DNA from: Peptococcaceae bacterium SCADC1_2_3
GTDB lineage: Bacteria > Bacillota > Desulfotomaculia > Desulfotomaculales > Nap2-2B
NCBI GenBank assembly: GCA_000681355.2
Contig: JJNX02000014.1
Coordinates: forward strand, 1-37,989
Length of the DNA stretch: 37,989 nucleotides
Direction: 5' to 3'
The notes below the pieces were generated by a model. It ran no database searches. It saw only the letters and a program-made list of their open reading frames with translations, and was not told the DNA's origin. Of this stretch, positions 1-37,989 are shown piece after piece. The number at the start of each line of letters is the position of its first letter. Position 1 is the first letter of the stretch. Both the position numbers and the translations under genes were made by a program.

Positions 1-1
1 T

Positions 2-305
2 GAAGAAACCAAATCGGAACTCGGGATGGATCATTACGAGGTAAGGAAGTACCCGAGCTGGAATCGTCACATCCTGATTTCCATGCTCAGTCATTTCTTT
101 CTCTGGCATATCAAGATAAGGTTGGGGGAAAAAAGCACCCATTATTACTCTGTCGCAGCTTAGGATTCTACTTACGGCAGTATTACCCTTGAGGACATTC
201 TCAACAGATGATTTGATCATGTTGGTCGGTTGGATACAAAGGAAAAATTACAAAGCCTATCTTTCCCACAAGAAAAGTAAATTGATTGGTAAGTACTTAG
301 TCTAA
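2..305 (+). pseudogene. C-terminal part of an IS4/IS701-like DDE transposase, frameshifted
   Basis: The plus strand reads as the C-terminal end of a DDE transposase. The run ELGMDHYEVRKYPSWNRH followed by a hydrophobic segment (FFLWHIKIRLG) is the conserved glutamate-helix region of IS4/IS701-type transposases. The frame starting at base 2 ends at a stop near 165, but homologous-looking sequence (LSQLRILLTAVLPLRTFS..., then WIQRKNYKAYLSHKK) continues in another frame from about 135 to a stop at 303-305. The switch falls on an A6 run at 129-134 and is +1 (or -2), not the -1 usual for programmed IS frameshifts, so an inactivating indel or a sequencing error is more likely. The 5' part of the element lies left of the window. 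The right end of the IS must be close to 305-320, where the opposing res reading frame resumes. The family call is from memory of motifs only. Confidence 0.7.
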
Positions 306-1281
306 ATATCGTTGTAGTGCTAAGCTCTTCAAATAATTTTTCACTTTCTGCTATTGTCTTTGATTTAAATAAAATAACCGGTTTAATCCTCTTTTTATAT
401 TTTTCAAATATCTTTCTTCTGTATTGGTTTAATATTATTCCCTGCAACGCACGGTTTATTGGCTGTAAATCAGCTTCTAAAACTTTTACTTCTTTGGAAT
501 ATCCATCTATCCTGAACTGTTTCAACGGATAATCAAAAATAAGTTTATCAAAATATTTATTAGCGATGTCTTGGTTACTAAAATCTACTGTTGCAGTAAA
601 TTCAAGTAATATATTATCAGGATTTGACCTAAAGATGTGATTTACAGTGCCTTCCCAACTAATTATTTCTTCCTTTTCTTCAATATTTAATTCCCCTTTT
701 TTTGTCTCTACATTGATATGATGAGCTTCATCTGAAAGAAGAACAATTTTTTTATCAGTAAAATCATCATAGGTAATAGAATTTTCACGAGGAGTATTCA
801 GACGAGAGTGTAACCCTTGAATTGTTGAAAAAATAATATTTATATCCTCTTGATTGGCAATTTGAAAATTATCAACTTCTTTAATTTTAATCTGTTTATC
901 TCCAAATGTAATATTTTCAGAAAAAAGGTATTTTATAGATAAAGAATTTAAGAAATTATCCCTCGTTTTGTTTATTATGTTGGTGCTGTTTACAAAAAAG
1001 ATAAAGTTGCGATATCCCTGTTCATAAAGGTAAAGAATTGCTCCTGCCATTATTAATGTTTTACCACTACCTGTTGCCATATGAAAAAGAAGTTGGGTGG
1101 GATTTTGCTTAATTTGTGGGTTGTTCATATAAAATATAAAATGAGAGAATGCCTCTATTTGATATGGTCTTAATTGGAATAAAGGATTGAGATTGTTTTT
1201 TATAATATGGGGGACTTCAGGAAAAGGTAATCCAAGTTCCTTTGCTGCTGATATTTTTTGTTCTAATGTTTGTCCTGGCAT
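217..1281 (-). pseudogene. res: Type III restriction endonuclease subunit (Res), N-terminal helicase part, cut by an IS
   Basis: This is the N-terminal SF2 helicase half of a type III restriction enzyme R subunit, which translocates or switches on DNA and cuts together with Mod. Visible motifs are the Q-tip-like LRPYQIEA (about residue 38), Walker A ATGSGKT (69-75), DEAH (184-187) in LLSDEAHH, and motif III EFTATVD. Res proteins usually exceed 850 residues. Here the native sequence stops near residue 322 (FEELSTTT, about base 315) and the last 30 or so codons are read from the inserted transposase end. The second RecA domain is incomplete and the C-terminal PD-(D/E)XK nuclease is absent. A GAGGT ribosome site precedes the ATG. 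The gene lies downstream of mod and the broken accessory gene, all on the minus strand. Restriction should be lost unless the C-terminal part is expressed elsewhere. Confidence 0.88.
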
Positions 1282-1293
1282 ATTTATTTTACC

Positions 1294-1832
1294 TCATAAA
1301 ACTGTTTTCATAATTTTATCAACACCTGCGATAAATGACTTTCTAATACTACACCCACTACTGCTCCATCCCCGCGGGTGAAACCCTTCTTATTTAATTC
1401 TCGAGCAACATCAAGTTCAGAATCAAATAAATCCGCCTGGACAAGTTGTTTAATATCAAATAAAGAACTTTCAAAACGCTTTTGAGCAGCTTTTACTATG
1501 CCTTATTGATTCTCAAATAATACCCTAGCATGATCTACTTCTTTAGCTGGGATATAATCAAAATCTAATTTTATACCTTCACTTCTCGGTGGAGTATAAG
1601 TTATATATTTCTTTAACGAGTCGATGCCTTTTTGATCATAATATCTTTGAAAATCCTCAATTCTGTCTGGCAAAACAACCTTTATTAATGCTAAAGATTC
1701 TGAATACCAAATTTCATAATCTTTTCTAAATTTTTGTAAATTATCGTTAGTTGTTAAAATAGATAACAACTTCGCACCCTTTTTAATAAGTTCTTTAATA
1801 TCCATTTTGTATTTATCTAAATTCGTTTCCAT
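1294..1832 (-). pseudogene. Restriction-associated helical protein gene with internal stop and deletion
   Basis: Reading starts at METNLDKYKMDIKELIKKGA and runs 109 codons to a TAA at 1503-1505. The same frame continues after the stop with GIVKAAQKRFESSLFDIKQL and then LVQADLFDSELDVARELNKK, a well-formed helical stretch, so the TAA looks like a CAA-to-TAA nonsense change in one gene. The frame then ends early at 1308. A C-terminus-like peptide (VDKIMKTVL, stop 1294-1296) sits in a shifted frame directly after it, pointing to an internal deletion just before it. I recall relatives as hypothetical proteins encoded between mod and res of type III systems; no enzymatic motif is visible. Its start lies 5 bp after the mod stop, which implies one transcript with mod and res. 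Confidence 0.7.
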
Positions 1833-1836
1833 AATC

Positions 1837-3699
1837 TTATCTATTATAAAACTCGCTATTTAACTTTTTATCTTCCTCTCTCACTCCATAATCCTCGTCG
1901 TCAATCTCACTGTAATTGACATAGAGATGATTTTTGTCTAAACATTCAATCAAAAAATTTTTTTGGTTTTCTAAGCTCAACTCTTCAAATTTATTTACAT
2001 TCTCATCAAATTGTTTAACATCAACTTTGTAACTCAAAAATGCTTTTTCTTTCATTATTTCCCAAAGATTAAGGAGTTCTTTTGCGGTTTTTGCTTTTTT
2101 TATTTCATCAATGTATTTTTCATTTAATTTCATTAGCTCTAAGTAGATGAAGGAACCGCCACCTAATTTTTCAATTACTTTTTTCACTCGTTCTTTTGTG
2201 ACGGTATCAACATAATGCATTTGCTCGCATAAAATAAACTGCCGGTTTCCGCCATCTTCTTTGTTTAACTCCAAAACAGCGTGAGCAGTCGTTCCGCTTC
2301 CGGCAAAAAAGTCTAAAATAATCGCGTCTTTTGTATTTCCGACTTTTAAAACCTGCTTAATTAGACCAATCACTTTCGGATTATCAAAAACTCCTTTGCC
2401 AAATAATTCTGCCAACTCTTCATTGGCTTTATGGGTGCTACCTACTTCGTCAAATGACCACACTGATCCAACAACTTTACCCTGCTTAACTTCTGACAAA
2501 AAAGTTTTAGCGTTTGGTGTTGCCTTTTCGTCTTTGCCAAAATAAATTCTATTTTCTTCATCCATCTTTCTTAATGTTTCTTGAGAAAATCTAGGATATC
2601 TTCCTTGTGGTGCAATCCATTTAACTCCATTTTTAAATAAAAATTGATATTTCCCTTTCTCTGTTCCACTTTTTGCATGTAGAGGTGTCGCTTTCCATGG
2701 TCCCCTAGGATCATTGTCTAAATTTTTATAAGCATTATTCATTTTATCAGTTCTATCAAGTAATCCTATGTTAAAATTATTTTTGTTTTTAGCAAAAAAT
2801 ATTATATTTTCATGTTGCGTTGAAACATATTTTGCATCATTCGATGTTGTATATTTACTATGCCAAACTAAGCTTGTTATGAAATTATCTCTTCCAAAAA
2901 CCTCATCACATAATATCCTCAAATAAGCATGCTCATTTTCATCAATTGAAATAAAAATCGCTCCATCATCTCTCAATAACTGTTTCGCAATTTCTAACCT
3001 ATTCTTCATAAAACTTAACCAACTTGAATGATTAAAACTGTTATTATAAGTAAAACTATCATTGCCAGTATTATACGGCGGATCAATGTAAATTAGTTTT
3101 ATTTTCCCAGCAAATCTTTTTTTGAGTGAATGTAATGCAAGCAAATTATTTCCTCTTATAATCAGGTTATCATTTCCCTTTATCTCTTTTACTTTATGTT
3201 CTCCTTTTTTATCTATTTTTTTAAAGTTAGTCAAAACCTTAGGTTCGAGAAGACGGTCAATTTCATCTGGGGCAAGTATTTCATTGTAAAATATTTCATC
3301 CCGTTTCTCGTCCTCTTTTTCCATACCACCTTCAAGCATACAATCTTTATATGGCCATACTAAGACAACTTCTTTGCTTTCAGAAAGATATTCCTCATTT
3401 TCAGTTACAAGTCCTATCTTGTTTTTAAACGAAGTATAACTATCAGGTAAAAATGCTTTATTGCTCACAAATTTTTGAAACTTGATTTTATCAAAAACAA
3501 GGACCCCCCCATCAACTTCCTGAAAGAAATGTGTTTTAATACTTTCATTTTTTAACAAAAGTTTAATTAAATCAGGGTCAAGTTTAAGAGATAATTCAAT
3601 TATCTTGTTCTTTAAGAGTTTACCGTCAACTACTAATCGTTCGTCCTTCTCTAAAAGTTTTTTAAGTTCTTCTAAAAGATTTTGCATATTTATTTTCAT
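1837..3699 (-). CDS. mod: Type III restriction-modification system DNA adenine methyltransferase (Mod)
   Basis: Site-specific adenine-N6 DNA methyltransferase of the beta class, transferring methyl from S-adenosylmethionine. The catalytic motif IV DPPY is at residues 206-209 (IDPPYNTGNDSF), and the SAM-binding motif I FAGSGT follows much later at 465-470 (DFFAGSGTTAHAV); that order defines the beta group. The region between them (about 270-460) is the variable target-recognition domain and sets a specificity I cannot read. The N-terminal 150 residues are a helical type III extension and the C-terminus is also helical. At 620 residues it has a normal family length and no lesion. An AAGGAAG site lies upstream; the second ATG (MQNLLEEL, 3687) has better spacing than the first. 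Because res is broken, this is probably a working orphan methylase that could still methylate the genome. Confidence 0.92.
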   Translation of the reverse strand: MKINMQNLLEELKKLLEKDERLVVDGKLLKNKIIELSLKLDPDLIKLLLKNESIKTHFFQEVDGGVLVFDKIKFQKFVSNKAFLPDSYTSFKNKIGLVTENEEYLSESKEVVLVWPYKDCMLEGGMEKEDEKRDEIFYNEILAPDEIDRLLEPKVLTNFKKIDKKGEHKVKEIKGNDNLIIRGNNLLALHSLKKRFAGKIKLIYIDPPYNTGNDSFTYNNSFNHSSWLSFMKNRLEIAKQLLRDDGAIFISIDENEHAYLRILCDEVFGRDNFITSLVWHSKYTTSNDAKYVSTQHENIIFFAKNKNNFNIGLLDRTDKMNNAYKNLDNDPRGPWKATPLHAKSGTEKGKYQFLFKNGVKWIAPQGRYPRFSQETLRKMDEENRIYFGKDEKATPNAKTFLSEVKQGKVVGSVWSFDEVGSTHKANEELAELFGKGVFDNPKVIGLIKQVLKVGNTKDAIILDFFAGSGTTAHAVLELNKEDGGNRQFILCEQMHYVDTVTKERVKKVIEKLGGGSFIYLELMKLNEKYIDEIKKAKTAKELLNLWEIMKEKAFLSYKVDVKQFDENVNKFEELSLENQKNFLIECLDKNHLYVNYSEIDDEDYGVREEDKKLNSEFYNR

Positions 3700-3813
3700 C
3701 TTCCTTAAAAAATTGGCGACATTTTAATTGTATTGTTGGAAAAGGATAGGTTGTATGGTCTAATTATTAAATAAAACTTTTACGTGGTCAAGGGTTTTTA
3801 TAGGTAAGCATAA

Positions 3814-4003
3814 GAAGCATAGGGACGTCAGACTGTGTGAAAAGTCAATTATTTTTGTATTAACCTTTGCAAAGTGGGGGAAAAATCTCATAACATGCTA
3901 TATTTTTCATATTCTCATTTCAAAATTGCCTTAAAATAAGTGTAAAGTGGGGGGAGATAATTTACAGAATTGGTTTTCATACAGTCTGACGTCCCTATGC
4001 TTC
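3814..4003. mobile_element. 190-bp MITE-like element with 30-bp terminal inverted repeats
   Basis: Bases 3814-3843 and 3974-4003 are inverted repeats that match at 29 of 30 positions; the outer part reads GAAGCATAGGGACGTCAGAC. The 130 bp between them is A+T-rich without an open frame and holds two direct copies of an AAAGTGGGGG motif (near 3870 and 3944). No target-site duplication is evident. The outer bases GAAGCA-AGGGACGT recur upstream of the truncated REP-type transposase at 5026-5054, so that transposase family may have mobilised this element. The rest of the gene-free stretch 3700-4350 holds an SLH fragment and a 44-bp hairpin, described separately; I see nothing else in it. Confidence 0.7.
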
Positions 4004-4007
4004 CACG

Positions 4008-4127
4008 GAGAGCCAGATCACCCGCCAGGAAATGGCTGCCTTACTGGTGCGGGCGCTGGCCAGAAGCGACCAGGTGGCGGTAGTAGTAATCAAATGCCTT
4101 CTCAATCAGCTCGGCTGCGGAGGCTGA
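4008..4127 (+). pseudogene. Fragment of an S-layer homology (SLH) domain gene
   Basis: The plus strand reads ESQITRQEMAALLVRALARS, matching the ITR-EMA-LLVRAL signature at the start of an SLH repeat, the module that anchors proteins to the pyruvylated cell-wall polymer. It begins directly at the edge of the 190-bp inverted-repeat element, has no start codon of its own, and runs into unrelated sequence and a stop at 4125-4127. It is a relic of a larger surface-protein gene. The minus strand of the next 100 bases also has an open helical frame (SASAAELIEKAFDYYYRHL), which I cannot assign. Confidence 0.6.
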
Positions 4128-4166
4128 AGATAACTCAAAGCGCCCCGGTTGGCGGCGCGCATTATG

Positions 4167-4210
4167 TCCGTAAGGGTCAGGTTTTTTATAAAAAGCCTGA
4201 CCCTTACGGA
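4167..4210. repeat. 44-bp near-perfect hairpin
   Basis: The arms TCCGTAAGGGTCAGGTTTTT and its complement form a 20-bp stem with one mismatch and a loop of only a few bases. The core GCCTGACCC recurs near 5833-5843 and resembles REP-type palindromes. It could also fold in RNA like a bidirectional terminator, but no intact gene ends beside it. Confidence 0.7.
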
Positions 4211-4350
4211 TTAAGAGATACCCTGAAAATAAATTTTCATCCTTGATTGATGTTGCAGCGAGAAGTGGTATAAAGCGCCTAATGTCCGCTCTCCCTTGTT
4301 TACAGCCGGTCAGTCGCTAAACGCTAAAAAGCTATGGCTGCGGGAAGGAT

Positions 4351-4674
4351 TTATTGCTTTATGCGCTCCACCTCGTTTAGCAACATCAGGAACTCATCCA
4401 GAGTCTTTACCTTCACCGCCCGGCGGTGAAGCGTTTTTAAGGTAGTTATGTCCTGAATTGCCCGGAGCCTGTTCTCCAGGTCACTAGGGTAGCGCCCGGT
4501 AGTTTCTTCCAATACCTCCAGAATAGCTTCAATTTGAGTTTTAATTGCTCCTCGTTGTTCGCCTCGTTGTTCGCCCTGATTAATCCACTTCTCCCGAATA
4601 CCATCAAACAGAGGGGATGTCTCCATTTTACTCACCTCGATAATTTTTGAAATTATTTCCCGGGTAAACCGCAA
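4351..4674 (-). pseudogene. C-terminal fragment of an Rpn-type (PD-(D/E)XK nuclease family) protein
   Basis: The 107-codon frame is highly charged and helical: GIREKWINQGEQRGEQRGAI, then helices ending VKVKTLDEFLMLLNEVERIKQ. This is the layout of the C-terminal tail of Rpn/transposase-like PD-(D/E)XK nucleases, with a G-E-x-R-G repeat after the nuclease domain. The nuclease core is absent. The frame opens with TTG at 4674; an internal ATG at 4626 has a GAGGTG site in front, so a 91-residue tail protein might still be made. It abuts the truncated REP-type transposase, implying a deletion that fused the two remnants. Similar tails occur at 6262-6784 and 7906-7974. Confidence 0.6.
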
Positions 4675-4927
4675 AGATGAAAAAACCGCCAGGCCAAGGT
4701 ACAGGTCCGGTTGCCAATCGGCAGGCGCGTTTCATGATTTGGTGGATCTCTTCACTTTTTTCATGAATGAGCAGATGGACATGATTACTTATCAGGCAAT
4801 ATCCGTATACTTCAAACTTGTCAGTTTTCACCTGGTCAAGAATTCCCAGAAAACGCTGATAGTCATCTTGGTCGCAGAATATGTCCTGCCGGCTAATTCC
4901 TCTTGTCACGATGTGGTAAACTCCGCT
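4628..4927 (-). pseudogene. Truncated REP-associated tyrosine transposase (RAYT, Y1_Tnp)
   Basis: The minus strand reads SGVYHIVTRGISRQDIF (from 4927), then a helix and YGYCLISNHVHLLIHE, which contains the HUH metal-binding pair (HVH) of IS200-like transposases. RAYT enzymes process single-stranded REP palindromes. Homology ends near residue 68 (KRACRLATG, about base 4705-4725), so the catalytic tyrosine region is missing and the frame continues into the neighbouring Rpn fragment. Upstream, the N-terminal codons are interrupted by a palindrome (4930-4947) that brings an in-frame stop; the remaining annotated start is a GTG at 4909. Non-functional. Its former substrates may be the palindromes scattered through this region. 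Confidence 0.75.
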
Positions 4928-4929
4928 CT

Positions 4930-4947
4930 ACCTGTCGGCAGACAGGT
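4930..4947. repeat. Palindrome ACCTGTC-GGCA-GACAGGT interrupting the RAYT gene
   Basis: A perfect 7-bp stem with a 4-base loop sits between the N-terminal codons and the SGVYHIV segment of the RAYT remnant and introduces a stop. Related GACAGGC-type palindromes are found inside ileS (10000-10018) and inside the repeat at 8999-9222. Confidence 0.6.
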
Positions 4948-5025
4948 CTCACACCGCTCCCTTGCTTGTCTTGCTATCGATCATCACGCTTTCGGAATTT
5001 CTTTATTATACTTAACAATTGCTAA

Positions 5026-5054
5026 GGAAGTAAGAAAAACGTCCCTTTGCTTCC
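5026..5054. repeat. REP-like palindrome upstream of the RAYT remnant
   Basis: On the minus strand the segment reads GGAAGCAAAGGGACGT and then a T-rich stretch ending CTTACTTCC, so its outer bases GGAAG/CTTCC pair. A palindrome directly upstream of a RAYT gene is the usual place for its cognate REP. The GAAGC-AAGGGACGT core is shared with the terminal repeats of the element at 3814-4003. Confidence 0.5.
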
Positions 5055-5092
5055 CCGGGTGATTATCTCTGGAATTTGGGGTTATTCGTCGG

Positions 5093-5545
5093 CTATGGCT
5101 TGATTACCTTGCCTGCGGCGAGAAAATGCTGATCAAAAGTAAAGATTTGATCTACGCCGAACTGATCGGCAAGCACTATGCTGGTAGCATCACAGTAAGA
5201 AAGAGGAAGGTCCCGGTACTTCTTTAGCAATTTGCTGGTTTGTTTGTCTACGGAGGCGCTGACCTGAATTATTGTTAAAACTGGCGGCTGAATTTGGTCC
5301 AACAGCTCAAGAAAGCTAAAAGCCTGCTGTCTGATATGTGGATTTTTTCGGTACCGCATCCAGGTATAAGTTTCGCCGATGACAAAATTGCTGGTAACGA
5401 GGAGCTTTCCGGTTTCGATGGACAGGTTCCAAAGTTCAATCTCCTTTTCATGAGCGGGGTCCCGGTCGTTCATTACGGCTATGAAGCCGGCACTGTCAAC
5501 AAAGAGATCAAAGTGGGCCGGGACCTCCGTAGAGGTCCTTTTCAT
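5093..5545 (-). CDS. PIN-domain ribonuclease toxin (VapC-like), pair 1
   Basis: A 150-residue PIN domain, a Mg-dependent RNase fold; in toxin-antitoxin pairs such proteins usually cleave tRNA or rRNA. The first acidic residue is in LFVDSAGFIAVMND (D near 18). A second acidic position lies in VIGETYTWM, and the C-terminal cluster is SYCDATSIVLADQFGVDQIF followed by FD in TFDQHF. The frame overlaps the 3' end of the upstream antitoxin gene by 38 bp, typical of translationally coupled TA pairs. The true start could lie a few codons in, since the first dozen residues (MKRTSTEVPAHFD) precede the fold. No frameshift or missing catalytic residue is visible, so it is probably active or recently so. 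Confidence 0.85.
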   Translation of the reverse strand: MKRTSTEVPAHFDLFVDSAGFIAVMNDRDPAHEKEIELWNLSIETGKLLVTSNFVIGETYTWMRYRKNPHIRQQAFSFLELLDQIQPPVLTIIQVSASVDKQTSKLLKKYRDLPLSYCDATSIVLADQFGVDQIFTFDQHFLAAGKVIKP

Positions 5546-5729
5546 AAGTGTGAGAACCTCCTTCCGGGTCGCTTATCAACCCGATCAGTTTTTTTAGCGC
5601 AGCCATGCTCTTTTCCGGTTCCTTCTCTTTAAATATTGGTTCATTTTCTTTTTCAATTAAATGTACCAGTTTCTTCCGCTCCTGCGGGCTCAGCTTCTTA
5701 ACTTCTTCGAGGATTTTTTCTATAGCCAT
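5508..5729 (-). CDS. Small antitoxin partner of PIN toxin, pair 1
   Basis: A 73-residue charged protein. Residues 1-45 form a helical segment (MAIEKILEEVKKLSPQERKK...), followed by the short motif GLISDPEGGSHTYEKDLYG, which resembles the toxin-wrapping tail of Phd/DUF2281-type antitoxins. It lies immediately upstream of, and overlaps, the PIN toxin gene. An extended -10 promoter (TGG-TATAAT) lies about 60 bp upstream on the minus strand. Autoregulation by the antitoxin-toxin complex would be expected for the class, but I see no clear operator. Confidence 0.75.
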   Translation of the reverse strand: MAIEKILEEVKKLSPQERKKLVHLIEKENEPIFKEKEPEKSMAALKKLIGLISDPEGGSHTYEKDLYGGPGPL

Positions 5730-5785
5730 TTTGTCACCTGCTTTCGACAGTATAATTAAGGTGAAAAATAACGTTTGCTAATAGC

Positions 5786-5794
5786 ATTATACCA
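5786..5794 (-). promoter_or_regulatory. Extended -10 promoter element for TA pair 1
   Basis: On the minus strand the sequence reads TGGTATAAT, a perfect TATAAT with an upstream TGn extension, about 57 bp before the antitoxin ATG. No strong -35 is visible, which fits an extended -10 promoter. Confidence 0.6.
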
Positions 5795-5851
5795 CAGTAA
5801 GAGTGCTTTAAAGATAAATAAAAATTTACAAAGTAAAGCCTGACCCCTGGG

Positions 5852-6052
5852 TCACTCCCCAAAACCAATCAGCATAATATCGATATTAGCAAAAAACACG
5901 ATGACAGCACCGATACATAGGATATAAAATCCATGTTTATATCCCTTTAACAAGCGGAAGGCCTCAACTAACAATACTATTTCACATAATATAGCAACAA
6001 TGTAAGCGTTAGCGGAAGACCAATATAAAACCCCACTATCGAAACAAAGCAC
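5852..6052 (-). CDS. Small two-helix membrane protein, unknown, possibly a remnant
   Basis: A 66-codon frame starting at GTG with two strong hydrophobic segments: about residues 13-33 (ANAYIVAILCEIVLLVEAF) and 43-63 (FYILCIGAVIVFFANIDIML). No ribosome site is evident, and the frame is open a little further upstream, so it may be the C-terminal end of a longer broken membrane protein. I recognise no family. The stop codon lies beside a REP-like GCCTGACCCC motif (about 5833-5848), so the last residues may be repeat-derived. Confidence 0.4.
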   Translation of the reverse strand: MLCFDSGVLYWSSANAYIVAILCEIVLLVEAFRLLKGYKHGFYILCIGAVIVFFANIDIMLIGFGE

Positions 6053-6058
6053 AAATAT

Positions 6059-6784
6059 TTGACAGGGAATCGAAAGAATATTATATACTATTGTGCCACA
6101 GCCATATTTTCAGATTCTACCTGTCGCCTGTACAGCCCCCTCAGATTCGCAATTGCGGGTGCGAATTATGGTGACTTATACGCCCCTATCATCCCTGTAG
6201 CTGAAGTTTTTGGCGTACCGAAGGAGATCTTCGTCTGGGACGGAAAATGTCTGGCGATAGATGATGAAACAGGCGATATTTTCACTGATTTATTAGAAGT
6301 CCATATCCTGGAGATTAATAAAGTAAAGGTTATTGACCGTAAACCAAAGGATAACCTGGAAGCCTGGATGGTATATTTCAGCAACCTGGAAGGTAAAGAA
6401 ATGGAGGCAATAGCCATGGAGAATGCAGCAATTAGAAAAGCATTAACCATTGAAGAAATGTTCTGGCAAAGCGAAAAGGAACGCAGGTTATACGAACTGC
6501 GGGAAAAGGCAATTCTGGAGGAACGCTCTGCAATTGTAGAGGCTAGAGCAGAAGGAGAGGCTAAAGGCAGGGCAGAGGCAAAACAGGATGACATTTGTAA
6601 ATTCATGTCGAAAAGATTTGGGATAGCCCCTGGTGAAAAAATGCCAAAAATTAAGCAAATGACCAACCTGGAAATCCTGGACCACGTTATGGAAGAACTG
6701 TTTGCCGCCAACACTGTAGAAGAAGCACAAGCGATCATTCACGATGGCCTTGGCAAATCTCTTCACGTAGAAAACAAGATTTGA
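6059..6784 (+). pseudogene. Chimeric remnant: stalk-domain fragment joined to an Rpn nuclease C-terminus
   Basis: A 241-codon frame from TTG, with no convincing ribosome site. Residues about 33-68 (YAPIIPVAEVFGVPKEIFVW, then DGKCLAI) match the second half of a copper-amine-oxidase-N/stalk domain (Y-P-R-VAEALG, WDGK), a cell-surface module. From about residue 74 (IFTDLLEVHILEINKVKVID) to 185 it matches the C-terminal half of Rpn-type PD-(D/E)XK proteins, with the TDLLE-H-E strand and the AR.EGEAKGRAEAK coiled tail. The catalytic N-terminal PD-(D/E)XK core is absent. The simplest reading is two broken genes joined by deletion. The frame is long and open, so a protein might still be made, but neither parent function should survive. 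Confidence 0.6.
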
Positions 6785-6849
6785 TATGATCCCCAAAGAA
6801 AAAATAGCAGGTTTTCTTATTTTTTAGAAAGCATGCTATCTGTACCCTT

Positions 6850-6960
6850 CTATCTGTACCCTTCTTTAGTGTAACTCCTGGCCAGCAGGATCAGATCAAT
6901 TGTATCCACCCTGCCGTTGGCGCTGAAGTCTGCCGCCGGGTTAAAGCCAATTTCCTCCTG
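6850..6960 (-). pseudogene. Dockerin-like (type I, EF-hand) fragment
   Basis: The minus strand reads FNPAADFSANGRVDTIDLIL then LARSYTKEGYR and a stop at 6850-6852. The D-x-S-x-N-G-x-V-D-x-x-D-L pattern is the calcium-binding loop and first helix of a dockerin repeat, and the short tail after LLARSY fits a protein C-terminus. No start or upstream domain is present, so this is the last 35 or so codons of a lost secreted protein. A 15-bp tandem duplication (CTATCTGTACCCTT units) lies at the stop. The rest of 6785-7167 holds two palindromic repeats and nothing else I can name. Confidence 0.6.
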
Positions 6961-6997
6961 AAATGATCGGCACAACCTTAGCCCGGAATTCTTTCGT

Positions 6998-7050
6998 AAG
7001 GCAGGCCTTATCTCTATATGGGAGTTGAGACCTGCCCTTATTTTAAAAGG
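6998..7050. repeat. 53-bp hairpin repeat, copy 1
   Basis: AAGGCAGGCCTTA and, 15-20 bp later, GAGACCTGCCCTT pair as arms, followed by TTTTAAAAGG. Nearly the same 53-bp unit recurs at 8005-8057. Position 6998-7050 precedes no gene on either strand. Confidence 0.65.
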
Positions 7051-7109
7051 TGAAGCTTAGTGTTTTAATGGTGTTCTCTTTCGGGATGCTGAACATGTAT
7101 CTGGTATTG

Positions 7110-7150
7110 CTAGGGGCAGCCACAAGAACCGTCCCTGTGGCTGCCCCTAG
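7110..7150. repeat. Perfect 15-bp inverted repeat around a CCGTCCC core
   Basis: CTAGGGGCAGCCACA and its exact complement flank an 11-base loop containing GAACCGTCCC. The same GAACCGTCCCC core occurs at 7884-7894, 32938-32958 and 33004-33024, so it belongs to a dispersed REP-like family. Confidence 0.7.
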
Positions 7151-7167
7151 CCCTTGGCAGGCGCAGG

Positions 7168-7536
7168 CTACTTTTTCAACAGGTTATTTAACTTTTTATC
7201 GAAAGAATAAATCTCATGTTTTCTTATCTTGTGATAGGCACATAGGATTGTATCAACAAAATCAAGCTTTCTCTCCGAATAGACTTTTAGCGCTTCATTA
7301 ACCACTTCTCCGTCACTGACCTGTATATTCTTATAGCCGAAAAGTTCTGTTAGCGAACTGCATATTTCTCCATTATCTACTTTATACACTTTTTCTAAAA
7401 CATAGACAATCTCTGCTATAACTTCATTCGGGACAAAAACCTCATTATTTTCTAACAACTCAATAGCTTTCTCTGACAAGTCTTCAGCATCATTTAGTAG
7501 GTATCTTAGAACAATATTGGCATCAACTATTTTCAT
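7168..7536 (-). CDS. PIN-domain ribonuclease toxin (VapC-like), pair 2
   Basis: A 122-residue PIN domain starting at MKIVDANIVLRYLLND (ATG at 7536; an in-frame upstream start at 7554 would add six residues and overlap the antitoxin more). The catalytic acidic residues expected are D5 (IVDAN), E in EVIAEIVYVLEK, D in LDFVDTILCAY and the final FDKKLN. The start lies 14 bp inside the upstream antitoxin gene, a typical coupled arrangement. Its sequence is unlike the other two PIN proteins here, so the three pairs were acquired separately rather than by local duplication. No lesion seen. Confidence 0.87.
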   Translation of the reverse strand: MKIVDANIVLRYLLNDAEDLSEKAIELLENNEVFVPNEVIAEIVYVLEKVYKVDNGEICSSLTELFGYKNIQVSDGEVVNEALKVYSERKLDFVDTILCAYHKIRKHEIYSFDKKLNNLLKK

Positions 7537-7771
7537 ATTTATCGTCCACCGCATTCACCCAAGCAGTATTTTCTAAGCCTTGAAGCTCTTTATTCTTATA
7601 TTTCTCCAACAGCCCCCTGGCTCTTTTTGACTTATGGCTTGCAGCATCTTCTGAATTCATATTCTCATAAGGAAATATTAGTATCTCTACCTTCTTATTT
7701 TTAAGGCTTTCCGGTATGTCAATGATGTTAGCAAGTAAATCGCTATTTGCTACTTTCCTGATAAAAGTCAT
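7523..7771 (-). CDS. Antitoxin partner of PIN toxin, pair 2
   Basis: An 82-residue protein beginning MTFIRKVANSDLLANIIDIP, with ESLKNKKVEILIFPYENM. This N-terminal beta-rich piece (IxIPxxLKNKxVEI) is characteristic of short antitoxins paired with PIN toxins, followed by a charged helical tail (SHKSKRARGLLEKYKN). I chose the ATG at 7771 because GAGGAG lies 11-13 bp upstream; the frame is open to 7855, but that extra segment covers the promoter and is not protein-like. Confidence 0.8.
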   Translation of the reverse strand: MTFIRKVANSDLLANIIDIPESLKNKKVEILIFPYENMNSEDAASHKSKRARGLLEKYKNKELQGLENTAWVNAVDDKYENS

Positions 7772-7823
7772 GAGCCACCACCACTCCTCAAAACGGGTTA
7801 TCCGTAAATATCTATACAATTTT

Positions 7824-7832
7824 ATTATACCA
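7824..7832 (-). promoter_or_regulatory. Extended -10 promoter element for TA pair 2
   Basis: On the minus strand TGGTATAAT occurs about 53 bp upstream of the antitoxin ATG: a consensus TATAAT with TGn, the same arrangement as in front of TA pair 1. No clear -35. Confidence 0.6.
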
Positions 7833-7905
7833 TAAAACTTAATACTATAACACAAAAGCAGATATTAAAAATACCTGCCAGAGGAACCGTCCCCGTGGGA
7901 ACCAA

Positions 7906-7974
7906 AAAAGCATTAAAGTAGATAGTCTGGATGAGTTTGCCAGGATTTTAAATGAGGTTTTGGAAGAAGAATAA
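7906..7974 (+). pseudogene. Last 22 codons of an Rpn-type protein
   Basis: The plus strand reads KSIKVDSLDEFARILNEVLE EE and a stop at 7972-7974. It closely resembles the end of the fragment at 4351-4674 (VKVKTLDEFLMLLNEVERIKQ), so it is the tail of a second gene of that family. A REP core (GAACCGTCCCCGTGGG, near 7884-7899) sits at the truncation point. The remainder of the gap 7856-8304 is repeats plus a promoter. Confidence 0.55.
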
Positions 7975-7993
7975 TTGAGTCCTTTCCTAAGAT

Positions 7994-8057
7994 CATTAAT
8001 AGTTAAGGCAGGCCTTAACTATTAATGGGAGTCGAGACCTGCCCTTGTTTTAAAAGG
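7994..8057. repeat. 53-bp hairpin repeat, copy 2, with a perfect 16-bp palindrome
   Basis: Bases 8005-8057 repeat the unit at 6998-7050 (GGCAGGCCTTA ... GAGACCTGCCCTT ... TTTAAAAGG). In this copy the left part is embedded in a perfect palindrome, CATTAATAGTTAAGGC, loop AG, and its complement (7994-8027). The two palindromes overlap and could form alternative hairpins. Confidence 0.65.
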
Positions 8058-8183
8058 AGCAAAGGCAAAAGGTCCAAAGGGAAATTAAAACGTATAGAGA
8101 TCTGCATGTAGGGGCAGACCTGCGTGTCTGCCCTGATGCCTTTGTGCCTCTGTGCCTTTGTCCCTATGAACCTGAATAGTTAC
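8058..8183 (+). mobile_element. Interspersed GTAACT element, copy A (left end eroded)
   Basis: The right end is intact: GTGCCTTTGTCCCTATGAAC then CTGAATAGTTAC at 8183. Inside is the degenerate start of the four-helix-bundle gene (AAAACGTATAGAGATCTGCA; the ATG has become ATT), and nested after it a hairpin with arms AGGGGCAGAC/GTCTGCCCT, identical in position to the one in copy B. The left terminal GTAACT is missing and no direct repeat can be assigned. The apparent peptide over the right end (LCLCAFVPMNL) is repeat-derived. Confidence 0.75.
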
Positions 8184-8243
8184 GAAAAAAGACTCAAAGA
8201 ACTTTGTAAAATATTTCATGCGTCAGCACTGGCATCTATCTTG

Positions 8244-8272
8244 TTGACTTTCAATGTAAAGTGTTTTATCCT
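8244..8272 (+). promoter_or_regulatory. Sigma-A-type promoter for TA pair 3
   Basis: TTGACT at 8244-8249, a 17-bp spacer, and TATCCT at 8267-8272, ending 32 bp before the antitoxin ATG. It lies just outside copy A of the interspersed element. Confidence 0.6.
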
Positions 8273-8304
8273 AGATAAGGAGTGTTATAAGGAGGTAAAG
8301 CAAA

Positions 8305-8544
8305 ATGCCAATTGTAAAACTTTCTAGTAAAAGGCAAATTACTCTACCGGCTAAGGTCTGTCGGGCAATAAATCTCAAGCAAGGAGACCATTTAATCCTG
8401 GAGGTAAAAGGAAACCAGCTAACCTTTACCCGTTTGCCGGAAAAATTTACTGATTTTTTTGCCGGCAAAGCCAGGGGGGTTTACGGTAAATCTTTAAAAA
8501 ACATAGATGAATATATCCAAAAGGAACGGGAAACATGGGAATAA
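8305..8544 (+). CDS. vapB: AbrB/MazE-type (SpoVT-AbrB fold) antitoxin, pair 3
   Basis: A 79-residue swapped-hairpin DNA-binding antitoxin. KLSSKRQITLPAKVCRAINL and KQGDHLILEVKGNQLTFTRL form the SpoVT-AbrB beta fold (residues 4-45); the C-terminal helix (KSLKNIDEYIQKERETWE) would bind the toxin. A strong ribosome site (AAGGAGG) lies 9 bp before the ATG. The stop overlaps the toxin start by 10 bp. It probably represses its own promoter at 8244-8272. Confidence 0.87.
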   Translation: MPIVKLSSKRQITLPAKVCRAINLKQGDHLILEVKGNQLTFTRLPEKFTDFFAGKARGVYGKSLKNIDEYIQKERETWE

Positions 8545-8993
8545 AAGATTTTTTAAAAGAGGTGGAAAGATTTCCGGTAATTTTAATTGATACAAATATA
8601 GCAATTTATTTATTAGAAGATATTCCTGTTTATGGTAAAGGGGCCAAAGAGTTATTTCGTTTAGTTCAAGTTGGAAAAACAAAAGCTTTTTTATCAGTGA
8701 TTACGATTACAGAATTATTAGTAAAACCAATAAAAGCAGGGAATGAAGAACTGGTCAATAATATAAAACTTTTTCTTAATCATTTTCCAAACTTAAAATT
8801 ATTAGATGTGTCAAAAGAAATTGCTCTTAAGGCTGCTGAAGTACGGGCAACAACCAACCTGAAAGTACCTGATGCAATGATAATTGCCTCGGCAGCAGTT
8901 AATTCTTGCCCAGTGGTTGGAAATGACCCGGAGTGTGCAAGAAAAACTTTAGTGATACCATATATTTACCTTGGTAAGTATTTTGAGCCATAA
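8535..8993 (+). CDS. vapC: PIN-domain ribonuclease toxin (VapC), pair 3
   Basis: A 152-residue PIN toxin. Catalytic acidic residues are in ILIDTNIAIYLLED (D near 19), ITITELLVKP (E), and VPDAMIIASA (D), with a final ND in VVGNDPEC. This is the canonical VapC spacing. The ATG lies inside the vapB end, giving a 10-bp overlap. Only 5 bp separate its stop from copy B of the interspersed element, so that insertion just missed the gene. The host-toxic activity is presumably held by the AbrB-type partner. Confidence 0.9.
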   Translation: MGIKDFLKEVERFPVILIDTNIAIYLLEDIPVYGKGAKELFRLVQVGKTKAFLSVITITELLVKPIKAGNEELVNNIKLFLNHFPNLKLLDVSKEIALKAAEVRATTNLKVPDAMIIASAAVNSCPVVGNDPECARKTLVIPYIYLGKYFEP

Positions 8994-8998
8994 ATTTT

Positions 8999-9222
8999 GT
9001 AACTATTCAGGTAGGCACAGAGGAGCAAAGGCACAGAGGAGCAAAGGCACAGAGGAGCAAAGGGAAATAAAAACCTGCCTGCCGCGCCTGCCTGTGCGTT
9101 GCACGCAGACAGGCAACGGCGCAGGTAGACGTATAGAGATCTGCATGTAGGGGCAGACCTGCGTGTCTGCCCTAATGGCTTTGTGCCTGTGTGCCTTTGC
9201 CCCTATGAACCTGAGTAGTTAC
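8999..9222 (+). mobile_element. Interspersed GTAACT element, copy B (two nested hairpins)
   Basis: Ends are GTAACTATTCAGGTAGGCAC at the left and CCTATGAACCTGAGTAGTTAC at the right, inverted to each other over the outer 14 bp. Next to the left end is a threefold 15-bp tandem repeat (GGCACAGAGGAGCAAA). The element core AAA-ACGTATAGAGATCTGCA is split by a G+C-rich palindrome (about 9077-9129, CCTGCCTGTGCGT...ACGCAGACAGGC) and followed by the AGGGGCAGAC/GTCTGCCC hairpin also found in copy A. The flanks (TAAATTTT, TATTAATT) are A+T-rich but do not match. The 102 bp from here to rnhA show no feature I can name. Confidence 0.8.
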
Positions 9223-9324
9223 TATTAATTAAATACAGAAACGAGGGGTCAGTTTAAAGGGTTGTTACATAGTCTAACCCCGGACTGTCCCTTCGGTCGG
9301 ACATTCAGGAAGTGAGTTATTTTG

Positions 9325-9810
9325 ATGAGTGAGCTGCCTACCGTGGTTATGTACACCGACGGGGCGTGCAAGGGAAACCCCGGCCCCGGGGGTTATGGAA
9401 TAATTCTTAAATATAATGACCATCTGAAAGAATTAAGCGGGGGTTACCGGTGCACCACCAACAACCGGATGGAATTAATGGCGGTAATTAAGGGTCTGGA
9501 AGAGTTAAAAAAACCCTGCCTGATTAACCTTTACTCTGACAGCCAGTATATTATTAAGGCCATGACCTTGGGTTGGGCTAAAAACTGGCAGAAAAATCAC
9601 TGGTTGCTTCAAAGTAAAAAACCGGCCAAGAATATTGACCTTTGGCAAAAAATCCTCTCTTTGGCTCAAAAACATCATATAAACTGGTTTTGGCTAAAAG
9701 GCCACGGTGACAACCCGGATAATAAACGTTGCGACCAGTTAGCGGTGTTGGCCAGTAATGAAGATAATTTACCTGAGGACGAAGGCTTTAAGCAAAGTTG
9801 CCCGCTTTAA
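9325..9810 (+). CDS. rnhA: Ribonuclease HI
   Basis: Cleaves the RNA strand of RNA-DNA hybrids (R-loops, primers). All catalytic residues are visible: D in [15 protein letters not shown] in [11 protein letters not shown] in LYSDSQYI and D in KRCDQLA, with the flexible-loop histidine in [11 protein letters not shown]. At 161 residues it has the usual bacterial type 1 length and also the handle region ([12 protein letters not shown]). I chose the ATG at 9325 over the TTG at 9322; AGGAAG lies upstream. The last 23 bp overlap the 3' end of ileS, which converges from the other strand, so the two transcripts are antisense at their ends. Confidence 0.96.
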
Positions 9811-12631
9811 TTACTTCAAGGCAGCGGGGACAAAGGTCAGGATGCTCTGCATTTAAACCTACCTTTTCGTTAAAAATCCAACAGCGGGTGCACTTAGCTC
9901 CTTTGGCCCGCCGGACAGCCACCGTCAGATCAGGTATATTTTTAGCCTTGGACAGGTAAGATGACTGTTCTACCACCGGAAGCAGGTTATTATTGGTAGG
10001 ACAGGCATCCTGCCTGTCTTTTAACTGGTGCAGACTTACTTTAGAAACAATAAAAATAGTAGGTAATTTTGTTTCTTCCCTACGCAAAAAATCATATAAT
10101 TCGCCTGAAGCATAAAGGGCTACTTCTGCTTCCAGGGAATTACCAATTAATTTTTCTTTGCGGGCCGTTTCTAACACCGCCGTGACTTCTGCTCTAATGT
10201 TTAATAAACGTTCCCACTTTTGTTCTAATTCAAGGTCCAGGTAGTCTTCTTTTACCTGAGGTAAATCAGTTAATTGTACACTTACCGGATTCCCTTCTTT
10301 TTTGGGTAGGTAGCGCCAGATTTCTTCACTGGTAAAAGCTAATATAGGAGTATGTAAACGCACCAGGACATGTAAGGTTTTATAAAGCACCGTTTGCGCT
10401 GCCCGCCGCTCCCGTCCTTGGGCTGAAGAGGTATAAAGGCGATCTTTAATCATATCTAAATAAAGGGCGCTCAGGTCAACCACGCAAAAATTATGAATGG
10501 CGTGGTAAACTACATGGTATTCGTAATCGTAGTAACCTTTAAGAGCCTTTTGGATTAAACGTTGCAGACTGACTAAAGCCCAGCGGTCAATTTCGGTTAA
10601 TTCTTGATAATTTACCTGGTCTACCGAAGGGTCAAAATCGTAAAGGTTGCTCAATAAAAAGCGCGAGGTGTTGCGTATTTTCCGGTATGCTTCCGTAATT
10701 TGTTTTAAAATATTTGGTGAAGCAGAAATATCATCCCGGTAATCAGCGGAACTAACCCATAGCCGCAGGATGTCTGCTCCCATTTGCTTAATTACTTTTA
10801 AGGGGTCAACCACATTCCCCATGGACTTACTCATTTTACGCCCTTGCTCATCAACCACAAAACCATGGGTTAACACAGCTTTATAAGGAGCTTGAGCCCG
10901 GACCGCTACCGAGGTGGTAAGAGAGCTATTAAACCAGCCGCGGTGCTGGTCGCTTCCCTCCAGGTAAAGTTCAGCCGGCCAGTGAAGCTCCGGCCAGGTG
11001 TCTGGCTGCTCTAAAACGGCTAAATGGCTTGAGCCGCTGTCAAACCATACGTCCATAATATCCGTTTCCTTGGTAAATTCTTGCGCAGCGCATACCGGAC
11101 AATTAAAATCTGGCGGCAGGAGTTCTGCTGCTTCACACGCAAACCAGACATCCGAACCATGTTGGCGAAATAAATTCTGCAGGTGACTAATGGTCTGGTC
11201 ATTGATAATTTCTTTCCCGCAGTTGGCACAGTAAAAAATAGGAATAGGGACACCCCAAATCCGTTGGCGTGAAATACACCAATCGCCCCGGTTGGCAATC
11301 ATGTTATAAATCCGGTCCTTGCCCCAGCCAGGAATCCAGCGGACTTGCTGGATGGCCTGCAATAACATTTCTCGAAATTTATCTATGGAAGCAAACCATT
11401 GTTCAGTTGCCCGGTAAAGGATTGGTTTTTTACAACGCCAGCAATGAGGATACTGGTGCTGAATGGTTTCCTGTTTAATTAAAAAAGTGCCCTTTTGCAA
11501 TTCTTCTATAATTTCCTGGTCGGCATCCGTATAAAACCGGCCGCTAAATTTTCCGGTTTCCGCCGTAAAATAACCCCGGTCATTAAGTGGTGACAAAATA
11601 GGCAGGTTATACTGCAGCCCAACCAGATAATCTTCCTCACCATGTCCGGGGGCAATATGCACACAACCGGTACCGGTATCCAGAGTAACATATTCACCTA
11701 AAACAACAATTGATTCCCGGTCTAAGAAAGGATGGTAGCAAACTATACCTTCCAGTTCTTGACCACGGAATACCTGGATTATCTTTAAATTTTGCCGCCC
11801 GGTTGCCTGGGCAAAAGAAGATAATAGTTCTTCCGCCACCAGATATTTTTCTTCTTCTTGGGTTATTAAAACGTAATTGTAGTTGGGGTGAAGACATAAG
11901 GCCACATTTGAAATTAAAGTCCAGGGGGTGGTGGTCCAGATAATAATACTGGTATTTTCTTCCGGTAATAAACCCTGGCCGTCTTTAACGGGAAATTTTA
12001 CGTAGATGGCGGGTGATTTTTTATCCTGGTATTCTACCTCTGCTTCGGCCAACGCGGTTTCGCAATAAGCGCACCAAAAAACAGGTTTTAGGCCTTTATA
12101 AATATAACCCCGCTTTACCATTTCGGCAAAAACTCCTATTTGGACAGCTTCATAATTAGGGTGCAGTGTTAAATAAGGTTTTTTCCAGTTGCCGCTTATG
12201 CCCAACCGTTTAAATTCTTCACGCTGGATATTCACAAATTTTAAAGCAAACTCCTTGCATTTTTGCCTGAATTCTACCGGGTTCATTACCCGGCGGTCTA
12301 AACCCAACTCTTTAATTGCCTGTTGCTCAATAGGTAATCCGTGAGTATCCCAACCCGGCACATAAGGAGCATCATTTCCTGCCATGGAGTTGTACTTAAC
12401 AATAATGTCTTTAAGGATTTTATTCAGGGTGGTGCCCAGGTGAATATGCCCGTTGGCGTAAGGTGGTCCGTCATGCAAAACAAATTTGGGACGGCCGGTA
12501 TTTTTTTGCTGAACCAGGCGGTAAAGATCAATTTCTTCCCAAAATTTTAAAATTCCCGGTTCTCTTTCGGGTAAATTAGCCCGCATGGGAAATTCAGTTT
12601 TAGGTAAGTTTAAAGTTTTACTGTAATCCAC
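9788..12631 (-). CDS. ileS: Isoleucyl-tRNA synthetase
   Basis: Class I aminoacyl-tRNA synthetase charging tRNA-Ile. The HIGH motif is HIHL at 62-65 ([11 protein letters not shown]) and KMSKS is at 599-603 ([10 protein letters not shown]). The editing CP1 domain lies between ([10 protein letters not shown] near 233-242; [16 protein letters not shown] near 320-335). A C-terminal zinc finger (CTRCW, then CPRC) marks the bacterial type. Start is GTG at 12631 with AGAGGTG upstream. Between the anticodon-binding region and the zinc finger, residues about 870-878 read [10 protein letters not shown], encoded by a GACAGGCA palindrome (10000-10018), evidently a small repeat inserted in frame. No T-box leader is visible upstream, where half of an interspersed repeat sits instead. 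Confidence 0.98.
10000..10018. repeat. Palindrome inserted in frame within ileS
   Basis: GACAGGCA-TCC-TGCCTGTC, an 8-bp perfect stem with a 3-base loop, encodes RQDACP of the peptide [10 protein letters not shown] on the minus strand. Related GACAGG palindromes lie at 4930-4947 and within 9077-9129. Confidence 0.7.
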
Positions 12632-12646
12632 TAATTAAACACCTCT

Positions 12647-12705
12647 TATGTTTTCATTTCCCTTTGCCCCTCTGTGCCTTTGCTCCTATGAACCTGAGTA
12701 GTTAC
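12647..12705 (-). mobile_element. Interspersed GTAACT element, copy C (half element)
   Basis: Read on the minus strand, it starts GTAACTACTCAGGTTCATAG, runs through GGCACAGAGGGGCAAAGG, and stops right after the first codons ATGAAAACATA of the four-helix-bundle start. The other half is gone. It occupies the space between ileS and the DUF167 gene, where related genomes often carry divIVA. Confidence 0.75.
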
Positions 12706-12707
12706 TT

Positions 12708-12992
12708 TTATTTTAAAAGGTCTAAGATTTGCTGCTGGTTAGCACCGGTTATTTTAATTAGTTTTTCCCGGCTGCGTGCACCACTAATTATTTTTACCGA
12801 CGACTTAGGAACCCCTAGTTTTTGGGCCAGGAAAGAGCAACAAGTTTCATTGGCTTTTCCTTCTACGGGTAAAGCAGCCACCTTAATATGCAAGGCATCT
12901 GCCCATAAACCGGTTAACTGGTTTTTCTTAGCTTTAAAGCTTATCCAGACCTTAAATATTACCCCGTTTTTATCTTCCCGGACAAACAACAT
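12708..12992 (-). CDS. yggU: DUF167 (YggU-like) protein
   Basis: A 94-residue DUF167 protein. The signature is visible: beta strand FKVWISFKAKKNQL, then ALHIKVAALPVEGKANETCC (the family's K-V-APPVEGKAN motif) and SSVKIISGARSREKLIKI (the G-S-R-KL-I motif). The function of the family is unknown; genes are commonly placed after yggT in this block. It lies 76 bp downstream of yggT on the same strand and ends 2 bp before the repeat half-element, so that element entered just behind it. Confidence 0.9.
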   Translation of the reverse strand: MLFVREDKNGVIFKVWISFKAKKNQLTGLWADALHIKVAALPVEGKANETCCSFLAQKLGVPKSSVKIISGARSREKLIKITGANQQQILDLLK

Positions 12993-13068
12993 AAAAACGT
13001 TATCTTCTTCCAGATAAAGGCGTTAAATTTAACGTCCTCTACTTACCTAACTTTACCTAATTTATGCG

Positions 13069-13341
13069 CTAAAGCAAAGTAAGGACTAAATTAATTATTA
13101 AGCGGCGGATGATTTCTAAAACGAAAAAGGCAACCAGAGGAGAAAAATCAAACATTCCTACTGGAGGTATGACCCGCCGGAATAATCTTAAATAAGGCTC
13201 AGTACATTCATATATAAATTTGAAAAAGGGATTATAGGAGGTAAATCTAACGTAAGACATGATAATCCGGGTAATAAGCAAACATTCATAAACAAAAAAA
13301 AATACCTCTATAGTTTTAATAATGCTCATTTTTTTCCCCAC
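13069..13341 (-). CDS. yggT: YggT family membrane protein
   Basis: A 90-residue integral membrane protein with two hydrophobic segments (IEVFFFVYECLLITRIIMSY near 10-29; FSPLVAFFVLEIIRRLIINL near 66-85) and the family motif ECTEPYLRLFRRVIPPVGMFDFSP between them. YggT proteins are linked to cell division and osmotic tolerance, without a proven mechanism. The gene starts 3 bp after the proC stop. Two Met starts are possible (13341 or 13329). Confidence 0.9.
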   Translation of the reverse strand: MGKKMSIIKTIEVFFFVYECLLITRIIMSYVRFTSYNPFFKFIYECTEPYLRLFRRVIPPVGMFDFSPLVAFFVLEIIRRLIINLVLTLL

Positions 13342-13344
13342 TCA

Positions 13345-14157
13345 TTATTTTCTCAGTTCATGCGCCCGGAGGGCTGCTTTTTCCACCGCCCGCATTATTA
13401 TTGCCCGCAAGCTTCCTTCTTCCAAAGAAAATAAACCGGCCGCGGTTGTACCGCCCGGGGTGGTTACTTCATCTTTTAGTTTAGCGGGATGCTCTCCTGT
13501 TTCTAAAACCATTTTGGCTGCTCCCAGCATGGTTTGGGCGCTTAAAATTAAAGCTTCTTCTTTGGGCAAACCCAAACGAACGCCAGCAGAAGCAAAGGAT
13601 TCTATAATAAGGTACATATAGGCCGGCCCGCTTCCGCTTAAACCTGTAACAACATCTATTAAACTTTCTGGTACTTCAACAGTTTTTCCGGCTGACTCAA
13701 AAATTGCTCTTACTCTTTCTTTATCCTTGTCTTGAGTGTGCGTTCCCAAACAATAAGCGCACGCTCCTTCTCCTACCAAAACAGGGGTATTTGGCATTAC
13801 CCGCACTACTGCCCTTGGTTCAGGCATAAACTGAGCAACAAAGCCGGTTGTAATTCCGGCCGCAAGAGAAATTAAGGTTTGTTCGGCTTTTATTTCTTGG
13901 CCAATTTCAAGCATAACTTCTTTTACCACGGCTGGTTTCACGGCTAGAATAATAATATCACAATTTTTAACCAGGTCAAAATTATTTCTTACCGGATTAA
14001 TACCTAATTTATGGCTTAGGTATGTAAGGCGACTATCTTTAATCTCACTTACAAAAAAGCCTTGGGGGTTAAGGCCGCTTCTTATTAAGCCGGAAAGAAT
14101 TGCTTCAGCTATCACCCCTCCACCTATAAAACCCAAGTTTAGTTTAGTTAGCGGCAA
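13345..14157 (-). CDS. proC: Pyrroline-5-carboxylate reductase
   Basis: Last step of proline synthesis: NAD(P)H-dependent reduction of pyrroline-5-carboxylate. The N-terminal Rossmann motif is GFIGGGVIAEAILSGL; other signatures are VILAVKP-like IIILAVKPAVV, RVMPNTPVLVGEG and the C-terminal PGGTTAAGL with GLSGSGPAYMYL. I place the start at TTG 14157 (LPLTKLNLGFIGGG) because AAAAGGAGTG lies 7 bp before it. The frame is open upstream to an ATG at 14190, but that overlaps the sepF end and has no ribosome site. About 270 residues, normal for the family. Translationally close to sepF. Confidence 0.95.
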   Translation of the reverse strand: MPLTKLNLGFIGGGVIAEAILSGLIRSGLNPQGFFVSEIKDSRLTYLSHKLGINPVRNNFDLVKNCDIIILAVKPAVVKEVMLEIGQEIKAEQTLISLAAGITTGFVAQFMPEPRAVVRVMPNTPVLVGEGACAYCLGTHTQDKDKERVRAIFESAGKTVEVPESLIDVVTGLSGSGPAYMYLIIESFASAGVRLGLPKEEALILSAQTMLGAAKMVLETGEHPAKLKDEVTTPGGTTAAGLFSLEEGSLRAIIMRAVEKAALRAHELRK

Positions 14158-14171
14158 AAAAACACTCCTTT

Positions 14172-14621
14172 TTATTGAATTTTCATCCAAGAAAATAACT
14201 CGCCGTTCTCAATTTGTTCTTTAAATTCACTATTAATTTCTATGTTGCTAGGTACGAAAAGAAAAATACCGTTTCCGACTCTCTGCATGTTTCCGTTTAA
14301 GGCGTAAGTGGTACCGCACATAAAATCTACTATCCGCTTGGCCACTTCGGCATTAGTTTTTTCTAAGTTTATAATTACCGGCCGCCGGTTTTTCAAATGG
14401 TTTGCTAGTCCTTGGGTTTCTTCAAAGGTTTGCGGCTTAGTAACTACAACTTTAACTGCTTGCTGGGTGTGTAAATTTAATACTTGTCCTTTACGCTTGG
14501 GTTTGATAAATTCCTCCTGTGTTTCTTGCTGACGCTCTTCTAAATTTTTTTCATCAAGTTCCCCAGGTACCTCTTCAAAACCAATAAATCCTAATACCTT
14601 GTCCATCATTTTCATTCTCAA
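14172..14621 (-). CDS. sepF: Cell division protein SepF
   Basis: SepF bundles and tethers FtsZ filaments at the membrane. The N-terminal amphipathic helix (MMDKVLGFIGF) is followed by an acidic linker and the SepF core from about residue 50: VVVTKPQTFEETQGLANHLK, then RPVIINLEKTN, RIVDFMCGTTYALNG and the C-terminal IFLFVPSNIEI. 149 residues is normal. GGAGG lies 6 bp before a TTG at 14621 and 12 bp before an ATG at 14615; either may be used. Only 37 bp separate the start from element copy D. Confidence 0.95.
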   Translation of the reverse strand: MRMKMMDKVLGFIGFEEVPGELDEKNLEERQQETQEEFIKPKRKGQVLNLHTQQAVKVVVTKPQTFEETQGLANHLKNRRPVIINLEKTNAEVAKRIVDFMCGTTYALNGNMQRVGNGIFLFVPSNIEINSEFKEQIENGELFSWMKIQ

Positions 14622-14658
14622 GCAAACCCTCCTTATGACAATAAATATAAATTATATA

Positions 14659-14848
14659 GTAATTACTCAGGTTCATAGGGGCAAAGGCACAGAGGCACAA
14701 AGTTTTTTGCCAGACTTGCAGATATCTAGTAGTATGTAGTTGACAGTTTTTAGTTTACAGAAAAGGAAGTACCAATGTTGAGACTAAAAACTCAAAACTA
14801 TCCACTAAAAACTATCAATTGGACCTTTGTGCCTACCTGAATAGTTAC
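14659..14848 (-). mobile_element. Interspersed GTAACT element, copy D, with perfect 8-bp direct repeats
   Basis: Ends are GTAATTACTCAGGTTCATAG (left) and TGCCTACCTGAATAGTTAC (right). It is flanked on both sides by ATTATATA (14651-14658 and 14849-14856), a perfect 8-bp target duplication. The core start-codon region is replaced after ATATCTGCAAGTCTGGC (minus strand) by about 85 bp holding its own inverted repeat, AGTTGACAGTTTTTAGT against ACTAAAAACTATCAATT. It sits between yggS and sepF. Confidence 0.85.
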
Positions 14849-14858
14849 ATTATATATA

Positions 14859-15536
14859 TCAAGCGCTAAAAATAGCGCTGCCTATACGGACTATATTTGC
14901 TCCTTCTTCTACGGCCACCTCGTAATCGTTACTCATCCCCATGGAAAGGTAAACTAAGGCCAGACCCGGTCTATTTTTGCTTGAATTTTCAGCCAGGACC
15001 CTTAATTTTCTGAATACCGGTCTTGTTTCTTCAGGGTTGTCCGTTTGAGGAGCCATAGCCATCAAGCCCAGTATTTGTAAACCAGGCAAGTGCGCCACTT
15101 CGTCAAGGAAACCGGTCAGCTCAACCGGGGCCAGACCGTGTTTGCTGGGTTCTCCTGATACGTTTACTTGCACTAAAACATTCACTTTCGTGCTTTTCTT
15201 TAGAGCCCAGCGATTAATTTCCTGGGCTAAAGAATAGCGGTCAAGAGAATGAATAAGTTTTACCTTTCCCACAATATTTTTAACTTTATTTGTTTGTAAG
15301 TGACCAATCATATGCCATTCGATTCCGGGAGGTAAAAGAGGTTGTTTAGCTAACAATTCTTGCACTTTATTTTCGCCAAACGTGGTAAGGCCCTCGTTTA
15401 TAGCCTCCTGGATAGTTTGGGGGGAGATTGTTTTGGTTACGGCGACAATTTTTATGACCTCCGGATTACGTCCCGATTTTTTAGCGGCCAGTTTTATTTT
15501 TTTGTACACCGTAAGCAAATTTTCCCTAATTCCCAT
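14859..15536 (-). CDS. yggS: YggS/PLPBP family pyridoxal-phosphate homeostasis protein
   Basis: A 225-residue alanine-racemase-like TIM barrel that binds PLP but has no known catalytic activity; it buffers PLP and affects amino-acid metabolism. The PLP lysine is K35 in KIVAVTKTISP. Other signatures are FGENKVQELLAK, WHMIGHLQTNKVK, VNVLVQVNVSGEPSKHGL, LGLMAMAP, and the C-terminal LSMGMSNDYEVAVEEGANIV with RIGSAIF. It heads the yggS-sepF-proC-yggT block on the minus strand; copy D of the interspersed element now separates it from sepF. Confidence 0.96.
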   Translation of the reverse strand: MGIRENLLTVYKKIKLAAKKSGRNPEVIKIVAVTKTISPQTIQEAINEGLTTFGENKVQELLAKQPLLPPGIEWHMIGHLQTNKVKNIVGKVKLIHSLDRYSLAQEINRWALKKSTKVNVLVQVNVSGEPSKHGLAPVELTGFLDEVAHLPGLQILGLMAMAPQTDNPEETRPVFRKLRVLAENSSKNRPGLALVYLSMGMSNDYEVAVEEGANIVRIGSAIFSA

Positions 15537-15585
15537 TAATGTTTACCTTAGGCCCTTTACCCTTTACCGTAATTTTATCTTAACC

Positions 15586-16245
15586 TTAATTGAGCTTTTT
15601 TCTTTCACCGGTAATTAAGTAAATTATAGCTTCCCCAATATCTGTGGCGTGGTCAGCTATCCTTTCCAAATACCGGCTGACATAAAGCAAGTAAGATGAT
15701 TGGACAATCGACTTGGGGTCAGCTAAAATATTATCAATCAGCAACTGAAATATTTTAGTAAAAATATGATCTACTTCATCATCTAAAGTACACATTTCTT
15801 GGGCTTTTTGGACGTCCCTTTCCCTGTACGCCTCAAACCCGTCTTTAATCATTTGTTGGACTAAACGGGACATTTTAGTTAAATATTCGCTGCTTTTCCG
15901 GTTTAATTCAGACTCCCTTATACACATGGTAGCTTGAGCAATATCTACCGCATGATCGCCTATGCGTTCTAAACTTAAAAGAATTTTAATTCCTGTTACG
16001 ACCATTCTTAAGTCCCGGGCCATTGGCTGTTGGGTGGCAATTAATTTAATGCATTTACTTTCAATTTTGGCGTATAGTTCATCAATTTCCTCATCACACA
16101 TAATTACCTGTGCCGCCCCCGCCGGATCCAGCTTTATTAAGGACTGGACAGCATTATAAATAGCTTGCTCCACTAAATTGGCCAACTGGAAAATATCTTC
16201 TTGTATTTCAATTAATGCTTTGTCAAAAGACGAACGCGGATTCAT
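15586..16245 (-). CDS. phoU: Phosphate-specific transport accessory protein PhoU
   Basis: A 219-residue protein made of two three-helix PhoU repeats. Each carries the metal-binding E/D-xxx-D pattern: CDEEIDELYAKIESKCIKLI with ERIGDHAVDIAQAT in the first half, and LDDEVDHIFTKIFQL with ERIADHATDIGEAI in the second. PhoU restrains phosphate uptake and PhoR signalling together with PstB. It lies downstream of pstB on the same strand, 216 bp away, the gap being occupied by element copy E. Confidence 0.96.
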   Translation of the reverse strand: MNPRSSFDKALIEIQEDIFQLANLVEQAIYNAVQSLIKLDPAGAAQVIMCDEEIDELYAKIESKCIKLIATQQPMARDLRMVVTGIKILLSLERIGDHAVDIAQATMCIRESELNRKSSEYLTKMSRLVQQMIKDGFEAYRERDVQKAQEMCTLDDEVDHIFTKIFQLLIDNILADPKSIVQSSYLLYVSRYLERIADHATDIGEAIIYLITGERKKLN

Positions 16246-16279
16246 TTTCTATACTCCCTGATTTAATGGTATGTTTTTT

Positions 16280-16397
16280 GTAACTACTTAGGTTCATAGG
16301 GGCAAAGGCACAGAGGCACAAAGTTTTTTTGCCAGACTTGCAGATTTCTATATGTTTTCATTTTCCTTTGCCCCTCTGTGCCTACCTGAATAGTTAC
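16280..16397 (-). mobile_element. Interspersed GTAACT element, copy E: minimal 118-bp form, perfect 8-bp direct repeats
   Basis: The simplest intact copy. On the minus strand: GTAACTATTCAGGTAGGCAC, AGAGGGGCAAAGGAAA, then ATGAAAACATATAGAAATCT GCAAGTCTGGCAAAAA (MKTYRNLQVWQK), then CTTTGTGCCTCTGTGCCTTT and an inverted end GTAGTTAC. Flanking repeats are TGTTTTTT at 16272-16279 and 16398-16405, perfect and 8 bp. It separates pstB from phoU. Confidence 0.9.
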
Positions 16398-16461
16398 TGT
16401 TTTTTAATATATTATGTATCTTCCCGGTTGACAAGTAAAAATTCACCTTGAAAAAAACTTT

Positions 16462-17244
16462 TTAACCAAATCTGCCAGAAATATAATCTTCGGTACGCTG
16501 GTCCTTGGGACGGGTAAATATTTCCTCGGTAGCCCCATGTTCAATTAGTTCACCGTTTAAGAAGAAAGCGGTAACGTCAGAAACCCGGGCCGCCTGTTGC
16601 ATATTATGGGTAACAATAACAATGGTATAGTCTTTTTTTAAGACTTGAATTAGCTCTTCAATTTTAAGGGTAGAAATAGGGTCCAGAGCCGAACTGGGTT
16701 CGTCCATAAGCAAAACCTCGGGTTCTACCGCTAAAAGACGGGCAATACAAAGGCGCTGCTGTTGCCCTCCCGAGAGTCCTAAAGCCGATTTGAAAAGACG
16801 GTCGTTTACTTCTTCCCACAAGACAGCCAGGCGCAGGCTTTTTTCAATAATTTCATCAAGTTGGCGCTTGTTTTTTAACCCGTGAATCTTGGGACCATAA
16901 GCTACATTATCATATACCGACATGGGAAAAGGATTAGGTCGTTGAAATACCATGCCGACCTGTTTGCGTAAATTGGCTACGTCAACCTCAGGCCCATATA
17001 TGTTTTCTCCTTCCAACAGGATAGTCCCTTCTACCTTTACCCCTTCAATTAAATCATTCATCCGGTTTAAAGTTCGTAAAAAAGTAGATTTGCCGCAACC
17101 TGAAGGGCCAATAAGAGCGGTAATTTTATTTGCTTTTATATCCAGGTTAACGCTTTTTAGAGCTTGATAATCTTTATAAAAAAGGTTTAACTTTTTAACT
17201 AAAATTTTGTTTTTATTTGGTTCGTTTAATTCACTTTTATCCAT
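16462..17244 (-). CDS. pstB: Phosphate ABC transporter ATP-binding protein
   Basis: ATPase of the high-affinity PstSCAB phosphate importer. Walker [10 protein letters not shown] (about 43-51), Q-loop [20 protein letters not shown] (typical PstB), ABC signature [16 protein letters not shown], Walker [14 protein letters not shown], and H-loop [17 protein letters not shown] are all present. 260 residues, normal. The partner genes pstS, pstC and pstA are not upstream: the preceding 475 bp contain only an interspersed element with a broken gene, and beyond that fmdB-like faces the other way. It must act with permeases encoded elsewhere. Confidence 0.97.
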
Positions 17245-17267
17245 AAGTTGACCTTAGTTTATTTTAA

Positions 17268-17601
17268 GTAATTACTCAGGTTCAGAGGGGCAAAGGCACA
17301 GAGGCACAAAGTTTTTTTACCAGACCTGCAGATCCCTATACGTTTTCATTTTCCTTTGCCCCTCTGTGCCTACCTGAATAGAGTTTCGACCATAACCTTC
17401 CGCTATGTTGCCGGGAACTGAAATCGCGCAACGTCTCATTTGAGAAGTTAATCCGTAAGCTTCATCCTTGAGAAACCCTTTAGAAATCTTATATATTTCA
17501 GTAACTAAAGTCATTGATTTTTACCAGACTTGCAGATTTCTATATGTTTTCATTTTCCTTTGCCCCTCTGTGCCTTTGCTCCTATGAACCTAAGTAGTTA
17601 A
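17268..17601 (-). mobile_element. Interspersed GTAACT element, copy F: composite, still carries four-helix-bundle gene
   Basis: On the minus strand the outer left end (TAACTACTTAGGTTCATAGG) and leader run into ATG and about 57 codons of a four-helix-bundle gene, which breaks off into a complete second element (about 17382 down to 17268; its own GTAACT end is trimmed to CTATTCAGG at the gene junction). Direct repeats TTTATTTTA lie at 17258-17266 and 17603-17611, one or two bases off the ends. The gap 17245-17720 contains only this element plus the promoter region of the next gene. Confidence 0.8.
17317..17553 (-). pseudogene. Four-helix-bundle protein (S23/Avd-like), broken copy inside element F
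   Basis: From ATG at 17553 the frame reads MKTYRNLQVW, a TAA stop (codon 11, 17521-17523, where other copies have CAA), then KSMTLVTEIYKISKGFLKDE and AYGLTSQMRRCAISVPGNIA EGYGRN. This is the N-terminal half of the four-helix-bundle family (TIGR02436) known from 23S rRNA intervening sequences and related to Avd of diversity-generating retroelements; members are about 115-130 residues. The second half is replaced by a new element copy, from which the last codons up to the stop at 17317 are read (again MKTYRDLQVW). Without the first 10 codons a 65-residue frame from MTLVTEIY remains open, but half the bundle is missing. Confidence 0.8.
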
Positions 17602-17720
17602 TTTTATTTTAGCATATAGCCACCCTTGTAAGCTAGTAATATTAAATGACTTGACTATACTGTGTTTTAAGTATAAATTAATTTTAGTAAATATTATAAA
17701 AACCGAGAGGAGAAAAGCAA

Positions 17721-17972
17721 ATGCCTATTTACGAATTCCGTTGTACTGGGTGCAAAAAACGTTTTGAAAAATTATGCGTTATGGGAGAAACTGGCAAAGA
17801 TTTAATTTGTCCCAATTGCGGAGCAGTAAAACCCATTCGGGTAATGAGCAGCTTTAAGTCCTCAGGAAGCATTGAGCGCGATTTTGAGGGTGACTTTGAA
17901 GGTGCTAATGACTTTAATAATACCGGCTGCAGCGGTTGCAGTTCTGCTTCATGTTCTTCTTGCGGTTATTAA
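17721..17972 (+). CDS. FmdB-type zinc ribbon protein
   Basis: An 83-residue protein with the FmdB/CxxC zinc ribbon MPIYEFRCTGCKKRFEKL and ICPNCGAVKPIRVMSS: four cysteines as CxxC pairs. The linker is acidic and Gly-rich, and the tail (TGCSGCSSASCSSCGY) adds more cysteines, as usual for the family. Regulatory or metal-binding roles are proposed, none proven. GAGAGGAG precedes the ATG by 8 bp. TTGACT at 17651 and TATAAA at 17672 (15-bp spacing) may be its promoter. It converges on dedA, overlapping it by 4 bp. Confidence 0.88.
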   Translation: MPIYEFRCTGCKKRFEKLCVMGETGKDLICPNCGAVKPIRVMSSFKSSGSIERDFEGDFEGANDFNNTGCSGCSSASCSSCGY

Positions 17973-18649
17973 ATTTTGCGGGTAGGATGGCGTAAATGAC
18001 GTAAATAACAAATATAATGGTAGATTAAGTAAAATAACAAAAGCGCGCCCCCAATTAAAACCAGCCGGGAATTAATTAAACGACTGATGGTTTCCCATTT
18101 GTAACCAAAAAGCATACCCACGGATAGGTTAAAGGCAGACCAGGCTACCGCAAAGATAGTATTGTAAAACAAAAATTTGAGGATATTTAACTTACTTAAA
18201 CCGGCTATGTAAGGAGTCAGGTTGCTGACCATAGGTACAAAACGCCCGAATATAATAAAAACAGGGGCGGAATGTTCAAACCAGGCCTGGGCGCGGTTAA
18301 ACTTTTGCGGGGTTAAGTAGAGGTATTTACCGTAGCGGTAAAAAAAGGGCTCTCCTATATGCCGGCCAATAAGATAGGCCAGTATTGCTCCCAAATTAAA
18401 GCCTACCGTAGCTGCAATTAAGGCCGGGTAAAAGTTTAATTTACCCTGGTTAATTAAAAAGCCGGTAAGAATAACCATAATTCCCCCGGGAAAAAAGGGT
18501 ATCCCCATGGCTTCAACAACAACGCCTAGCAAAAGGCCTCCTATCCCAAACGCTCCCAGGTAACTAATTATCCATCCCCTAACCAATAAATTTTGCTCCT
18601 TTTGGAAGTAGTATTTCCTTTTAAAAAGGTTTTTTATTACTTGAAACAA
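17969..18649 (-). CDS. DedA family membrane protein
   Basis: A 226-residue polytopic membrane protein of the DedA/VTT (SNARE-associated) family, implicated in flipping undecaprenyl phosphate or phosphatidylethanolamine and in membrane homeostasis. Signatures: EAMGIPFFPGGIMVILTGFL, NLGAILAYLIGRHIGEPFFY, RYGKYLYLT, and IIFGRFVPMVSNLTPYIAGL with the conserved F-x-R-x-P. Five or so hydrophobic segments are visible. It starts just after a strong terminator that separates it from mtrB, so it needs its own promoter or read-through. Confidence 0.93.
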   Translation of the reverse strand: MFQVIKNLFKRKYYFQKEQNLLVRGWIISYLGAFGIGGLLLGVVVEAMGIPFFPGGIMVILTGFLINQGKLNFYPALIAATVGFNLGAILAYLIGRHIGEPFFYRYGKYLYLTPQKFNRAQAWFEHSAPVFIIFGRFVPMVSNLTPYIAGLSKLNILKFLFYNTIFAVAWSAFNLSVGMLFGYKWETISRLINSRLVLIGGALLLFYLIYHYICYLRHLRHPTRKI

Positions 18650-18690
18650 AAACCCGCTTGATAGTATTTGTTTTAAGCAGGTTTTTGTTT
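18644..18690 (-). terminator. Rho-independent terminator downstream of mtrB
   Basis: On the minus strand, AAACAAAAACCTGCTT pairs with AAGCGGGTTTTTGTTT across a 15-base loop (one mismatch) and ends in a T-rich tract. It follows the mtrB stop by about 20 bp and overlaps the dedA start codon region; the stem is symmetrical enough to act in both directions. Confidence 0.75.
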
Positions 18691-18711
18691 CGCGGGTTCT
18701 TCTTTTTTTCT

Positions 18712-18945
18712 TTATTCTCCGGTAGTGCGCAGTTTGCCGTGCTTGGTCAATACTTCAGCGTTGCCCCGGATTTTAATGGCTGAAGTATGTTCGGTAAATT
18801 GGGCAATCATAATTTCCCCTTTATCTAGCTTTTCCGAATGATGAAATTTTGTATCTTTACCGCGGGTAAGACCAAAAATAGCTACCCCGTTATCCAGGGC
18901 TTTAATTACCACGTATTCCGCACAAAGCTCCCACTGGTCTGTCAT
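18712..18945 (-). CDS. mtrB: Tryptophan RNA-binding attenuation protein (TRAP)
   Basis: TRAP forms an 11-mer ring that, with tryptophan bound, wraps trp leader RNA at GAG/UAG triplets. The 77-residue frame matches the B. subtilis protein along its length: [60 protein letters not shown]. The RNA-binding Lys of SEKLDKGE and the K-x-R of SAIKIRG are conserved, as is the tryptophan-pocket GLTRG-DT. AGAGGTGA lies upstream. It sits 19 bp behind dnaE and ahead of a strong terminator, so it is co-transcribed with dnaE rather than with folE or trp genes. No trp operon or anti-TRAP lies in the window. Confidence 0.95.
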
Positions 18946-18963
18946 TTTAAATCACCTCTTACT

Positions 18964-21900
18964 TTAAGTTTCATTATTTTTAATTTTTACGTTTGCGCTC
19001 CCCAGCAAATTTTTTAATTCGGCTATAATTGGCCCTGATAAATTTACCCAATAATCTTGCCCTGTAAGAACCATTTTCCTTTCCTCGGGAAAGAATAAAT
19101 ATACGGGGGATTTTCCCGGAAAACTGCGTAGAATATCTTGAGTTTGGGCAATTAAATGGAGGGACAGCTTTTCATTTACCAGTTTTAGGTAAAGACTGGC
19201 GCTAACTTTTTTAGACAGCAAAGATAACTCGTCACAGATTACTTTATTATCTTCGCTCCCCGTATTTACCCGTCCTTTTACCAAAACAATCGCTTCGGTT
19301 TTTAAAAAAGAGACATACTTTTGATATACCCGGGGGAAAAAAACTACCTCCAGGCTGCCCGTTAAATCTTCCAGGGTCCCAAAGGCCATTGTTTCGTTAC
19401 GGCGCGTATTAACTTTTTTAAGTGAAGTTAACATGCCTCCAACAGATAAGACACTATCCTCATCCTTTATTTCCCGTACTTCAGCCAGGCAGGCGGTGGT
19501 GTATTCGGCCAACGACTGCCGGTATTCGGTCAGCGGGTGTCCGCTGATATACAAACCCAAGGATTCCTTTTCCATCGTCAATAATTCTTGTTTGGGGTAT
19601 TCGGCCAGGTCGGGCAGTTCAAGCAGGTTTTTTTGAGCGCCGCCATCCAGTAAGTCCAAAAGAGACAACTGGCCATGGTTACGTTCTCGCTGGGCTGCCT
19701 GCGCCAGGCCCAATCCTATGTCTACGGCTGCTATTAGTTGAGCCCGCCGGTTCCCTAAAGAATCAAAAGCGCCACATTTAATTAAGCTCTCCAGAACACG
19801 CTTATTTATTATTCTGGTGTCCAGACGGCGGCAAAAATCAGCGTAAGATTGAAAATGACCATCTTTTTGCCGGGACCTTATAATTGCTTCCGTTGCTGTT
19901 AAACCCACGTTTTTTATGGCTGCCAGGCCAAAACGAATTTTGTTTTGCGCCGGTGCAAAGTCTTTTTGGCTTTCATTAATATCAGGAGGTAGAACTTCTA
20001 TTTTTAAGCGCCGGCATTCTTCAATATAAACGGCGATTTTATCGGTATTATCCTTAAAGGAGGTAAGTAAAGCCGCCATATATTCGGCCGCGTAATTGGC
20101 TTTTAAGAAAGCAGTTTGGTAAGCCACCAGGGCATAAGCCGCCGAGTGGGATTTATTAAAGCCGTAACCGGCAAAATACTCCATTAAGTCAAAGATTTGA
20201 GCGCTAATAGAGTTATTTAGGCCGTTTTTTTCGGCCCCACCAATAAATTGGGCGCGTAGTCCGGCAATAATTTCTGGTTTTTTCTTACCCATGGCCCGGC
20301 GCAAAAGGTCAGCTTCACTTAAGGTAAAACCTGCCAGCTCACTGGCAACCCGCATTACCTGTTCCTGGTATAAAATTATCCCGTAAGTATCCTTTAAAAT
20401 TGTTTCCAGCTTGGGATGAAGGTAAACCACCTTTTTTTCTCCGTGTTTTCGTTTAATAAAATCTTCAACCATTCCACTGCCTAAAGGTCCGGGGCGATAA
20501 AGGGCCACCAGGGCTACTAAATCTTCAAAATATTGCGGCCGCAAATCCTTTAAAAGGGTTCTCATGCCGCTGCTTTCCAGTTGAAAAACCCCAATGCTTT
20601 CCCCTTGGCTTAAAAGAGCGAAAGTTTTTGGATCATCCAGGGGAATCTGGTCAATGTCTATAGCGGGACCGCCGCCCTCACAAATTAAACGTAAAGTATC
20701 CGCAATTACCGTTAAGGTCCGGAGCCCCAAAAGATCTATTTTTAAAAGGCCCAGTTCTTCTACCTGGTCCTTGGTAAACTGCGTAGTTAAAGGTCCATCG
20801 GTAGATTTATAAAGGGGTAAATAATTTGTCAGGGGCTCTGGCGTAATTACAATTCCAGCCGCATGAGTAGAAGCGTGTCTGGGCATACCTTCCAACATTA
20901 TGGCCGTATCAATTAGTTGCTTTACCCGTTCATCCTGCTGGTATAATTCCTTTAGTTCAAGAGATTCCCGAAGGGCTTTTTCAATGGTAATGTGGAATTC
21001 AGCCGGAATTAGTTTGGCTACCTGGTCCACTTCACTATAAGGTATATCCATTACCCGGCCCACGTCTCTGATGGCTGCCCGCGCCATCATGGTTCCAAAG
21101 GTGACAATTTGGGCCACCCGGTCAGCACCATATTTGTTAATTATATAATCAATTACCGTACTCCGTTGCTCAAAACAAAAGTCTATATCCACATCCGGCA
21201 AGGAAATACGTTCCGGATTTAAAAAGCGTTCAAATAATAAACCGTATTTTAACGGGTCGAGATTAGTTATCCCCAGCAGGTAGGCTACCAAGCTGCCGGC
21301 GGCTGAACCCCGCCCCGGTCCAACCGGGATATTATTTTGGCGGGCGAAGTGAATAAAATCCCATACAATAAGAAAATAAGTGGCGTAACCCATTTCATTA
21401 ATTACCTTAAGTTCAAGGTCTAAACGCGAGCGCAGGGAAGTTAAAAGTTGGTCGTCGGTCGTCGGTCGTCGGTCGTCGGTGAGGGGATCAATCTTTATCC
21501 CGTACCGCCACTCAATTCCTTCCCAACACAATTTTTTTAAATAACTGTCTACCGTAAAACCTGACGGCACGTTATATGCCGGCAGGAGGGTTTGTCCAAA
21601 GGGTAAATTTACTTCACAGCGCTCGCTAATGTGCCGGGTATTTTCTATGGCTGATGGTACTTCCCGAAAAATAGCTTCCATTTCGGCCGGGCTTTTTAAA
21701 TAAAGCTCCTGCGAGCGAAATTTTAATCGCGCCGGATCGCTTATAAATTTACCTGTTTGAATGCACAACAATACATCCTGGATGAAGGCGTGTTCCTTTT
21801 GAACGTAATGGACATCATTAGTGGCTACTAAAGGAATATCCAGGGTGCGGTGTAAATTAATTAGTTCCTTATTAATTATTTGTTGTTCGGGTAAACCATG

Positions 21901-22425
21901 TTCCTGTAATTCTAAATAAAAATTACCCGCCCCAAAAATATCGCGGTATTCAAGGGCTGCTTTTTTGGCTCTTTCTAAGTCTCCTTTTAGAATTAAGTCG
22001 GGTATTTCACCGGCAAAACACCCGCTTAAAGCAATAAGCCCTTGGTGGTATTTAAAGAGAATATTTTTATCTACCCGTGGTTTGTAATAAAAACCCTCGG
22101 TATAACTTGCGGATACTAACCGCAATAAATTACGGTAGCCAGTTTCATTTTCCGCTAGAAGAATCAGGTGGTACAGTTGGTCATCTATATGGGGTGTACG
22201 ATCACGCATGGTGCGGGGGGCTACGTATACCTCGCAACCCAATATAGGTTTGATCTTTTCTTTTTGGCAGGCTTTATAAAAATCAATAATTCCAAACATG
22301 CTTCCGTGGTCGGTAATGGCCAAGGCCGGCATATTAAAAGTTTTAGCGGCCGCAACCGCCTCTTTAATTCTAGCTGCTCCGTCAAGCAAACTATACTCTG
22401 TATGCAGGTGCAAGTGCACAAACAT
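18964..22425 (-). CDS. dnaE: DNA polymerase III subunit alpha
   Basis: Replicative polymerase of the DnaE1 type, about 1153 residues. PHP domain at the N-terminus (MFVHLHLHTEYSLLDGAARI, then AITDHGSMFG); polymerase core with GPGRGSAAGSLVAYLLGI and the catalytic PDVDIDFCFEQR aspartates; helix-hairpin-helix region (FNKSHSAAYALVAYQTAFLK upstream of it); C-terminal OB fold (VGGMLTSLKKVNTRRNETMA). I start at ATG 22425, since the longer frame to 22467 (MPLCPYYLEG) is made of interspersed-repeat sequence. Near residues 315-325 the peptide TDDRRPTTDDQ is encoded by a 7-bp tandem repeat in the loop between PHP and palm. mtrB follows in the same operon. Confidence 0.97.
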   Translation of the reverse strand: MFVHLHLHTEYSLLDGAARIKEAVAAAKTFNMPALAITDHGSMFGIIDFYKACQKEKIKPILGCEVYVAPRTMRDRTPHIDDQLYHLILLAENETGYRNLLRLVSASYTEGFYYKPRVDKNILFKYHQGLIALSGCFAGEIPDLILKGDLERAKKAALEYRDIFGAGNFYLELQEHGLPEQQIINKELINLHRTLDIPLVATNDVHYVQKEHAFIQDVLLCIQTGKFISDPARLKFRSQELYLKSPAEMEAIFREVPSAIENTRHISERCEVNLPFGQTLLPAYNVPSGFTVDSYLKKLCWEGIEWRYGIKIDPLTDDRRPTTDDQLLTSLRSRLDLELKVINEMGYATYFLIVWDFIHFARQNNIPVGPGRGSAAGSLVAYLLGITNLDPLKYGLLFERFLNPERISLPDVDIDFCFEQRSTVIDYIINKYGADRVAQIVTFGTMMARAAIRDVGRVMDIPYSEVDQVAKLIPAEFHITIEKALRESLELKELYQQDERVKQLIDTAIMLEGMPRHASTHAAGIVITPEPLTNYLPLYKSTDGPLTTQFTKDQVEELGLLKIDLLGLRTLTVIADTLRLICEGGGPAIDIDQIPLDDPKTFALLSQGESIGVFQLESSGMRTLLKDLRPQYFEDLVALVALYRPGPLGSGMVEDFIKRKHGEKKVVYLHPKLETILKDTYGIILYQEQVMRVASELAGFTLSEADLLRRAMGKKKPEIIAGLRAQFIGGAEKNGLNNSISAQIFDLMEYFAGYGFNKSHSAAYALVAYQTAFLKANYAAEYMAALLTSFKDNTDKIAVYIEECRRLKIEVLPPDINESQKDFAPAQNKIRFGLAAIKNVGLTATEAIIRSRQKDGHFQSYADFCRRLDTRIINKRVLESLIKCGAFDSLGNRRAQLIAAVDIGLGLAQAAQRERNHGQLSLLDLLDGGAQKNLLELPDLAEYPKQELLTMEKESLGLYISGHPLTEYRQSLAEYTTACLAEVREIKDEDSVLSVGGMLTSLKKVNTRRNETMAFGTLEDLTGSLEVVFFPRVYQKYVSFLKTEAIVLVKGRVNTGSEDNKVICDELSLLSKKVSASLYLKLVNEKLSLHLIAQTQDILRSFPGKSPVYLFFPEERKMVLTGQDYWVNLSGPIIAELKNLLGSANVKIKNNET
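21451..21480. repeat. Heptanucleotide tandem repeat inside dnaE
   Basis: Four copies of GTCGTCG plus two bases, perfect, in the dnaE reading frame. Since 7 is not a multiple of 3, gain or loss of one unit would shift the frame. A partial similar tract (GGTCGTCGGTTG) lies at about 35658-35669. Confidence 0.9.
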
Positions 22426-22449
22426 ATTTAAATCAATCCCTTCTAAATA

Positions 22450-22640
22450 ATAGGGGCAAAGGGGCAAAGTGCCAAAGGCACAAAGTTTTTTTGCCGGACT
22501 TGCAAATCTCTTTAGGATTTAGGATTTAGGATTTAGGATTTAGCTAGCCCCTATGTTTTCGTTTCCCCTACATCCTAGCCCCTACATCCTAGCCCCTACA
22601 TCCTAATCCCTACTGTTAGGACCTCTGTGCCTCTGTGCCT
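22450..22640 (-). mobile_element. Interspersed GTAACT element, copy G (ends eroded, internal tandem repeats)
   Basis: The outer 14 bp of both ends are missing, but the inner parts GGCACAAAGTTTTTTTGCCG and ACTTGCAAATCTC are the element core on the minus strand. The centre holds about five TTTAGGA heptamers (22511-22543) and three 14-bp units CCCCTACATCCTAG (22566-22607). The same arrangement with fewer units is in copy H. The element abuts the dnaE translation start region, so dnaE transcripts from upstream must pass through it. Confidence 0.75.
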
Positions 22641-22656
22641 CATTTCATATCACTTC

Positions 22657-23430
22657 TCATCTCTCACCTTTAATAAGTTCGGCGGCCCTTTTTCCCGATA
22701 AAAGCATCCCGCCAAAAACCGGACCCATCCGGTGGTTGCCATAAACCGCATTTGCCGCCATTCCGGCCACGTATAGCCCAGGGTAAATTTCACCCGTATT
22801 TTTTATAATCGCGGCTTCACCACGTTCAGCCCACATTGGTTTTTCCCCTTCTATTTTGCCGCTGGATGTTTTTAAAACGGCGCCCATCTTACGGACTACA
22901 ATATTAGCAATTTGAGCATCGTGTCCGGTGCAGTCAATCACGCAAGAGCAACTTGCCGCGATAGGGTCTACGTGCAAACGGGCCAGGCCAACCGCCGTCC
23001 AGTTAAGCACCAGTCCGCAGACCCGTTCATTTCTTACCATCACATCTTCCGCGGAAATAAGATTAAGAATCTTTACTCCTTTCCGGACTGCTCCTAAAAT
23101 AATGGCCGCTACGGTCTCTGTTGCGTGGGCGGTATAATAGCCCGGCTCAAAAGTACGGTACCGGACGCCAAAAGTATCTAAAATGGGTATTGCTTCTTCC
23201 TGAACTACAATCTGGTTGAACATCATACCCCCGCCCCACATTCCACCGCCTAAACTCAAATTACGTTCAAACAATACCACCTGCGCGCCCTGTTGAGCCA
23301 GATAAAAAGCCGCCACCAGTCCTGACGGTCCCCCGCCTGCAATAGCTACATCTGATTCTAATGCTGCCAGTAATTCCTGATTGTACCGGGTAATAATAGC
23401 TTTTGAAATAGTAATATCTTCCAATGGCAT
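22657..23430 (-). CDS. thi4: Thi4 family sulfide-dependent ADP-thiazole synthase
   Basis: Makes the thiazole moiety of thiamin from NAD, glycine and sulfur. The N-terminal dinucleotide-binding motif is VAIAGGGPSGLVAAFYLA with LFERNLSLGGGMWGGGMMFN, and the C-terminal MAANAVYGNHRMGPVFGGML is highly characteristic. In LNWTAVGLARLHVDPIAASC the position of the sulfur-donating Cys of yeast Thi4 is His (LHVDP), as in archaeal enzymes that use free sulfide and iron catalytically. 257 residues, typical. GGGGAGG lies before the ATG. No TPP riboswitch is apparent in the 240-bp intergenic region, which also serves the divergent gene to the right. Confidence 0.93.
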   Translation of the reverse strand: MPLEDITISKAIITRYNQELLAALESDVAIAGGGPSGLVAAFYLAQQGAQVVLFERNLSLGGGMWGGGMMFNQIVVQEEAIPILDTFGVRYRTFEPGYYTAHATETVAAIILGAVRKGVKILNLISAEDVMVRNERVCGLVLNWTAVGLARLHVDPIAASCSCVIDCTGHDAQIANIVVRKMGAVLKTSSGKIEGEKPMWAERGEAAIIKNTGEIYPGLYVAGMAANAVYGNHRMGPVFGGMLLSGKRAAELIKGER

Positions 23431-23670
23431 TACTTATATATTCCTCCCCGATTTATTTTTGGTTTAGCTTCATTTTAACATATTAATATTTTAACATCAT
23501 AATTTTCTTTGGTCGAAAAGATAAATTATATTTTGCCTATATTTTTTAATCATAAACATTTTAGAGTATGGCAATAATAAAGAAAGTTTAAGCTGACTTA
23601 AGTAGTTTAATTTTTATTTTTAATTCTTACTTAAATTTTAAGAGAAATTTTAAGGAGGTAGCAGCGCATC

Positions 23671-24417
23671 ATGACGGTATTTTTGCCCTGGTTCTTTGGC
23701 TTTTTGATTATTTTTTTATTTACGGTGGCCTTTTTAATATTAAAAAAACGTAAAGTAATTTTTACTTTAAGATCCTCCCTCCCAAAAGCACCTTTAACCA
23801 AATTAGATTTGCCGTTATTTAAAGAGGAATACGCCAGCGATTTAACCGTTCCGTCACCGGTAAGGCCCCAACCCCAGAAACCGGAAGAAGAACTGCCTGG
23901 TAAGTATAATATTGACCGGCTGGTGCTTATGGCGCGTGACCCTTACTGGCTATATACTTACTGGGAAATCAGCGCCGCCATACAAGAAGAATTTAAAACA
24001 AATTACGGGCCCTTTGCCTGGGGTCAGTCTCAACCGGTGCTTCGGATTTATGATGTAACCGGGACTAATTTTGAAAAAAAAAGCCTACTTGAATATACGG
24101 ATATTCCTATTAGTGACCAGGTTGATGACTGGTATATTCAGGTGGGGCAGCCGGACCGCTCTTTTTGTATTGAGGTGGGGCGCAAATTTCAAAACGGGCA
24201 CTTTGTAACTTTGTTACGCTCCAATGTGGTCAGTACCCCGCGCGCTTCTTTATCGGAACAAGTGGACGAGGAATGGATGTGGATTGAAGATCTTTATCAT
24301 ACCATCAGGCACCAGTACGGGGTCAGTTCTCCCCTGATTGAAGAAGAAATAGCGGGTCGCATGGGAATTGTTCCTTTAGGGATTAGTTCTCCTGGTTTTT
24401 ACGTTTCTCATACGTAA
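23671..24417 (+). CDS. DUF4912 membrane-anchored protein
   Basis: A 248-residue protein with one N-terminal transmembrane helix (about residues 3-25, FLPWFFGFLIIFLFTVAFLI), a basic stop (KKRK), a proline-rich linker, and from about residue 83 a DUF4912 domain: DRLVLMARDPYWLYTYWEIS, LRIYDVTG, DDWYIQVG and SPGFYVS. The domain is often encoded next to GH57 alpha-glucan enzymes, as here, and may bind glucan. AAGGAGG lies 10 bp before the ATG. The domain is probably cytoplasmic or surface-facing depending on topology, which I cannot decide; the KKRK after the helix favours a cytoplasmic domain. Confidence 0.88.
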   Translation: MTVFLPWFFGFLIIFLFTVAFLILKKRKVIFTLRSSLPKAPLTKLDLPLFKEEYASDLTVPSPVRPQPQKPEEELPGKYNIDRLVLMARDPYWLYTYWEISAAIQEEFKTNYGPFAWGQSQPVLRIYDVTGTNFEKKSLLEYTDIPISDQVDDWYIQVGQPDRSFCIEVGRKFQNGHFVTLLRSNVVSTPRASLSEQVDEEWMWIEDLYHTIRHQYGVSSPLIEEEIAGRMGIVPLGISSPGFYVSHT

Positions 24418-24506
24418 CTTTTTTACCCTTTAGTTTTTATGTTATTTATTGGTGAATATTACGGATATTATTTAGGAATAATTTGGAGAAAAGGAGTAAT
24501 TTTTTT

Positions 24507-26108
24507 ATGCCCTTAGGTTTTTTAGCTCTTGTTTTGCATATGCACCTTCCTTACGTCCGTCATCCGGAAAATGAGCATTTTTTAGAGGAAAGATGGTTTT
24601 ACGAAGCGGTAACCGAAACTTATCTTCCTTTATTGCAAGTATTTGAAAGATTGGTAAATGATAATGTGCCTTTTCGTTTAACCATTTCTCTTTCCCCCAC
24701 TTTAATTTCTATGTTTACCGACCCTTTACTTCAGCAGCGCTATGATAATCATTTAGAAAAGATTATTGAACTGGCGGATAAAGAAGTGGGCCGTACTTAT
24801 AATTCACCTTTTCATAAAACAGCCTTAATGTATCAGCATCGTTTTCGTCAGGCCAGGTATTTGTTTAACGATGTTTACCAAAGGCAAATTATTCAGGGCT
24901 TTAAAAAATATCATGACCTGGGATATTTAGAAATAATAACCTGCCCCGCCACGCACGGTTATTTACCTTTAATGATGGTTCAACCGGAAACGGTAAGGGC
25001 GCAAATTGCCACCGCGGTGGATGTACACCGCCAGTATTTAGGAACTTTACCGCCGGGCATCTGGTTATCGGAGTGCGGGTACGCTCCGGGTATTGACGAC
25101 CTCTTGAAAGAATTTAAGTTGCGCTTTTTTTTCACCGATACCCACGGGGTATTATTTGCCTCTCGCCGTCCCCGCTTTGGTGTTTTTGCCCCCATATACT
25201 GCCCCTCCGGGGTGGCTGCCTTTGGCCGTGAAGTGGAATCTTCCAAACAGGTATGGAGCGCCAGGGAAGGTTATCCAGGAGATTTTGATTACCGGGAATT
25301 TTACCGGGACATTGGTTTTGACCTGGATTATGATTATATTAAGCCATATATTCATCCGGACGGGATTAGAATTAACACCGGGATTAAATATTACCGGATC
25401 ACCGGTACCACCAACCATAAGGAGCCTTACGTTTCTGAATGGGCTGAAAATAAAGCCGCTGTTCATGCCGGCAATTTTATGTTCAACCGCCAATTGCAGG
25501 CTGCCCACCTAAACAAACTGATGGAAAGACCGCCGCTTATTGTGGCCCCTTATGATGCGGAGCTTTTTGGTCACTGGTGGTTTGAAGGACCTTTATGGCT
25601 GGAATACTTAATCCGCAAGATATACTTTGATCAGGATACACTGGAGTTGATTACCCCCAGTGATTATTTAACCCGTTTTCCCTGCAACCAAGTAGCGCGG
25701 CCCTGCGCTTCCAGTTGGGGAAATAAAGGCTACCATGAAACCTGGTTGAACCAGACTAATGATTGGATATACCGCCACCTTCATTTTGCCGCCGCGCAAA
25801 TGGTTGAACTAGCCAACAGTCATCCTGAGGCTTACGGGTTGCAAAGACGGGCTTTAGACCAGGCGGGGCGTGAATTAGTTCTGGCGCAAAGCAGTGACTG
25901 GGCCTTTATGATGAGCACCCGTACCACGGTAAATTACGCGCTTTCCCGCACTAAAAGTCATTTAAGCAATGTGCTTAAATTAACCGCCCAGATTAAAGAA
26001 AATCATATTGATGAAGGCTGGCTTAGCTCTTTAGAAAGCAAAAATAATATTTTTCCGCGATTAAATTATTCCTGGTATCAAAGCCATTACCGTCCGGATT
26101 TTTCTTAG
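24507..26108 (+). CDS. GH57 family 1,4-alpha-glucan branching enzyme
   Basis: Forms alpha-1,6 branches in glycogen-like glucan. The GH57 (beta/alpha)7 barrel motifs occur in order: HMHLPYVRHPE (motif 1), CPATHGYLPLM (motif 2), GIWLSECGYAPGIDD with the nucleophile Glu (motif 3), and PYDAELFGHWWFEGPLW with the acid/base Asp (motif 4), followed by the helical C-domain. About 533 residues, matching known GH57 branching enzymes. I start at ATG 24507 (MPLGFLALVLHMHLPY) because AAAAGGAG precedes it; the frame is open from a TTG at 24483. Only 89 bp separate it from the DUF4912 gene, so the two are likely one operon. Confidence 0.93.
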   Translation: MPLGFLALVLHMHLPYVRHPENEHFLEERWFYEAVTETYLPLLQVFERLVNDNVPFRLTISLSPTLISMFTDPLLQQRYDNHLEKIIELADKEVGRTYNSPFHKTALMYQHRFRQARYLFNDVYQRQIIQGFKKYHDLGYLEIITCPATHGYLPLMMVQPETVRAQIATAVDVHRQYLGTLPPGIWLSECGYAPGIDDLLKEFKLRFFFTDTHGVLFASRRPRFGVFAPIYCPSGVAAFGREVESSKQVWSAREGYPGDFDYREFYRDIGFDLDYDYIKPYIHPDGIRINTGIKYYRITGTTNHKEPYVSEWAENKAAVHAGNFMFNRQLQAAHLNKLMERPPLIVAPYDAELFGHWWFEGPLWLEYLIRKIYFDQDTLELITPSDYLTRFPCNQVARPCASSWGNKGYHETWLNQTNDWIYRHLHFAAAQMVELANSHPEAYGLQRRALDQAGRELVLAQSSDWAFMMSTRTTVNYALSRTKSHLSNVLKLTAQIKENHIDEGWLSSLESKNNIFPRLNYSWYQSHYRPDFS

Positions 26109-26177
26109 AAGAAATAAATGGAAAGACAAGTTTAAGGTTTAAGAATATTAAAATAGGTTTCTATTATTTTATTTTTA

Positions 26178-26353
26178 GTAACTATTCAGGTAGGCACAGA
26201 GGTCCAAACAGTAGGGATTAGGATGTAGGGGCTAGGATGTAGGGGAAACGAAAACGTAGGGGCTAGCTAAATCCTAAATCCTAAAGAAATCTGCAAGTCT
26301 GGCAAAAAACTTTGTGCCTCTGTGCCTTTGCCCCTATGAATCTGAGTAGTTAC
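26178..26353 (+). mobile_element. Interspersed GTAACT element, copy H, with perfect 8-bp direct repeats
   Basis: Ends GTAACTATTCAGGTAGGCAC and CTATGAATCTGAGTAGTTAC are flanked by TATTTTTA at 26170-26177 and 26354-26361, a perfect 8-bp duplication. The core AGAAATCTGCAAGTCTGGCA AAAAACTTTGTGCC is intact, but GAAAACGTA before it is separated by tandem repeats: two 14-bp GGGGCTAGGATGTA units and two CTAAATC heptamers, the same family as in copy G. It fills most of the gap between the branching enzyme and DUF503 genes. Confidence 0.9.
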
Positions 26354-26424
26354 TATTTTTATCTGTTTCTAGCTTGTTTTAATTACATTTTTTTGTTAAT
26401 CTTTTTAGTTGAGGAAGGTTGAAT

Positions 26425-26712
26425 TTGGTTATTGGAATTTTAACTTTAAAATTATACCTTGGAGAAGCAAACTCTTTAAAGGAAAAACGCCGGGTTTTAA
26501 AAAGTCTTTTGGATAAATTAAAAGCCCGTTTTAATATTTCGGTGGCGGAAGTGGACGCCCAGGATGCCTGGCGTTTTTCTACCATAGGTATTGCTTTGGT
26601 AAGTAATGATGGGGCTTACACAGAGCATACGCTAACGGCAGTGATAAATTTTATTGAAAAACTGGGCAGGGTGGAGATAACAGAAGTGCAGTCAGAAAAA
26701 ATATACCTCTGA
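26425..26712 (+). CDS. DUF503 protein (YlxP-like)
   Basis: A 95-residue DUF503 protein of ferredoxin-like fold: VIGILTLKLYLGEANSLKEK, RRVLKSLLDKLKARFNISVA EVDAQDAWRFSTIGIALVSN. The family (YlxP in B. subtilis) is often beside infB and rbfA and may act in ribosome assembly; here it stands apart. I start at TTG 26425 because GAGGAAGG lies 6 bp before it and the family begins M-VIG; the TTG at 26419 is too close to that site. The next gene begins 24 bp after its stop. Confidence 0.9.
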   Translation: MVIGILTLKLYLGEANSLKEKRRVLKSLLDKLKARFNISVAEVDAQDAWRFSTIGIALVSNDGAYTEHTLTAVINFIEKLGRVEITEVQSEKIYL

Positions 26713-26735
26713 AGGAAGAAAGGTTAAGGAAAAGA

Positions 26736-27029
26736 ATGCGGAATAAAATTAATTTTGGGCTAAATTGTTTCCAGTTTATTTGTGTGCTTATTTTAGCGGT
26801 TTCCGGGCTGGTCAGGTGGTTGGTCCTGCCTTCCGGGTATGGTTATGGGTACCAAGGAGGTAAGTTTTTAAATAATATTAATCCACCGGTATTTATCTTT
26901 GACCGATACACCTGGGGAGATATCCACCGGTGGACGGCGGTTATTTTCCTGGTTTTAATTGTCCTCCACCTTATCTTACACTGGCGCTGGATAACGGCCA
27001 TGTTTAAAAATTTCTTCCTGTCTAAATAA
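26736..27029 (+). CDS. Small membrane protein, DUF4405-like
   Basis: A 97-residue protein with two transmembrane helices (about 9-29, FQFICVLILAVSGLVRWLVL; 67-88, TAVIFLVLIVLHLILHWRWI). The pattern G-IHRWTAV and VLHLILHWRW places histidines on both ends of the second helix, like DUF4405 and other small cytochrome-b-like proteins that bind haem between helices; whether this one binds haem is inference. The extracytoplasmic loop is Gly/Tyr-rich (SGYGYGYQGG). It is probably in an operon with the DUF503 gene. Confidence 0.7.
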   Translation: MRNKINFGLNCFQFICVLILAVSGLVRWLVLPSGYGYGYQGGKFLNNINPPVFIFDRYTWGDIHRWTAVIFLVLIVLHLILHWRWITAMFKNFFLSK

Positions 27030-27034
27030 AAATC

Positions 27035-27063
27035 TTGACCGCAAAATTTAAGCAGTTTATACT
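27035..27063 (+). promoter_or_regulatory. Sigma-A promoter for the marR-RND operon
   Basis: TTGACC at 27035-27040, exactly 17 bp, TATACT at 27058-27063. The following 60 bp to the MarR start contain A+T-rich repeats (TTAACTAG, TTAATTAACTTAAC) that could be the repressor's own operator; this is inference. Confidence 0.65.
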
Positions 27064-27124
27064 TAACTAGATAAATAATTAATTAACTTAACTTTTACCT
27101 AAACTATATTTTAGAGGGAGAATT

Positions 27125-27601
27125 TTGGAGACGGAAAAATTTTCTTTTTATTTTAAAAAAATAGATGAAATTATGCGCCAGTTAGTCCGGCGCATTCATA
27201 TCGAACTAAGAAATAACCTGGTTAAGGGGATTACCGGCAGCCAGCTTTTTGTTTTAAAAACCATTTATGAAAGCAAGCAAATGACTGTTTCTGCCGTGGC
27301 TGAAGAAATAGGAGTTTCCTTAAGTGCTATCACTGCTTTTATTGATAAGCTAGCCAAGGCAGGTTTTGTACGGCGTCTAAGGGATGAGGGCGACCGCCGC
27401 CTGGTTTGGCTTACCGTTACTCCCGAGGGGGAGGAAATATTAAAGGTCTGTCTGGCGGGACGGGAGCAAGTTTTAATGAAATATTTAGGACAACTGCCAG
27501 AGGAAGACCTGGAGCAGTTAGGAAGAATTTATGAAAAATTACTGGCAATTTTACGAGAGGAAGAAGTTAAAGAAAAAGGTTTAGCCTGCCAGGGAAAATA
27601 A
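27125..27601 (+). CDS. MarR family transcriptional regulator
   Basis: A 158-residue winged-helix dimer. Core: ITGSQLFVLKTIYESKQMTV, SAVAEEIGVSLSAITAFIDK (recognition helix), LAKAGFVRRLRDEGDRRLVW LTVTPEG (wing with the D-R-R motif). Start is TTG at 27125 with AGAGGGAG upstream. It is the first gene of an operon with an RND adaptor and pump, 65 bp upstream of the adaptor, so a ligand-released repressor of that pump is the natural reading. Confidence 0.93.
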   Translation: METEKFSFYFKKIDEIMRQLVRRIHIELRNNLVKGITGSQLFVLKTIYESKQMTVSAVAEEIGVSLSAITAFIDKLAKAGFVRRLRDEGDRRLVWLTVTPEGEEILKVCLAGREQVLMKYLGQLPEEDLEQLGRIYEKLLAILREEEVKEKGLACQGK

Positions 27602-27666
27602 TTTTAAAAATTAGAAAATATTAAAATTTACGTAAACCAGAATTTTTTAAGGGGGCACGTTTAAAA

Positions 27667-28947
27667 ATGCCGGGAAAGAAACAGTTAAGGTTCATTATAC
27701 TGGCTGTAATTACCTTAGGAGCTTTTTTGAGCTTAGTGGTAAGCAGCGGGTGCAGCAAAAAGTCGGCAGTCGAAACATCTGCCGAAGCTAAACTGCCGGA
27801 AGTTAGTACTGTTTTAGTAAAAAAAAGTTCTTTAGACAATCAATTTATTTTTCCGGGGGTCGTGACGGCTTTGCAGTCAGCAGATATTGTAGCTAAAGTA
27901 CCGGGTAAAGTAGCGGCTGTGCAGGTTGATTTAGGAAGCAAGGTTGCCGCCGGTCAAGTGCTGGTAGCCTTAGAAAATAAAGATTTAGCTGACCGGGTGC
28001 AGCAAGCTCAGGCCGCAGTAGCGCAAGCAAGAGCCGGCGTTGAGCAGGTGCAAGCCACAGGGAAACTAGCGCAGGCTGCCTTACAAGCGGCAGAATCAGG
28101 TCTGGTCACTGCCCAGGCAAATTTTGAGGTGGCCGAGGCTAATTACAAAAGAGGACAGGAACTGCTGGCCGGAGGAGCCATTCCTGAAGCGGTCTTTCAG
28201 ACGGAATACGAATTAAGGTATAAACAGGCCAAAGAGCAGGTGGAAAAAGCCTTGCCGGCGCAGGTAAAGACTGCTCAGGCGCAGATTGCCCAGGCGCAGG
28301 CAGGATTAAAAAATGCCCAGGCTGGGCTGTCTGCTGCCCAGGCCAGTTTATCTTTAGCTCGTACGGCTTACGAAGACAGCTTTATTCGGGCCCCCTTTAG
28401 CGGAGTGGTGGCCGCCCGGAATATTAACCCTGGTGAGATGGCTTCCCCTGTCGTACCCGTAATCTCGCTGGTAAACTTAAATAAAGTAGTAGTAAAAGTA
28501 AACGTTGGGGAAGAACTAATCAACAAGTTAGTGGTAGGTAAAAAGGTGCCCGTAAAAATTAAGGCGGTATCAGCAAAGCCTTTTAGTGGGACGGTAGTTA
28601 ATGTTGCTGCCTCGGCCGACCCTCAGATTAAAACCTACCCGGTAGAACTGCATCTAGATAACCCGGCCCACTTAATTAAACCCGGCATGTTTGCGGAAGT
28701 AAACCTGGATTTAGAGCAACCAAAATCTTTATTGCTTTATATTGAAGCAGTGGTAAAAGACCAGCAAGATAGAGATATGGTTTGGGTGGTTAAAGAAGGG
28801 ATTGTTAAATCCAGGCCGGTAAAAATAGGGGATTCAGACGCCAAGCAGGTGGTTATTCAATCAGGCTTGGTGGAAAATGAAGAAGTGGTGGTCGCCGGGC
28901 AGGAAGGCCTAAAAGAAGGACAAAAAGTAACGGTTAAACGCCGGTAG
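27667..28947 (+). CDS. RND efflux periplasmic-adaptor (HlyD/MFP) lipoprotein
   Basis: A 426-residue membrane-fusion protein. An N-terminal hydrophobic segment (FIILAVITLGAFLSLVV) ends at SSGCSKKS, a slightly atypical lipobox, so a lipid-anchored extracellular protein is likely. A lipoyl-like half (VAKVPGKVAAVQVDLGSKVA) is followed by a long Ala/Gln-rich coiled-coil hairpin (about residues 115-240), the second lipoyl half (FIRAPFSGVVAARNINPGEM) and beta-barrel and proximal domains. It stabilises and couples the RND pump encoded 54 bp downstream. No TolC-like gene is in the window, as expected if the cell has one membrane. Confidence 0.93.
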   Translation: MPGKKQLRFIILAVITLGAFLSLVVSSGCSKKSAVETSAEAKLPEVSTVLVKKSSLDNQFIFPGVVTALQSADIVAKVPGKVAAVQVDLGSKVAAGQVLVALENKDLADRVQQAQAAVAQARAGVEQVQATGKLAQAALQAAESGLVTAQANFEVAEANYKRGQELLAGGAIPEAVFQTEYELRYKQAKEQVEKALPAQVKTAQAQIAQAQAGLKNAQAGLSAAQASLSLARTAYEDSFIRAPFSGVVAARNINPGEMASPVVPVISLVNLNKVVVKVNVGEELINKLVVGKKVPVKIKAVSAKPFSGTVVNVAASADPQIKTYPVELHLDNPAHLIKPGMFAEVNLDLEQPKSLLLYIEAVVKDQQDRDMVWVVKEGIVKSRPVKIGDSDAKQVVIQSGLVENEEVVVAGQEGLKEGQKVTVKRR

Positions 28948-29001
28948 TTCAATTAACCGCCACAACGAATTAATCTTAAGACTTTGAGGTGAAGTTAAGT
29001 T

Positions 29002-32000
29002 ATGAAATTAGCCGAAGTGTCCATAAAACGCCCTCTTTTAGTAGCGGTGCTGGTAACGGCGGTACTTATTTTAGGGGGCATTTCTTTTAGCCGCTTAAGT
29101 ATTGACTTATTACCGGAAATGAAGGTTCCGGTGGGAGCAGTATTTACCAGTTACCCCGGTATAAGTCCTCAAGAAGTGGAAAATCAGGTTACCCGGCCGC
29201 TAGAATCAGTGTTAAGTACGGTAAATGATTTAGATAGTATTACTTCTACTAGCAGCGTAGGGCAATCGGTAATCATCGTCATGTTTAACTGGGGTACGGA
29301 TATGGATTTTGCGGCTTTGCAAATGCGGGAAAAAGTAGATTTGGTGAAAAGATTTCTGCCCCAGGATGCCGAAGCACCCATGGTGCTTAAGATGGACCCC
29401 AATATGATGCCTGTTATGCAGATAGCCTTATCTAGTGCAGACCTGGTTCATTTACAAAAGCTGGTGGATGACGTTATTTCTCCCCGGCTGGAAAGGGTAA
29501 GCGGCGTGGCCAGTGTTTGGGGGGCGGCTGAAGTAGAGCGCGAAATTCACGCTTGGGTTGACCCGGTTCGCTTAGAAGGTTACGGTCTTACCTTAAACGG
29601 ACTGGTGGCTGTCTTAAAGGGAGAAAATTTAAATGTTTCCAGCGGGGAAATAAGGCAGGGCAAAAAAGACTTGCTGGTCCGGGTAACCGGAGAGTTCCAA
29701 AGCATAGATGAAATAAAACAGGTGGTGGTAAGTAATCAGGAGGGCGTCCCCATTCACCTGGGGGAAATAGCCCAAATAGAAGACGGACATAAAAAAACCA
29801 CCCAGTTAAGCCGCGTAAATGGACAGCGCAGCATTGCTTTAATGATTAATAAACAAAGCGGCACCAACACAGTGGCAGTGGCCAATAATATCCGCAAGAC
29901 GATAGCGCAACTGGAAAAGGAATTGCCTGGGGTAAAGTTTAATATAATGATGGACCAATCAATTTTTGTTCGCAATTCTATTAACCACATTTTCCGGGAA
30001 ATCATTTTAGGAGTGGTTTTAGCTGTTTTTATTATCTGGTTGTTTTTACGAAATTTACGTAGTACTTTAATTATCGCTACTTCTCTTCCCGTTTCCCTGA
30101 TCGCCACCTTTATTCTTTTATATTTTAGTGATATGACCTTAAATCTTATTTCCATGGGCGGCCTGGCCATTGGGGTAGGTTTAATTGTGGATGATTCTAT
30201 TGTGGTGCTGGAAAATATTTTTCGTCATCGCTCAATAGGCTCAGGTTTAATTGAGGCCGCCAATGTAGCCACCGATGAAGTAGCCGGCGCCGTAACTTCT
30301 TCTACTTTAACCACCATCGCCGTATTTTTACCCATTGTATTTATTCAAGGACTGGCGGCGGAGATTTTTAAGCCAATGGCCTACACGGTAAGTTTTTCTG
30401 TTCTCGCCTCCCTGATCGTAGCTTTTACCATTGTTCCCCTTTTGGCTTCGCGCCTGCTCATCTTTAAAAAAGAACCCTTCACTGAAAAGCCAATGGAAAA
30501 TCCAAAACGCTTGCGGGACAACTGGTTTGAACGTTTGAAAAATGCCTACCGGCGCCTTTTAACCTGGGCTTTAGGACACCGCCGCCAGGTGATAATTTTA
30601 GTAGTAGTTCTTTTTGCTTTAAGCTTAGGCGGTGCGGCCCTGGTGGGAGCAGAATTTTTTCCCAACACGGACCAGGGGTACGTAAACGTTAACATTGAAA
30701 TGCCCAAAGGAACCTCCCTAACGGAAACAAACCGGGTAGTTAGCTTCGTGGAAAAATCAGTTAAGGAATTTTCTAAACAGATAAAGGCTATCTATACCGG
30801 GGTGGGTTATACCGGCAACGTAGCCATGGGAGGTACTTCGGCTCCTGATTTGGCCCAGGTAAACATAGAACTGGTAAAGAAAAATGAACGTACCTTATCG
30901 GCAGATGAAATGGCAGACAAGATAAGGCAAAAGATTGGTACCATTCCCGGGGGAAAAATTAAAGTTACGGCCCAAGACCCGACTATGCAAAGTATGCCCG
31001 GCATGACTGCGGTAGAGGTAAAAATTAAAGGAGATGACCTGGCGGTTCTGAGCCGGCTGGAAAAAGAACTGGTAACGTTAGTGGAAAAAACGCCGGGCAC
31101 ACAAGATGTAAGCAGCACCTTAAAAGAAGGACGGCCTGAGGTCCAGGTGCTGGTTGACCGTAATCGAGCAGCCATGTATGGTTTAGCTCCAATGGAAATA
31201 ACTTCTACCGTACGGACGGCCATTGATGGGGTAGTGGCTACAAAGTACCGCACCGTTGGTGAAGAAGTAGATTTACGCGTGCAGCTGGCTGCCGGGTCAA
31301 CCCCAACGTTAAACGAACTGGCCAATTTAATGATCTCCTCCCCGACGGGTACAAAAGTACCCCTGGCCCAGGTAGCCGACTTAAGATTGGCTGTGGGTCC
31401 TAACGAGATAGAGCGCGAGGACCAGACCAGGATGGTAACGGTAGGAGCAAATTTGGAACCTGGAAAAAACTTAAGTAGCGTAATTAAAGATATAAAGGAC
31501 CGCTTGCCCTCGCTTGCTTTGCCCCCCGGCTATACGGTGGAGTTTGGCGGCGAACAGGAGATGATGAGTGAAGTATTCCAAAACCTGATTTTAGCTTTGG
31601 TTCTAGCTATTGTGCTGATTTATTTAATTATGGTGGCTCAGTTTGAATCAACGCTTTACCCTTTTATCATCATGTTTTCAGTGCCTGTTACTTTAATTGG
31701 CGTGGTAGCTAGTCTTTTAATTACCGGCCGGGCCTTTAGTGTCCCGGCCTTTATCGGGGTAATCTTACTGATGGGGGTTGTCGTCAAAAACGCTATTATT
31801 TTAATTGACTACGTGAATAAATTACGCCAACGGGGCTTAAGCCGGAACGAAGCCTTGCTTACGGCTGGTCCCATTCGGCTGCGGCCTATTTTAATGACCG
31901 CGCTCACGGTTATCCTGGCCATGTCTCCTTTGGCTTTAGGAATTGGAGAAGGAGCGGAAATACAAGCTCCTATGGCTACCGTGGTCATTGGCGGGCTCTT

Positions 32001-32145
32001 GTTTTCCACCTTAATTACCCTGGTGTTGGTACCGGTAATTTACACCATATTTGACGACTGGAAGGAAAAATGGTCGGCCCGGCGGCAAAGCCGTTTGAAC
32101 GTTTCTGGCTTAGATGTAACTGATGATTTTAGTAAAGAAAGCTAA
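29002..32145 (+). CDS. RND efflux transporter permease (AcrB/HAE1 type)
   Basis: A 1047-residue proton-driven multidrug or solvent efflux pump. It has the internal duplication of the family: TM1 (LLVAVLVTAVLILGGISFSR) with porter domain LEMKVPVGAVFTSYPGISPQ-EVENQVTRPLE, the TM2-6 block (IILGVVLAVFIIWLFLRNLR; IGVGLIVDDSIVVLENIFRH with the paired Asp residues of the proton relay), and a second half with LALVLAIVLIYLIMVAQFES and GVVVKNAIILIDYVNKLRQR G. Length is normal. It is related to SwrC/YerP-type pumps of Bacillota. RBS GAGGTGAAG precedes the ATG. It ends the marR operon; the next gene converges 65 bp away without a clear terminator. Confidence 0.96.
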   Translation: MKLAEVSIKRPLLVAVLVTAVLILGGISFSRLSIDLLPEMKVPVGAVFTSYPGISPQEVENQVTRPLESVLSTVNDLDSITSTSSVGQSVIIVMFNWGTDMDFAALQMREKVDLVKRFLPQDAEAPMVLKMDPNMMPVMQIALSSADLVHLQKLVDDVISPRLERVSGVASVWGAAEVEREIHAWVDPVRLEGYGLTLNGLVAVLKGENLNVSSGEIRQGKKDLLVRVTGEFQSIDEIKQVVVSNQEGVPIHLGEIAQIEDGHKKTTQLSRVNGQRSIALMINKQSGTNTVAVANNIRKTIAQLEKELPGVKFNIMMDQSIFVRNSINHIFREIILGVVLAVFIIWLFLRNLRSTLIIATSLPVSLIATFILLYFSDMTLNLISMGGLAIGVGLIVDDSIVVLENIFRHRSIGSGLIEAANVATDEVAGAVTSSTLTTIAVFLPIVFIQGLAAEIFKPMAYTVSFSVLASLIVAFTIVPLLASRLLIFKKEPFTEKPMENPKRLRDNWFERLKNAYRRLLTWALGHRRQVIILVVVLFALSLGGAALVGAEFFPNTDQGYVNVNIEMPKGTSLTETNRVVSFVEKSVKEFSKQIKAIYTGVGYTGNVAMGGTSAPDLAQVNIELVKKNERTLSADEMADKIRQKIGTIPGGKIKVTAQDPTMQSMPGMTAVEVKIKGDDLAVLSRLEKELVTLVEKTPGTQDVSSTLKEGRPEVQVLVDRNRAAMYGLAPMEITSTVRTAIDGVVATKYRTVGEEVDLRVQLAAGSTPTLNELANLMISSPTGTKVPLAQVADLRLAVGPNEIEREDQTRMVTVGANLEPGKNLSSVIKDIKDRLPSLALPPGYTVEFGGEQEMMSEVFQNLILALVLAIVLIYLIMVAQFESTLYPFIIMFSVPVTLIGVVASLLITGRAFSVPAFIGVILLMGVVVKNAIILIDYVNKLRQRGLSRNEALLTAGPIRLRPILMTALTVILAMSPLALGIGEGAEIQAPMATVVIGGLLFSTLITLVLVPVIYTIFDDWKEKWSARRQSRLNVSGLDVTDDFSKES

Positions 32146-32210
32146 AAAAGTTTCTCTGTAAAATATTCATTTCTAAACCAATACCATACTAAAAGCTTTC
32201 TATGTTTTTC

Positions 32211-32957
32211 TTAACTTTGAATATCCCAGTTAAATCGTTTTTTAAACCTTTCCAGGATATTAATTACTTTTGCGCCAAAAATTATTATAAAAAGGACGTT
32301 GGCCAGGGCATGGGTAGCGTCCCAGATGACAGAGTTGGCTAAAGTGTAGAGATATGTTTTTAAGGTCAAGGGATAAACAAAACTGGTCCAAAACCAAACG
32401 TTAATGATTATTCCGTATAGCCAGCCCCAAAAGAAACCAAAGATAACCAGGACAATAATACTGGTTTTTGGAGAAAGGTTAAGTTTGCGCAGCCAACCTG
32501 CGGTAATTCCTACCAGCCCCCAGGTAAACATTTGGTATGGCGTCCACGGTCCATGCCCTAAAAAAAAGTTAGAAATTAAGGCGGTTAAAGAAGCTACCAT
32601 AAATCCGGCTACCGGACCAAAAACGTAACCGCTGCAAATAATAAAAAAAGTACAAGGCTGAAAGTTCAGCATAGCGGCAAAAGGGAGGCGGGAAAGGGCG
32701 GAAATAGTTCCCAGCATAGAAACCAGGGCTATTTCTTTGGCTCCTTTAGCCGACCTTTCAAATTCGTACCAAAAACCCAGTACGCTTAGACCGACAAAAA
32801 TGGTGGCGATTAGGCCCCAGTTAAAAGGGCCCGCGTTAGGGTCAAAAATACTTCCTTTAAAATACAAAGGAGCCAAGTAAATAAAAACTCCCAGGCAAAA
32901 AATTAAAACGGCGATGATTATTCGCATTTGCGCTTTTGGGGACGGTTCTTTTGACAA
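32211..32957 (-). CDS. ECF transporter S component, probably for cobalamin or a corrinoid precursor
   Basis: A 248-residue protein with about six or seven transmembrane helices (first MRIIIAVLIFCLGVFIYLAP; later FTWGLVGITAGWL and VIFGFFWGWLYGIIINVWFW). The PFAAMLNFQPCTFFIICSGY-VFGP segment resembles the substrate-binding S components of energy-coupling-factor importers. It is the last gene of the operon with EcfT and the double EcfA, controlled by a cobalamin riboswitch, so a corrinoid is the likely substrate (inference from context). The start is uncertain: TTG at 32957 lies inside a REP repeat and gives the N-terminus SKEPSPKAQ; ATG at 32927 starts exactly before TM1. Neither has a well-spaced ribosome site. 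Confidence 0.85.
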   Translation of the reverse strand: MSKEPSPKAQMRIIIAVLIFCLGVFIYLAPLYFKGSIFDPNAGPFNWGLIATIFVGLSVLGFWYEFERSAKGAKEIALVSMLGTISALSRLPFAAMLNFQPCTFFIICSGYVFGPVAGFMVASLTALISNFFLGHGPWTPYQMFTWGLVGITAGWLRKLNLSPKTSIIVLVIFGFFWGWLYGIIINVWFWTSFVYPLTLKTYLYTLANSVIWDATHALANVLFIIIFGAKVINILERFKKRFNWDIQS

Positions 32958-33024
32958 CGTATGCTTGTTAAACCCTTTTCAAGGCCGGTCATATTTACCC
33001 CCAGTTGTCAACAGAACCGTCCCC
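32938..33024. repeat. Inverted pair of 21-bp GAACCGTCCCC repeats between ecfA and the S-component gene
   Basis: Bases 32938-32958 and 33004-33024 are inverted copies (GTTGTCAA-AGAACCGTCCCC) that match at 20 of 21 positions, 45 bp apart, like a bacterial interspersed mosaic element. One arm supplies the apparent start of the S component, the other codes the last ten residues of EcfA (GGDGSVDNWG). The same core occurs at 7110-7150 and 7884-7894. Confidence 0.8.
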
Positions 33025-34707
33025 TCCCTCCTTAAGTAAGTCTAGAGTTTCTTCAACCGTTAGAATATCCTGTGGTACACCGTACTTTTCAAAACCCTGC
33101 AGGATCCGGTTTACCTGAGGAGAAAATAACAAGGCCCGGGAAAGGACTTCTTTTTTATGACCATCTACCACCACCTTTCCTTCGCTTAGTAAAATGATGC
33201 GTTCGGCGTGGGCGGCCGCCATTTCTACATCATGGGTAACCACAATGACGGTATTGCCATGCTGCCGGTATTCTTTTAAAAACTGCATTAAGCTGGTTTT
33301 TAAGCCGTGATCCATGCCCCGGGTAGGTTCATCTAAAATAAGGACCTTTGGTTCGGCAACTAAAACAGAAGCTAAAGCTACCCGTTGTTTTTCTCCCCCG
33401 CTTAAAAAGCGAGGGTACTGCTTTTTGTAAGGGGTTAAATTAAACCGCTGCAAGGTGTTATTTACCCGGGTAGCTATATTTTCAAAACCCAAGCTTTTCA
33501 AGGTAAAAGCTATTTCTTCTTCCACGGTGTCGGCAAAAAGATGATCGTTGGGATTTTGAAAAACATAACCTACCTGCCGGGCAAGCTCAGCTACCGTAAG
33601 TTTTTTTATATCCTGTCCGTTCACCAGAACCTTGCCTTTCCCGGGTTTTAACAGTCCGTTAAAATGTTTAACCAGGGTGGTTTTGCCGGAAGCATTGCGG
33701 CCCATAACGGCAATAAACTCTCCCTGGCAAAGACGTAAATCTATCCCTTTAAGAACCATTGGTTCTTTTTGATAGGCAAACCAAAGCTTTTCTACTTCTA
33801 TTGCCGGAATCCCGGGCGGTTTCTTATTTATCTTCTTATTTATCCGGGAAGATGGCTTTTTGACGGCCCTAAAAAAGGCTTCCAGTACAGTCCGCGCCTC
33901 CTTGACGGTTAAAGGCAGGCCATTTACCTGGTGACCCGCTTTAATAAGCTTTTGCGTCAGGGTAATCAGGGGAGGGAAGCCAAAGCCAATCTTATCCAGC
34001 TTTTCGTATTGCGAACGCATAATTTTTGCCGGTTGACCGTCGGCCACAATTCTTCCCTGATCTAAAACAATCAGCCGGTCTACCAGGTGTATTACCCGGT
34101 CAAGGCGGTGTTCCACTAAAATTACCGTTAAGCCTAACTCATCATTTAAACGGGAAATGATACCCAGCACATCTTCCGCTCCTTGAGGATCAAGCTCGGA
34201 AGTAGGTTCATCCAACACCAGTATTTGGGGTTTTAAAGCCAGCACGGAAGCAATGGCTACTTTTTGTTTTTCTCCACCTGAAAGCTCATGCAAAGAACGA
34301 TAACGTAAAGAAGCAATGCCCACCGTATCCAGTGCTTCCTCCAGACGTTTACTTATTTCGGTGCGTGGTAATCCTAAGTTTTCCAACCCAAAAGCAATTT
34401 CTCTTTCTACGTCTGTAGTAACCAACTGGTTTTCTGGATCTTGAAAAACCAGACCTACCCGGATAGCCAATTTGGCTGTAGAGTAGTTTATGGTTACAAG
34501 TCCCTCCACTTCTACCGTCCCACTTATCCTGCCGCCGTAAAAATGAGGGATTAAACCGTTCAGGCAACGGACCAGGCTGGACTTGCCGCTTCCGGAGGAG
34601 CCGCTTAACAAAACAAATTCTCCGTCCGTAATGGTCAAATTAATTTCTTTTAAAACAGGTTCAAGGGAACCGGCGTATGAAAAGGTTAAATTTTGGATTT
34701 TAATCAA
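32995..34707 (-). CDS. ecfA: ECF transporter ATPase, EcfA1-EcfA2 fusion
   Basis: A 570-residue protein with two complete ABC ATPase domains in tandem. Domain 1: Walker A GSSGSGKSSLVRCLNG, Q-loop LVFQDPENQLVT, signature LSGGEKQKVAIASVLA, Walker B ILVLDEPTSELDP. Domain 2 (from about 300): GRNASGKTTLVKHFNG, VFQNPNDHLFADTVEEE, LSGGEKQRVALASVLV, VLILDEPTRGMDHG. The FQDPE/FQNPND Q-loops are typical of EcfA proteins. Usually EcfA1 and EcfA2 are separate 280-residue genes. The last ten codons are repeat-derived and likely harmless. Overlaps ecfT by 8 bp, so the two are coupled. The linker (SSRINKKINKKPPG) is short and basic. Confidence 0.95.
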   Translation of the reverse strand: MIKIQNLTFSYAGSLEPVLKEINLTITDGEFVLLSGSSGSGKSSLVRCLNGLIPHFYGGRISGTVEVEGLVTINYSTAKLAIRVGLVFQDPENQLVTTDVEREIAFGLENLGLPRTEISKRLEEALDTVGIASLRYRSLHELSGGEKQKVAIASVLALKPQILVLDEPTSELDPQGAEDVLGIISRLNDELGLTVILVEHRLDRVIHLVDRLIVLDQGRIVADGQPAKIMRSQYEKLDKIGFGFPPLITLTQKLIKAGHQVNGLPLTVKEARTVLEAFFRAVKKPSSRINKKINKKPPGIPAIEVEKLWFAYQKEPMVLKGIDLRLCQGEFIAVMGRNASGKTTLVKHFNGLLKPGKGKVLVNGQDIKKLTVAELARQVGYVFQNPNDHLFADTVEEEIAFTLKSLGFENIATRVNNTLQRFNLTPYKKQYPRFLSGGEKQRVALASVLVAEPKVLILDEPTRGMDHGLKTSLMQFLKEYRQHGNTVIVVTHDVEMAAAHAERIILLSEGKVVVDGHKKEVLSRALLFSPQVNRILQGFEKYGVPQDILTVEETLDLLKEGGDGSVDNWG

Positions 34708-35626
34708 GTGACCACCTCTTTTTAGTCGCTAAGGGCAGGATGGCTAATAATAAAACTACCAGGACAAGCATAAGGATTAATTCTAACCAGTTAAGATTTA
34801 TTTTTTGTAGGGACGGATAATAACGGTAACCACCGTAACCTTTAAAGCGGAGAAAAAGGCCAAAAATAAGGGGCAAAAAACCTGCCACTACCTGGATTAG
34901 GCCAAAAGGAGTTAGCTTTATTTCTCTAAAGTAGGTGCGCACCTTTCGGGCCCCAAAGGCCCTGGATTCCATAGCTTCAGCTATTTGAACCGTCCGGTCT
35001 AAAGAGTTTGATAATAAAGGTATTAAAACTGCCCCTCGGGACCTTATTTTTTGAATTAATTTACCTTTATCTATTTCCAGCCCTCTTGACCTTTGAACGT
35101 CGGTAAGACGTCCCAGATCGTCAATTAAAGCCGGCATAAAACGGGTAGAAAGTGAGGTGGCCAGAACTGATTTAAAAGGGAGTCTTAGTTTTAAGGCCGC
35201 CAGCAGCATATCGTCCGGATGAACGGTAAGATTTAAAATGGTAAAGGCAGAAACAATAGCCAGAAGCCTGAGCGACATTCCCAGGCCAAAGCAAATAGCC
35301 TCCAGGGTAATTTTCGGCTGTCCTAAGGTGGGAATTTCAAAGGTAAACTCCAGCAAAACGTGCGTCCCATGGTACATCACCAGGGAGTTAATGATTATGA
35401 TAACCAAAGAAAGGTAAAGTACAAAGCGCAGCAAGGAAAGCCATTCCTGCCACCCCTTGGCGGCAATTACTACGGGTAAGGTAGCCAAAAAAAGCAATAA
35501 AAGATAAAGGGGGTGCTCAAAGATCATAGCCAAAAGCACAATACTGCTTACCCAGGCCAGCTTGACAAAAGGATTTAACTTATGAATCAGAGTGCCTTTA
35601 TCCTGGTAGCGAAAGTTTAACTTCAA
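34700..35626 (-). CDS. ecfT: ECF transporter transmembrane subunit EcfT
   Basis: A 308-residue membrane protein: N-terminal LIHKLNPFVKLAWVSSIVLL-AM, four further hydrophobic helices, and the two EcfT coupling motifs with Ala-Arg/Ser-Arg-Gly character, DVQRSRGLEIDKG (about 185-197) and AEAMESRAFGARKVRT (about 225-240), that dock into the ATPase pair. A C-terminal helix (LELILMLVLVVLLLAILPLA) completes it. Family length is about 260-310. It couples ATP hydrolysis of the fused EcfA to the S component. The 103 bp upstream (35627-35729) contain only repeat-like GTCGTCGGT and GACGTCTGACATC tracts; no terminator is evident there. Confidence 0.93.
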   Translation of the reverse strand: MKLNFRYQDKGTLIHKLNPFVKLAWVSSIVLLAMIFEHPLYLLLLFLATLPVVIAAKGWQEWLSLLRFVLYLSLVIIIINSLVMYHGTHVLLEFTFEIPTLGQPKITLEAICFGLGMSLRLLAIVSAFTILNLTVHPDDMLLAALKLRLPFKSVLATSLSTRFMPALIDDLGRLTDVQRSRGLEIDKGKLIQKIRSRGAVLIPLLSNSLDRTVQIAEAMESRAFGARKVRTYFREIKLTPFGLIQVVAGFLPLIFGLFLRFKGYGGYRYYPSLQKINLNWLELILMLVLVVLLLAILPLATKKRWSLD

Positions 35627-35729
35627 GATTTAAATAAACCCTTTCCCTTGGAAATTCGGTCGTCGGTTGCCGGACATCAGTCATCAGAAAATTTTGACGT
35701 AAAACTGTTTTTCTCCTGACGTCTGACAT

Positions 35730-37169
35730 CTAATAAGGCCTTCTTTTCTTTTTTATCCACCAGAGGCCTGCTCCAAGTACTATCACCAATGGGATTAGCC
35801 ACCAAAAATCAGTCAGGCGTTGGCTATTTTTAACTGTCCGGGGGCCACTTTTAGAGGTTACCGGGGTGAGCTGGTTATCTTTAGGAGCTTTGTTGGCATT
35901 ATTTAGGAAAGAATTTTTATCTGTAGACTCTTCCATCTCTTTGGTTTTTGTTTCTTCAGTTTCGGTCTGGTTTTTACTTGTTGTTTTTGTTTCTGGTGTT
36001 TTTGAAACGACTTTTTTATCCTGGTCTTTAAGGTTTACAACCGGGGCTTGCTTTTCCAGGGCTTCTTTAGATTCTTTATTTTGCTTTTGCTCTGAAATAC
36101 CCTCTTCGGTTTGAACCGTCAAGACCTTTATTCCCGACGAAGTTACCGGGGCTTTAATCACTTTTTCTTTGCCTACTACCGCCGCAAAAGTATATTTTAA
36201 CTTTTCGGAGTGATTAATTAACACGTTAGCGGCCCGCTTAGCCCCTGGTTCATCAATACCGGATATTACCGCAACCATCCCTTCACAGGCCAGGCTTCCT
36301 TTGGGATTCCAGGGATTTTGCGCCGCCTGCAGTATCCCATAACCAGAACCATAAGTTGTTCCTGTCTTTCCTTTATAATTACGGATGATTATTTCATTAT
36401 GAGCAAAGTAAATAACCTCACGTTCTTGAAAAACCTGGTTTAACTCTTTAATTAGGGGTGAACTTGCTAGACCAATAAGAAATAAGTTATGGCTTTCTTT
36501 CTCGTTTACCGTTAAAGCCGACATTTCTTTAACCTGGACATTTTGTACCCCGTAGTTTAAAAGCTTATTTTTTAATCTTTGGGCTTCTTCATCAAAACCC
36601 TGGGCATACACCACGGTAGTTGGAACCACCCTTCCTTTATAACCGTGCAGGCAGGGCTCGGGAAAAAAACCGATCATCGCCGAAGGACCCATTACGTAAG
36701 AGGTCCAATCATGAAAGTCCCAGTGTTGAATGTCGCCTGGGTATAACTTATAACTGTGGGCAAAAACATTGGCCATTACCCCGTTAAGGTAATAAAACCA
36801 GTATTCCGTTTGGTCCCCCTTAATCCCTTCAATAGTTTCAATATAGCTTCCGGCCATTTCAATTTTGGCGGCTTGTTCCAGAGCCTCTCCCGCCGTGGCA
36901 CCAACCCTTACTTCTATTTTTCGGTCAAAAACTATCTCTTCGCCAAAGTTTTTAGTGCCTATTATGCGCACGGTCATTTGCTCTTTGGAAGGAAGTCTGA
37001 CAAAACTATAAACCGGCCCAACCAGGGAAAGTAAGAAGAGCAGTAAAACAAGCGCCGGAAAAAGAGACACTTTTTTTAACCGGCAAAAAAGGTTTTGATT
37101 AAAAGTAACCAGATATTTCAAGCCAGCACTTATTCCTTTTGCCAACCGAGCTTTTACCCTACCATTCAT
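35730..37169 (-). CDS. DUF4430 (transcobalamin-like) membrane-anchored surface protein
   Basis: A 479-residue protein. Residues 36-56 are a signal or anchor helix (LFPALVLLLFLLSLVGPVYS). Residues about 62-155 form a DUF4430 domain, the fold of the transcobalamin C-terminal domain: TVRIIGTKNFGEEIVF, VRVGATAGEALEQAA, then YWFYYLNGVMANVFAHSYKL-YPGD. Residues about 165-335 form a second alpha/beta region (NLFLIGLASSPLIKELN, NPWNPKGSLACEGMVAVISG) resembling repeats of surface-layer proteins. A Lys/Glu/Thr-rich linker (about 350-440) leads to a C-terminal helix (WWLIPLVIVLGAGLWWI-KKKRR). Strong AAGGAGG before the ATG. It is the first gene behind a cobalamin riboswitch and terminator and precedes an ECF importer; capture of corrinoids outside the membrane is the likely role (inference). 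Confidence 0.85.
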   Translation of the reverse strand: MNGRVKARLAKGISAGLKYLVTFNQNLFCRLKKVSLFPALVLLLFLLSLVGPVYSFVRLPSKEQMTVRIIGTKNFGEEIVFDRKIEVRVGATAGEALEQAAKIEMAGSYIETIEGIKGDQTEYWFYYLNGVMANVFAHSYKLYPGDIQHWDFHDWTSYVMGPSAMIGFFPEPCLHGYKGRVVPTTVVYAQGFDEEAQRLKNKLLNYGVQNVQVKEMSALTVNEKESHNLFLIGLASSPLIKELNQVFQEREVIYFAHNEIIIRNYKGKTGTTYGSGYGILQAAQNPWNPKGSLACEGMVAVISGIDEPGAKRAANVLINHSEKLKYTFAAVVGKEKVIKAPVTSSGIKVLTVQTEEGISEQKQNKESKEALEKQAPVVNLKDQDKKVVSKTPETKTTSKNQTETEETKTKEMEESTDKNSFLNNANKAPKDNQLTPVTSKSGPRTVKNSQRLTDFWWLIPLVIVLGAGLWWIKKKRRPY

Positions 37170-37321
37170 AATATTTTCCTCCTTAAAAACATAATCCTAA
37201 AATAACCCCACTTTTTTAATCTATGTTCCAGTATAAGCGTTTTTCATAATCTTACCGGCACCCAATTACTTTTACCCCAAAGAATCTTAGAAACACGGCG
37301 TTAACTTTAAAATTTAAAAAA

Positions 37322-37362
37322 TAAAACTCCCGTTCCTCCGTTGAGAGGTGGCGGGAGTTTAG
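37322..37362 (-). terminator. Intrinsic terminator in the riboswitch expression platform
   Basis: On the minus strand AAACTCCCG pairs with CGGGAGTTT around a partly paired CCTC/GAGG loop and is followed by TATTTTTT. It lies between the B12 box and the DUF4430 start codon, 150 bp upstream of the gene. A further hairpin (GGTACTTACCCTC/GAGGTAAACTTATGTACC, 37381-37419) lies just before it and may be the competing element. Confidence 0.8.
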
Positions 37363-37419
37363 TTATTAATTTCATGAGCCGGTACTTACCCTCTCCATGG
37401 GAGGTAAACTTATGTACCC

Positions 37420-37690
37420 ACAATGCCGGATAGATCTCCTGACTTGTGAATCATTACCTACCTAGCTACCTTCCCAGGATGGCACTCAGCACTTCTAAGA
37501 TTTACAGTAACCCAAACATAACACCCTTAAATAACCCAGGTTACCTTTATGAAATCTTCTTTTAACGCTGAGTACCACTCCAGTGGTTTTTTTGCTTAGG
37601 TGGCTTCCCACTTACAGTGGCCGGACCGTCCAGGACTTGCACCTGGTTCCCTATTTTCCTGCAGTGCCTGCAGGAACCCGACATGAATTA
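37420..37690 (-). ncRNA. Cobalamin riboswitch
   Basis: On the minus strand the class-defining pieces occur in order: GGGAACCAGGTGCAAGTCCT, GGACGGTCCGGCCACTGTAA and GTGGGAAGCCACC (37597-37660 or so), a central hairpin region, and the B12 box AAGTCAGGAGATCTATCCGG near 37426-37445. The outer stem pairs TGCCGG-side sequence at 37422-37430 with the 5' end near 37680-37690. With the terminator at 37322-37362 the likely mode is transcription termination when adenosylcobalamin or a related corrinoid binds, shutting off the DUF4430/ECF operon when the vitamin is plentiful. Confidence 0.93.
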
Positions 37691-37708
37691 GATTATTTAG
37701 TTTTTCTT

Positions 37709-37737
37709 TTTTTAACACAATTTTTACTGGTTGTCAA
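37709..37737 (-). promoter_or_regulatory. Promoter of the riboswitch-controlled operon
   Basis: On the minus strand a perfect TTGACA (37732-37737), a 17-bp spacer, and TAAAAA (37709-37714). It would start transcription about 15 bp before the riboswitch. Confidence 0.65.
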
Positions 37738-37989
37738 GAAAGTTTTAACCTAAGCTTTTTGCTTTGTAAACTTTTTTGGCTTTTTAATTATTGGTCAAGC
37801 GTTCTCAATGGGTAAATTGAAACTGCGCTACATTAAATAATGACATATTTCTCTATTGATTAAATTATTTTCCTCATTTTACCATAATAATGAGTATACT
37901 TATCCTATTTTCCACAGTTTAGGACTGAGGATATTTTATCGGGAAAGTTATCTCCATGTGGATAATTTTTAGGCTGCTGCCACCAGACT
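37738..37989. other. A+T-rich stretch without a gene at the window end
   Basis: I see no coding frame of note. Two DnaA-box-like 9-mers occur: TTTTCCACA at about 37908-37916 (one mismatch to TTATCCACA) and TGTGGATAA (perfect, reverse) at about 37959-37967. Two boxes alone are weak evidence of anything. Confidence 0.3.

Follow-up and report, generated by a model that had tools for sequence, protein, structure and literature searches.

The question raised by this locus is whether two short repeat copies, E and F, in the window (the whole stretch of DNA analysed, 37,989 nucleotides) are remnants of a cassette that moves as DNA between inverted ends. They are: the window contains several copies of a small element whose sole gene comes from an rRNA-insert protein family, and the cassette is built from a single S23/IVP four-helix-bundle gene (PF05635/TIGR02436) set between complementary low-complexity arms and bounded by inverted ends (GTAACTAYTCAGGT). 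The copies and their target duplications are listed by position.

8055-8183, plus strand: copy A, truncated, right terminus only
8999-9222, plus strand: copy B, both termini, without the gene and without a matching duplication
12647-12705, no strand assigned: copy C, a fragment with one terminus
14651-14658, no strand: left target duplication of copy D, 8 bp, ATTATATA
14659-14848, minus strand: copy D, a 190-bp deletion derivative with the gene start only; site empty in relatives
14849-14856, no strand: right target duplication of copy D, 8 bp, ATTATATA
16272-16279, no strand: left target duplication of copy E, 8 bp, TGTTTTTT
16280-16397, minus strand: copy E, a short deletion derivative of 118 bp with both termini intact; site empty in three relatives
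16326-16361, minus strand: gene start remaining in copy E, MKTYRNLQVWQK
16398-16405, no strand: right target duplication of copy E, 8 bp, TGTTTTTT, completing a perfect pair
17268-17601, minus strand: copy F, a composite of a four-helix-bundle half-gene joined to a second, E-like unit; ends GTAATTACTCAGGT and ACCTAAGTAGTTAA
17268-17379, minus strand: E-like unit within copy F, with a truncated terminus (TATTCAGGTAGGCAC), arm, second gene start, outer arm and outer terminus
17380-17553, minus strand: half-gene of copy F, covering codons 1-58 of the S23/IVP gene and interrupted by TAA as codon 11 (about 17521-17523)
22451-22642, no strand assigned: copy G, arms kept, both termini lost, with an internal module common to copy H
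26170-26177, no strand: left target duplication of copy H, 8 bp, TATTTTTA
26178-26353, plus strand: copy H, a 176-bp deletion derivative in the opposite orientation
26354-26361, no strand: right target duplication of copy H, 8 bp, TATTTTTA

The ends of copy E are GTAACTACTTAGGT and ACCTGAATAGTTAC, and its minus-strand interior (ATG AAA ACA TAT AGA AAT CTG CAA GTC TGG CAA AAA, encoding MKTYRNLQVWQK) bears out the initial annotation, which had read an ATG plus the start of a gene between the terminal repeats. For copy F the same leader and start followed by half of the gene had been proposed; this holds up to codon 58, but the copy is a composite with an E-like unit and its frame (MKTYRNLQVW*KSMTL...) has TAA as codon 11, a stop that makes it a dead half-gene. 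Its assignment to the four-helix-bundle family stands, the ORF scoring 59.2 bits against the PF05635 profile (curated cut-off 33.8). The gene is interrupted near codon 58 (GGTCGAAACTC) and followed by the E-like unit minus its first bases (TATTCAGGTAGGCAC...). This junction recurs in the genome's other half-gene copies, and therefore had a single origin and then spread; target duplications at these copies are perfect (L005, L007) or have one mismatch (L003). No clean target duplication was found at copy F (4 mismatches in 8), and the copy is missing from three relatives (G001, G002 and G003), though erosion has affected both its ends and its target. The orthologous site in G003 (L180, contig C36) has an unrelated low-complexity insert of ~100 bp (AGAGGTTAGAGGTTAGAAGTTAG...), which may be what is left of a cassette with a different arm type.

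Elsewhere in the window, the module common to copies G (22525-22599) and H (26211-26285) is inverted between them, 96% identical and made up of AGGATTTAGG/CCCCTACATCC repeats without a known origin. A separate 54-bp repeat pair (6997-7050 and 8004-8057) carries a TAAGGCAGGCCTTA palindrome, and one member abuts the truncated copy A. Rfam gave no match over the copies.

In the genome of the window (G000; 2.59 Mb, 259 contigs) the 14-bp terminus, allowing ≤2 mismatches, has 177 matches, compared with 15 for a reversed-pattern control, and the consensus of 44 ends, GTAACTA[CT]TCAGGT, is near-invariant. The 8-bp flanking duplications are perfect at 17 of 42 distinct end pairs (shuffled-flank control: mean 0.44, maximum 4), while none is perfect at 5-7 bp. 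The sites of copies D and E are empty in G001, G002 and G003, all of the same genus, where the target is present as a single copy (by alignment, the copy D target measures 7 bp in G001 and G003). The element is inserted in both orientations and outside rRNA genes, the window copies sitting between protein genes. Among 48 catalogued end pairs, nine enclose a half-gene, 23 only the gene start (the first 12 or so codons) and 16 no gene. That nearly half of the pairs keep only the gene start fits the central idea of the initial annotation, that deletions in a mobile inverted-repeat cassette with an S23/IVP gene gave rise to the small copies, and this idea is supported. With terminal inverted repeats, target duplications, multiple copies and no transposase, the criteria for a MITE or mobile insertion cassette are met. 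The element is a real, DNA-mobile passenger cassette with an rRNA-insert-family gene as its sole gene, which explains the repeats of 86-334 bp scattered through the genus.

Full-length cassettes, whose existence had only been surmised, were identified in G009 and G063 (intact gene with these ends) and, near-intact, in G061. In G009, which belongs to a sister genus within the family, PF05635 detected 29 matches, mostly at contig ends; these are about 18-20 near-identical intact-gene copies with different outer flanks, on which the assembly breaks. Cassette ends here are GTAACTATTCAGG-CTGTTAGGCTGTAGG... and ...CCTAAACAACCTGAGTAGTAAC, and four left and right halves could be matched by identical 8-mers beside the end (AATTATCT, AATAAATA, TCAAGAAG and TCTTTTTT). 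The joined cassette, assembled across a 107-nt identical overlap since no whole copy lies on one contig, is 473 bp long and includes a 117-codon ORF preceded by AGGAGGAAATT; the intact protein scores 115.1 bits with TIGR02436 (cut-off 24) and 112.2 bits with PF05635 (cut-off 33.8). Single contigs carry the intact gene plus both ends in G063 (L310; left end GTACCTATTCAGG, duplication only 6/8) and a near-intact gene plus both ends in G061, a Desulfobacteraceae MAG (L300/L191; ATA in place of the ATG start, no matching duplication). L119 of G003, from the genus of the window, has kept its two ends and the entire gene, although the frame is damaged. The gene-bearing copies beyond G009 include those of Desulfobacteraceae and KSB1 MAGs.

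The terminus is expanded in the four genomes of the genus, with 73, 51, 27 and 10 exact matches (control matches, 0), and again in G061, with 37 matches (control, 1). A class-wide search (113 genomes) revealed no further terminus expansion outside the bacterial family; elsewhere in the class the terminus is rare. Proteins 86-89% identical to the gene of the window's genus were found in Desulfobacteraceae and in a Pseudomonadota-labelled MAG, which points to horizontal transfer. Viral-contig pattern searches and plasmid and phage comparisons yielded nothing.

GTAACT ends were found on two distinct gene clades, with GGCACAAAG arms in one and TAGGCTGTAGG arms in the other, and G060 (L271, L275, L282, L294, L296 and L298) has the same terminus on a third arm type, AGTCAGAAGTC, with a perfect 8-bp duplication (AATAGTGA) at L282. 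The tree disfavours, without rejecting, one origin of the coupling between ends and gene (AU p = 0.085). Comparison of the whole gene between G060, G061 and G062 gave dN/dS of 0.13-0.18, and the first 59 codons of the window-genus consensus gave 0.03-0.06 against the same three genomes; for half-gene and truncated copies in the window's genus, some with stops, pooled pN/pS is 0.67. On these substitution ratios, the gene is under selection while whole and decays after truncation.

These observations bear on the possibility that the element is an ordinary IS66-derived MITE with an accidentally captured four-helix-bundle gene that is irrelevant to the life of the element. Most copies in the window's genus are gene-less or keep only the first 12 or so codons, and half-gene copies bear stops, which favours this possibility. 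G045 (L073, L055, L066 and L077) also has 'empty' MITEs sharing these ends, with GTAACTATTCAGGT at one end, unrelated contents and nine exact termini; in one of these elements, 179 bp in size, the 8-bp duplication is perfect (CTACTCCT), and an IS66 gene was not found in G045. Accidental capture is nevertheless hard to reconcile with identical ends on two gene clades with different arms, plus the third arm type in G060, or with dN/dS of 0.03-0.18 between gene copies of different genomes. A single origin is not formally rejected; we regard accidental capture as unlikely rather than eliminated.

The initial annotation had not seen the connection with IS66, which is an addition here. Elements of this family typically have ends starting with GTAA and generate 8-bp repeats (PMC11946415). 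Two IS66 transposases were identified in the window genome (profiles NF033517 and PF03050), and both elements are flanked by exact 8-bp duplications (AAAAATTC and TATAGCTC) and have ends of the form GTAAGTATTCA[CG]T... and GTAA[CT]CATTCAGT...; a third, L142 in G003, has duplications of AAATAATG. Across the bacterial family, all IS66 elements with mappable ends are of the form GTAANYATTCRS, three of them with exact 8-bp duplications. Mapped IS66 ends are identical to the cassette end at 9-12 of the first 12 bases, the full 12/12 being seen for an IS66 end (GTAACTATTCAGTAAAC) in G006, from a sister genus. Of the carriers, G000, G003, G006 and G062 have an IS66 transposase, whereas G001, G002, G060, G061 (despite its 37 termini) and G063 yielded none and G009 no more than a weak fragment; these are in part incomplete MAGs. 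The 473-bp cassette encodes only the four-helix-bundle ORF and no transposase (TnpC) of its own. Neither an autonomous element with cassette-identical ends nor a transposase gene between ends matching the cassette beyond base 12 was found. A DruA (Druantia)-domain protein (193 bits) adjoins the IS66 transposase at L051 (3084-4061), and L052 has a similar-looking protein.

As cassette ends match those of IS66 in the same bacterial family (GTAA[CG]TATTCAG, 8-bp duplications), an IS66-mobilised passenger cassette is the likeliest mechanism; the IS66 step is only inferred, since several carrier genomes show no IS66 gene. The mover could instead be a non-IS66 transposase that likewise acts on GTAA ends and duplicates 8 bp of target, a reading that draws on those same carriers and on the likeness to IS66 ends fading beyond base 12. 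It has to contend with the uniform GTAANYATTCRS form of all mappable IS66 ends in the family, three with exact duplications, and with the absence of any other candidate beside the cassette ends examined, and appears decidedly improbable.

We therefore favour as probable a non-autonomous DNA transposon in the form of a transposase-less passenger cassette, most likely moved by IS66 in trans, whose truncated derivatives become MITEs. A full copy of ~0.47 kb would comprise a terminus (GTAACTAYTCAGG), a G-rich tandem-repeat arm ending in a Shine-Dalgarno, the S23/IVP gene, the complementary arm and the inverted terminus, and would insert in AT-rich DNA with duplication of 8 bp. Movement is inferred to depend on an IS66-family transposase recognising GTAA[CG]TATTCAG ends in trans. 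In the transcript the arms may pair to form a long hairpin resembling 23S rRNA intervening sequences (IVS), and the protein may be useful to cassette or host, perhaps by binding the nucleic acid of the hairpin. Truncated derivatives would eventually come to predominate, as miniature transposable elements (MITEs). What the analysis shows is the ends with their 8-bp duplications, the empty sites, intact-gene versions present in many copies in other genomes, protein-level selection, and deletion derivatives, of which half-gene, gene-start and gene-less forms have spread in the genus of the window. The predicted RNA of the cassette folds far better than shuffled versions, with the arms paired (z = -7.5 and -7.2).

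A relationship to 23S IVS had been suggested. It holds as regards gene family and the layout of the hairpin arms: the window genome contains a genuine 23S rRNA insert (L001; G000, contig C16, 9129-9446), apparently at helix 45 judging from its sequence context, that likewise has a four-helix-bundle gene. It does not extend to the rest, as L001 carries another family member (long-branched, its tree placement unreliable) in different complementary arms and has no GTAACT ends. The cassette and 23S IVS share the gene family, complementary arms around the gene forming one hairpin, and a size of ~0.45 kb (428 nt for the Coxiella IVS; PMC4990558), but the cassette lies outside rRNA and has conserved DNA ends and 8-bp target duplications. 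Among 80 named four-helix-bundle loci from many phyla, arm complementarity exceeds the highest control value in 58, and GTAACT ends are almost absent. That four-helix-bundle genes elsewhere might lack these termini had been named as an observation that would refute the interpretation; this condition is fulfilled in part, as most such genes in other bacteria do lack them, but two clades do not. GTAACT ends as a general trait of four-helix-bundle genes were rejected, the 80 named loci and relatives being mostly without them, and the ends are thus an addition on two gene clades rather than family-wide.

The common gene family and hairpin-arm layout of L001 would also suit an intervening sequence spreading via RNA, by transcript excision and retro-insertion, rather than a DNA transposon. 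For the GTAACT-ended element this route was rejected on the strength of exact 8-bp DNA duplications at defined ends and single-copy empty targets, and insertions outside rRNA genes in either orientation speak against it too; we give it very little credence. Growth of low-complexity repeats by slippage or recombination, with the gene match of copy E derived from copy F, is consistent with arms made of tandem repeats of variable number but is refuted by the empty sites, and is practically untenable given exact target duplications, intact genes flanked by these ends elsewhere and a gene start alone in 23 of 48 end pairs, so that recombination between E and F, the other proposed refutation, fails.

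Several known systems come close to the presumed IS66-mobilised passenger cassette. IS66 insertion sequences have similar GTAA ends (here GTAA[CG]TATTCAG) and 8-bp duplications, and intact elements with such ends are present in the same genome, but the cassette lacks a transposase and the match does not extend past about the first 12 bases. Mobile insertion cassettes or transporter IS, such as the IS231-related MICs of Bacillus cereus, carry a passenger gene between IS ends and are mobilised in trans; they likewise place a passenger between IS ends, but with another transposase family, whereas the passenger here is an rRNA-insert protein in complementary arms. Gene-less and gene-start copies of 86-250 bp match bacterial MITEs in structure, number and target duplications, but stem from a gene-carrying form still extant in other genomes. 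The intact protein weakly matches Avd of diversity-generating retroelements (NF033474, 19.7 bits), below the cut-off of 80, and the 473-bp cassette has no reverse transcriptase or variable repeat; homology of the four-helix-bundle protein and Avd folds has been suggested (PMC10053308).

A transposon with this gene, or an element of this make-up, was not found described in the literature, although subscription journals were mostly not covered and absence is not proof. Function and origin of 23S rRNA intervening sequences and their protein have been a puzzle since 1990, and to our knowledge no moving element has so far been linked to the proposals of IVS mobility. In the present case a gene of that family is the only one between transposon ends, and it is accompanied by 8-bp duplications, by empty sites and by signs of purifying selection. 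IVS origin and function are described as unclear, hypotheses including transposition remnants and ORF-dependent mobility (PMC4990558), and 23S_rRNA_IVP was called functionally uncharacterised in a CPR survey (PMC11270868). With gene-bearing mobile cassettes in relatives, the 30-year-old question of whether the inserts move and what the protein does becomes testable. It is conceivable, and offered only tentatively, that S23/IVP genes in complementary tandem-repeat arms form one large cross-phylum mobile class, of which 23S IVS are copies landed in rRNA, with the protein as a mobility or survival factor acting on the hairpin and GTAACT-ended lineages having adopted IS66 ends.

Other four-helix-bundle genes were found inside protein-coding genes. 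L111 (G006, contig C69, 33651-33965) and L113 (G009, contig C76, 226-540) lie within a type III Mod DNA methyltransferase gene, the host frame remaining open across the insert, in a different frame. A further four-helix-bundle cassette, L112 (G045, contig C1, 202067-202384), is located within a methylase-like gene and has its own complementary arms (GTGGTTGGTGGATAG and CTATCCACTCGCCACTAACCAC).
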